The translations under genes were made by a program, and so were the position numbers. The notes under the pieces were generated by a model. That model made no database searches. It saw only the letters and a program-made list of their open reading frames with translations, and was not told where the DNA came from. 64,000 nt of DNA, taken from assembly GCF_003173775.1 (NCBI RefSeq), contig NZ_CP029552.1:3644001-3708000 (forward strand), read 5' to 3'. Of this stretch, positions 1 through 64,000 are shown one piece after another. Source of the DNA: Methylobacterium sp. 17Sr1-1. Lineage in GTDB: Bacteria > Pseudomonadota > Alphaproteobacteria > Rhizobiales > Beijerinckiaceae. Position 1 is the first letter of the stretch, and the number at the start of each line of letters is the position of its first letter.

Positions 1-108
1 CAGCCCCGCCGCCACCAGCGGCGCGTCGAGCCCCCCGAGCCAGCTCCCGCCGAACACCGCGAAAGCCGCCACCGTCGCCCACGCCACCCCGAGCCGCACG
101 ATCATCAT
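1..108 (-). CDS. N-terminus of an unidentified membrane or exported protein (partial)
   Basis: The minus strand is open from an ATG at 108 to the left edge, giving the first 36 residues of a protein that continues outside the window. It begins MMIVRLGVAWATVAAFAVFG, a hydrophobic N-terminal helix after a single Arg, so a membrane or exported protein is likely. It lies 89 nt downstream of the aminotransferase gene on the same strand and could be co-transcribed with it. There is too little sequence to name a family, and the start could be either of two adjacent ATGs. Confidence 0.4.
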   Translation of the reverse strand, partial: MMIVRLGVAWATVAAFAVFGGSWLGGLDAPLVAAGL

Positions 109-197
109 CTGCCTGAAAGCCCCCGAACTGCCCCGCTGACTCAAGGGTAGGGCAGGGGCCGGGGGCGTCCAGGCGTCAGCCCGGGCAGCGGAAGGCG

Positions 198-1079
198 TCA
201 GCCCCGGTGCGCGAAGGCCCAGTACAGTTCGCGGGCCTTGCCGAACAGCGGCCCGGGCGCGAAGGTCCGGTCGTCGAGGGCGGTCACCGGCACGACCTTG
301 GCGAAGTTGCCGACGGAAAAAACCTCGTCGGCACCCATCAGGTCGTCGACCGTGAGGGTCTTCTCGACCACCGTCACCCCGGCCTCGCGCAGGAGCGCGA
401 TCACCCGGCCGCGGGTGATGCCGGCCAGGAACGTGCCGTTCGGCACCGGCGTATAGACCACGCCGTCGCGAGCCATCAGCACGTTGGCAGTGGCGAACTC
501 GGCGACGTTGCCCAAAGCGTCGCGCATCAGGGCGTTGCCGAAGCCGCGCGAGCCTGCCTCCGCGATCGCCCGGGCGCTGTTCGGGTAGAGGCAGCCGGCC
601 TTGGCGTCGAGGGGGGCCGAGTCCGGCGTCGGGCGCCGGAACGGCGACACGGTGGCGGTGAAGCCGGTCGGCGGCGGCATCGGCGCCTCGTAGAGGCAGA
701 GGCACCAATTGGTCGAGGCCGGGTCGAACCGCACCGCGCCCCCCAAGCCCCCTTCCGCCCAGTACATCGGCCGGATGTAGAGCGCGGCGTCGGGCGCGAA
801 CCGCCTGAGCCCGTCGCGGACCAGTTCGGCCCAGGTGCCCTCCGCCACCACCGGTTCGAGGCCGAAGGCGGCGGCCGAGCGGTTGATCCGGGCGAGATGG
901 AGGTCGAGGTCCGGGGTCACGCCCTCGAAGGCCCGGGCGCCGTCGAACACCGTCGAGGCGAGCCAGGCGGCGTGGGTGCGCGGTCCCATCATCCGCACGT
1001 TGCCCGGGTGCCAGGCGCCTTCGAAAAACGTCCAGGTCTCCTCGGTGAAACGGTCGTCGGTTCTCGTCGGCTCGGCCAT
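198..1079 (-). CDS. Branched-chain-type aminotransferase (PLP fold type IV)
   Basis: A 293-residue protein of the class IV aminotransferase family (IlvE, D-amino-acid aminotransferase and ADC-lyase relatives). The likely Schiff-base lysine is K160 in LDAKAGCLYPNSARA. The downstream NVAEFATANVLMARDG and FLAGITRGRVI stretches are typical of the cofactor-phosphate region of this fold. The usual reaction is transamination of Val, Leu or Ile with 2-oxoglutarate in the cytosol; exact substrate cannot be read from sequence. A GGGAG lies about 9 nt before the ATG. Length is normal for the family. It is followed on the same strand by the partial gene at the window edge and preceded by an unrelated small gene 122 nt away. 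Confidence 0.85.
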   Translation of the reverse strand: MAEPTRTDDRFTEETWTFFEGAWHPGNVRMMGPRTHAAWLASTVFDGARAFEGVTPDLDLHLARINRSAAAFGLEPVVAEGTWAELVRDGLRRFAPDAALYIRPMYWAEGGLGGAVRFDPASTNWCLCLYEAPMPPPTGFTATVSPFRRPTPDSAPLDAKAGCLYPNSARAIAEAGSRGFGNALMRDALGNVAEFATANVLMARDGVVYTPVPNGTFLAGITRGRVIALLREAGVTVVEKTLTVDDLMGADEVFSVGNFAKVVPVTALDDRTFAPGPLFGKARELYWAFAHRG

Positions 1080-1201
1080 CGCGCACTCCCAACCCTCGCG
1101 TCCCGCATGATCGCGCGCCCCGGCGGGTGCTGTCCACGCGGGACAATCGTCCGGGAGAGAGGGAGGGGGTTGAGCGCGACGCGTATCAGGCCGGGCTTGT
1201 C

Positions 1202-1528
1202 TCAGGCGACATCGAAATCGCCGGAGCGCCGGGCCAGCAATTCGAGGGTGCGGATCACCGCCATGCCGACGCGGTCGGCATCGAACATGCCGTCGTCGGT
1301 CGCCGGCTCGACGCCGACCGGGCCGACCTGTCCGCCGGGCGTGTCGATCACGACCTGGTAGACGTCGCCGCGCAGGGCCGAGCGGGTGCGCACCAGCGAC
1401 ACGGCGTGCGTGCCGACCTCGCCGTAGGTCTTGATGTACTGCACGGGAGCGCTTGCCGCGGGTTTTCTTCCGTCGTTCGCTCGAGCCTTGGCCGCACGCT
1501 GGAAATCCGGACGGATGACGTTGTCCAT
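1202..1528 (-). CDS. Small hypothetical protein (108 aa)
   Basis: I do not recognise the family. The protein starts MDNVIRPDFQRAAKARAND, a basic N-terminal tail, then a compact region of about 80 residues with alternating hydrophobic positions (SLVRTRSALRGDVYQVVID) and an acidic end. There is no signal peptide or membrane helix, so it is probably cytosolic. Codon use matches its neighbours. It is read in the same direction as the aminotransferase gene downstream, separated by 122 nt, which leaves room for its own terminator. Real gene status rests on coding-like composition and absence of a better frame. Confidence 0.55.
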   Translation of the reverse strand: MDNVIRPDFQRAAKARANDGRKPAASAPVQYIKTYGEVGTHAVSLVRTRSALRGDVYQVVIDTPGGQVGPVGVEPATDDGMFDADRVGMAVIRTLELLARRSGDFDVA

Positions 1529-1859
1529 CTGCCTCTCCCGCTGGTTGCCGTTCAGTCCGTCATGGCTGCTCTTCGGTTGGTTCGATCGCGCCGCCCGGTC
1601 CGTTGCCGGACCGGTCGGCAGCGATGGTCCCGCCGCGGCGCGTCTCCTCGCAATGTTTCGGCAGGGGGTCGGTTCCTGCCGAGCTTCATCACGTATTCCG
1701 GTATCGCATGGCCGGATTGCGTGCGGATTGCGCGGAATGTTGCGAGCGCCGAATGCGGCAGTGCCGCCCGTGGCGGGGGCCAGGGCGGCACTGGGGGAGA
1801 AAACCGGAAGGAAGGAGCCTCCGCACCGCCCGCGCGGTGCGGAGCGGTTCGGAGGCAGG
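1529..1859. other. Intergenic region, 331 bp, no gene seen
   Basis: No frame on either strand looks coding. The right end holds the hairpin described at 1819-1844, and the rest must contain the promoter of the small minus-strand gene at 1202-1528. I could not pick out a clear promoter. Confidence 0.5.
1819..1844 (-). terminator. Terminator-like hairpin after the Spy/CpxP-like gene
   Basis: CTCCGCACCGC and GCGGTGCGGAG form a perfect 11-bp stem with a 4-nt loop. On the minus strand it starts 16 nt after the stop codon of the gene at 1860-2393 and is followed by a pyrimidine-rich stretch with TTTTC, so it probably ends that transcript. Confidence 0.5.
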
Positions 1860-2393
1860 TCAGTCGTCGCGGCGGTGCCGGTGCATGCCCGGGTGATGAC
1901 GCGGCCCCATCGGCCGGGTCAGCATCGCGGCGCGCTGCTTCTGCGCCTGGTCGAGGGTGGCGTAGAGCGGCTGCGAGGCGTCGGCGAGCTTGCGCAGGGC
2001 GTCCGAACGCGCCGCGAGCGCGTCGGCCCGAGCCCGGATCGCGTCCGGCGCGGCCTCGGCCACGGGATCGCGGTCGCGCCCGCGCCGGGCCTCGCGCTGA
2101 TCGCGCCGGACCTTGGCGAGGTTGCGCATCGCGTCCTCGACCGGCGGCCACAGCTTCTCCTGGTCGGGGGTGAGCTTGAGGCCGGCATGAAGGGCCGCGA
2201 CGCGCGCGTCGGTGAAGGCCTGCATGTCCTCAGCGCTGAGGCGGTGCCGGCCCTGCGGGTCGCCCGCATGGGCGACCTGAACCGGGGCGGCTTGCATCGG
2301 CTTCGGCGCGTCCGGCGCCAGCGCCAGGGCGCCGCCGAGCATCCCCGCGCTCAAGATTCCTGCCAAGGCCCCGGTGGTGAGAAGGCGTCGCAT
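1860..2393 (-). CDS. Spy/CpxP-like periplasmic protein (LTXXQ motif)
   Basis: A 177-residue protein with a signal peptide (MRRLLTTGALAGILSAGMLG and following Ala-rich h-region to about residue 25) and a mature part rich in Arg, Asp and Ala that should be mainly helical. The segment LKLTPDQEKLWPPVEDAM carries the LTxxQ signature of the Spy/CpxP superfamily, periplasmic helical proteins linked to envelope stress or metal sensing. The tail is His-rich (GPRHHPGMHRHRRDD), which may bind metal. The frame stays open far upstream, but the ATG at 2393 is chosen because only there does a signal peptide follow. A hairpin terminator lies just after the stop. Confidence 0.7.
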   Translation of the reverse strand: MRRLLTTGALAGILSAGMLGGALALAPDAPKPMQAAPVQVAHAGDPQGRHRLSAEDMQAFTDARVAALHAGLKLTPDQEKLWPPVEDAMRNLAKVRRDQREARRGRDRDPVAEAAPDAIRARADALAARSDALRKLADASQPLYATLDQAQKQRAAMLTRPMGPRHHPGMHRHRRDD

Positions 2394-2988
2394 GGCTCGA
2401 AGGTCCTCGTGCGGCCGCCCGTCGGGCCGCCGAGACCGCAGACTGCGCGCCGCCGGATGGCCCGGACCTCGCCACCGGATTACGGTTTCGTCACCCGGCG
2501 CCGGTCGAGGACGTGGCAGACGACGATCACCGAGCAGAACACCGGCGCGACCGGCTTGGCGGCCGTCTGGCCGCTGCCTCCCTGCCCGCCATCCGCGGCT
2601 GCGCGGAGTGGTCCGAAGAAGATCGTGGTCATCCCCAGCCTCTGTCGTCCCCACGGCCGTCTCGCCACCGGGGTGGCGAGTATGGGCCCTGCCGATCGGG
2701 CCTTGCCGATGATGAGCCCTGTCACCGGCAGACGACACGTTAGCGACGGTCGGCGTAACCTCACCGATGGACGTAGCCGCGGGCGCGAACGGAGCAGGAC
2801 GCCGCCCGTGCAATCTCCCGCCGCCGCGCGCCGAGCGAGGCGAATCGCGTGCGATTCGTGAAAGGCGACGCTGAAACCGCCTCTTCCGCCGTGACGTTAG
2901 TGCTTGCTCCCACGGCCGCGATCGAGGGTGTTCCGCATCCGAGAGCGTCCGCTGATCAGGGCGTCCACCGCGTAGAGCAAGGTGTCCC
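2394..2988. other. Intergenic region, 595 bp, probably divergent promoters
   Basis: This separates the minus-strand LTXXQ gene from the plus-strand DUF4142 gene and must hold promoters for both. A minus-strand frame at 2480-2764 is open, and an internal ATG at 2632 would give about 50 residues with one short hydrophobic run, but it lacks a convincing ribosome binding site and I do not call it. No RNA gene or repeat was recognised. Confidence 0.4.
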
Positions 2989-3588
2989 ATGCATCGTCGT
3001 CTCGCACTGACCGCCATCGCCTCGGCCATGGCGATACCCTCCTTCGCCACCATGGCGCTCGCGCAATTGCAGGGCGGTCCGACCGCCGCGGCAACTGGCA
3101 ACAGCGGCGCCCGCATGGGCGAGGCCGAGGCCCGCGCCATCGCCGACACCCTCGCGGCCGGGTCGGCCTCCCTCGCGGCGAGCCGCGTCGCGCTCACCAA
3201 GGCGTCCGATGACGACGTGAAGCAGTTCGCGCGCTTCGAGGTCGCCGAGCAGGAGACCATTGCCGACGTCCTGAAGGCGATGCGCGACCCGACCCAGACC
3301 GCGTCCGGCCAGGTGAAGCCGCCGGCCGAGCCCGATGTCACCGGCCAGCTCGACCCGAAGGGCAAGGCGATGCTGGACAAGCTCGAACAGGCCAAGTCCG
3401 GCAAGGCCTTCGACAGCGAATACATCCGCGGCCAGATCGAGGGCCACCAGGCGCTCCTGAAGATCCAGGAGGCTTATCTCGGCAGCGGCAAGGACCGCGA
3501 GATGCTCGGCGTCGCCAAGCTCGCTCGCGGCCAGATCCGCGAGCACCTGGCGCTGCTCGCCGACATCGAGAAGGACCTGAAGGACTGA
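2989..3588 (+). CDS. DUF4142 family periplasmic protein, copy 1
   Basis: A 199-residue protein with a signal peptide ending near ATMALAQ (residue 26), then a long helical domain with the pattern of DUF4142: repeated helices such as VKQFARFEVAEQETIADVLK and a late FDSEYIRGQIEGHQALLKIQ segment with the family's conserved aromatic/His positions. The fold is a ferritin-like helical bundle; no enzyme activity is established. It faces a second DUF4142 gene (3690-4373) tail to tail, with one terminator between them. The start ATG is the first that gives a signal peptide. Confidence 0.75.
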   Translation: MHRRLALTAIASAMAIPSFATMALAQLQGGPTAAATGNSGARMGEAEARAIADTLAAGSASLAASRVALTKASDDDVKQFARFEVAEQETIADVLKAMRDPTQTASGQVKPPAEPDVTGQLDPKGKAMLDKLEQAKSGKAFDSEYIRGQIEGHQALLKIQEAYLGSGKDREMLGVAKLARGQIREHLALLADIEKDLKD

Positions 3589-3595
3589 ACGACGA

Positions 3596-3630
3596 GAAGC
3601 GCCCCCGGCCTTCGGGCTCGGGGGCGCTTC
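3596..3630. terminator. Bidirectional terminator between the two DUF4142 genes
   Basis: GAAGCGCCCCCG and CGGGGGCGCTTC form a 12-bp stem around an 11-nt loop, 8 nt after the stop codon of the plus-strand gene. The A/T pairs at the stem base give a TTC tail in the plus direction. The convergent gene ends at 3690, so the hairpin may serve both. Confidence 0.7.
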
Positions 3631-3689
3631 CACTCGTCCGCATCGTCCCGCTGAGCGCCGGAGCCTTTGCCCGACGCTTAGGGCGCGAC

Positions 3690-4373
3690 CTATCCCTCGG
3701 CGCCGCCGCCCATCATCCGTTGCATCTGGGAGAGCTGCGAGATGTGCAGCCGGATCAGCGGCAGGGCCCCGGCGGCGATGCGGCGCAGGGCCGGATCCTC
3801 GCCGCTCTGGGCGTAGGAACCGTGGATCATCTGCGCCTCCCGGTGGCCCTGGAGCGAGGCGTTGACGAAGGCGGCGTCGTATTGCGGACCGCCCTGGAGG
3901 CCGGAGAGCTGCGCCTGGATCTGGGCCTTCTGCTCGTCCGAGGTCATGCCACCGGGCGCTCCTTCGCCGCCGGGAACCCCGAGCACCCCGCCGACAGTGC
4001 CGACCGCCGCGCCGGCGACGCCGCCCGCGACCGCCAGGGGCGCCGCCACCAGGCCGCCGACGAGGCCGCCGGGACCCGGCCGGCCGCCGCCCGGCATCGC
4101 GACGTTGCCGCCGGTCACGCCGTCGATCTTGTTGGCGAGATTGACCTGCTCGGTCACCTCCGCCCGCGCGAAGCGCTTGACCCGCGGGTTGCCGGTCTTG
4201 GCGAAGGCGTCGCGGGCGGTGTTCTCGAGGAAGAGGCCGCCCTTGGTGGCCATCGCCAGGTAGACGGGCGTCGGCATGGCGCCGGCCGGTGTCGGTTGCG
4301 CCACGGCGGTGCGGGTGACCGCGAGGGCGGCGGTGGCGGAGAGCATGCTGACCAGAACGTCGCGACGATGCAT
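3690..4373 (-). CDS. DUF4142 family exported protein, copy 2, with Gly-rich insert
   Basis: A 227-residue protein beginning MHRRDVLVSMLSATAALAV, an Arg-led signal peptide cut near AVAQ (about residue 27). A helical segment (FLENTARDAFAKTGNPRVKRFARAEVTEQVNL) and a late segment (YDAAFVNASLQGHREAQMIH) match the DUF4142 pattern. Between them lies a Gly/Ala/Val-rich stretch of about 60 residues (around residues 90-145), hydrophobic enough to resemble a glycine-zipper membrane insert and absent from the neighbouring copy. The frame is open further upstream, but the ATG at 4373 gives the signal peptide. It shares low similarity with, and converges on, the gene at 2989-3588. Confidence 0.7.
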   Translation of the reverse strand: MHRRDVLVSMLSATAALAVTRTAVAQPTPAGAMPTPVYLAMATKGGLFLENTARDAFAKTGNPRVKRFARAEVTEQVNLANKIDGVTGGNVAMPGGGRPGPGGLVGGLVAAPLAVAGGVAGAAVGTVGGVLGVPGGEGAPGGMTSDEQKAQIQAQLSGLQGGPQYDAAFVNASLQGHREAQMIHGSYAQSGEDPALRRIAAGALPLIRLHISQLSQMQRMMGGGAEG

Positions 4374-4531
4374 GGATGGAGCTCCTGAGGAAGGGCACGC
4401 ATCCCGGCGCTCGCAGGCCCGGATGCTCGGGGGGAGTAAATGTCTCGCCCGACCGACGTTCCGTTCCACCCAAGCCCCGATTGCAACCGCGGCGATATCG
4501 CGCAGGCCCCGGGGTGGGTCCGATCCTGGCG

Positions 4532-4912
4532 TCAGGCCCGCCGCGGCCAGGGTTCCGCCCGCTGCCGCTGGGTCCAGCGCCGCCACGGCCGGCTCATCAG
4601 CACGAAGGCCAGCACCACGCCGGCGGCGTACCAGGCGTGCATGCTCTCGTAGCCGCCCTCCGGCGTCCAGGCGAAGCCGCCCAGGAACACGTAGGAGACG
4701 GCCGCCGCCAGGGTGCGGAAGGCGAGCAGCCACGGGTGCTGCAGGAGCGGGTCGTCGTTGAGCACCGCGATTCCGAGCCCGGTCAGGGCGAAGAGGAGGC
4801 CACCAAGTGGCAGGCCGAGGAACAGCGAGAGCACGGCGCGCAGGAAGAGCCCCGGCCAGTCACGGCGGGTGCGGGCGGGCGCTGGGGTGTCGGTCACGGT
4901 CGTGTTCGGCAT
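4532..4912 (-). CDS. Small membrane protein of unknown function (126 aa)
   Basis: After a polar N-terminus (MPNTTVTDTPAPARTRRDWP) come about three hydrophobic helices: FLRAVLSLFLGLPLGGLLFAL, an AFRTLAAAVSYVFLGGFAW segment and WYAAGVVLAFVLM, followed by a basic tail rich in Trp and Arg. It should sit in the inner membrane with the tail in the cytosol. I do not recognise the family. The frame extends upstream to 5032, but that extension is Arg-rich and shadow-like, so the ATG at 4912 is preferred. Confidence 0.6.
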   Translation of the reverse strand: MPNTTVTDTPAPARTRRDWPGLFLRAVLSLFLGLPLGGLLFALTGLGIAVLNDDPLLQHPWLLAFRTLAAAVSYVFLGGFAWTPEGGYESMHAWYAAGVVLAFVLMSRPWRRWTQRQRAEPWPRRA

Positions 4913-5036
4913 CGGCTTTCGGCGCTGGCGGGCCGCGCCGGCATCCGGGTGGGATCGGCGCGGCCGCGACGGGACAAGCCTCCAGCGTGTAGCCCAATCC
5001 GCGCCCGCCGCTCCAGGGTGTCGCGCGGTCAACCGG

Positions 5037-5450
5037 TCAGGTTCGGTGTGCCCGGCCCCGGCGCGGCTGCCAGCGCGTGTCCCGGTAGAGGTCGCCGACC
5101 CGGCAGAACAGGCCGGCCGAGGGGACCGCGAGGTCGTCGTCGAGATCGGTCAGCACGTGGCAGGTCCAGCCACCGGCCTCGCGGGCCTGCACCGTCACGT
5201 GCACGCGCTCCTGCTCCGCGACGAGGATGGCCCGGCAGGGGCCGTGCTCCCGGTAGAGCCTGACCTTGACGTCGATCCAGCGCGCACCGCCGACCGGCGT
5301 CAGGTCCCCGTCGGTGCTCGCAACCACCTCGGCGAGGAGGTGCACCGTCTCGGTGAAGCGCTTGCCTCCGATCACGTTGTCGTAATCGACCACCGCCACG
5401 TCGGGCCCCGGCTTATACGTCCCGTTCCTCTCCATCTCGGCGAGGATCAC
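5037..5450 (-). CDS. Hypothetical protein (137 aa)
   Basis: Unrecognised family. The protein has no signal peptide or membrane helix. It shows a mixed alpha/beta pattern with regular short strands (DVAVVDYDNVIG, WIDVKVRLYRE, RAILVAEQERVHVTVQA) and ends in a basic tail (RWQPRRGRAHRT). An alternative start is the internal Met at residue 6 (MERNGTYKPG). Coding composition is good and no other frame competes. Both flanking genes are on the same strand but separated by more than 120 nt. Confidence 0.55.
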   Translation of the reverse strand: MILAEMERNGTYKPGPDVAVVDYDNVIGGKRFTETVHLLAEVVASTDGDLTPVGGARWIDVKVRLYREHGPCRAILVAEQERVHVTVQAREAGGWTCHVLTDLDDDLAVPSAGLFCRVGDLYRDTRWQPRRGRAHRT

Positions 5451-5605
5451 CCGAGGTCAGGGAAACTCGATGCCCGGCCGCTGGACGGCGTAGCGGCTCT
5501 CGTCGTGGGTCCGCAGGGCCGCGTGCGTGCGCGCCGCGGGAGGCCTGGCTCCGCTCCTTCGTCGACAGGCCCGGACGATCAATCGGGAGGCGGCCGCCGC
5601 CCCGC

Positions 5606-6157
5606 TCAGGTCTCCAGCTCGCTGTCCCAGTACAGGTAGTCGATCCAGGTGTGGTGGTACTGGCGGTGGTCGAATTCCGGCTGGCGGCGGTGCAGCTCGT
5701 GGCGGCTCGGCCGGCGCGGCTCGTTGAGTAGGGGCATCTCGGCCTCCTCGGGGGTCCGGTTGGCCTTGCGCAGGTTGCACGGGCTGCAGGCCGCGACGAC
5801 GTTCTCCCAGCTCGACAGGCCGCCGCGGGAGCGCGGCACCACGTGGTCGAAGGTCAGGCCGCCCGAGGGCAGGCGCAGGCCGCAATACTGGCACGAGAAC
5901 GTGTCGCGCAGGTAGATGTTGTAGCGCGTGAAGGCCGGGCTGCGCGCCATGGCGACGTAGCTCTTGAGCGCCACCACGCTCGGCACCTGCAACGAGCGGC
6001 TGGGCGAGCGCGCCTCGACGTCGTAGCTCGCCACCAGGGTGACGCGGTCGAGGAACAGGGCCGTGAACGCATCCTTCCACGACCACAGCGAGAGCGGGTT
6101 GTACGAGAGCGGCCGGTAATCCGCGTTGAGCACGAGGGTTTGAAGGTCCAGCATCAT
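5606..6157 (-). CDS. HNH endonuclease family protein
   Basis: A 183-residue protein of the widespread alphaproteobacterial HNH group. Two CxxC pairs (FSCQYCGLRL and ACSPCNLRK) frame the motif LTFDHVVPRSRGG and the downstream Asn of SSWENVV, which together make the zinc-stabilised beta-beta-alpha metal nuclease site. The N-terminus (MMLDLQTLVLNADYRPLSY) and the C-terminus ending in a Trp/Tyr-rich segment (HHTWIDYLYWDSELE) are typical of the chromosomal, non-mobile members. Their biological role is not established. The longer upstream frame is rejected because this conserved start (two adjacent ATGs at 6157 and 6154) lies inside it. Confidence 0.85.
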   Translation of the reverse strand: MMLDLQTLVLNADYRPLSYNPLSLWSWKDAFTALFLDRVTLVASYDVEARSPSRSLQVPSVVALKSYVAMARSPAFTRYNIYLRDTFSCQYCGLRLPSGGLTFDHVVPRSRGGLSSWENVVAACSPCNLRKANRTPEEAEMPLLNEPRRPSRHELHRRQPEFDHRQYHHTWIDYLYWDSELET

Positions 6158-6811
6158 CCTGCCCTGGCGACGGGCCGACCGCAGCGAGGGGAGCCGGCAT
6201 GATGCCGGTCCTCGCGGTGCTCGCCAGGAGAGGGGATGGGGACCATCGCCTATCCTCCGAGCCGGTCGGGGAGAGTGGGGGGAAGAGTGGGGGGACACGG
6301 CGTATGCCCGCGCCGGCCGCTCGGGGAGCGGACGCCGGGGGGCGCGGCCGGGATGCGATCCGGGCGCCGTCTGGGCTGCTGATGAGGGGCGATCACCGAC
6401 ATCCTCCCGCAGCAGAACGAAAAGGCCGAGTCCATTGGGGCTTAGTCTAATAGCAGCATGACAGGGTTGTGAAGGTTTCAGGCCGGGGCGTCTCGTCACG
6501 CCTCACACGAATCTGCCGCCCCCGGGATTCCGAGGTGGGATCCCGTCCCGGAGGCCGCAGCCGGCCGGCCCGGATTTGCGCCCCCGGATTTTCGCCCCAT
6601 TGATCCGCGATGCCGCATTCCGTCTCGTTTCCCCGGTCCGGTTTCCTCGCCAGTTTCCTCGCCGGTTCCCTCGTCCGGAGGGATGACCTAGGTAGACGGC
6701 TCGAATCGACCCATCGCGAGGAAAGCCGGCCGCCGCGCCGGTCGCTTCGCCGTGACCGACGGGCCGGGCCGCCGGGAGACGAGCCCGGCCCGCGGGTGAG
6801 AAGGATTGCGC
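6158..6811. other. Intergenic region, 654 bp, between divergent genes
   Basis: This must contain promoters for the minus-strand HNH gene and the plus-strand MscS gene. Visible features are a short palindrome CCGGCATGATGCCGG at 6194-6208, a less GC-rich patch at 6437-6478, and three imperfect 12-13 bp tandem copies of GTTTCCTCGCC at 6641-6677. Frames reading through it look like shadows. Confidence 0.45.
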
Positions 6812-9487
6812 ATGAGACAGCTCCGCCGATGGACGATCGCCCTGGCGGCCGCGTTGCTGAGCCCCGGGCTCGCGGCGGCGCAGGGGCAAGTGGCCCAGGG
6901 ACACGCGGCGAAGCCGGAGCGGGCGGTCGTCGCGCAGGCGCCGGCCCCCGCCGGCAAGGGGGACGCGAAGGGCGACGCGAAACCCGCCGCCCAGCCCGCC
7001 GCGCCGGCGGAAGCTCCCAAGGAAGCTCCCAAGGAAGCTCCCAAGCCCCCGCCGCAGACCCCGATCTCCGAGCAGATCAAGCAGATCCGCGCCCAGCTCG
7101 ACGCCGAGAAGGCCGATCTCGACCAGCGCGAGCAGGCGCTCACCCACCGCGAGCTGAACAAGGACGACCTCGCCCTCCTGCGCGAGGGCATCCCGCCGGT
7201 GGCCGACCGGCTGCGCCAGGTGGTCGACCATCTCGGACCGCGGTTGGACGCCGCGAAGGAGCGGCTGAACCAGCTCGGGCCGAAGCCCAAGGAGCCCGAG
7301 GGCGCCGACGTGGCGCAGGAGCGGGCCCAGCGCGAGGCCGGCGTCGCCGAGATCGACGACACCCTGCGGCTGGCCCGCTCGCTCCTGGTCCAGAGCGAGC
7401 AGATCACCGACCAGATCAGCAACCGGCGCCGCGCCGCCTTCACCCGCGCCCTGTTCGAGCGCACCGACGGCCTGGTGAGCCCGAACCTGTGGATGCGCGC
7501 CACCAACGACCTCAGCCGCGACCTGCGGGCGCTGAAATCCTCCCTCGACGACTCGGTCACCCAGGTCCAGCGCCGGGGCACGGCGCTCAACCTGTTCCTG
7601 CTGGCGCTCGCGATCGGCGTCTCGGTGGCGCTCTATGTCGGGCGCCGGCACATCGCCCCGCGGATCGGCCACCGCTCGTCGAAGACCGCGCAGCCGAGCC
7701 GCTACGTCCGGGTGATGGCGGCCTGGCGGGTCTTCCTCGTCGGCGCGGTGCCGGCGGTGCTCGGCAGCTTCCTCGTCGGCTACGCCCTCGACGTCACCGA
7801 GCTCCTGCCGGTGCGCCTCCTGCCGGCGGCCCACCGGATCGTCGCCTCGCTCGCCTTCGTGGCGGTGGTCGAGGCGATGGCCGACGCCCTGCTCTCGCCC
7901 GACCGGCCGGCCTGGCGCCTCGTCGCGATGACCGACGCCACCGCCGAGCGGCTGAACCGCCTCGTCATCGCCATCGCCTCGGTGATCGCGGTCGGCCGCA
8001 CCATCGAGGGGCTGAACGAGGGCATCTCGCTCAGCCTGCCGGTCACCATCGTCACCAAGGGCGTCTTCGCCGCGGTGGTCGCGGTGGTGCTGGCCGAGGG
8101 CCTGCGCCGGTTCGCGGCGCGCGCCGAGACCGACGAGGCCTGCCTCGGCCCCTACATCGCGGCCGAGTCGCATACCGGCATCGGCGGTCCGCTTCGCATC
8201 CTCGGCTGGATCGTGGTGGCGGCGATCGGCGTCTCGGCGCTGGTCGGCTACATCGCCCTGTCGTCGTTCCTGATCGACCAGCTGATGTGGACCGCGATCG
8301 CCGCGGCCATCCTGTACCTGGCGATCTCGAGCGTCGACGCCGTGGTGTCCTCCGCCCTCCAGGACGATTCGCGCATCGCCACGGCGCTCCAGGCCAATAC
8401 GGGCCTGCGCAAGCGCTCGCTCAACCAGATCGCGGTGCTGATCTCCGGCTTCGTCCGGGTGCTGCTGCTCACCGCCGCGGGCGTGCTGCTGCTCGCCTCC
8501 TGGGGCGTCGATTCCACCGACATCTTCGCCTGGGCGCAGGCCGCCTTCTTCGGCTTCACCGTCGGCGGGGTGACGATCTCGCTCTCGACCATCGCCATCG
8601 CGATCGGGCTGTTCACGCTGGGCCTCGTCATCACCAAGGCGGTGCAGCGCTGGCTCGAGAACACCTACCTGCCGGCCACCGACCTCGATCCGGGCCTGCG
8701 CAACTCGATCTCGACGGTGAGCGGCTATGTCGGCTTCCTGCTCACCATCGCGCTCGCCTTCTCGTATCTCGGCTTGAGCCTCGAAAAGCTGACCATCGTG
8801 GCCGGCGCCCTGTCGGTCGGTATCGGTTTCGGCCTGCAATCGATCGTCAACAACTTCGTCTCCGGCCTGCTGCTGCTCTGGGAGCGGCCGATCCGGGTCG
8901 GCGACCTCGTGGTGATCGGCGACAACGAGGGCTACGTCCGCCGCATCAGCGTGCGCTCGACCGAGATCCAGACCTTCGACCGCTCGGCGGTGATCGTGCC
9001 GAACTCGAACCTGATCTCCGGCGTGGTGAAGAACCGGGTGCGCGGCGACCGCACCGGCCGGGTCACGATCACCGTGAGCGTCCTGCGCAACCAGGACCCG
9101 GTCCACGCCGCCGAGCTGATCGCCGGCTGCGCCAAGGCCCATCCGGAGGTGCTGAAGGAGCCGCCGCCCCGGGTGGTGTTCCGCAAGATCGGCGACCCCT
9201 TCCTCGAATTCGAGCTGATCGCGATGATCACCGACGTCGGCTCGCAGGCGAAAGTGCAGAGCGATCTCAACTTCGCGGTCTTCAAGACCTTGTCGGACGA
9301 GGGTCTCATCCCCAATCTCGGACCCGGTGCGAGCATCGTCACGGTCCAGGGGCTGGATGCGATGCAGGACGCCATGGGGCAGATCGCCCGCATGGCGAGC
9401 CCTGCCGCCCTCCGCCCCGAGGCCCGGAACGAAGCCCGCCCGGAGCCCGAGGCCGAGCGTCGCCGAACCCCCGAGACCGTGCCGTGA
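6812..9487 (+). CDS. Large mechanosensitive channel, MscS family with DUF3772-type N-terminus
   Basis: An 891-residue inner-membrane channel of the long MscK/MscM-like class. Order: signal peptide to about residue 24; a low-complexity Ala/Pro/Lys linker holding three EAPK repeats; a long helical periplasmic domain (about 85-250, DUF3772-like); about ten membrane helices; then the MscS pore and beta domain, recognisable in GIGFGLQSIVNNFVSGLLLL and the following ERPIRVGDLVVIGDNEG. Such channels release solutes on hypo-osmotic shock. The ATG at 6812 is preferred over a TTG two codons upstream because GAGAAGG stands 7 nt before it. The stop codon overlaps the start of the next gene. Confidence 0.85.
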   Translation: MRQLRRWTIALAAALLSPGLAAAQGQVAQGHAAKPERAVVAQAPAPAGKGDAKGDAKPAAQPAAPAEAPKEAPKEAPKPPPQTPISEQIKQIRAQLDAEKADLDQREQALTHRELNKDDLALLREGIPPVADRLRQVVDHLGPRLDAAKERLNQLGPKPKEPEGADVAQERAQREAGVAEIDDTLRLARSLLVQSEQITDQISNRRRAAFTRALFERTDGLVSPNLWMRATNDLSRDLRALKSSLDDSVTQVQRRGTALNLFLLALAIGVSVALYVGRRHIAPRIGHRSSKTAQPSRYVRVMAAWRVFLVGAVPAVLGSFLVGYALDVTELLPVRLLPAAHRIVASLAFVAVVEAMADALLSPDRPAWRLVAMTDATAERLNRLVIAIASVIAVGRTIEGLNEGISLSLPVTIVTKGVFAAVVAVVLAEGLRRFAARAETDEACLGPYIAAESHTGIGGPLRILGWIVVAAIGVSALVGYIALSSFLIDQLMWTAIAAAILYLAISSVDAVVSSALQDDSRIATALQANTGLRKRSLNQIAVLISGFVRVLLLTAAGVLLLASWGVDSTDIFAWAQAAFFGFTVGGVTISLSTIAIAIGLFTLGLVITKAVQRWLENTYLPATDLDPGLRNSISTVSGYVGFLLTIALAFSYLGLSLEKLTIVAGALSVGIGFGLQSIVNNFVSGLLLLWERPIRVGDLVVIGDNEGYVRRISVRSTEIQTFDRSAVIVPNSNLISGVVKNRVRGDRTGRVTITVSVLRNQDPVHAAELIAGCAKAHPEVLKEPPPRVVFRKIGDPFLEFELIAMITDVGSQAKVQSDLNFAVFKTLSDEGLIPNLGPGASIVTVQGLDAMQDAMGQIARMASPAALRPEARNEARPEPEAERRRTPETVP
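7009..7044 (+). repeat. Three 12-bp tandem repeats coding EAPK
   Basis: GGAAGCTCCCAA occurs three times head to tail inside the MscS gene, encoding EAPKEAPKEAPK in the flexible linker after the signal peptide. Twelve bases keep frame, so copy-number change would only alter linker length. Confidence 0.85.
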
Positions 9488-10002
9488 TCCTCCGTCCCGC
9501 CGCGCTGAAGCGCCTGACCTGTCTGGCCCTGCCGCTCGCCCTCGCCGCCTGCTCGGCGAGCGAGGCGACGCGGGTCTCGACCGGGGCGACGGCGGGACCG
9601 AGCCTGTACTGGCCGATGGCGGCGACGGGCGCCGAGATCGACGCGGGTGCCGCCCGCGACATGATCGCCGCCTACCGCCGCAACAAGGGCCTGCCGCCGC
9701 TCGCCCTCGATCCCGGCCTCCAGCGCCTCGCCGAGACCGAGACCGCCGCGATGGCCGCCGCCGGCCGGCCGAGCCAGGCCGACATCGTCAAGACCGTGGC
9801 GGCCCGGATGGGCTACCCGGAGCCGGCCGCCAACCTTTCGGCCGGCTACCACACCCTGGCCGAAGCCTTTTCGGGGTGGCGCGAGAGTCCCTCCCACAAT
9901 GCCGTGATGCTCGATCCTGCGGCGACCCGGATGGGGATCGCGACGGCCTACGCGCCGGGGTCGAAGTACAAGGTGTACTGGGCGCTCCTGGTGGCGAAGT
10001 AG
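9484..10002 (+). CDS. CAP (SCP/PR-1-like) domain lipoprotein
   Basis: A 172-residue protein starting at GTG with a signal peptide and lipobox LALAACS (Cys about residue 21), so it should be lipid-anchored on the periplasmic side of a membrane. The mature part has the CAP/SCP pattern: helix ARDMIAAYRRNKGLPPLALD, then LAEAFSGWRESPSHNAVML with the conserved His, and a C-terminal strand YWALLVAK. CAP domains are extracellular or periplasmic; bacterial functions are mostly unknown. Its GTG overlaps the stop of the MscS gene as GTGA, implying translational coupling and a shared operon. Confidence 0.8.
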   Translation: MILRPAALKRLTCLALPLALAACSASEATRVSTGATAGPSLYWPMAATGAEIDAGAARDMIAAYRRNKGLPPLALDPGLQRLAETETAAMAAAGRPSQADIVKTVAARMGYPEPAANLSAGYHTLAEAFSGWRESPSHNAVMLDPAATRMGIATAYAPGSKYKVYWALLVAK

Positions 10003-10050
10003 GCCGCGATCGTCGCGCGCCGGGATCGGTCGGGCGGATCAAGCGGAGAC

Positions 10051-10082
10051 GAGCGCCCCTGGGGATTCGCCCCAGGGCGCTC
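10051..10082 (+). terminator. Terminator-like hairpin after the CAP lipoprotein gene
   Basis: GAGCGCCCCTGGGG and CCCCAGGGCGCTC pair over about 13 bp with one bulge and a 5-nt loop (ATTCG), 49 nt after the stop. There is no long T-run (CTGCTGTCTC follows), so it may be a weak or bidirectional terminator. Confidence 0.5.
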
Positions 10083-10132
10083 CTGCTGTCTCAGAGCCTG
10101 TTTGAACGGCCTCTACAGACTGATCACACGCC

Positions 10133-10172
10133 GCGTCATCACGGGGCCGCGCAGCGGAGCCCGGAATGACGC
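10133..10172. repeat. Short intergenic inverted repeat, GTCAT...ATGAC family
   Basis: A 40-bp element bounded by GCGTCAT and ATGACGC with the core CGGGGCCGCGCAGCGGAGCC. The same core occurs in opposite orientation at 55324-55360, and related versions lie at 19469-19510 and 49011-49147. It looks like a REP-type intergenic element. Confidence 0.65.
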
Positions 10173-10223
10173 GGAGGGTGGAAAGACTGTGAGACAGCCA
10201 GACGGTGTCTCGGACTTGCCGTC

Positions 10224-11537
10224 TCAGGCCTTGAGCGCGGCTTCGTCGAGGTCGTCCTTGACCGCCTTGCCCATGGCGAGGCCCACGAGGGTGATGCAGG
10301 CCGCCACCGCCACGTAGATGGCGATGCCCGTCCCGCTCGGATCGCCCGAGAGCAGCCAGGTGAAGACCAGCGGTGCCACGGCGCCGCCGATGATGCCGGC
10401 GAAGGTGTAGGCAAGCGAGCTGCCGGTGTAGCGAAGCCGCGCCTGGAACTGCTCCGCGATGAAGGCCGCCTGGGGGCCGTACATGAGCGAGTGGCAGAAC
10501 AGGCCGACGATGACGCCCAGCATCAGCAGCGGGAAGCTCGCCTGGGTCATCATGGTGAAGAACACGAAGATCCAGATGCCGCCGCCGACCGCCCCCGCGC
10601 CGTAGACCAGCTTGCGGCTGAACCGGTCGGACAGGTAGCCGGCGAAGGGGATCGTCAGCACCTGGATGGCCGAGGCCACCATGACGGCCGTGATCGCCTC
10701 GCTGCGCGGCATCTTGAGCTGGGTCGTCGCGAAGGTGAGCACGAACACCGCGAACATGCCGTAGAGCACGTCCGGGCCGACCCGGCACAGGATCGCGGCG
10801 ATCAGGGCGCGGGTCTGCGTCCGGAACACGTCGGTCACCGGCGCCGTCGGCCGGTCGCCGCGCTCCTCGACGAGCTTGAAGACCGGCGTCTCCTCCAGGT
10901 GGTGGCGGATCCACAGCCCGAAGATCACCAGCACGGCCGAGAGGAAGAAGGCGAGCCGCCAGCCCCAGTCGAGGAACTGCTCGTTGGTCAGGACGCCGGC
11001 GATCACCGCGAGCACGCCGTTGGCCATGAGCGTCCCCAGCGGCGGGCCGACCTGCGCGGCCGAGGCCCAGAAGCCGCGCTCCTCGGGCTTCGAGAACTCG
11101 CTGGTCAGCAGCACCGCGCCGCCCCACTCGCCGCCCACGCCGACGCCCTGGGCGAAGCGCAGCAGCACCAGCAGGACCGGGCCGACATAGCCCGCCGTCG
11201 CGTAGGAGGGCAGGAAGCCGATGAAGAAGGTCGCGACGCCGATCAGGAGGAGCGTCCAGATCAGGACCTTCTTGCGGCCGACGACGTCGCCGAGGCGGCC
11301 GAAGACGATGCCCCCGAGCGGTCGCGAGATGTAGCCGACGGCGTAGGTGCCGAACGCCTTCAGGGTGCCGGTCAGAGCATCGTCGACCGGGAAGAACAAT
11401 TGACCGAAGACGAGCGCGGCCGCAACGCCGTAGACAGCGAAGTCGTACCACTCGAGCGATGTCCCGGCGAGACTTGCGACGAAGGCTCTCCTGAGGCCGT
11501 TCTTCTGGTCCGCGGCGGTGGCGGCGGTGGCTTGCAT
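10224..11537 (-). CDS. MFS transporter, metabolite:H+ symporter (MHS) type
   Basis: A 437-residue, 12-helix transporter close to the KgtP/ProP-type MHS branch of the major facilitator superfamily, which moves organic acids or osmolytes with protons. Family marks are SLEWYDFAVYG near the N-terminus, RPLGGIVFGRLGDVVGRKK after helix 2, and the RFAQGVGVGGEWGGA segment. The substrate cannot be read. The frame continues to 11618, but the ATG at 11537 has GGAAG 8-12 nt upstream and begins just before the conserved region. A GntR-type palindrome lies 33 nt upstream, and a GntR/FCD gene follows about 430 nt away in the same orientation, so it is probably that regulator's target. Confidence 0.85.
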   Translation of the reverse strand: MQATAATAADQKNGLRRAFVASLAGTSLEWYDFAVYGVAAALVFGQLFFPVDDALTGTLKAFGTYAVGYISRPLGGIVFGRLGDVVGRKKVLIWTLLLIGVATFFIGFLPSYATAGYVGPVLLVLLRFAQGVGVGGEWGGAVLLTSEFSKPEERGFWASAAQVGPPLGTLMANGVLAVIAGVLTNEQFLDWGWRLAFFLSAVLVIFGLWIRHHLEETPVFKLVEERGDRPTAPVTDVFRTQTRALIAAILCRVGPDVLYGMFAVFVLTFATTQLKMPRSEAITAVMVASAIQVLTIPFAGYLSDRFSRKLVYGAGAVGGGIWIFVFFTMMTQASFPLLMLGVIVGLFCHSLMYGPQAAFIAEQFQARLRYTGSSLAYTFAGIIGGAVAPLVFTWLLSGDPSGTGIAIYVAVAACITLVGLAMGKAVKDDLDEAALKA

Positions 11538-11570
11538 GGAACGAAGCTTCCTTTCCACTTTGATATGCAT

Positions 11571-11582
11571 GTTGTATACAAC
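11571..11582. promoter_or_regulatory. GntR-type operator upstream of the MHS transporter
   Basis: GTTGTATACAAC is a perfect 12-bp palindrome 33 nt before the transporter start. TTGTATACAA-type palindromes are common binding sites of GntR-family regulators, and one is encoded nearby at 11972-12625. Assignment of regulator to site is an inference. Confidence 0.6.
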
Positions 11583-11608
11583 GCGAGTGCGCAGGGTTCG
11601 AGACCTCA

Positions 11609-11860
11609 TTGGCGCCACGGTCGCCTAATTATTGGGCACGGAACGAGGCAGGTGCGTCCCGCCTCCTGCCGCCGCGCAACTGGATCGAGCGCTTGCGCGG
11701 GGCGGGCCTGCTGCGTCCGGGCACCCTGGTGATGAGCGGCATCATCGGCATGATCGAGGGCGTCGATCAGGTCGCGGAGGGCTGGCGGGTCGAGATGGCG
11801 GACGGCCAGGGCCGTCTCAGCCGCGTCGCCGATTCCATCGAGGTTCGGCCGGCCGCGTGA
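11609..11860 (+). pseudogene. C-terminal remnant of a DUF2848 / FAA-hydrolase-like gene
   Basis: The frame encodes 83 residues, of which the last 65 resemble only the C-terminal end of DUF2848 proteins (fumarylacetoacetate-hydrolase fold): a PGTLVMSGIIGMIEGV strand-turn, then WRVEMADGQGRLSRV and a short terminal strand. The remaining 150 or so residues expected upstream are missing; that space is taken by the transporter promoter. No ribosome binding site fits. I read it as a decayed gene left beside its transporter and regulator. The family match is from recall of the pattern, so it is moderate at best. Confidence 0.4.
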
Positions 11861-11971
11861 GAATAGGCCACGACCGGCGTCTCCGCCCCGGTCTCGCGGC
11901 GGGGCCGCCCCCGCGGGGGACCGCCCGCGACGTCGATGCCGAAAACCGCGTCACTTCCGGACGCCGGCGGA

Positions 11972-12625
11972 TCAGACCGGAAGGACCAGCGACCGGAAGG
12001 TCATGTCGAGATGGGCCCGGATCGCCGCCTCGATCCGGTCGAGGTCGCCGGCGGCGAGGGCGTCCACGATGGCCTGATGCTCCGCGAGAACCTGCGCCAG
12101 CCGCTCGGCGCTGCGCTTCATGGCCTTGATCCCCAAGGTGATGTGGCGCGCCTGGAGAACCTCGTACATCTGGCTGAGGACGGGATTGCCGGAGAACCGG
12201 ATCAGGTCGAGGTGGAACTGGCGGTCGAGCTCGATGAACGTCTCGAATTCGGCGTCGTTCGGCAGGTCACGCTGAGCCTGCACCCGCGCCTCGAGCGTGG
12301 CTGCGATCCTCGCATGGTCGGCGACGCGGTGGCGAACCGACCAGACCTCGATCATCTCGCGGGCCTGCATGACCTGCCGGATCTCGTCCGGGCTCGGCGG
12401 GATCACGAGTGCCCCGCGGTTGGGAACCAGTTGCAGCAGGTTCTCGGTCGCGAGCATGAACAGGGCTTCCCGCACCGGGGTCCGCGAGACCCCGATCCGG
12501 TCCGCGAGCTCCTGTTCGTTCAGGAACGTCCCGGCCGTCTCGGGATCGGACAAGATGATGTTTCTGACGTAACTATAAGCCCTGTCGCGGCCCGAGATTT
12601 TCTTTGTTTTGATTGGCTCGTTCAT
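11972..12625 (-). CDS. GntR family transcriptional regulator, FCD (FadR-like) domain
   Basis: A 217-residue regulator. Residues about 10-75 form the winged helix (ILSDPETAGTFLNEQELADRIGVSRTPVREALFML), with the recognition helix around SRTPVREAL typical of GntR. Residues about 85-205 form the all-helical FCD ligand domain: the metal-binding pattern is visible in FIELDRQFHLDLIRFSGN (Asp, His) and in later His-containing helices (EHQAIVDALAAGD, IRAHLDM). FCD members usually respond to small organic acids. The start at 12625 is chosen over upstream frame extension because the extension runs through a repeat. It probably controls the MHS transporter downstream. Confidence 0.85.
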   Translation of the reverse strand: MNEPIKTKKISGRDRAYSYVRNIILSDPETAGTFLNEQELADRIGVSRTPVREALFMLATENLLQLVPNRGALVIPPSPDEIRQVMQAREMIEVWSVRHRVADHARIAATLEARVQAQRDLPNDAEFETFIELDRQFHLDLIRFSGNPVLSQMYEVLQARHITLGIKAMKRSAERLAQVLAEHQAIVDALAAGDLDRIEAAIRAHLDMTFRSLVLPV

Positions 12626-12643
12626 GATCAGATTCGGATGCCC

Positions 12644-12697
12644 GGAGCATGGTCCGACGAAGTGGAGACCGGTTCGTCGACGGTATGCGGCAAGACC
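12644..12697 (+). repeat. REP-like intergenic repeat, copy A
   Basis: The 28-bp core at 12652-12679 (starting GTCCGACGAAGTGG, ending CCGGTTCGTCG) is present base for base in inverted orientation at 26088-26115, followed in both copies by a diverged GCGGCAA motif. The core is an imperfect palindrome (CGACGAA...TTCGTCG). Elements of this kind are abundant in Rhizobiales intergenic DNA. Confidence 0.75.
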
Positions 12698-12705
12698 GAA
12701 AACCC

Positions 12706-12744
12706 GGAGCATCGTCCGGCGGCAGCGCGATCGGATGATGCTCC
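12706..12744. repeat. REP-like hairpin GGAGCATCGTCCG / CGGATGATGCTCC
   Basis: Two 13-base arms pair with one mismatch around a 13-base loop. It adjoins copy A and its left arm shares the GGAGCAT-GTCCG start with it, so the two probably form one composite repeat. Confidence 0.6.
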
Positions 12745-13022
12745 AGCGCTCCGCAACCGGCCGACCTCCCGAAAATCCGGCAATGCGACGGCGCCGGCCC
12801 TGCGGCGGCGCGCAGCGCGACCGGACCACGTGTACCAGAAAATTCCGGCCCGATACCTGCGGGATCGGCGCGGGGACGCGAGTCCGAGTCGTCAGGACCG
12901 GCGCTCAGGATCCGGCGCCCGGTTCCCTTGGCCTGTATCCGCGCCGCGAGTTCCGGGAGGCCTGCCGGGGCAGCCGCGGAGGTTCCGCCGCGAGGCACAG
13001 CAGGGCACGGTCCGGTCGGGCG

Positions 13023-13895
13023 CTAAGGGAACCCCACCCCCCGTGGCGTCGGCGGCGCCTCGTTGAGCAGCGTCACCGTCACCCGGCGGTTGGCCGGCAG
13101 GTAGGGGTTGTCGGGAAACAGCGGCTCGGTGTCGGCCTTGCCGGAGACGGCGGCGAAGCGGTCGGCGGACAGGCCGCTGCCGGCCAGGATCTCGCGCACG
13201 CTGACCGCGCGGCCGGCGGAGAGCTCCCAGGGCGGCGCGGCGGCGCGGCGGCCGGGGCGGTCGGCGGCGGTGTAGCCGGTCACCGCGATGCGGTTGGGCA
13301 GGCGGCGCAAGGTGGGGACGATCCGCTCCAGCACCTGGCGCGTGCGGTCGTTCGGCCGGGTCGAGCCCTCCGGGAACATCGAGCGGTTGTCCTGGTCGAC
13401 GAGGGAGATGTCGAGGCCCCGCGCCGTCACCTCGATCACGATGCTCTTCGACAGCTCGGCGATCTCCGGCAGGTCCTGCAGGGCCTGGCGCAGGGACGTC
13501 ACGGCGAGGCCGAACCCGTCCTTGTAGGAATTGCGCTGGGTCCCGTCGGGCAGCACCTCGTCGGGGCTGGGCGGCTCGGGCCGGTCGGTCGCCTTCTCGG
13601 GCGCGACGTCGCGGGTGTCGCGCGGCCGGGTCGCGCCCGGCAGGCCGGCCTTCTCGATGATGCCGTTGAAGCGCGACTCGCGGTTGTTGCCGAAGGCGTC
13701 GCGCATCGAGCCGGCCACCGCCTGGAGCTTCTTCTGATCCTGCGTCGAGTAGGCCGCGATCATGACGAAGAAGCTCATCAACAGCGCCATCAGGTCCGCG
13801 AAGGTCACGAACCAGCCGTGGCCGCCATGGGCCCCGCGCTTCTTTCTAGCCACCGCCCAGGTCTCCTCGAAGCGCTCGCGCCGGAGTTCGCTCAC
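13023..13895 (-). CDS. motB: Flagellar motor stator protein MotB
   Basis: A 290-residue stator subunit. Residues about 26-49 form the single membrane helix (WFVTFADLMALLMSFFVMIA) with the proton-binding Asp at D34. A linker follows, then an OmpA/MotB peptidoglycan-binding domain (about 145-285), seen in NRIAVTGYTAADRP and ANRRVTVTLL, that anchors the stator to the cell wall. It works with MotA to drive flagellar rotation. The GTG start overlaps the stop of the last mini-ORF of the tandem array as GTGA, with GAGG 4 nt before it. Length is normal for alphaproteobacterial MotB. Confidence 0.9.
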   Translation of the reverse strand: MSELRRERFEETWAVARKKRGAHGGHGWFVTFADLMALLMSFFVMIAAYSTQDQKKLQAVAGSMRDAFGNNRESRFNGIIEKAGLPGATRPRDTRDVAPEKATDRPEPPSPDEVLPDGTQRNSYKDGFGLAVTSLRQALQDLPEIAELSKSIVIEVTARGLDISLVDQDNRSMFPEGSTRPNDRTRQVLERIVPTLRRLPNRIAVTGYTAADRPGRRAAAPPWELSAGRAVSVREILAGSGLSADRFAAVSGKADTEPLFPDNPYLPANRRVTVTLLNEAPPTPRGVGFP

Positions 13896-14067
13896 GCCGC
13901 CTCGGCGGCCATTTCCTCACGGTGCATCAGGCCGCCTCAGCGGCCAGTTCTTCACGGTGCATCAGGCCGCCTCAGCGGCCAGTTCTTCACGGTGCATCAG
14001 GCCGCCTCGGCGGCCAGTTCTTCACGGTGCATCAGGCCGCCTCAGCGGCCAGTTCTTCACGGTGCAT
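13892..14067 (-). other. Chain of five overlapping 11-codon mini-ORFs between motA and motB
   Basis: Because each motA-end copy contains TGATG, every stop overlaps a new ATG by one base. Reading minus-strand: 14067-14032, 14032-13997, 13997-13962 and 13962-13927 each encode MHREELAAEAA and stop; 13927-13892 encodes MHREEMAAEAA and its TGA overlaps motB's GTG as GTGA. A GAGG stands 7 nt before each ATG. The layout would let a ribosome pass from motA to motB by successive termination and re-initiation. Whether the mini-ORFs are translated is unknown. Confidence 0.7.
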
Positions 14068-14095
14068 CAGGCCGCCTCGGCGGCCAGTTCTTCAC
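13892..14095 (-). repeat. 35-bp tandem array at the motA-motB junction
   Basis: Five full 35-bp units lie head to tail at 13921-13955, 13956-13990, 13991-14025, 14026-14060 and 14061-14095, followed by a diverged sixth partial unit at 13892-13920. Full units are identical except for one synonymous base (GCT or GCC). Read on the minus strand a unit is the 3' end of motA, including CACC, GTGAAGAACTGGCC, GAGG and the stop TGA. The array therefore arose by repeated duplication of the motA end, stop codon included. Confidence 0.95.
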
Positions 14096-14840
14096 GGTGG
14101 TTGTGCGGCAGGTAGGCGATCAGCATCTCGCGCACCAGCGAGGCGCTCTTGGCGTCGCGGATCAGCAGCACCCCGTCGATGATGAGCGTGCGCGAGACGT
14201 CCTCCTCCTCGAGCTTGACGTGCAGCTTGTCGGCGATCGGCAGGGTGATCATGTTGGCGATCAGCGCGCCGTAGAGGGTCGCCAGCAGCGCGGTCGCCAT
14301 GGCGGGGCCGAGCTTCGAGGGGTCGGACATGTTGGCGAACATCGTCACCATGCCGAGAATCGTGCCGATCATGCCCCAGGCCGGGGCGCAGTCGCCGAAG
14401 GCGCGGTACACCTTCGAGCCCTCGTCGAGGTGCATCAGGAAGTTGTCGCGGTCGCGCTCCATCGTGTCGCGGATGAACTCGCGGTCGTAGCCGTCGGCGA
14501 TGTAGCGCACGCCCTGCGCCAGGAACGGGTCCGAGATCTCGAGGTTCTCGATCGCCATCGGGCCCTGGCGCTTCACCACGTCGGCGATCTTGGTGATCTC
14601 GTCGATCAGCTCGCGCGGCCGGATCGCCCGCATGTTGAAGGCGTAGCGCAGGCCCATCGGCACGCCGTGGACGATGACCGAGAACGGGAAGCGCAGCATG
14701 GTGGCGGCGGTGGCGCCGCCGAAAATCACGATGACCGCGTGCTTGTCGAAATAGGCGGCGAAGTTGCCGCCGTCGATCATGATGAGCACGAACACGACCG
14801 CGATGCCGCCGACGAGGCCGGCGCCGGTTGCGATATCCAT
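14067..14840 (-). CDS. motA: Flagellar motor stator protein MotA
   Basis: A 257-residue inner-membrane stator subunit with four membrane helices: two near the N-terminus (LVGGIAVVFVLIMID and AVIVIFGGATAATML) and two after the cytosolic loop (AWGMIGTILGMVTMFANM and ALLATLYGALIANMITLPIADKL), where the Pro-containing gating residues lie. The cytosolic loop carries the charged residues that contact the rotor (RPRELIDEITKIADVVKRQG). It forms the ion channel with MotB. The C-terminus (HREELAAEAA) and stop codon are the parent of the 35-bp tandem array, so motA now ends 171 bp before motB instead of overlapping it. Confidence 0.9.
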   Translation of the reverse strand: MDIATGAGLVGGIAVVFVLIMIDGGNFAAYFDKHAVIVIFGGATAATMLRFPFSVIVHGVPMGLRYAFNMRAIRPRELIDEITKIADVVKRQGPMAIENLEISDPFLAQGVRYIADGYDREFIRDTMERDRDNFLMHLDEGSKVYRAFGDCAPAWGMIGTILGMVTMFANMSDPSKLGPAMATALLATLYGALIANMITLPIADKLHVKLEEEDVSRTLIIDGVLLIRDAKSASLVREMLIAYLPHNHREELAAEAA

Positions 14841-15111
14841 CTGAGCTCGGCCCCTTCATGCGCCGTCGCGCGGCCCCGGTCGCGGCACCGGACGGTCGCG
14901 TGTGTCCTGGCCCGGAGGTTACGGCGAACAGGGTCAACGAACGGTAAAAATGCCGCTGCCCCGGGCCCTCGCCGTCATGCGCCGTTCAGCGAGGATCTGT
15001 CATAGAGACGACCATGCGATCGAACGGCCGCCAAACAGGCCGCGCGCGGGGCAGGCGGCGGGCAAGCGTCCGGGCCGCGTCACAAGGGCATCTCATCAGG
15101 GTTCACCGTCG

Positions 15112-16887
15112 ATGCGGTTGATCAGGCTCTACGTTCGGGTCATGGGCCAGCTCGGGCCCGATCTGCGCCTCGGGGCGCTTCTGGCCGCCGCGAACGTCGC
15201 GCTCGCGGTGGCGGCCTTCGCCGAGCCGGTGCTGTTCGGCCGCATCATTGACCGCCTCACCCACCTGCCGGCCGGCGGCGCCGGCACGTCGAGCCTGCTT
15301 CTCCTCGTCGGCGCCTGGGTGGCGTTCGGGCTGTTCTCGATCGGCGCCGGCGTGCTGATCGCGCTCCACGCCGACCGGCTCGCCCATCGCAGCCGGCTCT
15401 CGGCGATGGCGAACTACTTCGAGCACGTCCTCGACCTGCCGCTCGCCTTCCACTCCGCCAACCATTCCGGCCGGGTGCTGAAGGCGATGCTGGAGGGCAC
15501 GAGCGGCATGGCCGCCACCTGGCTCGGCTTCTTCCGCGACCATTGCGCCGCGCTCGTCTCCCTCGTCGTGCTCCTGCCGCTGACGCTGTTCCTCAACTGG
15601 CAGCTCGGCTCGATCCTGGTCGCCCTGATGGTGGTGTTCACCACGCTCACCACCTTCGTGCTGCGCCGCACCGAGTCGCTCCAGGGCAAGGTCGAGGCGT
15701 ATCATTCGGGCCTCGCGGCGCATGCCTCGGACGCGCTCGGCAACGTCGCGGTGATCCAGTCCTTCACCCGCGCCAAGGCCGAGAAGGAGGCGATGCACGG
15801 CATCATCCGCGACCTTCTGGCGGCCCAGATCCCGGTCCTGTCGTGGTGGGCGCTGGCCTCCGTCGCCACCCGCGCCTCGGCGACCCTGACCATGACGGCG
15901 ATCTTCGTCACCGGCATCGTGCTGCACGGCCACGGGATGGCGACGGTCGGCGACGTGGTCTCGTTCATGAGCCTCGCCACCATGCTGGTCGCCCGGCTCG
16001 ACCAGGTCGTCGCCTTCGTCAACGGCGTCTTCCTGCAGGCGCCGAAGATGCAGGAATTCTTCGAGATCCTGGACACCGTGCCGGCCGTCCACGACCGGCC
16101 CGGCGCCAGGGCGGTGGCGCGGCTCGACGGCGACGTCTCCTTCGAGGACGTGCGCTTCTCCTATGACGGCCGCCGCCCGGCCCTCGACGGGGTGTCGTTC
16201 ACGGCGCGGGCCGGCGAGACCGTGGCCCTCGTCGGCACCACGGGCTCGGGCAAGTCGACGACGCTGGGGCTCCTGCACCGCGCCTTCGACCCCGATTCCG
16301 GCACGATCCGCATCGACGGCGAGGATCTTCGCGATATCGGCCTCTCGTCCTTGCGTCACAACATCGGCGTGGTGTTCCAGGAGCCGATGCTGTTTGCCCG
16401 CTCGATCCGCGAGAACCTCCAGGTCGGCCGGCCCGACGCCACCGACGCCGAGATGCTCGACGCGCTGGAGCGGGCCCAGGCCTCGGAGTTCATGGCGCGC
16501 CAGCCCGACGGGCTCGACACGGTCATCGGCGAGCGCGGCCGCTCGCTCTCCGGCGGCGAGCGCCAGCGGCTCTCGATCGCCCGGGCGCTGCTCAAGAACC
16601 CGCCGGTCCTGATCCTCGACGAGGCGACGAGCGCCCTCGACGCCGCCACCGAGCGCAAGCTCCAGGGCGCGCTTGAAGCCGTGATGGAGGGGCGCACCAC
16701 GTTCGTGATCGCCCACCGCCTGTCGACGATCCGCGACGCCGACCGCATCCTGGTCTTCCACGAGGGGCGGATCGTCGAGAGCGGCACCTTCGACGAGCTG
16801 GTGGCCGAGGGCGGCCGCTTCGCCGAGCTCGCCCGGGCCCAGTTCATGGCGCCCGCGCCGGAGCCGGATTACGCGATGGCGGCGTGA
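15112..16887 (+). CDS. ndvA: Cyclic beta-glucan ABC exporter, ATP-binding/permease protein
   Basis: A 591-residue fused half-transporter. The membrane domain (about 15-310) has six helices; the nucleotide-binding domain (about 335-575) shows Walker [11 protein letters not shown], the signature [15 protein letters not shown], Walker [13 protein letters not shown] and the switch His in [14 protein letters not shown]. Overall sequence character ([21 protein letters not shown] start, [16 protein letters not shown]) is that of NdvA/ChvA, which exports cyclic beta-1,2-glucan to the periplasm for osmotic adaptation and host interaction. No ndvB synthase is in the window. The ATG at 15112 begins the conserved N-terminus. 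Confidence 0.85.
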
Positions 16888-16927
16888 GCACGATCGAGGG
16901 GCGGGCGCATGAGCCCGCCCCGTCGCC

Positions 16928-17812
16928 TCACATCAGCTTCACCGTGTCCCGCCGGGTCTGCGCCCTTGCCTGGAGCCTCCTGCGGCGGGCGGCGATCACC
17001 GTGCCGTTGATCTCGCCGCCGAACAGGAACATCGCGGCGAGCCAGTAGACGAAGACCAGGAACACCATCGCGGTCGCCAGGCCCCCGTAGGTCGAGACGT
17101 AGGCGCTCGAGAACCGGTCGAGGTACATCCCGAAGCCGAGGCCCGCCAGCACCCACAGCCCCAGGGTCACGGCGATGCCGGGCAGCACCATCGTGACCGG
17201 CCGGCGCCCGGCGGCGATGAACTTGTGGGCGATCACCAGCACGCCCGCCACCAGCAGCACCGTCACCGTCACCCGCCCGACCGCGATCGTCAGGCCGAGC
17301 GGCTCCAGCCCCGGCGCCACCAGCACCAGCCCGCGCCAGACCAGGGGCCCGAGCACGACGAGGAAGGTGAAGGCCAGCATCGCGAAGGCGGCACAGATGA
17401 CGTAGCCGATCGATTCGAGCCGGGTCAGCCACCACGGCCGCATCTCGCGCAGCCCGTAGGCCCGGTTGAGCCCGACCCGCAGGCTCTCGACCCCGCTCGA
17501 CGAGAAGTACAGCGCCAGCACCGCGCCGAGCGTCAGGAGGCCGCCGCGCTGCTCGGTCAGCACCCGGTGGACCTCCCCGGCGATCGGCCCCGCCACCTCG
17601 CTCGGCCAGATCTCGAACAGGAGGTTGCCGGCCTCGTCGGCGAGCGACTTGGTGCCGAACACGCTGGCGAGGGCCGTGAGCAGGATCAGGAACGGAAACA
17701 GCGAGGTCAGGAGCGAGAGCGCGATGTGGCTGGCGATCGCCCAGCCGTCATGGGCGACGAAGCGCTGCGCCGCGATCGCGGCGATCTCCAGGGCGGTGCG
17801 GGGACGGATCAC
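16928..17812 (-). CDS. YihY/BrkB family inner-membrane protein
   Basis: About 294 residues with six membrane helices, including the family marks WAIASHIALSLLTSLFPFLI, the ALYFSSSGVESLRVGLNRAYG region and YVSTYGGLATAMVFLVFVYW followed by FLFGGEINGTV. Members of this family are widespread, sometimes annotated as putative RNase BN in error; the function is unknown. The frame is open to 18079 with no good start upstream. GTG at 17812 (IRPRTALEIAAIAAQRFVAH) is chosen because it gives a normal N-terminus, but a longer form cannot be excluded. It converges on ndvA with 40 nt between. Confidence 0.75.
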   Translation of the reverse strand: MIRPRTALEIAAIAAQRFVAHDGWAIASHIALSLLTSLFPFLILLTALASVFGTKSLADEAGNLLFEIWPSEVAGPIAGEVHRVLTEQRGGLLTLGAVLALYFSSSGVESLRVGLNRAYGLREMRPWWLTRLESIGYVICAAFAMLAFTFLVVLGPLVWRGLVLVAPGLEPLGLTIAVGRVTVTVLLVAGVLVIAHKFIAAGRRPVTMVLPGIAVTLGLWVLAGLGFGMYLDRFSSAYVSTYGGLATAMVFLVFVYWLAAMFLFGGEINGTVIAARRRRLQARAQTRRDTVKLM

Positions 17813-18126
17813 GGCGCGCGGGCTCTCGGGCTGGACGACGTCATGAAGCCCTCCGGTCTTCCGGCTTCCGGCGGATCTCGCGATTGCCGTCAGACCGCTC
17901 GCCCGGCGGGCCTTCCTCTCCGGCAGGCGTACTGTCGCCGGCGGGCTCGTTGCCTCAGGTAGAGCGCGCTCCCCCGTCCTGGAAAGCCGGGCGGCCAGAA
18001 ATCCGCTCCCCGCGTCCTTCCGGGCACGGCGGCCGCGTCCACCCCGAGGCCCGCGCCGGGGGCGGGGCGATGCGGCCAAGGTGCCGGTTGCAGAACGGCC
18101 GCGCTCGTGCTCGTTGCGCAGGCATC

Positions 18127-19041
18127 ATGAGCCGCCTCCTGCCCCTGTTCGATGCATCCATCCCCGAGGTATCTTGGCCGGCCCGCTTGGCGCCGGGCCT
18201 GTTCGTCCTGATCTGGGCCACGGGCTTCGTCGTCGCGCGGCTGATCGCGCCGCATGCGGAGCCGCTGACCTTCCTGGCCGTGCGCTTCGGCCTCACCGCG
18301 ATCGTCCTGACGGGGATCGCCCTCGCGGTGGGTGCCCAATGGCCCCGGGGCTGGCGCGGCTGGCGCGACGCGATGGTGGCCGGCATCCTGATCCACGGCC
18401 TCTACCTCGACGCGGTGTTCTGGGCGGTGCATCGCGGACTGCCGGCCGGCATCGCCGCCCTGGTGGCGAGCCTGCAGCCGCTCCTGACCGCCGCGGTGGC
18501 CGGGCCGCTCCTCGGCGAGCGGGTCTCGGGGCTGCGCTGGCTCGGCATCGCGGTCGGCCTCGTCGGCGCCGGGCTGGTGCTGGCGCCGAGGATCGGAGCG
18601 GCCGGGGCCGCCGGCGGCATCCCGCCGGAGGCTCTCGGCGTCTGCTTCTGCGGCACCATCGCCATCACCCTCGGCACCCTGTGGCAGAAGCGCACGGCCG
18701 CCGCCGTCGACCTGCGCACCAACGCCGCGGCGCAGTTCGTCGGCGCCGTGCTGCTCACCCTGCCGCTGGCGCTCCTGACCGAGCGGGGAGAATTCGACTT
18801 CTCGGCGCCGCTGCTCCTCGGCCTCGCCTGGGCGGTGTTCGGCCTGTCGGTCGGCGGCATCCTGATCCTGCTCGGGCTGATCCGCCGCGGCGCGGTGGCG
18901 GGCGTCGCCGCCCTGTTCTACCTCGTCCCGCCGGTCTCGGCCGCGATGGCGTTCGGGTTGTTCGGCGAGACCCTGGCGCCGGTCCAGCTCCTCGGCATGG
19001 TGGTGGCGGTCGTGGGTGTGGCGATCGCGAGCCGCGGTTAA
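18127..19041 (+). CDS. EamA/DMT-superfamily exporter
   Basis: A 304-residue protein with about ten membrane helices arranged as two EamA repeats, e.g. LFVLIWATGFVVARLIAPHAEPLTFLAVRF in the first and GILILLGLIRRGAVAGVAALFYLVPPVSAAMAF in the second. Members export amino acids, metabolites or drugs; the substrate here is unknown. The ATG at 18127 precedes a short polar N-terminus. The upstream gene is divergent (YihY). No regulator is adjacent. Confidence 0.8.
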   Translation: MSRLLPLFDASIPEVSWPARLAPGLFVLIWATGFVVARLIAPHAEPLTFLAVRFGLTAIVLTGIALAVGAQWPRGWRGWRDAMVAGILIHGLYLDAVFWAVHRGLPAGIAALVASLQPLLTAAVAGPLLGERVSGLRWLGIAVGLVGAGLVLAPRIGAAGAAGGIPPEALGVCFCGTIAITLGTLWQKRTAAAVDLRTNAAAQFVGAVLLTLPLALLTERGEFDFSAPLLLGLAWAVFGLSVGGILILLGLIRRGAVAGVAALFYLVPPVSAAMAFGLFGETLAPVQLLGMVVAVVGVAIASRG

Positions 19042-19095
19042 GCCCCTGGTGGGATTCGGGGCTTTAGGCTGGCGGCGCCTCGGAGACCCGCCCGC

Positions 19096-19425
19096 ATGCT
19101 GCGCCACGCCCTGATGATCCCGGTGCTCGCCGCGGGCTTGGTGCTCGCGGGTTTGGCGCCCGCTGCGGCGGATGGCGAGCCCGAGGCGTATCGCCCGGTG
19201 CCCGTCGGTCATGCCCGGCTGCGCGTCAGGGACGCGCCGCACCGGCCGGCCGTGCGGCACGTCCGCCGGCATCATCGCCGGCCCGGGCCTCCGCTTGTCT
19301 CCGTCGCCCCGGTCCAGCCGGTCTCCTACGGCGAGACAGACGGCACGGTCTTCCACGCCTGGCTGCCGCGCAACACCAACCTGCCGATCTACAACATCCC
19401 GCCGCCGTACTTTCCGGAGCCGTGA
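19096..19425 (+). CDS. Small exported protein of unknown function (109 aa)
   Basis: The protein has a clear signal peptide (MLRHALMIPVLAAGLVLAG, cleavage near APAAADG, residue 26), then a basic, His/Arg/Pro-rich middle (about 38-68) and a C-terminal part ending NLPIYNIPPPYFPEP. I know no family. Similar short Pro/His-rich secreted proteins are common in Methylobacterium-type genomes. It lies 54 nt after the DMT exporter on the same strand and may share its transcript. Confidence 0.6.
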   Translation: MLRHALMIPVLAAGLVLAGLAPAAADGEPEAYRPVPVGHARLRVRDAPHRPAVRHVRRHHRRPGPPLVSVAPVQPVSYGETDGTVFHAWLPRNTNLPIYNIPPPYFPEP

Positions 19426-19468
19426 GAGCCCGCCCGATCGATCCGGCACGGACGCCGATATCCCTCCG

Positions 19469-19510
19469 CGTCGTCCCGGTGATCGCCGAAGGCGAGAACC
19501 CCGGATGACG
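19469..19510. repeat. Intergenic repeat of the CCGGATGACG family
   Basis: GCGTCGTCCCGG and CCCCGGATGACG arms surround a GCCGAAGGCGAGAA centre. Its arms match the outer parts of the repeats at 49011-49147, and it sits in the gap between two small genes. Confidence 0.55.
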
Positions 19511-19646
19511 TACGGGGTTCGATTTCGGCCGGCCAACACGAGCAGGCTCCGACGGTTGCAGGCTACGGGCTCTGACGATCGCCCTGGATCGAAGCGGGGC
19601 ATCGCAGCGTTAGAGTTCTCGTGGAATACCGCCAGGGAGCAGAGCC

Positions 19647-20048
19647 GTGCCCGAGCCGTCCGTGCCCGATGCGATCGCACCAGCCCGCGATCTCGCGCCG
19701 CCTCCGTCGATCCTGCCCGACCCCGACCTGCGCCCGATCGACCTCGCGACGCCGGCCCAGCCCGACCGGCTCGACGAGGATGTGCGCGCGCACCTCGCGC
19801 GCGCCGGGCAGAACGCCCTCGACGACTGCTTGCGCCGTTTCGCGCCCGAGGAGCGTGCGGCGTTCTGGCGCGCGATCTGCCGTTGCTACAACCGGCCATA
19901 CAATCCGGTGGACGCCGCTCCGGAGCGAACGGGGATCGCGGTGGCCGCCGCCCAGGAGAGTCCCGATGCGCAACTGCCCGAGCCTCACGTGATCGAGGCC
20001 GTGCGGCCGGGCCGCGAGGGCGCGGGTCCAGACGCCGTCCTGCGGTGA
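19647..20048 (+). CDS. Hypothetical protein (133 aa), GTG start
   Basis: Unrecognised. A Pro-rich N-terminal third (APARDLAPPPSILPDPDLRP) leads into a helical region (LDEDVRAHLARAGQNALDDCLRRFAPEERAAFWRAICRCYN) and a variable acidic tail. There is no signal peptide. GTG at 19647 has AGGGAGC about 7 nt upstream, which supports this start. Another small gene follows 13 nt later, and the pair runs convergently into fliP. Confidence 0.5.
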   Translation: MPEPSVPDAIAPARDLAPPPSILPDPDLRPIDLATPAQPDRLDEDVRAHLARAGQNALDDCLRRFAPEERAAFWRAICRCYNRPYNPVDAAPERTGIAVAAAQESPDAQLPEPHVIEAVRPGREGAGPDAVLR

Positions 20049-20061
20049 CCGTGCCGTCCCG

Positions 20062-20373
20062 GTGACCGTGCCGCCCGCTGCTCCGCACCCCGTGCCCGCC
20101 CTCGACGAGCAGGCGCGACGGGTCGCGGCGGCCGGCCGGGTCCTTGCCTGCGAGGTCGTCCTCCTTGGCCTCGCGCTGCAGAGCGCCTGGTTCGAGGCCT
20201 GGGCGCGGCCGCTCCTCGACGCGGCGGAGGCGCGGGCCGCCTTCCTGGCGCGCCGGGCCCGCCGCGACCGGCTGATCCGCCGCGGCGTGCCGGCCCACCT
20301 CGCCGGCGAAGCCCTGCGGCTCGTGCCGCGCGGCGGCCGGGCCGACCGGATCGCGGCGGATCAGCTGCCGTAG
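20062..20373 (+). CDS. Hypothetical protein (103 aa) overlapping the end of fliP
   Basis: Unrecognised. It is Ala/Arg-rich and probably helical, with one hydrophobic stretch (VLACEVVLLGLALQSAWFEAW) and a basic C-terminus (ARRARRDRLIRRG). It starts at a GTG 13 nt after the previous small gene, and its last 13 nt overlap the 3' end of fliP on the other strand. The overlap and composition make it less certain than its neighbours; translation has only modest sequence support. Confidence 0.4.
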   Translation: MTVPPAAPHPVPALDEQARRVAAAGRVLACEVVLLGLALQSAWFEAWARPLLDAAEARAAFLARRARRDRLIRRGVPAHLAGEALRLVPRGGRADRIAADQLP

Positions 20374-21128
20374 CTCTGCACCAGGGAGCCGGCGACCAGG
20401 GTCCAGCCGTCGACCAGCACGAAGAAGATCAGCTTGAACGGCAGCGCCACGGTGGCGGGCGGCAGCATCATCATGCCGACCGACATCAGGATCGACGCGA
20501 CCACGAGGTCGATGATCAGGAACGGGATGAACAAGAGGAAGCCGATCTCGAAGGCCCGGCGCAGTTCCGAGATCATGAAGGCGGGAGTCAGCACCTCGAG
20601 GCCCACCGCCTCCGGCGTCGCCGGCGTGCCGGCCCGGGCGAGGTCGAGGAACAGCCGCAGGTCCTTCTCGCGCACGCTGCGCAGCATGAACGCCTTGAAC
20701 GGCTGGCTCGCCCGCTCGAAGGCCTGGGTCTGCTGGATCTGCCCGGCGAGCAGCGGCTCGATGCCGGTGCGGTAGGCCTCCCGCGCCGTCGGCGCCATCA
20801 CGAAGGCGGTGAGGAACAGCGACAGGCTGACGATCACCGCGTTCGGCGGCGCCGTCTGGGTGCCGAGCGCCGAGCGCAGGATCGACAGCACCACCACGAT
20901 GCGGGTGAACGAGGTCGCCATCACCAGGACCGAGGGCGCCAGCGCCAGCACGGTGATGAGGGCGACGAGCTGCAGGGCTCGCTCGGTGACGCCGCCGCTC
21001 GGGCCGAGATCGACGGTCAGGCTCTGCGCCACGGCCGTTCCGCCCGACAGGAGCAGCAGGGCCAGGGCCGCGCGGCAGAGCGTCGCGAGACGGGGAATCG
21101 GGAGGGAGCGGGAACGAGGGGGCGCCAT
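20361..21128 (-). CDS. fliP: Flagellar export gate protein FliP
   Basis: A 255-residue core component of the flagellar type III export gate. After a signal peptide (cut near TAVAQS, about residue 35) come four membrane helices. Diagnostic stretches are VLVMATSFTRIVVVLSILR, the QTAPPNAVIVSLSLFLTAFVMAPT segment, and the late helix pair FEIGFLLFIPFLIIDLVVASILMSVGMMMLPP. FliP forms the pore ring with FliQ and FliR, both encoded on the opposite strand about 2.7 kb away. The ATG at 21128 is preferred to an upstream start since it leads directly into the signal peptide. Confidence 0.92.
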   Translation of the reverse strand: MAPPRSRSLPIPRLATLCRAALALLLLSGGTAVAQSLTVDLGPSGGVTERALQLVALITVLALAPSVLVMATSFTRIVVVLSILRSALGTQTAPPNAVIVSLSLFLTAFVMAPTAREAYRTGIEPLLAGQIQQTQAFERASQPFKAFMLRSVREKDLRLFLDLARAGTPATPEAVGLEVLTPAFMISELRRAFEIGFLLFIPFLIIDLVVASILMSVGMMMLPPATVALPFKLIFFVLVDGWTLVAGSLVQSYGS

Positions 21129-21236
21129 GGCGGCGCACCCTGGGCCGCGCCGGTGCGGCCCGCAAGCGCCGCGCCCGCCGCACCCCTGCGAGGGCGGGCG
21201 GGCGCGGTTCCGGTGCAACAGCCCGGACGCAGGGCG

Positions 21237-22415
21237 TCAGCGCTTGTCGAGCGGCCGGCCGAGGAGGCGGGCGAACTCGGCCTCGATCTCCTCGACCGAG
21301 AAGGGATTCTGGACCGAGGCCGGCTTCGCGGCCGGGGCCGGTTCCTCCGGCGGCGGAGGAGGAGGGGGAGGCGGCTCCGGGATGGGCTCGGGCTCCGGCG
21401 GAGGCGGCGGGGCCGGTTCGGGCTCGGGCGGCGGGGGCGGCGGCTCGGGCAGCGGAAGCGGTGGCTCCGGCGGCGCGGGCTCCGGTTCGGGTTCTGGCTC
21501 CGGCGGAGGCGGCGGTAGGGCCGGTTCGGGCACGGGCGGCACCGCGACCGGCTCCGGCGGCGGGCTCGCCACCGGAGCGGCCGGGCGGGCCGGCGCCACC
21601 GCCGAGGAGGGACGGCGCAGGGCCTCCTCGAGCTGGCGGGCCATGTCGTTCAGGATCGCCGCGTCGACGTTGCGGGGCTCGGCCCCGCGGGTGCCGGCCG
21701 GGGCGGGTGCCGGCTCGGGCGGCAGGGCCGGCTCCGGCATCGGCGGGGGAACCGGCACCACCGGCGGCACGGGTGCCGTGAACGGGGGCGGCTCGGCGGG
21801 CGGTACTTCGAGGGGCGGCGGCGTCTGGCGGGCGGCACGCAGGCTCGGCGGCTCGACCCGGCGCGAGGCGTTGAAGCGCGAGGCCGGCCGCGACGGCTCG
21901 GGCCCGGGATCCGGCATCGGGATGTCCGGCCGCGGGCCCGGCGCGAAGGTGGCGGCGACCCGCTCCGGCTCCGGCGCGGACGGCCGCGGCAGCTCCGGCT
22001 CGGGGAAGGGCGGGGGCAGCGGCGCCGGCTCGGTGCCGGCCGGCAGGGGGAGCGGGGCCTCGGCCTCCGGCTCCGGGCGGTCGGCCAGCTCCGCCGAGAC
22101 CCGGGCGGCGCCGGCGCGCACGATGTTGCGCTCCACCACCACGTCGTTGGGACCGCCGACCAGCAGCAGGTGCTCGGTGTTGTCGCGCCGCAACAGGATC
22201 AGCTGGCGCTGGCGATCCAGCTCGTAGATGTCGACGATGCCGAGCCGCGGCTGCCGGCTGCGGCTGGTTGCGCCATTGCCTCCCAGGGTGAGGCGCCCCC
22301 GGGCGAACCGTTTCGCCCCGAAAGCGAACAGGCTGAGGAGCACGACCATGATCAGGAAGACGATCAGGTAGGAGAGCAAGGGCGAACCGTCCGTCCCGAG
22401 GATCGAGGAGAGCAA
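21237..22415 (-). CDS. fliO: FliO-like flagellar biosynthesis protein with long Pro-rich tail
   Basis: A 392-residue protein. The N-terminal 90 residues fit FliO: a single membrane helix (LLSYLIVFLIMVVLLSLFAFG), then a small beta domain (LGIVDIYELDRQRQLILLRRDNTEHLLLVGGPNDVVVE). FliO helps assemble the FliP ring. The rest is unusual: about 250 residues dominated by Pro, Glu and Ala (repeated PEP, PPP), interrupted by AAILNDMARQLEEALRR (about 260) and closed by FSVEEIEAEFARLLGRPL. The position just upstream of fliP on the same strand, 108 nt away, supports the FliO call. Ordinary FliO is only 100-150 residues. Confidence 0.7.
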   Translation of the reverse strand: MLSSILGTDGSPLLSYLIVFLIMVVLLSLFAFGAKRFARGRLTLGGNGATSRSRQPRLGIVDIYELDRQRQLILLRRDNTEHLLLVGGPNDVVVERNIVRAGAARVSAELADRPEPEAEAPLPLPAGTEPAPLPPPFPEPELPRPSAPEPERVAATFAPGPRPDIPMPDPGPEPSRPASRFNASRRVEPPSLRAARQTPPPLEVPPAEPPPFTAPVPPVVPVPPPMPEPALPPEPAPAPAGTRGAEPRNVDAAILNDMARQLEEALRRPSSAVAPARPAAPVASPPPEPVAVPPVPEPALPPPPPEPEPEPEPAPPEPPLPLPEPPPPPPEPEPAPPPPPEPEPIPEPPPPPPPPPEEPAPAAKPASVQNPFSVEEIEAEFARLLGRPLDKR

Positions 22416-22573
22416 AGCGCGGTCTCTCAGATGAGGCGCACGCGGGGTACGCCGACGATGGGGAGCCTTCTAGCACGGCTGTGGCCGGCCTGCGCAGGGG
22501 ACGTTTACATATCGTTAACAGCTTTGAGAGGCGTTGCGGAACAGCCGCGCGGGACCCGCGGACAGGCATCGTC

Positions 22574-22590
22574 TTAACCAGGTTTTAACC
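22574..22590 (+). promoter_or_regulatory. CtrA-type binding site upstream of flgB
   Basis: TTAACCAGGTTTTAACC contains the CtrA consensus TTAA-N7-TTAA exactly, 45 nt before the flgB start. CtrA activates early flagellar genes in many alphaproteobacteria, and its upstream kinase gene cckA is in this window. It could also serve the divergent fliO-fliP transcript, whose start is 159 nt away. Confidence 0.7.
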
Positions 22591-22635
22591 ATGCGCTAGG
22601 CAGATTGTGCCGGTCGAAACCCGGAAGGCCCGCCT

Positions 22636-23040
22636 GTGTCGGTCACCGATCTCCCCCTCGTCGCGATGTTGCGCAACCGGATGCAGTGGCAGCAGACGCG
22701 CCAGAAGGTCCTGGCGGAGAACGTCGCCAATGCCGACACGCCCGGCTTCCGGGCGCGCGAGCTCAAGGCGCCGCGCTTCCGTCCCGACGGCAGTCTCGCC
22801 GCCGCCGGCCTGCCGGGCGTCGGCCTGGAGCGCACGAGCCTCGTGCACCTCGCCGGCACCGGCCAGGCCTCGCCGGCCGAGGAGCGGACCGGCACGCGCT
22901 TCGAGATGATGCCGAGCGGGAACGCGGTGAGCCTCGAGGACGAGATGCTGAAGGCCGCCGACAACCAGGGCGACTACCAGCTCGCCAGCCTGCTCTACCG
23001 CAAGAGCCTGCAGACCCTGCGGACCGCGGTCGGCAAGTAA
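22636..23040 (+). CDS. flgB: Flagellar proximal rod protein FlgB
   Basis: A 134-residue rod subunit. The N-terminal Flg_bb_rod motif is clear (QQTRQKVLAENVANADTPGFRAREL), and the C-terminal helix (EDEMLKAADNQGDYQLASLLYRKSLQTLR) pairs with it in the coiled rod. It is exported by the flagellar system without a cleaved signal. The start is GTG, preceded by CCGGAAGG about 8 nt upstream. It is the first gene of the flgB-flgC-fliE-fliQ-fliR-flhB run and lies downstream of a CtrA-type site. Confidence 0.92.
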   Translation: MSVTDLPLVAMLRNRMQWQQTRQKVLAENVANADTPGFRARELKAPRFRPDGSLAAAGLPGVGLERTSLVHLAGTGQASPAEERTGTRFEMMPSGNAVSLEDEMLKAADNQGDYQLASLLYRKSLQTLRTAVGK

Positions 23041-23127
23041 GCCGCCCGCCTCCGTCGCCGCCGTCGCCGGTCCGCCACGACCGGCCGTCCCCCGTTTCCG
23101 TCGTCAGCCCGACCCGAGGTGGGTTCC

Positions 23128-23538
23128 ATGGATTTCAACAAGGCGATCGGCATCGCGGCCTCCGGGCTCAAGGTCCAGTCGGGCCGGATGCGGGTGATCT
23201 CGGAGAACATCGCCAACGCGGATTCGGCGCCGGCCAGCGCCGCCGCCGAGCCCTACCGGCGCAAGATCCCGACCTTCACCAACCACGTCGACCGCGAGCT
23301 CGACGCCTCGGTGGTGGATCTCGGGCGCGTGCGCCGCGACCAGGGGCCGTTCCGCTCCAAGCAGGACCCGGGCAACCCCGCCGCCGACGCCAACGGCACG
23401 GTGCGGATGCCCAACGTCAACGTCCTCGTCGAGACCGTCGACATGCGCGAGGCCCAGCGCTCCTACGAAGCGAACCTCAACATGGTCACGCTCACCAACC
23501 GGATGGTGTCGCGCACCATCGACATCCTGAAGGCCTGA
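23128..23538 (+). CDS. flgC: Flagellar proximal rod protein FlgC
   Basis: A 136-residue rod subunit with the N-terminal motif IAASGLKVQSGRMRVISENIANADS and the C-terminal FlgC signature VRMPNVNVLVETVDMREAQRSYEANLNMV. A short Ala/Ser insertion (APASAAAEPYRRK) follows the first motif, as in other alphaproteobacteria. The ATG at 23128 is chosen over a GTG three codons earlier because GAGG stands upstream at normal distance and it starts the conserved sequence MDFNKA. It is exported through the flagellar apparatus and stacks on FlgB. Confidence 0.92.
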   Translation: MDFNKAIGIAASGLKVQSGRMRVISENIANADSAPASAAAEPYRRKIPTFTNHVDRELDASVVDLGRVRRDQGPFRSKQDPGNPAADANGTVRMPNVNVLVETVDMREAQRSYEANLNMVTLTNRMVSRTIDILKA

Positions 23539-23540
23539 CC

Positions 23541-23846
23541 ATGACCAGCAACGCTTTCGCCGCCGGCGCCTACGCGGCGATCCAGAACATGGCCCGCACG
23601 CCCGCCTCCGGCGTGGCCGGCGCGGGGGAGGGCGGCTTCACCCAGCTCCTGTCCTCCGCCTTCGACGGGGTGGCGGAGGCCGGCAAGCGCGCCGACGAGC
23701 AGGCGCTCGCGGTCGCCGGCGGCAAGGCCAACGTCGTCGACGTGGTGACCGCGGTGGCCGAGAGCGAGACCGCGCTCCAGACCCTGGTGGCGGTGCGCGA
23801 CCGGGTGATCTCGGCCTACGAGGACATCATGCGGATGCAGATTTAA
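23541..23846 (+). CDS. fliE: Flagellar hook-basal body complex protein FliE
   Basis: A 101-residue protein joining the MS ring to the rod. The C-terminal half holds the family signature: KANVVDVVTAVAESETALQTLVAVRDRVISAYEDIMRMQI. The N-terminus is variable and Ala-rich. The ATG lies 2 nt after the flgC stop, so translation is likely coupled. Length is typical of FliE. Confidence 0.92.
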   Translation: MTSNAFAAGAYAAIQNMARTPASGVAGAGEGGFTQLLSSAFDGVAEAGKRADEQALAVAGGKANVVDVVTAVAESETALQTLVAVRDRVISAYEDIMRMQI

Positions 23847-23862
23847 GGATTCGTCTCCGCCG

Positions 23863-24129
23863 ATGACCGGCCTCGCCATCCTCGACGTCGCGCGCGACGG
23901 CATCGTCACCTTCCTGAAGGTCGCCGGCCCCCCGATGGTCGTCGCCCTGGTCGTCGGCCTGGCGGTGTCGCTGTTCCAGGCCCTGACCCAGATCCAGGAG
24001 CAGACCCTGATCTACGTGCCCAAGATCGTCGCGGTGCTGGCCGCGATGATGCTGATGCTGCCCTTCATGGGCGACGCGCTCGCCGGCTACATGACCCGGA
24101 TCGCCGCGCGGATCGCCACGGGGGGTTGA
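23863..24129 (+). CDS. fliQ: Flagellar export gate protein FliQ
   Basis: An 88-residue protein with two membrane helices forming a hairpin: GPPMVVALVVGLAVSLFQALTQIQEQTL and the following IVAVLAAMMLMLPFMGDALAGYM. The central QIQEQTL.YVPKI loop is diagnostic of FliQ. Four FliQ copies assemble with FliP and FliR in the export gate. It starts 16 nt after fliE. Confidence 0.93.
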   Translation: MTGLAILDVARDGIVTFLKVAGPPMVVALVVGLAVSLFQALTQIQEQTLIYVPKIVAVLAAMMLMLPFMGDALAGYMTRIAARIATGG

Positions 24130-24210
24130 GCGGGCGCGGATTCCGGCCAAGAAGTCCGGCCAAGACGTCCGATCGCCAACCCCCGGATCGCCGGCCGTGA
24201 ACCTCTCGCC

Positions 24211-24984
24211 GTGAACCTCCTCCTGCCCGGCCTCGCCTCGGCCTACCTTCTCACCTTCGCGCGGGTCGGCACGCTGGTGATGCTGATGCCGGGCATCGGC
24301 GAGGCGATGGTCAGCCCGCGCCTGCGCCTCGCCTTCGCGGTGCTGCTCTCGCTCGTGCTGTTTCCGGTCGCCCGCCCGCTGCTGCCGGGGGGCGCGGGCC
24401 CCGAGCCCGGCGGCGCCGGCACGGCGCTGATCGGGGTGCTGATCGGCGAGATCGCGGTCGGGCTGGTGCTGGGCCTGAGCGTGCGGGCGGTGATCGCCGC
24501 ACTCCAGACCGCCGGCACCATCATCGCCCAGCAGCTCGGCCTCGCCTACGCGATGACGGTCGATCCGTCGCTCGGCAACCAGCAGGCGACGCTCGGCAGT
24601 TTCCTGAGCCTGCTCGGCCTGACCCTGGTGCTCGCCGCCGACCTGCACCACCTGGCGCTCGCCGGCATCCGCGATTCCTACGCCCTGATGCCGCCGGTCG
24701 GCATGCCGGCCACAGGCGACGCCGCCGCCTTCGCGGTCCAGGCGGTGACCCGCGGCTTCACCCTGGCGGTGCAGATCTCGGCGCCGTTCATCGCCTTCGG
24801 CATCCTGTTCAACCTCGGCCTCGGCGTGCTGTCGCGCCTGATGCCGCAGATGCAGGTGTTCTTCGTCGCGACCCCGGCCTCGATCCTGATCGGCATGCTG
24901 GTCTTCCTGGCCACGATCGGGGTCGTCATGGGGGTGTTCGTCGACGATCTCGGCCGCTTCCTGGCCGATCTCGGGAGGGCGTGA
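24211..24984 (+). CDS. fliR: Flagellar export gate protein FliR
   Basis: A 257-residue membrane protein with about six helices and the FliR pattern: FARVGTLVMLMPGIGEAMVSPRLRL at the N-terminus, GLVLGLSVRAVIAALQTAGTIIAQQLGLAYA in the middle, and ISAPFIAFGILFNLGLGVLSRLMPQMQVFFVATP near the end. It completes the FliPQR pore. The GTG start at 24211 is 81 nt after fliQ; another in-frame start is not obvious. It ends 4 nt before flhB. Confidence 0.92.
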   Translation: MNLLLPGLASAYLLTFARVGTLVMLMPGIGEAMVSPRLRLAFAVLLSLVLFPVARPLLPGGAGPEPGGAGTALIGVLIGEIAVGLVLGLSVRAVIAALQTAGTIIAQQLGLAYAMTVDPSLGNQQATLGSFLSLLGLTLVLAADLHHLALAGIRDSYALMPPVGMPATGDAAAFAVQAVTRGFTLAVQISAPFIAFGILFNLGLGVLSRLMPQMQVFFVATPASILIGMLVFLATIGVVMGVFVDDLGRFLADLGRA

Positions 24985-24988
24985 GGGG

Positions 24989-26053
24989 ATGTCGGAGCAG
25001 GCCGACCAGGAAGACCGCACCGAAGACCCGACCCAGCGACGCCTGGACGACGCGATCAAGCGCGGCGACGTCGCCACCAGCCAGGAGGTCAACACCTTCC
25101 TGATGTTCGGCGCCTTCACGCTGGTGCTGATGATCGCCGCCGCGCCCCTCGCCCGCGGCCTGCTCGCCGACCTGCGCGGCCTGCTCGCCCACCTGCACGA
25201 GGTGCCGTCCGATCCCGCCGGCTACCTCGCCTTCGGCCGCCGGGCCCTCGTCGCCGGGCTCGTCGCCCTCGCGGTGCCGATGGGGGCCGTGGCGGCGGCG
25301 GGCCTCGTCGGCGGCCTGTTCCAGCACCCCCTGGTCTGGACCACCGAGACGCTCGCACCGAAATGGTCCCGCGTCTCGCCAATGGCCGGCGCCAAGCGGT
25401 TATTCGGCCCGGAGGCGTGGTTCCAGTTCGGCAAGGGCGTCGTCAAGATCCTGCTCGTCGGCGTCGCCGCCGGCCTCGTCCTGTGGGGCGACCGCGACCG
25501 GCTCGAGGCCTTCGCGCAGCTCGAGCCGCAAGGGGTGCTCCAGGCCACCCTGACCTTGTGCCTGCGGCTGATGGGCGCGGTGCTGGCGGCCTACGTCGTC
25601 GTCACCCTCGGCGACGCGGTCTACCAGCGCTTCCGCTGGCGGGCGCGCCTGCGGATGTCGAAGCAGGAGCTCAAGGAGGAGCTGAAGGAGCAGGACGGCA
25701 ACCCGGAGGTGAAGGGCCGCCTGCGCCAGATCCGCATGCAGCGGGTCAAGAAGCGCATGATGGCGGCGGTGCCGAGCGCGAGCGTGATCGTCACCAACCC
25801 GACCCACTACGCGGTGGCGCTCCGCTACGAGGCCGGGATGGCCGCGCCGGTCTGCGTCGCCAAGGGCGTCGACGCGCTGGCGTTGCGCATCCGCGAGGTG
25901 GCGCGCGAGCACGGCGTGCCGGTGGTCGAGAACCCGCCGCTGGCGCGCGCGCTCCACGCCACCGTCGAGATCGACGCCGCGGTGCCCCCTGAGCATTATC
26001 GCGCCGTGGCCGAGGTGATCGGCTACGTGCTGCGCCTGCGCCGGCGGCACTGA
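24989..26053 (+). CDS. flhB: Flagellar export switch protein FlhB
   Basis: A 354-residue protein: N-terminal charged segment (EDRTEDPTQRRLDDAIKRGDVATSQEV), four membrane helices, and a cytosolic domain with the self-cleaving NPTH motif at residues 270-273 (IVTNPTHYAVALRY). Autocleavage switches export from rod/hook to filament substrates. The linker with KQELKEELKEQDGNPEVKGR is typical. It starts 4 nt after fliR and ends the flagellar run; a REP-like repeat follows. Confidence 0.94.
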   Translation: MSEQADQEDRTEDPTQRRLDDAIKRGDVATSQEVNTFLMFGAFTLVLMIAAAPLARGLLADLRGLLAHLHEVPSDPAGYLAFGRRALVAGLVALAVPMGAVAAAGLVGGLFQHPLVWTTETLAPKWSRVSPMAGAKRLFGPEAWFQFGKGVVKILLVGVAAGLVLWGDRDRLEAFAQLEPQGVLQATLTLCLRLMGAVLAAYVVVTLGDAVYQRFRWRARLRMSKQELKEELKEQDGNPEVKGRLRQIRMQRVKKRMMAAVPSASVIVTNPTHYAVALRYEAGMAAPVCVAKGVDALALRIREVAREHGVPVVENPPLARALHATVEIDAAVPPEHYRAVAEVIGYVLRLRRRH

Positions 26054-26054
26054 G

Positions 26055-26123
26055 CGCTCCAGATCTTTGACTTTGCCGCGTTTTCTACGACGAACCGGTC
26101 TCCACTTCGTCGGACAACGCTCT
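26055..26123 (-). repeat. REP-like intergenic repeat, copy B (inverted)
   Basis: The reverse complement contains the same 28-bp core as copy A (core here 26088-26115), plus GCGGCAAAGTCAAAGATCT on one side and AGAGCGTT on the other. It lies between flhB and cckA. Confidence 0.75.
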
Positions 26124-26295
26124 GGCGGCGGGAGTGTCGCGCGGGGCACTGATCCGGCGGATCCGCGCCCGGAACGAACCGGGTTCATTCCACGGAAACG
26201 CCGCGCCTGCTAGGGAACGCGGGAGACCGGCCGATGGCCGTGACAGGATCGGGGCCCGAACGCGAAGTCCGGCCCGTGGGGAGTGTCGAGGCGAC

Positions 26296-28899
26296 ATGCC
26301 GGAGTTGAGCTCATCCGCGGCGGAGGCCGCCCTCGACCGCTCCGAGCGGCCCGGCCGGGTCAGCCTGCTCCTGTTGCTCGCCGGCCTGCTCGTCGGCGCG
26401 GCGGTGGGCCTGAGCTTCGTCGCCAACGAGCAGGCGCAGCCGATCATCCTCGGCCTGCTCGCGCTGCTCGCCATGGCGGGCGTGTTCTGCCTGTTCGCCT
26501 TCGCCATCGGGGCGATCCAGCTCACCGGCCAGGGCACCCGCAACGACGTCACCAAGGCGGTGGTCGACGCCGCCCCCGACGGCATGATCGCCATGGAGGA
26601 GGGCGGCCGGCCGATCTACGCCAACGCCGCCTACCTGAAGCTCGCCGGCAGCGACACCTTCACCAACCTGCGCCCCGTGGAGCGGGTCTTCGTCGGCTCG
26701 CCGGAGGTGTCGGAGGCGGTCTACCGCCTGGCGCAGGCTGCGCGCGAGGGCCGCTCCCTGTCCGAGGAGATCCGCATGGCGCCCCCGCCGGGCGGCGCGG
26801 CGGAGCGCGACTTCGCGTGGTTCCGCATCGGCGTGCGGCCGCTGCCGCTGCCGCGCCGCCCCGTCTCCCTGTGGAGCGTCGCCGACATCACCCACGAGCG
26901 CGAGCGCCAGGAGAACGTCTTCCAGGAGCTCCAGCACGCGATCGACTACCTCGACCACGCGCCGGCGGGATTCATGGCGGTCGATCCCAAGGGCTCGGTC
27001 GTCTACATGAACGCGACGCTCGCCGCCTGGCTCGGCCACGACCTGGCGCAGGTCGGCTCGGGGGGCCTGCGCCTGTCCGAGATCCTGCCCGACGACCTCG
27101 GGCCGGTGCTGATCGGCGGCAACGGCCAGCCCGGCGAGGTCCGCACCGACCGCTTCGACCTCGATCTGCGCCGGCGCAACGGCCACCCGCTCTCGGCCCG
27201 GCTCTACCACCGCGTGGCCTACGGCCAGGACGGCAGGCCGGGCGATTCGCGCACCCTCGTGCTCAACCGTTCCGCCGGCGAGGAGAGCGACGATCCCCAG
27301 CAGGCGGCCGAGCTGCGCTTCGACCGGTTCTTCAACACCAGCCCGGTGGCGGTCGCCACGCTCGCCGCCGACGGGGGGCTGGTGCGCGCCAACGCCTCGT
27401 TCGCGCGCCTGTTCGGCACCCTGCCGCGCACCGGCGACGGCTCCGAGGCCGGTCCCCCGGTGCGCGATTTCATCGTCGAGCGCGACCGCCACGTGATCGA
27501 CGCGGCGGCGCGCGCCGCGGCGGAGGGGCGGGGCGACGTGCCGCCGGTCGAGGTCGGGGTCTCGGCGCCGGTCAACCGCTCGGCCCGGATCTGGCTCAGC
27601 CCGGCCGGCAGCGCCGGCGGCGCCGAGGGCGCGGTCATCCTCTACGCCCTCGACACCACGGCCCAGCACCAGCTCCAGCAGCAGGTCAACCAGGCCCAGA
27701 AGATGGAGATGGTCGGCCAGCTCGCCGGCGGCATCGCGCACGACTTCAACAACGTGCTGCAGGCGATCATCGGCTACTCGGACCTGTTGCTGGCGAGCCA
27801 CCGGCCGACCGACCCGGCCTTCCAGGACATCATGCAGATCAAGCAGAACGCCAACCGGGCCGCGAGCCTGGTGCGGCAGCTGCTGGCCTTCTCGCGCCGC
27901 CAGACCCTGCGGCCGGAGGTGATCCATCTCGGCGAGGCGCTCTCCGACCTCACCCTGCTGCTGAAGCGCCTGCTCGGCGAGCGGGTCGAGCTCGACCTGA
28001 AACACGGCCGCGACCTCTGGCCGGTCAAGGCCGACGTCAACCAGTTCGAGCAGGTGATCGTGAACCTCGCGGTCAATGCCCGCGACGCGATGCCGGAGGG
28101 CGGGCGCCTCCTGATCCGCACCGCCAACATGACCGCGGAGGCCGTGGGGGCGTTGCGCCTCAACGGCCTGCCGGGCGCCGACCACGTGCTGATCGAGGTC
28201 AGCGACACCGGCACCGGCATGACGCCGGAGGTGATGGAGAAGATCTTCGAGCCGTTCTTCACCACGAAGGAGGTCAACAAGGGCACGGGCCTCGGCCTCT
28301 CGACGGTGTTCGGCATCGTCAAGCAGTCCGGCGGCTACATCGACGTGCGCTCGACCGTCGGCCAGGGCACGGTCTTCGCCATCTACCTGCCGCGCCACGT
28401 GCCGGTGCCGGAGGTGGAGGCGCCGGAGACGCTGCCCGAGATCGCCCCGCCCACGCCCGGCGCCGCCCCGGCGGCGGCCGCACCCGCGCCCGCGGCGGAG
28501 CCCGCGAAGGCGCCGGCCCGCGACCTCACCGGCGTCGGCACGATCCTGCTCGTCGAGGACGAGGACCCGGTCCGCGCCGTCAATGGCCGGGCGCTCACCG
28601 CGAAGGGTTACACCGTGCTCGAGGCGGCCTCCGGCCTCGAGGCGCTTCAGATCATGCAGGAGCGCGACGTGCCGGTCGACCTCGTCGTCTCCGATGTGGT
28701 GATGCCCGAGATGGACGGCCCGACCCTGCTGCGCGAACTCCGCAAGACCCACCCGGCCCTGAAGGTGATCTTCGTCTCCGGCTACGCCGAGGACGCGTTC
28801 CGCAAGAACCTGCCCGACGGCGAGGAGTTCAATTTCCTGCCCAAGCCCTTCAGCCTCAAGCAGCTCGTCGAGACGGTGAAGACCACGATGGCGGGGTGA
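26296..28899 (+). CDS. cckA: Hybrid histidine kinase/phosphatase CckA
   Basis: An 867-residue membrane kinase. Order: two N-terminal membrane helices ([21 protein letters not shown] and [21 protein letters not shown]); three PAS-like regions (about 85-200, 205-330, 340-450); HisKA with the phospho-His in [21 protein letters not shown]; HATPase ([22 protein letters not shown]); a Pro/Ala linker; and a receiver with phospho-Asp in [13 protein letters not shown]. This is the CckA architecture that feeds ChpT and then CtrA. The ATG at 26296 is chosen because the longer frame runs back into intergenic DNA. It lies directly after flhB. Confidence 0.92.
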
Positions 28900-28935
28900 A
28901 GGGCCCCGCATCCTTGTGGCCGCCACCCTCCGGGC

Positions 28936-28953
28936 TTACATCCATGTATGTAA
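28936..28953. promoter_or_regulatory. Palindromic operator before the antitoxin gene
   Basis: TTACATCCATGTATGTAA is an imperfect palindrome with TTACAT/ATGTAA outer arms, 13 nt upstream of the antitoxin start and just before its GAGGAG. Its position suits autoregulation by the antitoxin-toxin pair. Confidence 0.5.
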
Positions 28954-28966
28954 CGAGGAGGCGGCC

Positions 28967-29209
28967 ATGAAGAGCGCGATCAGCATGCGCGAACTCCAGA
29001 AGATGTCGGCTGGCGCCATCCAGGCGCTGCCGCATGCCGTGCCGATCAAGAACGGCACCCAGACCGTCGGCATCCTGCTACCGCTTCATCGCGTGCCTCC
29101 GGAATACATGCGCAAGGTGCTGGCCGACATCGATGCGGCGGCGGCGCGTCGGACACCAGAGGAGAACGCCGTGATCGATCGGCTACTGGCCGAGCGCGGC
29201 GCCGAGTGA
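28967..29209 (+). CDS. Type II antitoxin-like protein (80 aa)
   Basis: The N-terminus MKSAISMRELQKMSAGAIQALPHAVPI resembles the DNA-binding part of Phd/prevent-host-death-type antitoxins, with IKNGTQTVGILLPL as the following strand pair. The C-terminal part (ADIDAAAARRTPEENAVIDRLL) is the likely toxin-binding tail. It should repress its own operon and block the PIN protein encoded 20 nt downstream. GAGGAG stands 6 nt before the ATG. The exact antitoxin subfamily is uncertain. Confidence 0.65.
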   Translation: MKSAISMRELQKMSAGAIQALPHAVPIKNGTQTVGILLPLHRVPPEYMRKVLADIDAAAARRTPEENAVIDRLLAERGAE

Positions 29210-29229
29210 CGATCTGATCGATCGTCTCC

Positions 29230-29676
29230 GTGAGAGCGCCCCGTCCTCCGTCTCCGATCATCGTCGTCGATACCAACATCATCCTGAGCGTCGCCCTGGG
29301 GCGACGATCCCGCCCCGCCTTCGAGATCATTCGGGCGCGGAGAGAACTCGTCACATCGGTCCGATCCGTCGAAGAGGCCCTAGGCGTGCTCCACGACCTG
29401 AAGGGCGTGCGCGAGACGATGACGGCGCAGACAGAAGCGATTCTGCGCGATCTCGCGATCGTTGAGGCGGCGGCCTATGCCAAGTCTTTGCCCGAGGCCA
29501 CGCACGTCCTCTCTCACGCCGTCGCCTTCCGCAACGGCTCGACCAGCGACGCCCACTTCCTCGCCTGCGCCTGGCTGCTAGATGCCGACATCTGGAGCCA
29601 CGACCGCGACTTCGCCGGGACCGGCTGGCCGTCCTGGTCGAACGCCAACCTGCTGCGCTCCCTCGATGCGTCCTAA
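29230..29676 (+). CDS. PIN-domain toxin (VapC-like ribonuclease)
   Basis: A 148-residue PIN protein. Acidic active-site residues are visible: D14 in IIVVDTNIIL, E48/E49 in SVRSVEEALG, D107 in GSTSDAHFLACAWLL and D125/D127 in WSHDRDF. PIN toxins cut RNA using Mg2+ held by these residues. It follows the antitoxin by 20 nt, forming a type II toxin-antitoxin pair set between cckA and recA. Start is a GTG. No transposase or att site is visible next to it. Confidence 0.75.
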   Translation: MRAPRPPSPIIVVDTNIILSVALGRRSRPAFEIIRARRELVTSVRSVEEALGVLHDLKGVRETMTAQTEAILRDLAIVEAAAYAKSLPEATHVLSHAVAFRNGSTSDAHFLACAWLLDADIWSHDRDFAGTGWPSWSNANLLRSLDAS

Positions 29677-29713
29677 TCCCCCGGCGATTTTCCCATCCGC
29701 CCTTGCCGATTGA

Positions 29714-29728
29714 GAACAAAACGAGTAC
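29714..29728 (+). promoter_or_regulatory. LexA (SOS) box-like site upstream of recA
   Basis: GAACAAAACGAGTAC matches the alphaproteobacterial SOS consensus GAAC-N7-GAAC except for one base (GTAC), 59 nt before the recA start. Self-regulated SOS control of recA is usual in this group. Confidence 0.6.
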
Positions 29729-29787
29729 ATAAAACCCAGCCGCGCGATTGAGACTTGCCGCCCCTCCTGCCATAAGGACCCGCCGAG

Positions 29788-30879
<1,092 letters not shown>

Positions 30880-30908
30880 TCCGACGGATCGGGTCCGGCG
30901 ATATCCGG

Positions 30909-30942
30909 GGCCGCCGCGCGACGAGCGCGGCGGCCCTTTTTC
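30909..30942 (+). terminator. Rho-independent terminator of recA
   Basis: GGCCGCCGCGC and GCGCGGCGGCC form a perfect 11-bp stem with the 5-nt loop GACGA, followed by CTTTTTC. It starts 29 nt after the recA stop. Confidence 0.9.
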
Positions 30943-30943
30943 G

Positions 30944-31357
30944 TCACGGAGCGCCCGGCCCGGCCCAGCCGAACAGCCCGGCGAACACGAAGCCGATGCC
31001 GACGATCGCGACTCCCCAGACCGGCGTGCGGATCCACGGAATGCCGAAGCCGTAGATCGGCAGGTAGAGGAGCCGGGCCCAGAAGTAGAGCGTGGCGCCC
31101 CAGGCCACCGCGCCGCCCTGCCTCCCTGAGACCGACGCGGCCAGCACCAGGGCGGCGAAGAGCGGGAAGGTCTCGAAGAAGTTCCTCGACGCGCGCTGGA
31201 GGCGCGCCGCGGCCCCGGTGACCTCGCCCTCGCTCTCGCGGTTGCCCGCCGCCCAGGTCAGCCCGCCACGCTGGCCGAGGCCGGAGGCGGAGGCCGCCAC
31301 GATGTGGACGAAGCCGAGGGCGGCCGAGAAGGCGAGGAGGCGGATTTCGTCGGTCAT
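30944..31357 (-). CDS. MAPEG family membrane protein
   Basis: A 137-residue protein with four membrane helices. The MAPEG pattern is visible in the RASRNFFETFPLFAALVLAAS segment (conserved Arg-Asn-x-x-Glu) and in ATLYFWARLLYLPIYGFGIPWIRT. MAPEG proteins include glutathione- and eicosanoid-metabolising enzymes, but small bacterial members are mostly uncharacterised. It converges on recA, sharing the space of the recA terminator, and its start faces alaS across a 188-nt divergent promoter region. Confidence 0.8.
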   Translation of the reverse strand: MTDEIRLLAFSAALGFVHIVAASASGLGQRGGLTWAAGNRESEGEVTGAAARLQRASRNFFETFPLFAALVLAASVSGRQGGAVAWGATLYFWARLLYLPIYGFGIPWIRTPVWGVAIVGIGFVFAGLFGWAGPGAP

Positions 31358-31545
31358 GGGGCACGGGTCCTGCCGGGCGGGCCGGCGGCCGCGCTTGCGT
31401 CAGGCTCAGATAGCGGCCCGGGCCCGCCTCGACACGGGGGGAGCGCGTGACTAAAGACACGCGGATGCATCCGCGGGCCGCCCGCGATGCGCCGATGTCC
31501 TGAGCCCGCCCGCCCGGCCCGCCTTCCGCAGAGACGATTCTTCCC

Positions 31546-34209
<2,664 letters not shown>

Positions 34210-34632
34210 GACGGATGATGCCGCGCGGGCGCCCGGTGTCGACATCGAGGCGTCACGCGTGATGCTCTAAGGCTGCAGGCCGGACCTGCGCGACGCGGAA
34301 GATGCAGACGTGGTCGGGCGGGATCGCCCGGCCGCGGCCATCTCTGTCCGTTCAACGAGCGCCTCGCGCCGTCATCGCAAATATTGCCGCGGTGATCCCG
34401 CAATGGCGCTCCGCCGAAAGCCGGTCCTGCGCGCGGCGCGCCGGCCGTGATGCAGTGTCGCCTCTTGCGGCTGATCCCGGTCGGCATCAGCCGACCTTGC
34501 TCATCTCGCATCGTCGAAGTAGAGGCTGCGGGACTACGCCCCTGGCAGGGCCGGCCGACGCGGTTATGCCATGATTGCGGGGCATGAGCCCCGGTATTCG
34601 CCAGGCCGTGCGATTTCGGAAGGTGGGCAGGA
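34210..34632. other. Intergenic region, 423 bp, no gene seen
   Basis: Frames here look like shadows and lack ribosome binding sites. A possible hairpin, CGGCTGAT with ATCAGCCG, lies near 34468-34494. The right end must hold the rfbCBDA promoter, but none stands out. Confidence 0.45.
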
Positions 34633-35187
34633 ATGCAGGTCATCGATCAGGCGATCCCGGCGGTGAAGCTCGTGGTCCCGAAGCGGCACGGCGATGCGCG
34701 CGGCTGGTTCTCGGAAACCTACCGGGCCGACATCCTGGCGGCGCACGGGATCGAGGACCACTTCATCCAGGACAACCAGTCCTTCTCGGCGCAACAGGGC
34801 ACCGTCCGCGGCCTGCACTTCCAGCGCCATCCCTTCGCCCAGGCCAAGCTGATCCGGGCGCTCTCGGGCGCGATCCTCGATGTCGTGGTCGACCTGCGCC
34901 GCGATTCGCCCACCTACGGCCGGCACGTCGCCGCCCGCCTCGACGCCGCGAGCGGCCATCAGCTCTACGTGCCGATCGGCTTCGGCCACGGGTTCTGCAC
35001 CCTCGAGCCGGACACGATGGTGGCCTACAAGGTCGCCGGCGGCGTCTACAGCCCCGAGCACGATGGCAACCTGCTCTGGAACGATCCGGATCTCGGCATC
35101 GACTGGCCGGTGAGCGAGGCCGAGGCCCAGCTCTCGGCCAAGGACAAGGTCGCGCCCCGCTTCGCCGACCTGCCCCCGCTGTTCTGA
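34633..35187 (+). CDS. rfbC: dTDP-4-dehydrorhamnose 3,5-epimerase
   Basis: A 184-residue cupin enzyme that epimerises dTDP-4-keto-6-deoxyglucose at C3 and C5 on the way to dTDP-L-rhamnose. Active-site landmarks are the His in [19 protein letters not shown], the Asp/Lys pair region [14 protein letters not shown], and the C-terminal [21 protein letters not shown]. First gene of rfbC-rfbB-rfbD-rfbA, a complete cytosolic dTDP-rhamnose pathway for lipopolysaccharide or exopolysaccharide. Confidence 0.95.
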
Positions 35188-35230
35188 CGCCCCCGCGGCC
35201 GACCCCCTTCCCTCGGAGATCACCCACCCC

Positions 35231-36283
35231 ATGCGCATCCTCGTCACGGGCGGCTGCGGCTTCATCGGCTCGGCCCTGGTCCTGCACCTCGTCCAGGACC
35301 TCGGCCACGAGGTCCTGACCCTCGACGCGCTCACCTACGCGGCGAACCCGATCTCCCTGATGCCGCTCAAGGGCGACAACCGGCATCGCTTCGCGGAGGC
35401 CGACATCTGCGACCACGAGAAGGTCGCGGGCCTCTTCGAGGAGTTCCGGCCCCAGGCCGTGATGCATCTCGCCGCCGAGAGCCACGTCGACCGCTCGATC
35501 ACCGGGCCGGGCGCCTTCATCCGCACCAACGTCGTCGGCACCCAGGTGATGCTGGAGGCGGCCCGTGCCTACTACAACAGGCTGGAAGGCGCGGAGCGCG
35601 ACGTCTTCCGCTTCCTCCACGTCTCGACCGACGAGGTCTACGGCTCGCTGCCCCCGGGCGGCTTCTTCACCGAGGACAGCCGCTACGACCCGCGCTCGCC
35701 CTACTCGGCCTCGAAGGCGGCCTCCGACCACCTGGCGCGGGCCTGGCACGAGACCTACGGCCTGCCGGTGCTGGTGACCAACTGCTCGAACAATTACGGG
35801 CCGCGGCACTTCCCCGAGAAGCTGATCCCGCTGATGATCCTCAACGCGCTGGAGGGCAAGAACCTCCCCGTCTACGGCGACGGCCAGAACGAGCGCGACT
35901 GGATCCACGTCGAGGACCATGCCCGCGGCCTCGTCGCGGTGCTGGAGAAGGGCCGGATCGGCGAGACCTACCTGCTCGGCGGCCGCTCGGTGCGCAACAA
36001 CCTCGACGTGGTGAAGACGCTCTGCGCCATCTTCGACCGGCTGCGTCCCGAGGCCGGCCCGCACGAGCGCCTGATCCAGTTCGTCACCGACCGCCCGGGT
36101 CACGACCGGCGCTACGCCATCGACCCGAGCAAGGCCGAGGCCGAGGTCGGCTACAAGCCCTCCCGCACCTTCGAGCAGGCGCTCGAGGACACCGTGCGCT
36201 GGTACCTCGACAACGAGTCCTGGTGGCGTCCGATCCGCGAGGGCCGCTATTCCGGCGAGCGTCTCGGCCTGAGCGCGGAGTAA
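35231..36283 (+). CDS. rfbB: dTDP-glucose 4,6-dehydratase
   Basis: A 350-residue extended-SDR enzyme. The NAD-binding [11 protein letters not shown] is at the N-terminus, the catalytic stretch [12 protein letters not shown] gives the Thr-Asp-Glu triad, and [11 protein letters not shown] holds the Tyr-xxx-Lys. It converts dTDP-glucose to dTDP-4-keto-6-deoxyglucose. It sits 43 nt after rfbC and 4 nt before rfbD. Confidence 0.96.
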
Positions 36284-36287
36284 CGCC

Positions 36288-37187
36288 ATGGCGCGGGACA
36301 TCCTCGTCCTCGGCGGCGGCGGCCAGGTCGGCACCGAATTGCAGCGGCACTCCTTCGGGGCGGACGTGGTCATCCACGCCCCCACCCGGGAGGCCCTCGA
36401 CATCACCGACGAGGCGGCGGTCGCCCGCGCCGTCGCCGAGCGCGCTTACGCGGCGGTGATCAACACCGCCGCCTACACGGCGGTCGACAAGGCCGAGAGC
36501 GACGTGGCGGCGGCCTGGCGGCTGAACGCGCTCGCTCCCGCCTATCTGGCGGCGGAGACGGCGAAGGCCGGCATCCCGCTGATCCACGTCTCGACCGACT
36601 ACGTGTTCGACGGCTCGGGCAAAGGCGCCTACCCCGCCGACGCCCCCGTGAACCCAGTGAGCGTCTACGGCGCCAGCAAGGCCGCCGGCGAGATGGCGGT
36701 GCGCACCGGCAACCCGCGCCACGCGGTGGTGCGCACGGCCTGGGTGGTGAGCCCGCACCGGGCGAACTTCGTCAAGACGATGCTGCGGCTCGGCGCCGAG
36801 CGCGACAAGCTGACGGTGGTCGACGACCAGCGCGGCTGCCCGACCTCGGCCGGCGATCTCGCGGCCGCGCTTGGCGCGATCGCCCTGCGCTTCGCCGCGG
36901 ACGCGGCGGCGCCCGCCGGCACCTATCACTGCGTCAATGCCGGGGCGACGACCTGGTACGACTTCGCGAAGGCCATCATGGCCGGTGCGGCGGCACGCGG
37001 CGCCCGCGCGGTGCCGGTCGAGCCGATCCCCAGCACGGCGTTCAAGACCCCGGTTACCCGGCCGGCCAATTCCGAGCTCTCGACGGAGACGCTGACTCGC
37101 GCCTTCGGCCTCACGCCCCGGCCGTGGAGCGAAGCCCTCGACGACATCCTGGACCAGCTGATCGGTCCCGCGGCGAACCGCGCCTGA
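36288..37187 (+). CDS. rfbD: dTDP-4-dehydrorhamnose reductase
   Basis: A 299-residue SDR that reduces dTDP-4-keto-L-rhamnose with NAD(P)H. The N-terminal [10 protein letters not shown] binds cofactor; [15 protein letters not shown] and YGASKAAGE carry the catalytic Tyr and Lys. Start is 4 nt after the rfbB stop, so the two are coupled. Near-perfect length for the family. Confidence 0.95.
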
Positions 37188-37201
37188 AGGAGAATCACAC
37201 C

Positions 37202-38092
37202 ATGAAGGGCATCGTGCTCGCCGGCGGATCCGGCACGCGGCTGCACCCGGCGACGCTGGCGATCAACAAGCAGCTGCTGCCGGTCTACGACAAGCCGATG
37301 ATCTACTATCCGGTCTCGGTGCTGATGCTGGCCGGCATCCGTGACATCCTGCTGATCTCGTCGCCGGAGCACATCGACAACTACAAGCGCCTGTTCGGCA
37401 CCGGCGAGCAGTTCGGGATCCGCATCTCCTACGCGCTGCAGCCGAAGCCGGAGGGGCTGGCCCAGGCCTTCATCATCGGCCGCGAGTTCGTCGGCGACGA
37501 TTCGGTCGCGCTGGTGCTCGGCGACAACCTGTTCTTCGGCGCCGGCATGCGCCAGCTCCTGGCCAAGGCCCGCGAGCGCGAGACCGGCGCCACGGTGTTC
37601 GCCTACCACGTCGACCACCCGGAGGCCTACGGCGTCGTCACCCTCGACAAGCAGGGCCGGGCCACCAAGCTCGTCGAGAAGCCGAAGAACCCGGAATCGC
37701 CCTGGGCGGTGACCGGCCTGTACTTCTACGACAACCAGGTGCTCGACATCGCGGCGGCGGTGAAGCCCTCGCCCCGCGGCGAACTCGAGATCACCGACGT
37801 CAACCAGGCCTATCTCGACCGCGGCCAGCTCCACGTCGAATGCATGTCGCGCGGCTATGCCTGGCTCGACACCGGGACCCACGACAACCTGCTCGAAGCG
37901 GGCGAGTTCGTGCGCGTCATCCAGCACCGCCAGGGCATGCAGGTCGCCTGCCTGGAGGAGATCGCCTACCTGCAGGGCTTCATCACCCGCGAGCAGGTGG
38001 TGGCCCGCGGTCAGCTCTTCGCCAAGACCAACTACGGCCAGAGCCTGCTGCGCCTCGCCCGCGAGGAGGAGCCGGGCCAGGGTCTCTCCTGA
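37202..38092 (+). CDS. rfbA: Glucose-1-phosphate thymidylyltransferase
   Basis: A 296-residue nucleotidyltransferase making dTDP-glucose from dTTP and glucose-1-phosphate. It has the N-terminal [14 protein letters not shown] signature, the [10 protein letters not shown] metal-binding segment and the FVEKPKNP-type EKP motif ([21 protein letters not shown]). The frame is open upstream to 37124 inside rfbD, but the ATG at 37202 with AAGGAG about 8 nt before it is the start. It is the last gene of the set; a hairpin follows. Confidence 0.95.
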
Positions 38093-38118
38093 ACCGAAAC
38101 GTCGAATCGTCGGGTCGA

Positions 38119-38157
38119 GGGCCGCGCCACCCCCGCGAGGGGAGGGCGCGGCCTTGT
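38119..38157 (+). terminator. Hairpin after rfbA
   Basis: GGCCGCGCC pairs with GGCGCGGCC and encloses a second stem (CCCC/GGGG). CTTGTCCGTT follows on the right. It starts 27 nt after the rfbA stop and is a plausible operon terminator. Confidence 0.55.
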
Positions 38158-38335
38158 CCGTTCCGGGCCTGCGCCAGCCCCACCGAGACCTGTGCCTCGC
38201 CCGAAAAGACCGTGTTTTCGCCGCACCCCGGCGCGTGCTAAGGCCGCTTCACTGCCAAGTCTGACGCGGGGCAAGTCCCTACGTCGGCAGCCTCTCCGGC
38301 GGGCGCGCGACTCTTCTTCAGGAATGGGCGACAGC

Positions 38336-39868
<1,533 letters not shown>

Positions 39869-39875
39869 CGAAGAC

Positions 39876-39902
39876 GGGCGGCGGAGCCCAGCTCCGCCGC
39901 CC
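39876..39902. terminator. Terminator hairpin between pccB and the chemoreceptor gene
   Basis: GGGCGGCGGAG and CTCCGCCGCCC form a perfect 11-bp stem with a 5-nt loop, 8 nt after the pccB stop and 30 nt before the convergent gene's stop. No T-run on the plus side (TCGTCCCC), but position argues for a shared terminator. Confidence 0.65.
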
Positions 39903-39931
39903 TCGTCCCCGCGCCGTGGTCCTCGACCGCG

Positions 39932-41422
39932 TCAGCCGGTCTTCAGGAACTTCTCGACGCTGCCGGTCAGCCCGCCCGAATGGCCGGCCAGGCTCTCCGA
40001 CACCATGCGGACGGATTCCGCGATCCGGCCGGTGGCGCTCGCCGCGTTCGAGACCGCCACGATGTTGGTCGAGACCTCCTGCGTCGTGGCCGCCTGCTGC
40101 TCGACGGCGCTGGCGATGGCGAGCGTCAGCCGCGACAGCTCCGCCACCGCGTTGGTGATGGTGGCGATCGCCGCCACCGCCTCGCCGGTCGCGCCCTGGA
40201 TGTCGCCGATGCGCTGGGTGATCTCGCCGGTCGCCTTGGCGGTCTGGCCGGCCAGCTCCTTGACCTCCGCCGCGACGACCGCGAAGCCGCGCCCCGCCGC
40301 TCCGGCGCGGGCCGCCTCGATCGTGGCGTTGAGCGCCAGCAGGTTGGTCTGGTCGGCGATGGTCGAGATCATGCCGACGACCGAATCGACCTCGCGCGCC
40401 TTGTTCGAGAGGGTGCGCACCGTCGCGTCGGTCGCCTCGGCCTGGGCGGCGATCTGCTGGGCCCGCTCGGAGACCCGCCCGACTTGGTTCGAGATCTCCT
40501 GGATCGAGGCGGTCATCTCCTCGGAGCCCGCCGCCACCGTGGCGGCACGCTCGCGCGCCTCATCGGCCGAGTGGCCGAGGCCGGCGGCGGAGCGCTGCAT
40601 CTCCTCGACGGCCGCCCCCATCGCGCTCACCACCTGCGACACGTCGGAGGCCATGTTCACCTGCGCGGTCACCACCGCCCAGGTCAGCATCGGCCCGAGA
40701 TAGGTGCCGTCCGGCCCCATGATCGCCGAGACCTGGAGGTCGAGCGTCTCCGGCCCGAGCTTGATCTTGGTCCGGTGCGGCAGCCGGCTCGCATCCTTCA
40801 GCATCCGGCGCTGGTGCGAGGGGTCCTTGTGGAACACGTCGATCGAGGTGCCGACCATCAGGTCGGTCGAGACCGGCAGGTACTGCCCCAGCGGACCGAG
40901 CGTGCGGCGCGAGGCCTCGTTCATGTAGTCGATGCGGAACTCGTTGTGCGGATCGGCGGTCATCACCGCGACCGGCATCCCCTCGATCATCGTCAGCAGG
41001 CGGCTGATCTCGTTCTTCTTCTTGGTGATGTCGGCGGCGAGCTTCACCACCTTGACCGGCTTGCCGGAGGCGTCGAGGACCGGGTTGTAGGTCGCCTCGA
41101 GCCAGATGCGCTTGCGGTTCTTGCCGAAGCGCAGGAACTCGTCGGCGAAGAACTGACCGCTACGCAGCTTCGCCCAGAACTCGGCGTAGTCCGGCGCGGC
41201 GGAGGCCTCCGGATCGACGAACATCCGGTGATGCTGGCCAACGATCTCGTCGAGCCGATAGTCGAGAAGGCTGAGGAAGTTGGTGTTGGCCTGGATGACC
41301 TTGCCGTCGAGATCGAACTCGATGATGGCCAAAGACTTGTCGAATGCGGCCAACGTCGCGTCGGACACCGTCTCACGTTGCTTCCGGAACATGCCGCACT
41401 CTTGGCTGAGATCGAAAATCAT
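39932..41422 (-). CDS. Soluble methyl-accepting chemotaxis protein with tandem PAS
   Basis: A 496-residue cytosolic receptor with no membrane helix. Residues about 20-135 form a PAS domain with PAC tail ([23 protein letters not shown], then [25 protein letters not shown]); about 140-255 a second, atypical PAS; and 270-490 the signalling hairpin with the tip [41 protein letters not shown]. This is the Aer-like or globin-free soluble type that senses a cofactor-bound or intracellular signal and drives CheA. No heme or flavin ligand can be assigned. A CtrA-like box lies 22 nt upstream. Confidence 0.88.
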
Positions 41423-41443
41423 CCAAGACTTGGACCGGAAGGC

Positions 41444-41458
41444 TTAAATTAGCCTTAA
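41444..41458 (-). promoter_or_regulatory. CtrA-like box upstream of the chemoreceptor gene
   Basis: TTAAATTAGCCTTAA on the plus strand (TTAAGGCTAATTTAA on the coding strand) is an exact TTAA-N7-TTAA match, 22 nt before the gene start. It is in a locally AT-rich patch, so a chance match is more likely than for the flgB site, where TTAACC is duplicated. Confidence 0.5.
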
Positions 41459-41709
41459 AAGGACAGTTTTGTATATATTCCTAGCGGCGGGCGCGACGGT
41501 TGTGCGGTCATCGCGCGGTGCGCGTAACGCGCGGACATTTCAGGAAAATGGTCCGCCGACATAGTGCGGCGGTACTGCGGCAGGGTTCGTGGTAGGGCGG
41601 GCCACCGGCCGTGGTTAACTGTAACGTCGCGCGCGCCGTCCCGCGGCCGCGCGGCATGACGCGGCGTTTGCGCCTGCCGTGAGCGAAGACCGGTCCCGCC
41701 GGAGGGAGG

Positions 41710-41748
41710 CCGGACGGGCCAAAGGATCGTCTCCCCCGGCCCGTCCGG
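41710..41748 (-). terminator. Hairpin after the class III aminotransferase gene
   Basis: CCGGACGGGCC and GGCCCGTCCGG form a perfect 11-bp stem with a 17-nt loop, just beyond the stop at 41762 on the minus strand. There is no T-run, so its function as a terminator is inferred from position. Confidence 0.45.
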
Positions 41749-41761
41749 TTCGCCAGGTGGC

Positions 41762-43156
41762 TCAGACAGCCGTCAGGCCCTGCTCGCGGATCCAGGCCTG
41801 GGTGCGGTCGAGGGCGGTGCCGAGCCGGTCGAACAGGGTATCGATCTCGTCCGGGCGGATCACCAGGGGCGGGCAGACCGCGACGCGGTCGCCGGTGAGG
41901 AAGCGGACGATCAGGCCCTCCTCCTGCGCGAAGGCGACGCAGCGGGCGGCCACGCCCGCCTTCGGGTCGTACTGGCGCTTCGTCGCCTTGTCGGCGACGA
42001 TCTCGAGGCCGCCGATCAGGCCGAGGCCCTTCGCCTCGCCGACGAGCGGGTGCTCCTCCAGGGCCGACAGGCGGCGCTGGAAGTGCGGCGCCTTCTCGGC
42101 CGCGCCCTCGATGATCTTGTCGCGCCGGTAGATCTCGATGGTCTTCAACGCCACCGCGCTCGCCACCGGGTGACCCGAATAGGTGGTGCCGTGGCCGAAG
42201 GTGCCGATCTTGCGGCTCTGGTCCTGCATCGCCTGATACAGCGTCTCGTCGACGGTGACGCCGCCGAGCGGCATGTAGGCCGAGGTGAGCGCCTTGGCGA
42301 AGGACAGGCTGTGGGGCTTCATGCCCATGGCCTCGGAGCCGAACCAGGTCCCGAGCCGGCCGAAGCCGCAGATCACCTCGTCGGCGATCAGGCGCACGTC
42401 GTAGCGGGCGAGCACCGGCTCGATCGCGGCGAAATAGCCCTTCGGCGGCACGATGGCGCCGCCCGCACCCATCACCGGCTCGGCGATGAAGGCCGCCACG
42501 GTCTCCGGCCCCTCGCGCAGGATCATCTCCTCGAGCTCGGCCGCCAGGCGCGCCGAGTAGGCCTCCTCGCTCTCGCCGGCTTCCGCGCCGCGATAGTGGT
42601 GCGGGCAGGCGGCGTGCAGGAAGCCCGGCAGCGGCAGGTCCCAGTCGGCGTGGTTGGCGGTGAGGCCGGTGAGCGAGGCCGACGCCACCGTGACGCCGTG
42701 ATAGCCCTTGTGCCGGCCGATGATCTTCTTCTTCTGCGGCCGGCCGAGCGCGTTGTTGAGGTACCAGGTCAGCTTGACCTGGGTGTCGTTGGCCTCCGAG
42801 CCCGAGGAGGTGAAGAACACCTTCGAGACCGGGATCGGCGCCAGCTCCTTCAGGGTCTCGGCGAGCTCGATCGCCGGGTCGTGGCTGCGGCCGGAGAACA
42901 GGTGGGTGAAGGGCAGCCGCGACATCTGCTCGCGGGCGGCCTCGACCAGCTCCTCGTTGGAATAGCCGAGCGCGGTGCACCACAGGCCCGCCATGCCCTC
43001 GAGATAGGGCCGTCCGTCGGTGTCGTAGACCCAGACGCCGTGGCCGCGCTCCAGCACCAGCGGCCCGGTCTGCCGGAAGGCCGCGAGGTTGGTGTAGGGG
43101 TGGATCAGGGTTTCGACGTCGCGGGTGGCGAGGTTCGAGAGCATCGTCTCTGTCAC
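41762..43156 (-). CDS. Class III aminotransferase (omega-aminotransferase type)
   Basis: A 464-residue PLP enzyme. Landmarks are FFTSSGSEANDTQVKL for phosphate binding, the cofactor Asp D259 in LIADEVICGFGRLG, and the Schiff-base lysine K288 in SFAKALTSAYMPLGG. The closest described relatives use beta-alanine, putrescine or other omega-amines with pyruvate; the substrate here is open. Start is uncertain: GTG at 43156 (AAGGA very close upstream) or ATG at 43144 (MLSNLATRDVETL). A hairpin follows the stop. Confidence 0.88.
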   Translation of the reverse strand: MTETMLSNLATRDVETLIHPYTNLAAFRQTGPLVLERGHGVWVYDTDGRPYLEGMAGLWCTALGYSNEELVEAAREQMSRLPFTHLFSGRSHDPAIELAETLKELAPIPVSKVFFTSSGSEANDTQVKLTWYLNNALGRPQKKKIIGRHKGYHGVTVASASLTGLTANHADWDLPLPGFLHAACPHHYRGAEAGESEEAYSARLAAELEEMILREGPETVAAFIAEPVMGAGGAIVPPKGYFAAIEPVLARYDVRLIADEVICGFGRLGTWFGSEAMGMKPHSLSFAKALTSAYMPLGGVTVDETLYQAMQDQSRKIGTFGHGTTYSGHPVASAVALKTIEIYRRDKIIEGAAEKAPHFQRRLSALEEHPLVGEAKGLGLIGGLEIVADKATKRQYDPKAGVAARCVAFAQEEGLIVRFLTGDRVAVCPPLVIRPDEIDTLFDRLGTALDRTQAWIREQGLTAV

Positions 43157-43335
43157 TTTCCTTTTCGCGAGGGAGCGCCGGACGGTCCCGGCGCGGCCTC
43201 AGATCCGGGCTCGGACCGAGCCCTGTCGCGGCGGAGCAGAATTCGCTTGCGCCGTCACACTAGCGGCGCGATGCCGACGCACAACCCGGGCCGCTCTCGC
43301 GGGCCGCCCGCACATTCCTGGTCAGACCGACGCGC

Positions 43336-43872
43336 ATGCTCGACCCCGCCCAAATCGTCTCGACGCCCGCGCCCGGCCGGGCCTGCGGCGCCTGTACCCT
43401 GTGCTGCAAGGTCTACGACGTGCCGGCGGTGGAGAGCGTGGCCGGGGAATGGTGCCGCCACGCCAAGCCCGGCCGCGGCTGCGGCATCCACGAGACCCGG
43501 CCTGGCCATTGCCGCGCCTTCTTCTGCCTCTGGATGACCGAGGGCTGGCTCGGCCCGGAATGGAAGCCCGACAAGGCCAAGATGGTCTTAAGCCTCGACC
43601 CGACGACGCGCTTCCTGCACGTCCAGGTCGATCCGAGCCAGCCGACCGTCTGGCGGAGGGAGCCCTATTACGGCCAGCTCAAGCGCTGGGCGGCCGCCTC
43701 CCTGGCGCAGGGCCGGCACGTGCTGGTCTTCGTCAATTACAGCGCCACCGTGGTGCTGCCGGACCGGGACGAGCCGCTCGGCGTCTTCCTGCCCGGCGAC
43801 CGGCTGTTTTCCCGCGAGCGGATGACGCCGAACGGTGTCGTCATCGAGGTGGAGAAGCGGACGGTGGCGTGA
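43336..43872 (+). CDS. YkgJ-like cysteine cluster protein
   Basis: A 178-residue protein with a Cys-rich N-terminal half: GRACGACTLCCKVYDVP, then EWCRHAKPGRGCGIHETRPGHCRAFFCLW, arranged as in the YkgJ/UPF0153 zinc- or iron-binding family. The C-terminal half (LHVQVDPSQPTVWRREPYY and following strands) is specific to a group of alphaproteobacterial members. The metal and function are unknown. It stands alone between a divergent aminotransferase and a convergent marR gene. Confidence 0.75.
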   Translation: MLDPAQIVSTPAPGRACGACTLCCKVYDVPAVESVAGEWCRHAKPGRGCGIHETRPGHCRAFFCLWMTEGWLGPEWKPDKAKMVLSLDPTTRFLHVQVDPSQPTVWRREPYYGQLKRWAAASLAQGRHVLVFVNYSATVVLPDRDEPLGVFLPGDRLFSRERMTPNGVVIEVEKRTVA

Positions 43873-43890
43873 AGTGCTCCGGAAGCGGGG

Positions 43891-44373
43891 TCAGCCGCCG
43901 TCGGCCCGGGCGGCGTCGCGCCAGGCCAGCACCACCCGCTCCAGTTCGGCGACGTCGCCGGGGGGCAGGCGGCCCAGCGTCCGGGTGACGTAGGATTGCT
44001 GGGCCGCGATGCCGGTGCGGGCGAGCGCCAGCCCGGCCTCGGTCAGGTGCAGGGCGTGGGAGCGCCGGTCGCCGGGGATCGGGCGGCGTTCGACCAGGCC
44101 GGCCTCGACCAGGCGATCGATCAGCCCCGAGACGTTGCCCTTCGTCACGTAGAGCCGCTCGGCCAGGTCCTGCTGGGTCAGGCCCTCGCGCTCGGACAGG
44201 GTCGAGAGCACGTCGAATTGCGGGATCGACAGCCCGACGGCCTTGAGCTCCGCCGCCACCGCGGCCGAGACGCGCCGGTGCAGGCGGATGAAGCGGAACC
44301 AGACCCGCAGCGGGTCGGCCTCGGCCGGGGCGTCTGCCCCAGCCGCTCGGTGGGGGCGCGAGGATGCGGTCAT
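43891..44373 (-). CDS. MarR family transcriptional regulator
   Basis: A 160-residue winged-helix regulator. The core is VLSTLSEREGLTQQDLAERLYVTKGNVSGLIDRLVEAGLVERRPIPGDRRSHALHLT, with recognition helix around TKGNVSGLIDRL and the wing at PIPGDRRSH. MarR proteins bind as dimers and are usually released by small aromatic or acyl ligands. Its start faces the acyl-CoA synthetase gene across 298 nt, so it probably controls that gene and itself. GATAGTTTACATC close to its start is a possible operator. Confidence 0.85.
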   Translation of the reverse strand: MTASSRPHRAAGADAPAEADPLRVWFRFIRLHRRVSAAVAAELKAVGLSIPQFDVLSTLSEREGLTQQDLAERLYVTKGNVSGLIDRLVEAGLVERRPIPGDRRSHALHLTEAGLALARTGIAAQQSYVTRTLGRLPPGDVAELERVVLAWRDAARADGG

Positions 44374-44671
44374 CGAGATAGTTTACATCAGAACCATCCC
44401 GGCGCCAGAACCCTCCCGTCCCTACGATCCCGTTCTCACGATCCTGTTCTCCTGGCCCGCCGCTCCCCGCCCGGATGCCGCCCCGGGCCACGGTCTCAGT
44501 CCAAGGTCGTATCCTGTGCCGGAGCCGCCGCTCTCCGGCCCGCTCTAGCCGCCCCCGCACCGCTGCCATAAGCTAACGGCCGCAAGACCGCGGGCGCACA
44601 AGCCCCGGCGACGAGGGCCGCGACGACGAGCGCGGCTCCCCTGAGGAAGCCCAAGGGAAGGACGACACGCC

Positions 44672-46300
44672 ATGCTCGGCCTGATGCAGGACTGGCCCCT
44701 GCTGATCCACCGCATCATCGATTACGCCGCGATCCAGCACGGCGCCCGCCCGGTCATCTCGCGCTCGGTCGAGGGACCGATGCACACGACCACCTATGCC
44801 GAGGTCCGCCAGCGCTCCTTGCGCCTGTCGAAGCGGCTCTCCGCCGACGGCATCCGCCTCGGCGACCGGATCGCGACGCTCGCCTGGAACACCTGGCGCC
44901 ACCTGGAGGCCTGGTACGGGATCACCGGCATCGGGGCGATCTATCACACGGTCAACCCGCGGCTGTTCGAGGACCAGATCGCCTACATCATCAACCACGC
45001 CGAGGACCGGATCCTCCTCCTCGACCTGACCTTCGTGCCCCTGGTCGAGCGGCTGGCGGACAAGCTGCCGACGGTCGAGCGCTTCGTGATCCTCACCGAC
45101 GGCGCCCACATGCCGCAGACCGCCTTGCGCAACGCCGTCGCCTACGAGGACTGGCTGGCCGAGGCCGACGGCGACTTCGCCTGGGCGACCTTCGAGGAGA
45201 ACACCGCCGCCGGCCTCTGCTACACCTCGGGCACCACCGGCCTGCCGAAGGGCGTGCTCTACTCGCACCGCTCGAACGTGCTGCTCGGGCTGATGGTCAA
45301 CAACCCGGCCTTCATCGCGTTGAAGCCCACCGACATGGCGATGCCGGTGGTGCCGATGTTCCACGCCAATGCCTGGGGCTTCGCCTTCGCGGCGCCGATG
45401 TCCGGCGCCGGGCTCGTCATGCCGGGGGCGAAGCTCGACGGCGCCTCGGTGCTCGACATCCTCGAGACCACCGGCGTCACGGTGACGGCGGCGGTGCCCA
45501 CCGTCTGGCTCGGCCTGCTACAGCACCTCGACGCGACGGGCCAGCGCCTGACCCACCTCAAGCGCGTGGTGATCGGCGGCTCGGCCTGCCCGCGGGCGAT
45601 GACCGAGCGCTTCGAGCGCGAATACGGCGTCACCGTCGACCACGCCTGGGGCATGACCGAGATGAGCCCGATCGGCTCGTACTGCTCGCTCAAGCCCGAG
45701 GTCGCCCATCTGGAAGGCGAGGAGCGCCTCGATCTCAAGATGAAGCAGGGCTACGCCCCGTTCGGCGTCGACTTCCGGCTCACCGACGACGAGGGCCGCG
45801 ACCTGCCCTGGGACGGCACCACCTTCGGGCGGCTCAAGGTCTCCGGGTTCGCGGTCGCGAAGGCCTATTTCCGCTCGGACGAGCCGATCCTCGACGATCG
45901 CGGCTTCTTCGACACCGGCGACGTCGCCACCATCGATTCCAACGGCTACATGGCGATCACCGACCGCTCGAAGGACGTGATCAAGTCCGGCGGCGAGTGG
46001 ATCTCTTCGATCGACCTCGAGAACCTGGCGGTCGGCCATCCGGACGTGGCGGAGGCGGCGGTGATCGGCGTGCAGCACCCGAAATGGGACGAGCGCCCGC
46101 TGCTGATCGTGGTGCCCAAGGAGGGCCGCACCCCCGACAAGGCCGACATCCTGGCCTTCATGGCGCCGCGCATCGCCAAGTGGTGGATGCCCGACGACGT
46201 GGTGGTGGTGGAGGCGATCCCCCACACCGCCACCGGCAAGATCCAGAAGACGACGCTCCGGGACCAGTTCCGCGACTACCGGCTGCCCGGGGCGGCGTGA
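44672..46300 (+). CDS. Fatty-acyl-CoA synthetase (AMP-forming)
   Basis: A 542-residue adenylate-forming ligase. The phosphate-binding motif is [34 protein letters not shown] is the AMP/acyl motif; [37 protein letters not shown] the hinge; and [12 protein letters not shown] carries the catalytic Lys. It activates medium- or long-chain fatty acids with ATP and CoA. Start [19 protein letters not shown] is the standard start of this AlkK/FadD-like group. It is divergent from a MarR gene, which suggests substrate-responsive control. Confidence 0.9.
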
Positions 46301-46363
46301 GCGTCGGGGGCGGGCGCCGGCATGTCCGGGACTGTCCGGCAGCGGAAGAAGCGCGGGTTTCCT

Positions 46364-46571
46364 CCTCTCCCCGCGGGCGGGGAGAGGCCTGAGCTCCGGA
46401 GGGGCTCAGGGAGCCCGCGCAGCGAACCGCAGGTTCGCCGCGAGGGTGAGGGGGTGTTTCCGGAGGAGCCTCACGCGTCGATACCCCCTCACCCTCACTT
46501 CGGCTTCGCCTCCGCTCGTCGCTTGCACGACAAGCTGCAAGCGACCCTCTCCCCGCCCGCGGGGAGAGGGG
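46364..46571. repeat. MITE-like composite inverted repeat (about 208 bp)
   Basis: The element fills most of the 422-bp gap between the acyl-CoA synthetase and the DCC protein genes. Each end is itself a hairpin (CTCTCCCCGC-GGGC-GGGGAGAG at left, mirrored at right by CCCTCTCCCCGC-CCGC-GGGGAGAGGG), and GAGGGTGAGGGGG at 46442-46454 pairs with CCCCCTCACCCTC at 46484-46496. No transposase. Such elements recur in many Rhizobiales genomes and give rise to spurious ORFs; here the minus-strand frames across it are not called. Confidence 0.75.
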
Positions 46572-46722
46572 AACGCCCGCGCCGGTCTCGTCGCCGGGTA
46601 TTTTCTCGGAAGCCCGGCCGATGAAGAACCTGGCGCGACCTTATCGCGCGTCCGGTCCACCCTGACGAACGTCCCCGCGCGCCCATCTCGATCGAGGTGG
46701 ACCTTGCGGCAGCGGCGAGAGG

Positions 46723-47133
46723 GTGAGCGTGCCGGACGATCTGACCGTCTACTACGATGGGGCCTGCCCGCTCTGCCGGACCGAGATCGGGCATTACCGG
46801 GGCTGTGCCGGAGCCGAGCGGGTGCGCTTCGTCGATCTCGCGACCTTGCATGACGACGCGTCCCTCGGCCCGGGGCTCGACCGGGCCGCCGCGCAGGCGC
46901 GGTTCCACGTGCGCGAGGCGGATGGGCGCCTGGTGTCCGGCGCGGCCGCCTTCGCCCGCCTGTGGCGCCGTCTGCCGGCCTGGCGCTGGCTCGGCCGGCT
47001 CGTCGAGGTCCGGGTGCTGGGTTGTCGTCCCGTGCTGCTCCTCGCGGAGGCGGCCTACCGCCTGTTCCTCCCGCTGCGGCCGTGCCTGGCGCGCGGCTTG
47101 AGCCGCAGCGGCGTTCTCCGGAATTCGGCGTGA
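46723..47133 (+). CDS. DCC family thiol-disulfide protein (DUF393)
   Basis: A 136-residue protein starting MSVPDDLTVYYDGACPLCRT; the DGxCPLC motif is the hallmark of DUF393/YuxK-like predicted thiol-disulfide oxidoreductases. The rest shows the expected helices and LLLAEAAYRLFLPLRPCLAR at the end. Substrate is unknown. The start GTG follows GAGAGG. It heads a short run with the SDR gene 58 nt downstream. Confidence 0.75.
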   Translation: MSVPDDLTVYYDGACPLCRTEIGHYRGCAGAERVRFVDLATLHDDASLGPGLDRAAAQARFHVREADGRLVSGAAAFARLWRRLPAWRWLGRLVEVRVLGCRPVLLLAEAAYRLFLPLRPCLARGLSRSGVLRNSA

Positions 47134-47191
47134 GGCCCGGATCCGGCGGGGCGCCGCGCGGGTGCCTCGTCCCCCTGCAGGAAGGTGTCGC

Positions 47192-47902
47192 ATGAGCAGT
47201 GCGGTCGTCGTCGGGGCCTCGGGCGGGATCGGGGGAGCCCTCGTGGCGGCGCTCGCCGCAAGCGGGGCGCACGAGGCGGTGTTCGCCCTGTCGCGCACGC
47301 CCGCGCCGCAGCCGGATCCCGTGCGGTCCGTGCCCGTCGACGTCACCGACGAGGAATCCGTCGCGGCAGCGGCGCGGACAATCGGCGAGGCCGGGCCGGT
47401 CGGCCTCGTCATCGTCGCGAGCGGCATCCTGCACGGGCCGGGCGTCTCCCCCGAGAAGGCGATCCGGGCCCTCGATCCGGCCGCGATGGCCGCCGTGATG
47501 GCCGTCAACGCGATCGGCCCGGCGCTGGTGGCCAAGCACCTCCTGCCGCTGATGCCGCGCAAGGGGCGCAGCGTCTTCGCCGCCCTCTCGGCGCGGGTCG
47601 GCTCGATCGGCGACAACCGTCTCGGCGGATGGTACGCCTACCGCGCCTCGAAGGCGGCGCTGAACCAGGTCCTGCGCACCCTCGCCGTCGAGACCGCGCG
47701 CACCCATCCGGAGCTGATCGTGGCGGGCCTCCATCCCGGGACGGTGCAGACGGCCCTGTCCCGGCCGTTCCGCCCGGATCCGGGGCCCGGCCTGTTCGCG
47801 CCGGAGGAGAGCGCCGCCCATCTCGTGCGGGTCCTCGACGGACTGCAGATCGGCGATTCCGGCGGGGTCTTCGCCTGGGACGGTCAGCCGGTCCCTCCGT
47901 GA
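47192..47902 (+). CDS. Short-chain dehydrogenase/reductase
   Basis: A 236-residue classical-type SDR. The cofactor motif is VVVGASGGIGGALV; NAIGPALVAKHLLPLM and the Ser of ALSARVGSIGDN lead to the catalytic YAYRASKAALNQVL. The sequence resembles the CsgA/SniffER-like cell-cell signalling group of SDRs; substrate cannot be predicted. GAAGG stands 6 nt before the ATG at 47192. The neighbour upstream is the DCC protein, suggesting a redox pair, but this is only context. Confidence 0.85.
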   Translation: MSSAVVVGASGGIGGALVAALAASGAHEAVFALSRTPAPQPDPVRSVPVDVTDEESVAAAARTIGEAGPVGLVIVASGILHGPGVSPEKAIRALDPAAMAAVMAVNAIGPALVAKHLLPLMPRKGRSVFAALSARVGSIGDNRLGGWYAYRASKAALNQVLRTLAVETARTHPELIVAGLHPGTVQTALSRPFRPDPGPGLFAPEESAAHLVRVLDGLQIGDSGGVFAWDGQPVPP

Positions 47903-47988
47903 GGCGAGGGCGCCCGGCGGTCGCGCCGCGTGCAACCAACGGCGGGATGGCGCGCTTGTCCCGGATGACATCCCTGATGGAGAGCGCA

Positions 47989-48120
47989 ATGCCGATCTGG
48001 AAGACCGTGGCCGAGCTGGCGGCCGAGCGCAACATCGACCTCGCGACCGCCCAGGCCCTGGCCGACGCGACCAACTGCCCGAAGGTGTTCGGGCTGCACG
48101 GCACCGTCTACCTGATCTGA
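47989..48120 (+). CDS. Small protein (43 aa), possibly HTH-like
   Basis: MPIWKTVAELAAERNIDLAT followed by AQALADATNCPKVFGLHGTVYLI. GGAG stands 6-8 nt before this ATG; longer in-frame starts exist (ATGs at 47947 and 47965). The first helix-turn-helix-like segment (VAELAAERNIDLATAQALAD) and the short beta end resemble a miniature MerR/excisionase fold, though the protein is very short. Codon composition is native. It lies in the gap between the SDR and cheZ genes. Confidence 0.5.
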   Translation: MPIWKTVAELAAERNIDLATAQALADATNCPKVFGLHGTVYLI

Positions 48121-48307
48121 CCACCGCCGCACCGGCCGGGCGTGCCTGCGGGCATCGCCCCGTCCGCTCCCGGCCGATCCGCCGGATCACCCTTAGCGGT
48201 CGTCGTCGCCCAAGCGCTGCGCGGTGCGCATCCTCGATATTCGTAAAGGTTTAATCCCGGCCGGCTACCGTGGGCGGCGTCATCATAGCGTATAGCGTCC
48301 CGGAATC

Positions 48308-48850
48308 ATGAACAGCGGCACGGCGAAACTCGGATCGCTCGAAGACAGCACCGCACTCCTGCAGAGCCACGTATTGGCGATCTCCGAGGCGATCGCCCGG
48401 ACGCGGCAGGAGATCGCCGAGATCCGGGAGGAGCAGGATGCCGGGCGCACCCGCGACGAGCTCAACGCCGTCGTGCGCGGCACCGAGCAGGCCACCGACA
48501 CGATTCTGACGGCCTCGGAGACGGTCGATGCGCTGGCCGGCGGGATCGCCCGGCGAGCCGGAGACGACGCGACCCGGGACGACGCCCTGGCGATCCAGGC
48601 CCAGATGCAGACGATCTTCGAGGCCTGCAACTTTCAGGACCTGACCGGGCAGCGGATCGCGAAGGTCGTGCGGACCATCGTCCTCGTCGAGGAGCGGGTC
48701 GCCGAGATGATGCGGCTCTGGTCCGGTTCCACCTCGCCGTCGCAATCGGCCGCGGAGCGGCGCCAGGGCGAGGATTCCCTCCTCAACGGTCCCGCCCTTC
48801 CAGGCGATGCCGCCGTCTCGCAGGACGCCGTCGACGCGATGTTCCCGTAG
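48308..48850 (+). CDS. cheZ: Chemotaxis phosphatase CheZ
   Basis: A 180-residue helical protein that dephosphorylates CheY-P. The catalytic pair lies in ACNFQDLTGQRIAKV (D111 and Q115), the exact place of the E. coli residues in FQDLTGQ, and the C-terminal SQDAVDAMF resembles the CheY-binding tail. The N-terminal half is one long helix. No che operon neighbours are present; the soluble receptor at 39932-41422 is the nearest chemotaxis gene. A TTTAA-containing stretch upstream (48247-48254) is at most a CtrA half-site. Confidence 0.82.
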   Translation: MNSGTAKLGSLEDSTALLQSHVLAISEAIARTRQEIAEIREEQDAGRTRDELNAVVRGTEQATDTILTASETVDALAGGIARRAGDDATRDDALAIQAQMQTIFEACNFQDLTGQRIAKVVRTIVLVEERVAEMMRLWSGSTSPSQSAAERRQGEDSLLNGPALPGDAAVSQDAVDAMFP

Positions 48851-49579
48851 GGGTTCGCGTCCGGGGACGGACGATCGGCGTCGTTTGTCGTGACGGATGG
48901 GCTGCGGGACAGTTCGGCGACGGTCCCGGTCCTCCCGGAGGAGGCTTTCGGCGCAGAATTGCGTGGGTCGAATGCCTGTTTGACTCACCGGCTGAGGCGA
49001 CATCCTCCATCGTCGCCCCGGGACCGCGAGAGCCGAACCCGGGATCCATATCTGACGACGAGGCCGAACGAAGCAGCCGACGTTCCGCCTCATCCTGCTC
49101 CGTCGGCGGATCCCGGGTTCTCGACTTCGTCGAGCCCCGGGATGACGTGGAGAATTGTCGATAGTTCGGTCATTCTTTGTATCCGCTTCTGACGTGAATG
49201 CCTGCTCCGTCTCATGTGTACACGCCAGTCGTCCGCGCATGGCTGGTCCGGGCGACAAGCGGCTTGTCCAAGATCGATAGTACCGCGCGAGCGGTCGGCA
49301 GCGCGCCCGCACGATCCAGAATTCACAATCTTCGGTTGAAAAAGCGGATCGAGCGCAGCTTTCGCCGATCGGTCTTCTCGTCATCTTTTCGAGATGGATC
49401 GACCTTGGCGCAAGGCCCGATAAACCTTTGGTGAGCAACCGCGTCTGATCGTGTTGTCGGACTTGATTCCAGTCATGATGTATATATCAATTATATGAAA
49501 ATTTTAACCTTTAACAAATGAACCGAATTCCCGCTCGATCGTTGATAGTGGCGATACGAAACAGAACGGGGCTTCGGGA
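48851..49579. other. Intergenic region, 729 bp, with inverted repeats
   Basis: No gene is supported; a plus-strand frame at 49198-49434 lacks a start signal and coding bias. The left half carries the repeat pair at 49011-49147. The right end (about 49470-49520) is unusually AT-rich (TATATATCAATTATATGAAA) and probably holds the promoter of the polysaccharide genes. Confidence 0.55.
49011..49147. repeat. Inverted pair of CCCGGGATGACG-family repeats
   Basis: The arm 49011-49047 is the near reverse complement of 49108-49147; both contain a CCCGGGATCC / GGATCCCGGG end and a GTCG..CCCGGG core. About 60 bp lie between. Together they could form a mobile, transposase-less composite of the family also seen at 10133, 19469 and 55324. 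Confidence 0.6.
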
Positions 49580-50815
49580 ATGCTGTGGAATAGCCGGGCG
49601 ATGCGCATCCTCATCGGTGCGCTGCTGCTTGGGGCGGCGGTGCTCGCGGTGCTGCCGGCGCTGACCGGCTATACCAGCCTCGACGGGACGGTGAATGCCC
49701 GCTTCACCGTGATCGCCGCGCCGATCGAGGGCGTGGTGTCCGACACGCCCCCGAAGGTCGGGACCGCCGTTCCCGAGAGCACGCAGCTGTTCCGGATCCG
49801 GAACGAGCGCATCGCCCGCACGGCGGAGGCGCAGCTGGAGGCCGATCTCGGCGCGACGCGCGAGCGCCTGCGCGCCCTCGAAGGGCAGATCGGCTCGCTC
49901 TCCGCCATCAAGACCGACCTCGCCGCCCGGCTGAGGGAGTACCAGCAGGCCAGCATCACCAGCGTGCAGCAGGAGATCGTCATCCGCCAGCAGCGGATCA
50001 CGGCGGCGCAGGCGCAGCAGGTCTCCGCGCAGGCCGACCTGGTGCGCAAGACGACGCTCGGCGCCACCGGTGTGGTGGCCGGCAGCTCCGTCGAGCAGGC
50101 GCGCGCCGCCTCGGTCGCGGCCACCAGCGAGCAGGCGATCGCCCGGGCCGACCTGGAGCGCCTCTCGCGCCAGCTGGAGGCGCTCCGAAAGGGCACCTTC
50201 GTCGGCGAAGGCCGCAACGACGTGCCCTACTCGCAGCAGCGCCAGGACGAGGTGGCGATCCAGCTCGCCAACGTGCAGATGCAGGCCCGGGCCGAGCGCG
50301 CCCGCATCCAGCAGCTCGAGCGCCAGATCGAACTCGAGCGCGACCGCAACGACCGGCTCTCGACCGCGGTGGTGCGCGTGCCCTTCGACGGCGTGATCTG
50401 GCGCAACAACGTCGTCGCCGGGTCCAACGTCGTCGTCGGCAACGAGCTGACACGGCTGCTCGATTGCCGCGACCTGTTCGTCGACATCCTGGTCAACGAG
50501 ATCGACTACGACGACATCCATCCCGGCGCGGCCGCGGAGGTGCGGCTGCTGGGCAGCAGCCAGATCATCCCCGGCACGGTGCTCTCGGTGCGCGGGTCGA
50601 GCGCGGCGGTCGAGGAGACCGTGCTCGCCGCCGTCCAGCCGGAGAGCCGCGGCAAGAGCGCCCGCATCCGCGTCGCCCTCGCGCAGAGCCCGATGCAGCG
50701 CGACTTCGCGAATTTCTGCCAGGTCGGCCGCTCGGTGCAGGTCCGGATCGCCCGCGCCACCAAGAAGTATCAGTTCCTGAATGGGTTGAAGAGCCTGTGG
50801 TTCAGTATCTCGTAG
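49580..50815 (+). CDS. Membrane-fusion (HlyD-like) protein of a glucan synthase pair
   Basis: A 411-residue protein: one N-terminal membrane helix (MRILIGALLLGAAVLAVLPAL), a first lipoyl-like half (TVIAAPIEGVV), a long coiled coil (about 80-245, Gln/Arg/Ala-rich), then the second lipoyl half and beta-barrel (VVRVPFDGVIWRNNVVAGSNVVVG, VDILVNEIDYDDIHPGAAAEV). This is the periplasmic adaptor topology of HlyD-type proteins, here without an ABC or outer-membrane partner. Its 3' end overlaps the GTG of the glycosyltransferase gene by 19 nt, so the two act together. BgsB of the rhizobial mixed-linkage glucan system is the best functional model. Confidence 0.75.
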   Translation: MLWNSRAMRILIGALLLGAAVLAVLPALTGYTSLDGTVNARFTVIAAPIEGVVSDTPPKVGTAVPESTQLFRIRNERIARTAEAQLEADLGATRERLRALEGQIGSLSAIKTDLAARLREYQQASITSVQQEIVIRQQRITAAQAQQVSAQADLVRKTTLGATGVVAGSSVEQARAASVAATSEQAIARADLERLSRQLEALRKGTFVGEGRNDVPYSQQRQDEVAIQLANVQMQARAERARIQQLERQIELERDRNDRLSTAVVRVPFDGVIWRNNVVAGSNVVVGNELTRLLDCRDLFVDILVNEIDYDDIHPGAAAEVRLLGSSQIIPGTVLSVRGSSAAVEETVLAAVQPESRGKSARIRVALAQSPMQRDFANFCQVGRSVQVRIARATKKYQFLNGLKSLWFSIS

Positions 50816-52794
50816 ACCTCGCCCCGACGCTCTTCGTCGTCGCGTTCTTCTTCCTGTTCAGCCTGAACTGGCCGCGCAACGCGACGTGGTCGCGGGCGAT
50901 CACCTGCCTCGTCGTGCTGGGAATCGCCCTGCGCTACCTCGTCTGGCGCTTCACCGCGACGGTGCTGCCCTACCCCGTGGACTGGAGCTTCGGCTTCGTC
51001 TGGACGTGGTTCGTCTTCCTGGTCGAGCTCGGCGCCTTCGCCGACATCCTGCTGTTCCTGGTCGCGATGAGCCGCACCGTCGACCGCAGCGCCGAGGCCG
51101 ACCGGCGCGAACGGGACTTCTTTGCCCGCGACGCCGCCGAGCTGCCGACCGTCGACGTGTTCATCCCGACCTACAACGAGCCGATCGACGTCCTGGAGCG
51201 CACCATCGTCGGGGCGCTCGCCCTCGAGTATCCCCGCGACAAGCTCACGGTCTACGTCCTCGACGACAAGCGCCGCGACTGGCTGCGGGAGTATTGCGAG
51301 AGCAAGGGCGCGATCCACGTCACCCGGCCCGACAATTCCCACGCCAAGGCCGGCAACATGAACAACGGCCTCACGGTCTCGTCGGGCGAGTTCATCGCCA
51401 TCTTCGACGCTGATTTCGTGCCCTACCGCAACTTCCTGCGCCGCACGGTGCCGTTCTTCGCGGATCCGACGATCGGCATCGTCCAGACGCCGCAGCACTT
51501 CTTCAACAAGGACCCGGTCCAGTCCAACCTCAGCCTGGAGAAGGTGTGGCCGGACGAGCAGCGCCTGTTCTTCGACGAGATGGCGGCGAGCCGCGACGCC
51601 TGGGACGTCAGCTTCTGCTGCGGCTCGTGCTCCATCGCCCGCCGCTCGGCCCTCGACGAGATCGGCGGCTTCCCGCACGATTCGATCACCGAGGACCTGC
51701 TCACCACCCTGGCGCTGCTCAACCGCGGCTACAAGACCCGCTACCTCAACGAGCGCCTGTCGATGGGGCTCGCCGCCGAGAACTTGAAGGGCTACTTCGT
51801 CCAGCGCGGCCGCTGGTGCCGCGGCGGCATCCAGACGATCTACCTGCATAACGGCCCGTTGCGCGGCCCCGGCCTCACCCTGTTCCAGCGCTTCATGTTC
51901 CTGCCGCTGTCCTGGCTCGTCCAGTACACCGTCCGCTTCGTGATCCTGGTGGTGCCGGCGGTCTATCTCTGGACCGGCGCCGCGCCGCTCTACTTCACCG
52001 GCACGCAGGACATCGTCTGGTACCAGCTGCCGGTGCTGGCGGCCTATTTCCTGCTGATGGGCTGGCTGACGCCGACCCGCTACCTGCCGCTGGTCTCCTC
52101 GGCGGTCGGCGCCTTCGCGACCTTCCGCATGCTGCCGGTGGTGATCTCCAGCCTGGTGAAGCCCTTCGGCGTGCCGTTCCGGGTGACGCCCAAGGGCTCG
52201 GGCAACGAGGAATCGGCGTTCGACGCCTACACCTTCTTCTCGATCGCGTTCTGGATCGCCGTCACGGCCCTCGGCCTCGTCGTCAACATCGTGCCCGAAT
52301 GGTCGCGGATCGGGGAGGGGGAGTTCTCGGTCGTTTCGGCCTGGTGGGCGGTCGTCAACATCGCGGTGCTGATGGTGGCGTCCCTGATCTGCTTCGAGAA
52401 GCCGAGGCCGCTCCTCGACAGCTTCGCGACGAACGAGCCGGCCCGGATCGAGCACGAGGACGCGGCCTTCGCCGGCCGGATCACCAGCCTCTCGCTCGAC
52501 GGCGGCATCGTCGAGTTCGACGGAGAGCCGGCTCTGCGGGCCGGAGACTCGGTGATCGTCGAGATGGAGCGGTTCCCGCACCTGCGCGGCACCGTCGAAG
52601 CGGTGTCCCGCCTGGCGGGGGGCGGCTTCGCCATGAAGGTCCGCTACACCCTGGAGGGCGAGTGCCGCGACCGGATGATCGTGAAGCTCTATACCGGGCA
52701 GTACTCGCAGGACATCCACGAGCTCGACAAGTCGGCGATCGCCAGCGGCCTGTGGTCCCGCATGTTCGGCCGCACCGTGCGGGCGACCGCCTGA
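50797..52794 (+). CDS. Cellulose-synthase-like GT2 glycosyltransferase with C-terminal PilZ-like domain
   Basis: A 665-residue polymerising glycosyltransferase. Two N-terminal membrane helices precede the GT2 domain: VFIPTYNEP, substrate Asp in VLDDKRRD (156-157), DxD as IFDADFVP (204-206), TED at 298-300 and QRGRW at 336-340. Four or five further helices follow, and residues about 545-665 form a beta-rich domain like the BcsA PilZ part, but the RxxxR is not clear and the second motif reads SLSLDGG. The only good start is GTG at 50797, inside the adaptor gene. The set fits BgsA-type glucan synthase activated by c-di-GMP; cellulose or another glucan is possible. Confidence 0.85.
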   Translation: MVQYLVDLAPTLFVVAFFFLFSLNWPRNATWSRAITCLVVLGIALRYLVWRFTATVLPYPVDWSFGFVWTWFVFLVELGAFADILLFLVAMSRTVDRSAEADRRERDFFARDAAELPTVDVFIPTYNEPIDVLERTIVGALALEYPRDKLTVYVLDDKRRDWLREYCESKGAIHVTRPDNSHAKAGNMNNGLTVSSGEFIAIFDADFVPYRNFLRRTVPFFADPTIGIVQTPQHFFNKDPVQSNLSLEKVWPDEQRLFFDEMAASRDAWDVSFCCGSCSIARRSALDEIGGFPHDSITEDLLTTLALLNRGYKTRYLNERLSMGLAAENLKGYFVQRGRWCRGGIQTIYLHNGPLRGPGLTLFQRFMFLPLSWLVQYTVRFVILVVPAVYLWTGAAPLYFTGTQDIVWYQLPVLAAYFLLMGWLTPTRYLPLVSSAVGAFATFRMLPVVISSLVKPFGVPFRVTPKGSGNEESAFDAYTFFSIAFWIAVTALGLVVNIVPEWSRIGEGEFSVVSAWWAVVNIAVLMVASLICFEKPRPLLDSFATNEPARIEHEDAAFAGRITSLSLDGGIVEFDGEPALRAGDSVIVEMERFPHLRGTVEAVSRLAGGGFAMKVRYTLEGECRDRMIVKLYTGQYSQDIHELDKSAIASGLWSRMFGRTVRATA

Positions 52795-52936
52795 CCCACA
52801 TGCACCAGCACGGGCCTGTGCAGAAAGCGGATGCAGGGCTCGGGGCGGCGCCCCGGCGCGCGGAGCGCTTGACGCTGGGCCGGCGATTCCGGACCATGGC
52901 GTTGCACGATCGAAAATCCCCGCCCACATCTCCCCG

Positions 52937-53419
52937 ATGCCCCTGATCGCCCGCCTTCGCGCCTACGCCGCCGAGATGTTCGGCGCGCCCGCCACGCCGC
53001 CCGACCCGGAGGCGGAGCAGCACCTCGCCGCCGTCGCCCTGCTCGTCCACGTGGCCCGGGTCGACGGCACGCTGGCCGCGGTGGAGCGCGACCGGCTCGC
53101 GCGCCTCCTCACCCACCGCTTCGCCCCCGACGAGGCGCGGGCGCGGGCGTTGATCGAGCGGGCCATCGGCTTCGACGACGAGACCCGCGACGTGGCCGAA
53201 CTCGTCGAGATGATCGGCCGCGACGTGCCGGAGGAGGAGCGGCGCGGGCTCCTCGGCCTCGCCTGGGCGGTCGCCGCCGCCGACGGGCAGGTGCACGAAT
53301 TCGAGGACGATCTCGTCTGGCGCGTCGGCCAGCTCCTCGGCTTCGACGACGCCGCGATCACCGCCACCCGGGCGGTCGCCCTGGCGGGCCTGCCGCTGCC
53401 GCAGGTCCCGGTCCGGTAG
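52937..53419 (+). CDS. TerB-like domain protein
   Basis: A 160-residue helical protein of the TerB/DjlA-N type: HLAAVALLVHVARVDGTLAAVERDRLARLL and GLLGLAWAVAAADGQVHEFEDDLVWRVGQLLG are the two pseudo-repeats, each with a conserved Asp-Gly (VDG, ADG) that in TerB binds metal. Members are linked to tellurite resistance or membrane stress but often of unknown role. It ends 6 nt before the amidotransferase gene. Confidence 0.8.
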   Translation: MPLIARLRAYAAEMFGAPATPPDPEAEQHLAAVALLVHVARVDGTLAAVERDRLARLLTHRFAPDEARARALIERAIGFDDETRDVAELVEMIGRDVPEEERRGLLGLAWAVAAADGQVHEFEDDLVWRVGQLLGFDDAAITATRAVALAGLPLPQVPVR

Positions 53420-53425
53420 CCGGCG

Positions 53426-54190
53426 ATGGTCAGCCCCTTCGTGATGCCGCCATCCGGGCGAAAGCCCGTGCTGCTGGTCCTGCACCAGGAGCAATCGACC
53501 CCCGGCCGCCTCGGCCGGCTGCTCCAGGAGCGCGGCCACTCCCTCGACATCCGCCGCCCCCGCTTCGGCGATCCCTTGCCGGAGACGATGCGGGACCATG
53601 CCGGCGCGGTGATCTTCGGCGGGCCGATGAGCGCCAATGACGGCGACGACTTCGTGCGCCGGGAGATCGACTGGATCCAGGTGCCGTTGCGCGAGGAGCG
53701 CCCCTTCCTCGGCCTGTGCCTCGGCGCGCAGATGCTGGCGAAGTGCCTCGGCGCCACGGTCTGCGCCCATCCCGACGGCAAGGCCGAGATCGGCTACTAT
53801 CCGCTCCTGCCGACGGCGGCGGGGCGCGACTTGGAAGGCGAGATCGGCCAGCCCTGGCCGTCCCACGTCTATCACTGGCACCGGGAGGGCTTCACCTGCC
53901 CGGCGGGCGCCGACACGCTCGCCACCGGCGACGACTTTCCGACCCAGGCGATCCGGGTCGGGCCGGCGGCCTTCGGCCTCCAGTTCCATCCCGAGGTCAC
54001 CCACGCGATGATCTGCCGCTGGACCGTGCGGGCCGCCGAGCGCCTGTGCCTGCCCGGCGCGCAGGACCGGGCGCGGCAGATCGAGGGCCGGCTGATGCAT
54101 GACGGCCGCGTGGTGGCCTGGCTCGACGCGTTCCTCGACCACTGGCTCGCCGGGGCGGGCGTGCAGGCCGCCGCGCAGACCGCGTCATGA
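53426..54190 (+). CDS. Class I glutamine amidotransferase-like protein
   Basis: A 254-residue protein of the GMP-synthase-like amidotransferase group. The nucleophile is C98 in FLGLCLGAQML; H188 and E190 in LQFHPEVTH complete the triad. The lid region (VIFGGPMSANDGDDF) is typical. Which substrate receives the ammonia is unknown; relatives have been linked to gamma-glutamyl-polyamine hydrolysis. It starts 6 nt after the TerB gene, and lrgA starts 10 nt after it ends. Confidence 0.85.
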   Translation: MVSPFVMPPSGRKPVLLVLHQEQSTPGRLGRLLQERGHSLDIRRPRFGDPLPETMRDHAGAVIFGGPMSANDGDDFVRREIDWIQVPLREERPFLGLCLGAQMLAKCLGATVCAHPDGKAEIGYYPLLPTAAGRDLEGEIGQPWPSHVYHWHREGFTCPAGADTLATGDDFPTQAIRVGPAAFGLQFHPEVTHAMICRWTVRAAERLCLPGAQDRARQIEGRLMHDGRVVAWLDAFLDHWLAGAGVQAAAQTAS

Positions 54191-54200
54191 TCGCCGCTTC

Positions 54201-54572
54201 ATGATCCTCAGCCTGACCCTGCTGCTGCTCTGCCAGCTCGTCGGCGAGATCCTCGCCCGCACCTTCGCGCTGCCGGTCCCGGGCCCGGTCCTCGGCATGG
54301 CGCTGCTCCTCGGGGTGCTGACCTTGCGCGACCGGCGCCCCGGCGGGCTGCCGGCGCCGCTCACCGACGGCACGCTGGAGCGCACCGGCAAGGGGCTGCT
54401 CGCCCATCTCTCGCTGTTGTTCGTGCCGGCGGGCGCCGGGGTGATCGGCCGGCTCGACGTGCTGGCCGCCCACGGCCTCGCGCTCGCGGCGGCGCTGGTG
54501 GTCTCGACGGTGCTGGCGCTGGTCGCCACGGTCTACACCTTCGCCTATGTCGCGCGGCGGACCGGGCGGTGA
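54201..54572 (+). CDS. lrgA: LrgA/CidA family holin-like membrane protein
   Basis: A 123-residue protein with four membrane helices and the family signature ALPVPGPVLGMALLLGVL followed by LLAHLSLLFVPAGAGVIGRLD. LrgA-type proteins pair with LrgB to control murein hydrolase activity or metabolite flux at the inner membrane. The ATG at 54201 lies 10 nt after the amidotransferase. Its TGA overlaps the GTG of lrgB as GTGA. Confidence 0.85.
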   Translation: MILSLTLLLLCQLVGEILARTFALPVPGPVLGMALLLGVLTLRDRRPGGLPAPLTDGTLERTGKGLLAHLSLLFVPAGAGVIGRLDVLAAHGLALAAALVVSTVLALVATVYTFAYVARRTGR

Positions 54573-55285
54573 CGGGCGAGTTCGCCCTCTGGGTGTTCCT
54601 GTCGCGCACGCCGCTCCTGTGGCTCACCGTGACGCTCACCGCCTACGTCGTCGCCGACCGGGTCTCCGCCGCCACCGGCCGCCACCCGCTGGCCAACCCC
54701 GTGCTGCACGCGATCTGGATGGTCGGCCTGGTGCTGATCGTCACCCGCACGCCCTACGCGGTGTATTTCGAGGGCGCGCAATTCGTGCACTTCCTGCTCG
54801 GCCCCGCCACGGTGGCACTGGCGATCCCGCTCTACGAGCACCGCAAGACCGTGACCCGGGTGCTGGTGCCGATGCTGGCCGCCCTCGTCGTCGGCTCCAC
54901 GGTCGCCCTCGTCACCGGCATCGGCACGGCCAAGCTCCTCGGCGTGCCGGACGCGATCCTGATCGCGCTGGCGCCGAAATCCGTCACCGCGAGCGTCGCC
55001 ATGGGCATCACCTCGGCGCTCGGCGGCGACCCGACGCTGACCGCCGTGCTGGTGATCCTCACCGGCATCCTCGGCGCCATCGTGGTGACGCCGCTCCTCG
55101 ACCGCCTCGGCATGAAGGATTACCGCGCCCGCGGCTTCGCGGCGGGGCTGGCCGCCCACGGCATCGGCACCGCCCGCGCCTTCCAGGTCAGCGAGGTCGC
55201 CGGCACCTTCGCGGGCATCGCCATGGGGCTCAACGCCTTCCTGACGGCGGTGCTGGTGCCGCTGGCACTGGCGGTGCTGCGGTAG
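54569..55285 (+). CDS. lrgB: LrgB/CidB family membrane protein
   Basis: A 238-residue partner of LrgA with about seven helices. Family marks are TRTPYAVYFEGAQFVHFLLGPATVALAIPLYEH and ALAPKSVTASVAMGITSALGG, then GTARAFQVSEVAGTFAGIAMGLNA. The GTG start overlaps the lrgA stop by four bases, ensuring coupled translation. Last gene of the TerB-amidotransferase-lrgAB run; an intergenic repeat follows. Confidence 0.88.
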   Translation: MTGEFALWVFLSRTPLLWLTVTLTAYVVADRVSAATGRHPLANPVLHAIWMVGLVLIVTRTPYAVYFEGAQFVHFLLGPATVALAIPLYEHRKTVTRVLVPMLAALVVGSTVALVTGIGTAKLLGVPDAILIALAPKSVTASVAMGITSALGGDPTLTAVLVILTGILGAIVVTPLLDRLGMKDYRARGFAAGLAAHGIGTARAFQVSEVAGTFAGIAMGLNAFLTAVLVPLALAVLR

Positions 55286-55323
55286 GATCCGTCGAACCGG
55301 CCGGCGAAGGATTGACCCTCCAT

Positions 55324-55360
55324 CGTCATCACGGGCTCCGCTGCGCGGCCCCGGGATGAC
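55324..55360. repeat. Intergenic inverted repeat, opposite copy of 10133-10172
   Basis: Bounded by CGTCATC and GGATGAC; its reverse complement shares CGGGGCCGCGCAGCGGAGCC with 10133-10172 base for base. It lies between the convergent lrgB and folC genes. Confidence 0.65.
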
Positions 55361-55416
55361 CCTGCGGGTCGCGACCGTTGTCGGGCACTTGTGCGACTCG
55401 ACGGCCTGACGGTCTT

Positions 55417-56718
55417 TCAGGCCTGCGCAACCGCCCCCGTCGCCGCCCGCAACGCCCCGACGAGGTGGAGCGAGCCGGTCACCAGCAGCCAGCCGCCGCG
55501 CCGCGCGGCGAGGTCCGCGGCCCGGGTGAGCGCGGCGCCCGGTTCGGCCACCGCCTCGGCCTCCATCCCTTCCGCCGCGGCGAGCGCCCGGAGCGTGGCG
55601 GCCGGGTGCCCGCGCCGCTCGGGCATCTCGGTCGCGACCACGCTCGCCCCGTGCCGTGCCAGCACCGCGAGGAAACCCGCCGCGTCCTTGTCGCCGGCGA
55701 GAGCCACCAGGGCGATGCAGGGCCCGGAGAGATCCGAGGCGCGGGCGAGGTCGCGCAGCACCGCCGCGAGGTTGAACGGCACGTGCGCCCCGTCGAGCAC
55801 TACCGGTACCGCCCCGGCCGCAGTCGACATGTGCCGGCGCTCGAGCCGCCCCGGCAGGCGGGCGCCCGCGCGGGCCTCGGCGTCCAGGAGGCTCGCGCGC
55901 AACGGAGCGCCGTCGCGGCTGCGCGACCCGTTTCCGCCGAGATGGTCGAGGACGAGGCCGGCGAGCGCGGCGTTCTCCTCCTCGATCGAGGCGCCGGCGG
56001 GAATCATCGGCCGCAGCACCGGGCAGCCGAGGGCGGCGGCGCGGGTGGCGGCGACCGCCCCGGCCTCGTCGTCGGCGGGCAGCGTGGTGACGAGCATCGT
56101 GCCGGGCTTGAGGATGCCGACCTTCTCGGCGGCGATGGCCGCGCGGGTGGTGCCCAGAATCTCGGTATGCTCCAGCGCCACGTTGGTGACGACCGCGACC
56201 TCGCTCGCCACCGCGTTGGTCGAATCGAGGCGCCCGCCGAGCCCGACCTCGATCACCGCCCAGTCGAGTTCCGCCTCGCCGAAGATCGCCAGCGCCGCGG
56301 CGGTGAGCACGTCGAACCAGGTCGCGTCCCGGCCCGCCGTGTCGTCGCGGCGCGCCGCCTCGTGGGCGTCGAGCGCGCGGGCGAGCGCCCGGGCGAGGCG
56401 CGCCTCCTCCACCGGCCGGCCCTGGAGGCAGACCCGCTCGGTGACCGATTCGACGTGGGGCGAGGCGTAGCGCCCGACCCGCAGGCCCGCCCGCATCAGC
56501 CCGGCCTCGATCAGCGCGCAGACCGAGCCCTTGCCCTTGGTGCCGCCGACATGGACCACCCGCAGGCGCTCGTGCGGCGCGCCGAGCCGGGCCAGCAGGT
56601 CGCGCATCGGATCGAGCCCGACCCGCATCCCGCCCCGGGGCCGCTTCTCCCAGTCGGTCAGGCGGTCGAGGCGGTCGAGGACAGCGGGAAGAGAGAGGTC
56701 GGAGGACGTCGGCGTCAT
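55417..56718 (-). CDS. folC: Folylpolyglutamate synthase / dihydrofolate synthase
   Basis: A 433-residue Mur-ligase-type enzyme adding Glu to dihydropteroate and folates. ATP-binding is at VHVGGTKGKGSVCALIEAGL; VIEVGLGGRLDSTNAV is the folate/Mg segment; LVLDHLGGNGSRSRDG and VPVVLDGAHVPFNLAAVL mark the C-terminal domain. Folate-bound C1 units are central in methylotrophy, and glyA is nearby. The gene is divergent from an AsnC-type regulator across about 220 nt. Confidence 0.93.
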   Translation of the reverse strand: MTPTSSDLSLPAVLDRLDRLTDWEKRPRGGMRVGLDPMRDLLARLGAPHERLRVVHVGGTKGKGSVCALIEAGLMRAGLRVGRYASPHVESVTERVCLQGRPVEEARLARALARALDAHEAARRDDTAGRDATWFDVLTAAALAIFGEAELDWAVIEVGLGGRLDSTNAVASEVAVVTNVALEHTEILGTTRAAIAAEKVGILKPGTMLVTTLPADDEAGAVAATRAAALGCPVLRPMIPAGASIEEENAALAGLVLDHLGGNGSRSRDGAPLRASLLDAEARAGARLPGRLERRHMSTAAGAVPVVLDGAHVPFNLAAVLRDLARASDLSGPCIALVALAGDKDAAGFLAVLARHGASVVATEMPERRGHPAATLRALAAAEGMEAEAVAEPGAALTRAADLAARRGGWLLVTGSLHLVGALRAATGAVAQA

Positions 56719-56942
56719 GGGTCACCCGTCGGTCGGTGCGGGGAGGGTGCCCAGGCGAGCGGCGGCTGTCGTCCCGCGCTCCCCGGTGGTTGGACCACCT
56801 TGAACCTCGCCAGTCACGCGGGACAGCCCCCCATAAGAGACGGGCCGGCCGCGGGCAACCGCCGTCGCGTCACCTTGTGCCGGCCCCGGCGGGCGGCTAC
56901 TCACCGGGACCGACCCCTCGCCCGCCAGGATCCCCCGCCGCC

Positions 56943-57425
56943 TTGCCCGCTCGCCTCGACGCCATCGACTGGGCGATCCTCCGGGAGTTGCAGGCCGACG
57001 GCTCCATCACCAACGTGGAGCTGGCGCGGCGCGTCGGCCTGTCGGCGCCGCCCTGCCTGCGCCGGGTGCGCGCCCTGGAGGAAGCCGGCATCATCCGCGG
57101 CTACCGCGCCCTGCTGGAGCCGAAGGCGCTGGGCTACGAGGTGGTGTGCTTCGCCATGGTGCAGCTCGCGGCGCAAGGCCAGGCGGAGCTCGCCGCCTTC
57201 GCGGCCGAGATGCGCGACTGGCCGATGGTGCGGGAATGCTGGACACTCTCGGGCGAGACCGACTTCCTGCTCAAATGCGTCGCGCCGAATCTCGGCGCCT
57301 TCCAGCAGCTCGTCGGCCATCTCACCGGCCTGCCCAACGTGCGCACGGTGCGCACGGCGCTGGCCCTCGACCAGATCAAGGACGAGCCGATCGCCCCCCT
57401 CGACGGGACGGCAGCCGAGGCGTGA
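56943..57425 (+). CDS. Lrp/AsnC family transcriptional regulator
   Basis: About 160 residues. The helix-turn-helix is at IDWAILRELQADGSITNVELARRVGLSAPPCLRRVRALEEAGII, followed by the AsnC ligand-binding/RAM domain (YEVVCFAMVQLAAQGQAELAAF; the WTLSGETDFLLKCVAPNL strand; VRTVRTALALDQIKDEPIAPL). Members respond to amino acids. No ATG or GTG suits the N-terminus; the TTG at 56943 gives a normal-length protein and is inferred as start. Opposite the gene is folC; a GGTGG-TTGGA-CCACC hairpin lies between them (56782-56796). Confidence 0.82.
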   Translation: MPARLDAIDWAILRELQADGSITNVELARRVGLSAPPCLRRVRALEEAGIIRGYRALLEPKALGYEVVCFAMVQLAAQGQAELAAFAAEMRDWPMVRECWTLSGETDFLLKCVAPNLGAFQQLVGHLTGLPNVRTVRTALALDQIKDEPIAPLDGTAAEA

Positions 57426-57602
57426 CCGCGGCGCTCGCCGGACGACCGGGTCGCCAACACTTTACTGTAAAGGTCTGGGTCTCGCGCCGGCCCGCCCCAA
57501 AAATGACGGGCGGCGGACGGGCTCTTCCGCTATCGTCGCCCGGTCGACGAGAGTTCATCGGGGGCGCAGCCATCCGCAATTGAAACTAAAAGTTGATATT
57601 CT

Positions 57603-57619
57603 GTCACCGGATTGGTGAC
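57603..57619. promoter_or_regulatory. Inverted repeat GTCACC-N5-GGTGAC, operator-like
   Basis: Two 6-bp arms 5 bases apart, within a locally AT-richer stretch 78 nt before the next gene. TTTACTGTAAA, another palindrome, lies at 57461-57471. Function is not established. Confidence 0.35.
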
Positions 57620-57696
57620 TCTAGGGTGTATCGCTGTCGAATTTACTCAACTCCATTGCCGAAGGCGCATGACGGCAGGATGACGGAGGCCGCAGG

Positions 57697-58026
57697 ATGA
57701 CCATACCGGATCGGCACGACCCCGAGCCGCGTCCCCTCGTCGGCGGGCCGGAGGGCGGGCCGGATCCGGTGAGCCTGTTCGCCGTCCCGATCGCCCGGGC
57801 GACGAGCCGGCCCGGCGATCCCGTCCCGGTCACGCAGACGCTCTACCGCACCCCGGACGACCGCTACGTGATCCGCACCTGCCTGCATCTCGGGGACGAT
57901 CCGGCGCACGACGTCTGCGACGTGATGATCTACGCCGGCGAGGCCGACCTGCGCGAGGCGCTGTCGGCCGGCAGCGACGGCCTCGACCAGGCGCTGCTCG
58001 CCGCTGCGGGGCTGGATCGGGGGTGA
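57697..58026 (+). CDS. Hypothetical protein (109 aa)
   Basis: Unrecognised. Pro/Gly-rich N-terminal third, then a compact domain with strands TLYRTPDDRYVIRTCLHLG and DVCDVMIYAGEADLREALS and a short C-terminal helix. It contains two Cys but no metal motif. Cytosolic by sequence. It lies between an AsnC gene and the convergent copper operon and has no clear partner. Confidence 0.55.
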   Translation: MTIPDRHDPEPRPLVGGPEGGPDPVSLFAVPIARATSRPGDPVPVTQTLYRTPDDRYVIRTCLHLGDDPAHDVCDVMIYAGEADLREALSAGSDGLDQALLAAAGLDRG

Positions 58027-58127
58027 GCGGACGACGTCGTGACCGAGCCACTTTGCTGGTTCGACGCGTCCGGACGTCGATCGAGCGACAGCAGGCGGCG
58101 ACCGCGAACGATCGCCGCCTCGCCCCG

Positions 58128-59090
58128 TCAATGATGCTGGTGCCCGCCCCCGGCCTCCGGCGCCGACGCGCCGATGGCGCCGACGGCGAAGCGCACCGCC
58201 ACGGTACCGGCGCGGGCGAAGGTGAGGGTGCCCTCGATCGGCTCGCCCGCCTTCACCGGGCCGGTCAGGTCCATGAACATCAGGTGGTAGCCGCCGGGCT
58301 TGAGCACCACGGTCTCGCCGGGCTTGATGACGAGGCCGGCTTCCACCGGGGCCATCTTCGCCACGCCCTTGTCCATCGCCATCTGGTGCACCTCGCCCCG
58401 GCCCGCGAGCGGGATCGAGGCCGCGACCAGCCGGTCGGGCTCCTTGCCGGTATTGGTGACCTGCAGGTAGCCGCCCGCCACCTTGGCGCCGCCGGGCGTG
58501 GCGCGGATCCACGGCGCCTCGATGGTGAGATCGCCGGCCTTGACGGAGGCCGGCGCGGCCGGCGCGGCGGCGGCCGCCGCCACGATGCGCACACCCGGGG
58601 CCGGAGTCTTCAGGTCGCGGGCCGACTGGCCGGCGGCGGGCACCTCGCGCCAGTCGACGACCGTGCCGTCGCAATCCTGGCGCACCGGGAAGTAGACCGT
58701 GCCGCCGGGCGCGACCGCGTCGGTGAGGCGGGCCTGGAACACGAACTCGTCGTAGAAGTCGTCGGGCAGGGAGCCGCCCTTCCAGGTGATCGTCTTCACG
58801 CCCTCCGAGACCGTGCCGTGATAGGACGGATAGGCGCGGGCGTAAGCGCCCTTCTCGGTGCTGAGCTCCCAGCCGGCCTTCGGCATGGGCTTCGCCGCGA
58901 TCACCCCGTCGGGGATCGTGACGGTGAGGCCGGTGGTCGCCTTGCCGTCGCAGCCGTGGCCGATCTGGACCACGCCGCGATAGGTCTGGTTCGGGCTCGC
59001 CTGGGTCACGGCGAGGACCGCGTGGGCGAGTGCCGGGGCGGCAGCCAGGGAGAGGGCGGCGGCGAGGCCGGCGCGAAGCGGAAAGGTCAT
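58128..59090 (-). CDS. YcnI (DUF1775) - PCu(A)C fusion copper protein
   Basis: A 320-residue exported protein. The signal peptide ends at ALA-H, leaving His23 as N-terminus, as in YcnI where an N-terminal His helps bind copper; W74 in PKAGWELS is the conserved YcnI Trp. Domain 1 covers about 23-165. After an Ala-rich linker (171-182), residues 187-305 are PCu(A)C with the H-X10-M-X22-H-X-M set at H235, M246, H269 and M271. A His-rich tail ends the protein. Each domain is a periplasmic copper chaperone for cytochrome oxidase assembly. The fusion joins two usually separate or adjacent units. Confidence 0.88.
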   Translation of the reverse strand: MTFPLRAGLAAALSLAAAPALAHAVLAVTQASPNQTYRGVVQIGHGCDGKATTGLTVTIPDGVIAAKPMPKAGWELSTEKGAYARAYPSYHGTVSEGVKTITWKGGSLPDDFYDEFVFQARLTDAVAPGGTVYFPVRQDCDGTVVDWREVPAAGQSARDLKTPAPGVRIVAAAAAAPAAPASVKAGDLTIEAPWIRATPGGAKVAGGYLQVTNTGKEPDRLVAASIPLAGRGEVHQMAMDKGVAKMAPVEAGLVIKPGETVVLKPGGYHLMFMDLTGPVKAGEPIEGTLTFARAGTVAVRFAVGAIGASAPEAGGGHQHH

Positions 59091-59159
59091 GATGTCGGGT
59101 CCGGGTGAAGCGTAGGGGAGGAGCGTGACGTCAGGGAGGATCGGCGCGACGCCGGATCG

Positions 59160-59540
59160 TCACGCCGCGGGCGGACCGCGGGCGGAGGCCGGCCGGGCCG
59201 GCGCAGCGCGGGCCGGGTCCGCCGCCGCGACCGACCAGAACAGGACGACGGCCATCCGGGGCGGCCAGGCCGCCGCCATCGCCGGGGCCGGCGGGGCCGG
59301 GTAAGCCTGGCAGGCGACCGTGCAGCAGGCATGGGCATGGACGAGCGGCGCCTTGCCCGATGGAATCTGGTCCGCCGGGGCCCGGTGGGACTGGCAGAGG
59401 AGGCCGGCGCCCGCCGTGACCGGGGCCGGGGCAAGGCCGGCAAGGAAGGCCTGCAGCACCAGCCCGTACAGCGACAGCACGGCGGCGACCCCGCGCCAGC
59501 GCGCCCACGTCCCGCCCGGTGCCTGCCCGATTCCGCTCAT
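59160..59540 (-). CDS. DUF2946-like small protein with Cys/His motif
   Basis: About 126 residues with one N-terminal hydrophobic segment (GVAAVLSLYGLVLQAFLAGLA), then Cys and His residues (LLCQSHRAP, VHAHACCTVACQ) and a Pro/Ala-rich C-terminus. This matches DUF2946-type proteins, small membrane-anchored proteins often found beside copper genes. It lies 69 nt upstream of the YcnI-PCuAC gene on the same strand, so one operon is likely. The start ATG at 59540 is chosen over an upstream one in the same frame for lack of supporting signals. Confidence 0.65.
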   Translation of the reverse strand: MSGIGQAPGGTWARWRGVAAVLSLYGLVLQAFLAGLAPAPVTAGAGLLCQSHRAPADQIPSGKAPLVHAHACCTVACQAYPAPPAPAMAAAWPPRMAVVLFWSVAAADPARAAPARPASARGPPAA

Positions 59541-59810
59541 CCGCCAGACATAGCCGAGGCGCTCCGGCTTCGCCACGCCCGCGATACCCCTACGGCGGCC
59601 TGCACGGCGCGTTGCACAATTACCGCAGTCCACAGCCCAGCTCGCGGCTCCACAGCAGCGCCCGCCCGGTGCCACAATCTGGCCCGCTCCTCATAGTGTC
59701 TTAACCGCATCCCGGCACCGTCACGGGCCATAGAATGGGGCGCAACACGGCAGCCAGAAAGTCTGCCGCCGTCAAGCGTCCCGCGTCACAGGTTCGAGAG
59801 CAGATTTCCC

Positions 59811-61100
59811 ATGCTGACACGCGTTTCCCTCACCGGTTCGCTCGGCCTGGCTCTCCTGGCCGCGGCCGCCCTTCCGGCCGTGGCGCAGGACCGGGGCGGG
59901 TCGCTGGCCCAGGCCGAGTGGGCGCAGAACTACGATTCCGCCGCGACGATGCGGGTGCAGCGCTCCAACACGCCGATCCTCTCGCCCCAGACCCTGGCGG
60001 CGACCGAGCAGATGGTCGAGCGCTACCGCGACATCGTGGCCCGCGGCGGCTGGCAGTCGGTGTCGGGCGCCGAGCGCCTGCGCGTCGGCTCGAAGAGCCC
60101 GGCGGTGACGTCCCTGCGCCAGCGCCTGATCGCGTCGGGCGACCTCGATCCGGCCGCCGGCTCCTCGCCGGTCTATGATTCCTACGTCGAGGCCGGGGTG
60201 CGCCGGTTCCAGGCCCGCCACGGCCTGAACCAGACCGGTTCGATGAACGTCACCACCGTGCAGGCGATGAACGTCCCGGCCGACGTGCGCCTGCGCCAGC
60301 TCGAGCTGAACGCGGTGCGGCTGCGCTCCTATTCGGGCAGCCTCGGCGAGCGCTACGTCATCGTCAACATCCCGGCGGCCCTCGTCGAGACGGTCGAGGG
60401 CGACCACGTCGCGACCCGCCACGCCGCCGGCGTCGGCAAGATCGACCGCCAGTCGCCGATCATGAACGCCAAGATCCAGGAGGTGAACTTCAACCCCTAC
60501 TGGACCGTGCCGGCCTCGATCATCAAGAAGGACCTGATCCCGAAGATGCAGAAGGATCCGTCCTACCTGACGGACAACAAGATCCGCATCTTCAACGGCG
60601 ACCGCGAGATCCCGCCGGCCCAGGTCAACTGGCATTCCGACGAGGCGACCCGCTACCGCTTCCGCCAGGATCCGGGCGTCGACCTGAACTCGATGGGCTT
60701 CGTGCGGATCAACATCCCGAACCCGCACGGCGTGTACATGCACGACACGCCGGCCAAGGGCATCTTCGGCGACGATTTCCGCTTCGTCTCGTCGGGCTGC
60801 GTGCGCGTGCAGAACGTGCGCGACTACGTGTCCTGGATCCTGCAGGGCACCCCGAACGCCAACCCGGACACGATCGAGGCGATCATCCAGGGCGGCCAGC
60901 GGGTCGATGCCCGGCCGCTGGCGCCGATCCCGGTCTACTGGACCTACATCACCGCGTGGTCGACCCCGGACGGCCTCGTGCAGTTCCGCGACGACATCTA
61001 CAAGCGCGACGGCGCCGGCGCCCCGACCGCCTCGATGGCCGCCGCCGCCGCCGGCCCGCGCAACTTCAACCCCGACGCCGACGACGACCAGACCAACTGA
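59811..61100 (+). CDS. L,D-transpeptidase with peptidoglycan-binding domain
   Basis: A 429-residue secreted enzyme. Signal peptide to about AVAQ (residue 26); a helical region; a PG_binding_1 domain (about 95-155, SLRQRLIASGDLD and VEAGVRRFQARHGL); then a YkuD-type catalytic domain (about 180-335) with the His of VYMHDTPAKG (H311) and the nucleophile C330 in FRFVSSGCVRV. It cross-links meso-DAP stems or attaches lipoproteins to the cell wall. The domain order resembles YcbB/LdtD. Start ATG leads into the signal peptide. Confidence 0.88.
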   Translation: MLTRVSLTGSLGLALLAAAALPAVAQDRGGSLAQAEWAQNYDSAATMRVQRSNTPILSPQTLAATEQMVERYRDIVARGGWQSVSGAERLRVGSKSPAVTSLRQRLIASGDLDPAAGSSPVYDSYVEAGVRRFQARHGLNQTGSMNVTTVQAMNVPADVRLRQLELNAVRLRSYSGSLGERYVIVNIPAALVETVEGDHVATRHAAGVGKIDRQSPIMNAKIQEVNFNPYWTVPASIIKKDLIPKMQKDPSYLTDNKIRIFNGDREIPPAQVNWHSDEATRYRFRQDPGVDLNSMGFVRINIPNPHGVYMHDTPAKGIFGDDFRFVSSGCVRVQNVRDYVSWILQGTPNANPDTIEAIIQGGQRVDARPLAPIPVYWTYITAWSTPDGLVQFRDDIYKRDGAGAPTASMAAAAAGPRNFNPDADDDQTN

Positions 61101-61127
61101 TCGCCGCGCCGACGCATCGACCTGACG

Positions 61128-61158
61128 ACGGCCCGGGCCTCGCGCCCGGGCCGTTTTC
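61128..61158 (+). terminator. Rho-independent terminator after the L,D-transpeptidase
   Basis: ACGGCCCGGGC and GCCCGGGCCGT form a perfect 11-bp stem around CTCGC, followed by TTTC, 28 nt after the stop. Confidence 0.85.
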
Positions 61159-61177
61159 GCGTGAGTGGACCCCCGCC

Positions 61178-61390
61178 ATGACCCCCGATCCCGAAGCCCG
61201 CCTCGACGCGCTGGAGGCCCGCATCGCCCACCAGGACGCCACGATCGAGGATCTGAACCGCATCGTCACCGAGCAGTGGAGCGCCATCGACGCCCTGACG
61301 CGGCACGTCGCCGCCCTGCGCGAGCGGGTGCGCGAGATGGCCGAGCGCCCGGCGGAGGCCGGCGACGAGCCGCCGCCGCCGCATTACTGA
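61178..61390 (+). CDS. slyX: SlyX family protein
   Basis: A 70-residue coiled-coil protein: EARLDALEARIAHQDATIEDLNRIVTEQWSAIDALTRHVAALRERV, with the SlyX heptad pattern, then a Pro/Glu-rich tail ending PPPHY. The molecular function is unknown. It starts 78 nt after the transpeptidase, beyond its terminator, and the space between is short, so read-through or a weak promoter is needed. Confidence 0.8.
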   Translation: MTPDPEARLDALEARIAHQDATIEDLNRIVTEQWSAIDALTRHVAALRERVREMAERPAEAGDEPPPPHY

Positions 61391-61398
61391 CCACGATG

Positions 61399-61422
61399 GC
61401 CCCGGGCCGTGGAGCCCGGGGC
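61399..61422. terminator. Hairpin between the convergent slyX and porin genes
   Basis: GCCCCGGGC and GCCCGGGGC form a 9-bp stem with a 6-nt loop, between stops at 61390 and 61433. It has no T-run; it may act as a bidirectional terminator. Confidence 0.5.
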
Positions 61423-61432
61423 GGTCCGGAGA

Positions 61433-62260
61433 TCAGAACGTGCCGAACTTGAAGTTCAGGCCGGCGCGCACCAGGCTGCCCTCGGTGCGGAAGCGGGAGA
61501 GGTAGCCGACGCCCGGGCCGCCGGTCGAGGCGACCAGCAAATTGCGGCTGCCGAGGTCGTAGCGCAGGTATTCGACCTTCACCGTCACGGCGTTCGACTT
61601 GAAGAAGTTCAGGAACGAGTCGGTCGGCATGGCGTACTCGACGCCGCCGCCATACGCGTAGCCGGTCTCGATCCGCGAGCGGCTGCCGAAATACGTCTGC
61701 GGCACACCGGTCCGGAAGGCGACCGTCTGGGTCACGTCGCCGTAGGCGAAGCCGCCGGTGCCGTAGACCAGGAACCGGTCGAAGGCGTAGCCGATCCGGC
61801 CCCGCACCGTGCCGAGGAAGCTGAGATCGGCCCGGTAGGTGTTGGTCAGCTGGTTCGGGTTGAACGCCGGCAGGAAGATCGATTCGGTGCGGCGGCGGTT
61901 CAGGTCGGTGTAGGCGGCGTCGGCCTCGAGGCCGACGACGATGCCGGAGCCGGGCGTGAACTGGTAGTTGTAGCCGACCTGGCCGCCGGCGGTGAAGCCG
62001 TCCTGCGCCAGGGGGACGCTGGCCCGGCGCAGACCGTTATTGACGTTGGACTGGAGCGCCCCGATGCCGACGGTGCTCACCCGGTCGGCCTCGGTGTAGG
62101 CGTAGCCGGCGTTGATGCCGAAATAGGCCCCGGTCCAGGTGAAGACCGGCACCGGCGTGAAGACCGGCGGCGGCGCGGCGCGCCGGGGAAGGTCGGCGGC
62201 GGACGCGGCGCCGACGGACAGGGCGACGGCGGTGCCGGCGGTGAGCAAAGACTTGAGCAT
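61433..62260 (-). CDS. Outer-membrane beta-barrel protein, Omp25/31-RopB type
   Basis: A 275-residue porin-like protein. Signal peptide (to AASA, about residue 21), then ADLPRRAAPPPVF and FTWTGAYFGINAGYAYT, the typical start of the alphaproteobacterial Omp25/RopB family, and eight amphipathic strands ending VRAGLNFKFGTF with the C-terminal Phe needed for barrel insertion. It should be an abundant outer-membrane protein. The frame extends upstream, but ATG 62260 leads straight into the signal peptide. Confidence 0.85.
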   Translation of the reverse strand: MLKSLLTAGTAVALSVGAASAADLPRRAAPPPVFTPVPVFTWTGAYFGINAGYAYTEADRVSTVGIGALQSNVNNGLRRASVPLAQDGFTAGGQVGYNYQFTPGSGIVVGLEADAAYTDLNRRRTESIFLPAFNPNQLTNTYRADLSFLGTVRGRIGYAFDRFLVYGTGGFAYGDVTQTVAFRTGVPQTYFGSRSRIETGYAYGGGVEYAMPTDSFLNFFKSNAVTVKVEYLRYDLGSRNLLVASTGGPGVGYLSRFRTEGSLVRAGLNFKFGTF

Positions 62261-62886
62261 GAAACCCGGTTTCCCCTCTCGTGCGATCAAAACGCGGACG
62301 ATCTGTGCGGCCACGTCTTTGCGCTGCCAAGGACCGCCGGGACACGGTGCCGTGTTTCCGCCGTGCTTATGACTCGTATCGCTTCCGTTTCTCGTGCCGA
62401 GTGTCCTGATCGACACGGATTTTCGTACGGGAAAGACTGTCGATAAAATTTCCGTGAATGCGGATTAAAACGCAGATCTTGTTGGAAGTGACTGTTCTCG
62501 GTTCGGAGACGCCGGCGCTGATCTGCGCGACTGATCCCGCGACGACCATCGGCCGAACCGGCACGGCATGTCCCGGATCGGGCCAGGGAGGCGTCCGGCC
62601 GGGCGTGAATTTTCATCGGGGGCGTCTTCAATATTTTTGAGTTTCCATCCGGGCATTTCAAATTCACTCTGGGCGCGGATCGGCCCCGAGGGACCGGTCA
62701 CCGGCATCGATCGGCCCGATGCGAGGTCCGGGGCCTGGATGCGGACGCGACGGAAGGTCCGGGTCCCGGCCCGGGACTCCTGCTTGGACTCTCGCGCCGC
62801 CCGCGTGTAGAAGCCGGCCGATCCCGATCATTGACTTCCGCTCCGGCGCTCCGGCCGGGCGGCTCCCGACGAACCCCGAGGCCATC
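62261..62886. other. Intergenic region, 626 bp, divergent promoters
   Basis: No gene called; frames here are open by chance. It must hold promoters for the minus-strand porin gene and for glyA. GTGTCCTGATCGACAC at 62401-62416 is a short palindrome. No riboswitch consensus was recognised ahead of glyA. Confidence 0.5.
62784..62811 (+). promoter_or_regulatory. Possible sigma-70-type promoter before glyA
   Basis: TTGGAC at 62784-62789 and TGTAGA at 62806-62811 are spaced 16 bases, 75 nt before the glyA start. Each hexamer is only a partial match, so this is weak evidence. Confidence 0.3.
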
Positions 62887-64000
62887 ATGAGCGTGGGCAC
62901 CGCCGCCACTTCCCGGTCCAACTCGTTCTTCTCCGCGTCGCTGGAAGATGCCGATCCGGAACTCGCCGTCGCCGTCGCCAAGGAACTCGGTCGCCAGCAG
63001 CACGAGATCGAGCTGATCGCCTCGGAGAACATCGTCTCGCGCGCGGTGCTCGAGGCGCAGGGCTCGGTGCTGACCAACAAGTACGCCGAGGGCTATCCGG
63101 GCCGGCGCTACTACGGCGGCTGCGAGTTCGTCGACATCGCCGAGAACCTCGCCATCGAGCGCGCCAAGCGCCTCTTCGGCTGCGACTTCGCCAACGTGCA
63201 GCCGAATTCCGGCTCGCAGGCGAACCAGGCCGTGTTCATGGCCACCATGCAGCCGGGCGACACCTTCCTCGGCCTCGACCTCGCGGCGGGCGGCCATCTC
63301 ACCCACGGCGCGCCCCCGAACGTCTCGGGCAAGTGGTTCAAGCCGGTCTCCTACACCGTGCGCCGCGAGGACCAGCGCATCGACATGGAGCAGGTCGAGC
63401 GCCTGGCCCAGGAGCACAGGCCGAAGGTCATCATCGCGGGCGGCTCCGGCTATCCGCGCCACTGGGACTTCGCCAAGTTCCGCGAGATCGCCGACAGCGT
63501 CGGCGCGGTGTTCTTCGTCGACATGGCGCACTTCGCCGGCCTGGTGGCGGGCGGCGCGCACCCGTCTCCGTTCCCGCACGCCCACGTCGTCACCACCACG
63601 ACCCACAAGACCCTGCGCGGCCCGCGCGGCGGCATGATCCTGACCAACGACGAGGCGCTGGCGAAGAAGCTCAACTCGGCGATCTTCCCCGGCCTCCAGG
63701 GCGGGCCGCTGATGCACGTCATCGCCGGCAAGGCGGTGGCCTTCGGCGAGGCCCTGCGGCCGGAGTTCAAGGTCTATGCCCGCCAGGTGGTCGAGAACGC
63801 CCGCGCGCTCGCCGACACCATCATCTCGGGCGGCTACGACATCACGTCCGGCGGCACCGACAACCACCTGATGCTGGTGGACCTGCGCGCCAAGGAGCTG
63901 ACCGGCAAGGCGGCGGAAGCCGCGCTCTCCCGTGCCGGCATCACCTGCAACAAGAACGGCGTGCCGTTCGATCCCCAGAAGCCGACCATCACCTCGGGCA
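62887..64000 (+). CDS. glyA: Serine hydroxymethyltransferase (3' end beyond window)
   Basis: The first 371 residues (of about 434 expected) of a PLP enzyme interconverting serine and glycine with tetrahydrofolate; in serine-cycle methylotrophs it assimilates methylene-THF. Landmarks: [37 protein letters not shown], the [14 protein letters not shown] strand, and the Schiff-base Lys in [15 protein letters not shown]. It starts at ATG 62887 ([22 protein letters not shown]) and runs open to the right edge. Confidence 0.95.

Follow-up and report, generated by a model that had tools for sequence, protein, structure and literature searches.

Tandem copies of the motA stop region in the motA-motB spacer of a Methylobacterium clade

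Mini-ORFs carried by MIRU repeats overlap the adjoining genes at stop and start codons. The closest published parallel that we found for the locus described here is the MIRU array between the mycobacterial genes senX3 and regX3, which consists of three 77-bp units, or of two 77-bp units and one 53-bp unit, in two strains (PMC4213456). There, as here, short tandem units of variable copy number lie between two genes of the same operon; unlike MIRU, which is dispersed over the genome, the present unit was found at one place and duplicates the end of the gene just upstream of it. A second point of reference is the termination-reinitiation pair. TGATG overlaps support reinitiation generally, and E. 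coli motAB is listed as a coupled pair (PMC6728339). Our search of the literature on motA/motB and on stop-spanning repeats, with most subscription papers outside its coverage, found no title describing such an array.

The window, that is, the whole stretch analysed, comprises 64,000 nt of Methylobacterium sp. 17Sr1-1 (NZ_CP029552.1, positions 3,644,001 to 3,708,000; genome G000 below). The relevant features are the following.

14840-14067, minus strand: motA-type stator gene (PF01618, E 2.4e-26), C-terminus ...HREELAAEAA and stop
13892-14099, minus strand: tandem array, period 35 bp, 5.9 copies, a stop in each unit (TRF: 95% match, score 374)
14067-14032, minus strand: mini-ORF 1, MHREELAAEAA and stop, its ATG overlapping motA's TGA (translation)
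14032-13997, minus strand: mini-ORF 2, MHREELAAEAA and stop (translation)
13997-13962, minus strand: mini-ORF 3, MHREELAAEAA and stop (translation)
13962-13927, minus strand: mini-ORF 4, MHREELAAEAA and stop (translation)
13927-13892, minus strand: mini-ORF 5, MHREEMAAEAA and stop, in the diverged unit, the stop lying within GTGA (13895-13892) (translation)
13023..13853, minus strand: motB, read from the conserved GTG 13853, 276 aa, VARKKRG..., with MotB_plug and OmpA (Pfam)
13868-13862, minus strand: SD-like GAGGAGA preceding the conserved motB start (sequence, junction comparison)
13854..13895, minus strand: 14-codon in-frame extension above motB, including the GTGA start, opened by a change of TGA to TGG

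NCBIfam MotA/PomA models match the motA-type gene and MotB models the motB-type gene, both below their cut-offs, so that the names motA and motB depend on Pfam together with adjacency.

The array is 208 bp long. Its first unit is motA's own last 30 nt with the stop, and each unit contains motA's last ten codons, the stop and two further bases. With a TRF score of 374, the array ranks first in the window (runner-up 81) and first among the 128 rows that TRF gave for 464 kb of G000 (runner-up 257), and no second place carrying the unit was found in the 6.54-Mb single contig. Several statements of an earlier sequence-only reading were borne out by TRF and translation, namely five 35-bp copies of the motA end (motA's own counted) with a diverged sixth, a chain of four MHREELAAEAA mini-ORFs and one MHREEMAAEAA, and full copies that differ at a single synonymous base, GCC/GCT (Ala). 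The spacing it gave, GAGG and 7 nt before TGATG, is corrected here to 5 nt before TGATG, which makes 7 nt to the ATG. Every mini-ORF start has one base in common with the preceding stop: as the period of 35 falls one short of 36 and a TG comes after every stop, the A of each TGA doubles as the A of the next ATG. Short near-identical repeats are prone to mis-assembly, and the array might have been collapsed or inflated in this way; we regard this as extremely improbable, given that the copies are not all identical, that the array is just 208 bp in a one-contig genome, and that related duplications occur in independent assemblies of relatives.

Such a chain invites the reading that ribosomes restart at each TGATG, run through the five mini-ORFs and enter motB at the GTGA of 13895, in which case MotB would carry 14 additional residues and the copy number would set the MotA:MotB ratio. 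In the window the five same-phase steps are indeed unbroken, the five mini-ORF ATGs are predicted by RNA folding to be unpaired at 0.91-0.94 and GAGG to be about half unpaired, and the TGA to TGG change opens the motB frame up to 13895. As in TGATG/ATGA pairs, the TGA of the unit overlaps an ATG with GAGG 7 nt upstream. Whether the chain has been kept is a matter for the relatives.

For that comparison, whole-genome searches supplied 31 loci, counting that of the window's own genome, and named genomes, chiefly of Methylobacterium and Methylorubrum, a further 80. The junction parser succeeded on 95 of the 112 entries (the window and L001-L111; L001 excluded by design), of which 73 are distinct, the same junction being present twice in some cases. 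Sixteen entries matched none of its patterns (L084-L086, L088-L090, L092, L097, L098, L101, L102, L105, L106 and L109-L111); these are mostly Bosea and other non-Methylobacterium, with L085, L098 and L102 from Methylobacterium. Of 111 genus genomes, 110 gave a MotA match, in many cases to weak paralogues only, and loci were taken from the best 30, so that coverage of the genus at this junction is incomplete.

The clade harbouring the duplication, which we take to be that around M. aquaticum, is represented by 15 genomes. Twelve have one to five extra motA-end copies in the spacer, and the other three have none, their motA-motB spacers measuring 39, 40 and 42 nt. The 22 aligned copies comprise five in the window, four in G004 (the M. 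aquaticum DSM 16371 locus, its fourth copy weak), two each in G105, G031 and G024, and one each in seven others. The claim that the motA 3' end was tandemly duplicated together with its stop is supported. The claim that copy number can vary without touching either protein is supported between species (0-5 extra copies in the 15 genomes). In the manner of a VNTR, judged between species, the locus shows head-to-tail copies (35 bp x5.9 at 95%) and a copy number that differs at the same place among clade genomes, the variation being seen between species only, with one genome per species.

The phase of the units fares differently from their number. TGATG stands directly after motA in four of the 15 clade genomes (the window, G105, G031 and G005), and the rest have TGACG, TGACC or TGAGG; the stop is intact in 13 of the 22 copies and lost in nine; and copies in G071, G005, G024 and G109 contain 1-nt indels. 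ATG and stop have decayed in most relatives. Frame-breaking changes in relatives had been named beforehand as evidence against a relay, and conservation of the GAGG-N7-TGATG phase as evidence to look for; the indels and lost stops are changes of the former kind, and the four of 15 speak against the latter. In a motA+motB tree, the window joins G016, G071 and G005 (support 100/99), within a clade whose other branches are weak (nine of 15 inner branches open), and each of these nearest relatives has one decayed copy in which the stop has become CGA. Three TGATG at 35-bp spacing were found in one of 111 genus genomes, namely the source genome. The comparison indicates a duplication that much of the clade shares and a long intact chain that arose recently and belongs to the source species alone.

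The start of motB tells a similar story. The nearest MotB start codon leads into [AT][KR][KR]KR (residues 2-6) in every one of the 73 distinct junctions, and the window's counterpart of this common start is GTG 13853; an SD-like 4-mer lies at -16..-3 of the motB start in 52 of the 73. Of the 15 clade genomes, the window alone has this frame open up to GTG 13895. Thirteen of the 14 relatives close it with a TGA two codons upstream of the motB start, and in the fourteenth (G106) a stop lies 14 codons above with no start codon between; it is only through TGG in place of TGA that the window's motB frame extends to GTG 13895. Outside the clade, a second in-frame motB start was seen in L054 and L099, two of the 73 distinct junctions. 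The SD region of GTG 13895 is predicted to be less accessible than that of GTG 13853 (0.28 vs 0.58). Consequently, of the statement that the last stop overlaps motB's GTG as GTGA, the overlap itself stands and the assignment of that GTG as motB's start probably does not; GTG 13895 is unlikely to be the true start, and GTG 13853 is the start that MotB would use in the source species. The proposed ancestry, in which motA and motB overlapped by GTGA before duplication pushed them apart, is not supported either: copy-free clade members have spacers of some 40 nt, and motB starts separately behind an SD-like site of its own, a picture of a spacer and not of an ancestral GTGA overlap.

The positions of these sites bear directly on the relay. 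GTG 13853 lies 213 nt from the motA stop and 38 nt past both the array and the last mini-ORF stop, so that ribosomes following the chain would still have 38 nt to go to the conserved start, which, with its SD-like site, lies outside the chain. In tested gene pairs, a spacing of about 20 nt nearly abolished coupling, and +38 nt abolished it (almost) completely in E. coli (PMC10666635). The idea that copy number tunes MotB output relative to MotA finds no support. In coupled pairs, no more than about 10 nt separate the two genes' stop and start, which would be so here only if GTG 13895 were used, and such pairs keep their overlap in relatives, whereas here no clade relative has motB overlapping and TGATG after motA is as scattered as described. 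Finally, if each of the six hand-overs worked at an assumed 50%, 1.6% of ribosomes would, by arithmetic, get through. We consider the relay very unlikely, and motB probably does not need it.

Taken together, the earlier reading is partly supported by the comparison, in its duplication and variable copy number, and not in its GTGA ancestry and kept relay. The explanation that we think probable is a recent, species-specific expansion of a motA 3'-end duplication by slippage or unequal recombination, with motB started independently. Slippage or unequal recombination would duplicate a short stretch containing motA's stop, and the copies in the spacer would then expand, shrink or decay across the clade. 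MotA would be unaltered because the first stop still terminates it, and MotB because its translation would begin outside the array, at GTG 13853 behind a conserved SD that belongs to motB. At most, the array would lengthen the spacer and add GC-rich hairpins, and the mini-ORF chain would be a by-product of the 35-bp period and the TG after the stop, not a kept device. Slippage and near-neutrality are what the comparison of relatives suggests. The junction carries a more general lesson, namely that duplication alone can yield a perfect chain of overlapping mini-ORFs, and that a translation device should be deduced only once the downstream gene's start has been checked in relatives.

Several observations run against this independent-start explanation. 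In the source species, no stop interrupts the frame between the GTGA and GTG 13853, as befits the end of a relay, and the five ATGs are predicted to be accessible. Five same-phase steps are unbroken, though decay would hardly be expected of near-identical and seemingly young copies. Furthermore, the excess of stop-spanning arrays described below is absent from two of the genomes sampled.

Each unit also holds a palindrome, as listed here.

14070..14085, minus strand: perfect stem GGCCGC-CGAG-GCGGCC in motA's own end (sequence)
14035-14050, 14000-14015, 13965-13980 and 13930-13945, minus strand: recurrences of the perfect stem (sequence)
13895-13910, minus strand: the stem without its outer pair, in the sixth unit (sequence)

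The perfect 6-bp stem GGCCGC-YGAG-GCGGCC is thus present in five of the six units, and the single variable base of the full copies is a loop position. It might be the stems that matter: acting on the mRNA, for example through slower decay of its motA part or through a block to reinitiation, they could raise MotA over MotB, the mini-ORFs being incidental. Differential decay guided by RNA structure is known (PMC5927463), and structures just past stop codons (RTS) are reported to control reinitiation (PMC7518266); like these, the present stem lies 19-34 nt past motA's stop, where its role is putative. A perfect stem is found 19 nt past the motA stop in ten of the 12 copy-bearing clade genomes, even with altered loop or flanks, and the stem arms vary at 10 of 264 sites against 66 of 462 for the rest of the copies (P 3.7e-6). 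The long motA-motB spacers of L073 and L094 also fold strongly (z -4.67 and -3.59). Conservation of the hairpin as RNA, strong at first, weakened on closer comparison, and we rejected it as a finding and retained it as a rival: on G/C sites only, the arms vary at 10 of 263 and the rest at 19 of 250 (P 0.08, with copies that are not independent), and with one copy per genome P is 0.10. Unlike RTS, the single-copy clade spacers fold ordinarily (z -1.9 to +0.73), and the window's z of -4.56 is expected of a repeated palindrome. Three clade members are copy-free, and Rfam gave no match at gathering score in 13000-15100. An effect of the hairpins on stator output thus appears unlikely to us. A consensus scan of 13700-15000, which left genus-specific promoters outside its scope, returned no promoters and no terminators. 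The GC-rich palindrome in each unit resembles REP/REPIN-type repeats (PMC3116915); unlike those elements, which occupy many genomic places, the motA unit is not dispersed and was found at one.

L073 and L094, together with L099 (z -2.56), are long motA-motB spacers of other lineages, with strong hairpins of unrelated sequence.

More interesting than the motA-motB junction itself are recurrent arrays anchored on stop codons. Forty 20-kb stretches of the same genome outside the window (800 kb, 17,500 N) were sampled for arrays of period at least 15, with at least 2.5 copies, 85% match and score 80, and the stop codons tested were those of a GC3-filtered ORF list (464 in the 800 kb of G000), which is not an annotation and makes the stop-spanning rates approximate. 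Six of 14 arrays contain the stop of a GC3-supported ORF, about ten times the random mean of 0.56, and none of 1000 trials reached six. When the count is restricted to intervals that are not wholly coding, 10.4% hold a stop at random, against six of ten arrays (P 1.8e-4). With the window included, seven of 15 arrays span a stop (random mean 0.69, 0 of 2000 trials). In G011, three of 11 arrays do so (mean 0.46, reached in 12 of 1000 trials); G071, with one of four (reached in 290 of 1000 trials), and the outgroup G049, with none of two, show no excess. Besides the cases treated below, the first unit holds the stop of a GC3-supported ORF in these arrays.

L129:3497-3629, L181:9282-9348, L134:4662-4722 and L122:9493-9540: further stop-containing arrays in G000
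L220:3429-3554, L228:9815-9863 and L220:13484-13533: further stop-containing arrays in G011

We considered whether relays are kept by phase at such places and rejected the idea. The stop-spanning periods are 35 (motA), 33, 33, 28, 17, 16 and 15 in G000, 32 in G071, and 21, 19 and 17 in G011, and an ATG after the motA stop is absent in most clade relatives; with no common reading phase among the periods, the relay phase at motA looks incidental.

Two stop-spanning junctions differ in unit length or copy number between related species. At the stop region of prmA (PF06325), G000 has 33 bp x3.3 (L181:7847-7955) and G071 has 32 bp x3.7 (L212:9339-9456), and the flanking sequence identifies both as the same gene end with differing unit length. 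The second is an overlap of two genes.

L124:11328-11419 = G000:C1:2991328-2991419, minus strand: TauE/Alph_Pro_TM array (relatives L140-L156)

Here, the end of a TauE gene and the start of an Alph_Pro_TM gene share a TGATG (Pfam; TIGR02186 matches under its cut-off). The overlap is repeated in frame with an SD-like GGAGG three times in G000 (period 33), four times in G036 and six times in G071 (period 36); it occurs twice in G016 and G106 (36) and in G002 (33) and singly in G004, G104 and G010, and G001 has TGAATG. By their reading frame, these repeats give a ladder of predicted alternative starts before a signal-peptide-like N-terminus. If such events occur genome-wide, gene ends in this clade would be mutational hot spots, which leave the upstream protein intact and alter the next gene's spacing, RNA structure and starts.

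One may go further and suppose that a drifting stop-region repeat was taken into use in the source species, the five TGATG steps and the lost TGA making an unbroken chain, a MotB longer by 14 residues and a stator output set by repeat number. More broadly, the clade would habitually multiply its gene ends; a period of 2 mod 3 would then produce a relay, as with the 35 bp of motA, and a period of 0 mod 3 an in-frame start ladder, as with the 33 or 36 bp between TauE and Alph_Pro_TM. We offer this as a long shot.

That hairpin units cause the long-period arrays is left as an idea. The five arrays of period at least 26 in 864 kb of G000 have perfect stems of 5-7 bp (shuffle P 0.06, 0.116, 0.122, 0.252 and 0.008; combined 0.003), and against it the lone G011 array of period 28 has a stem of just 2 bp. 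A separate array at L115:2627-2758 has a 26-bp unit (x5.1, 99%) with a 6-bp perfect stem and lies seemingly between divergent genes.

Two other observations concern repeats of different kinds. At the TauE to Alph_Pro_TM junction, L149 (G005) and L154 (G105) contain insertions of several hundred bases at most, rich in long inverted repeats, which are similar in both and are possibly a dispersed element. At L210:18410-18826 in G071, a 170-bp unit is present in 2.5 copies at 98%, and the unit's start looks like a putative tRNA gene.
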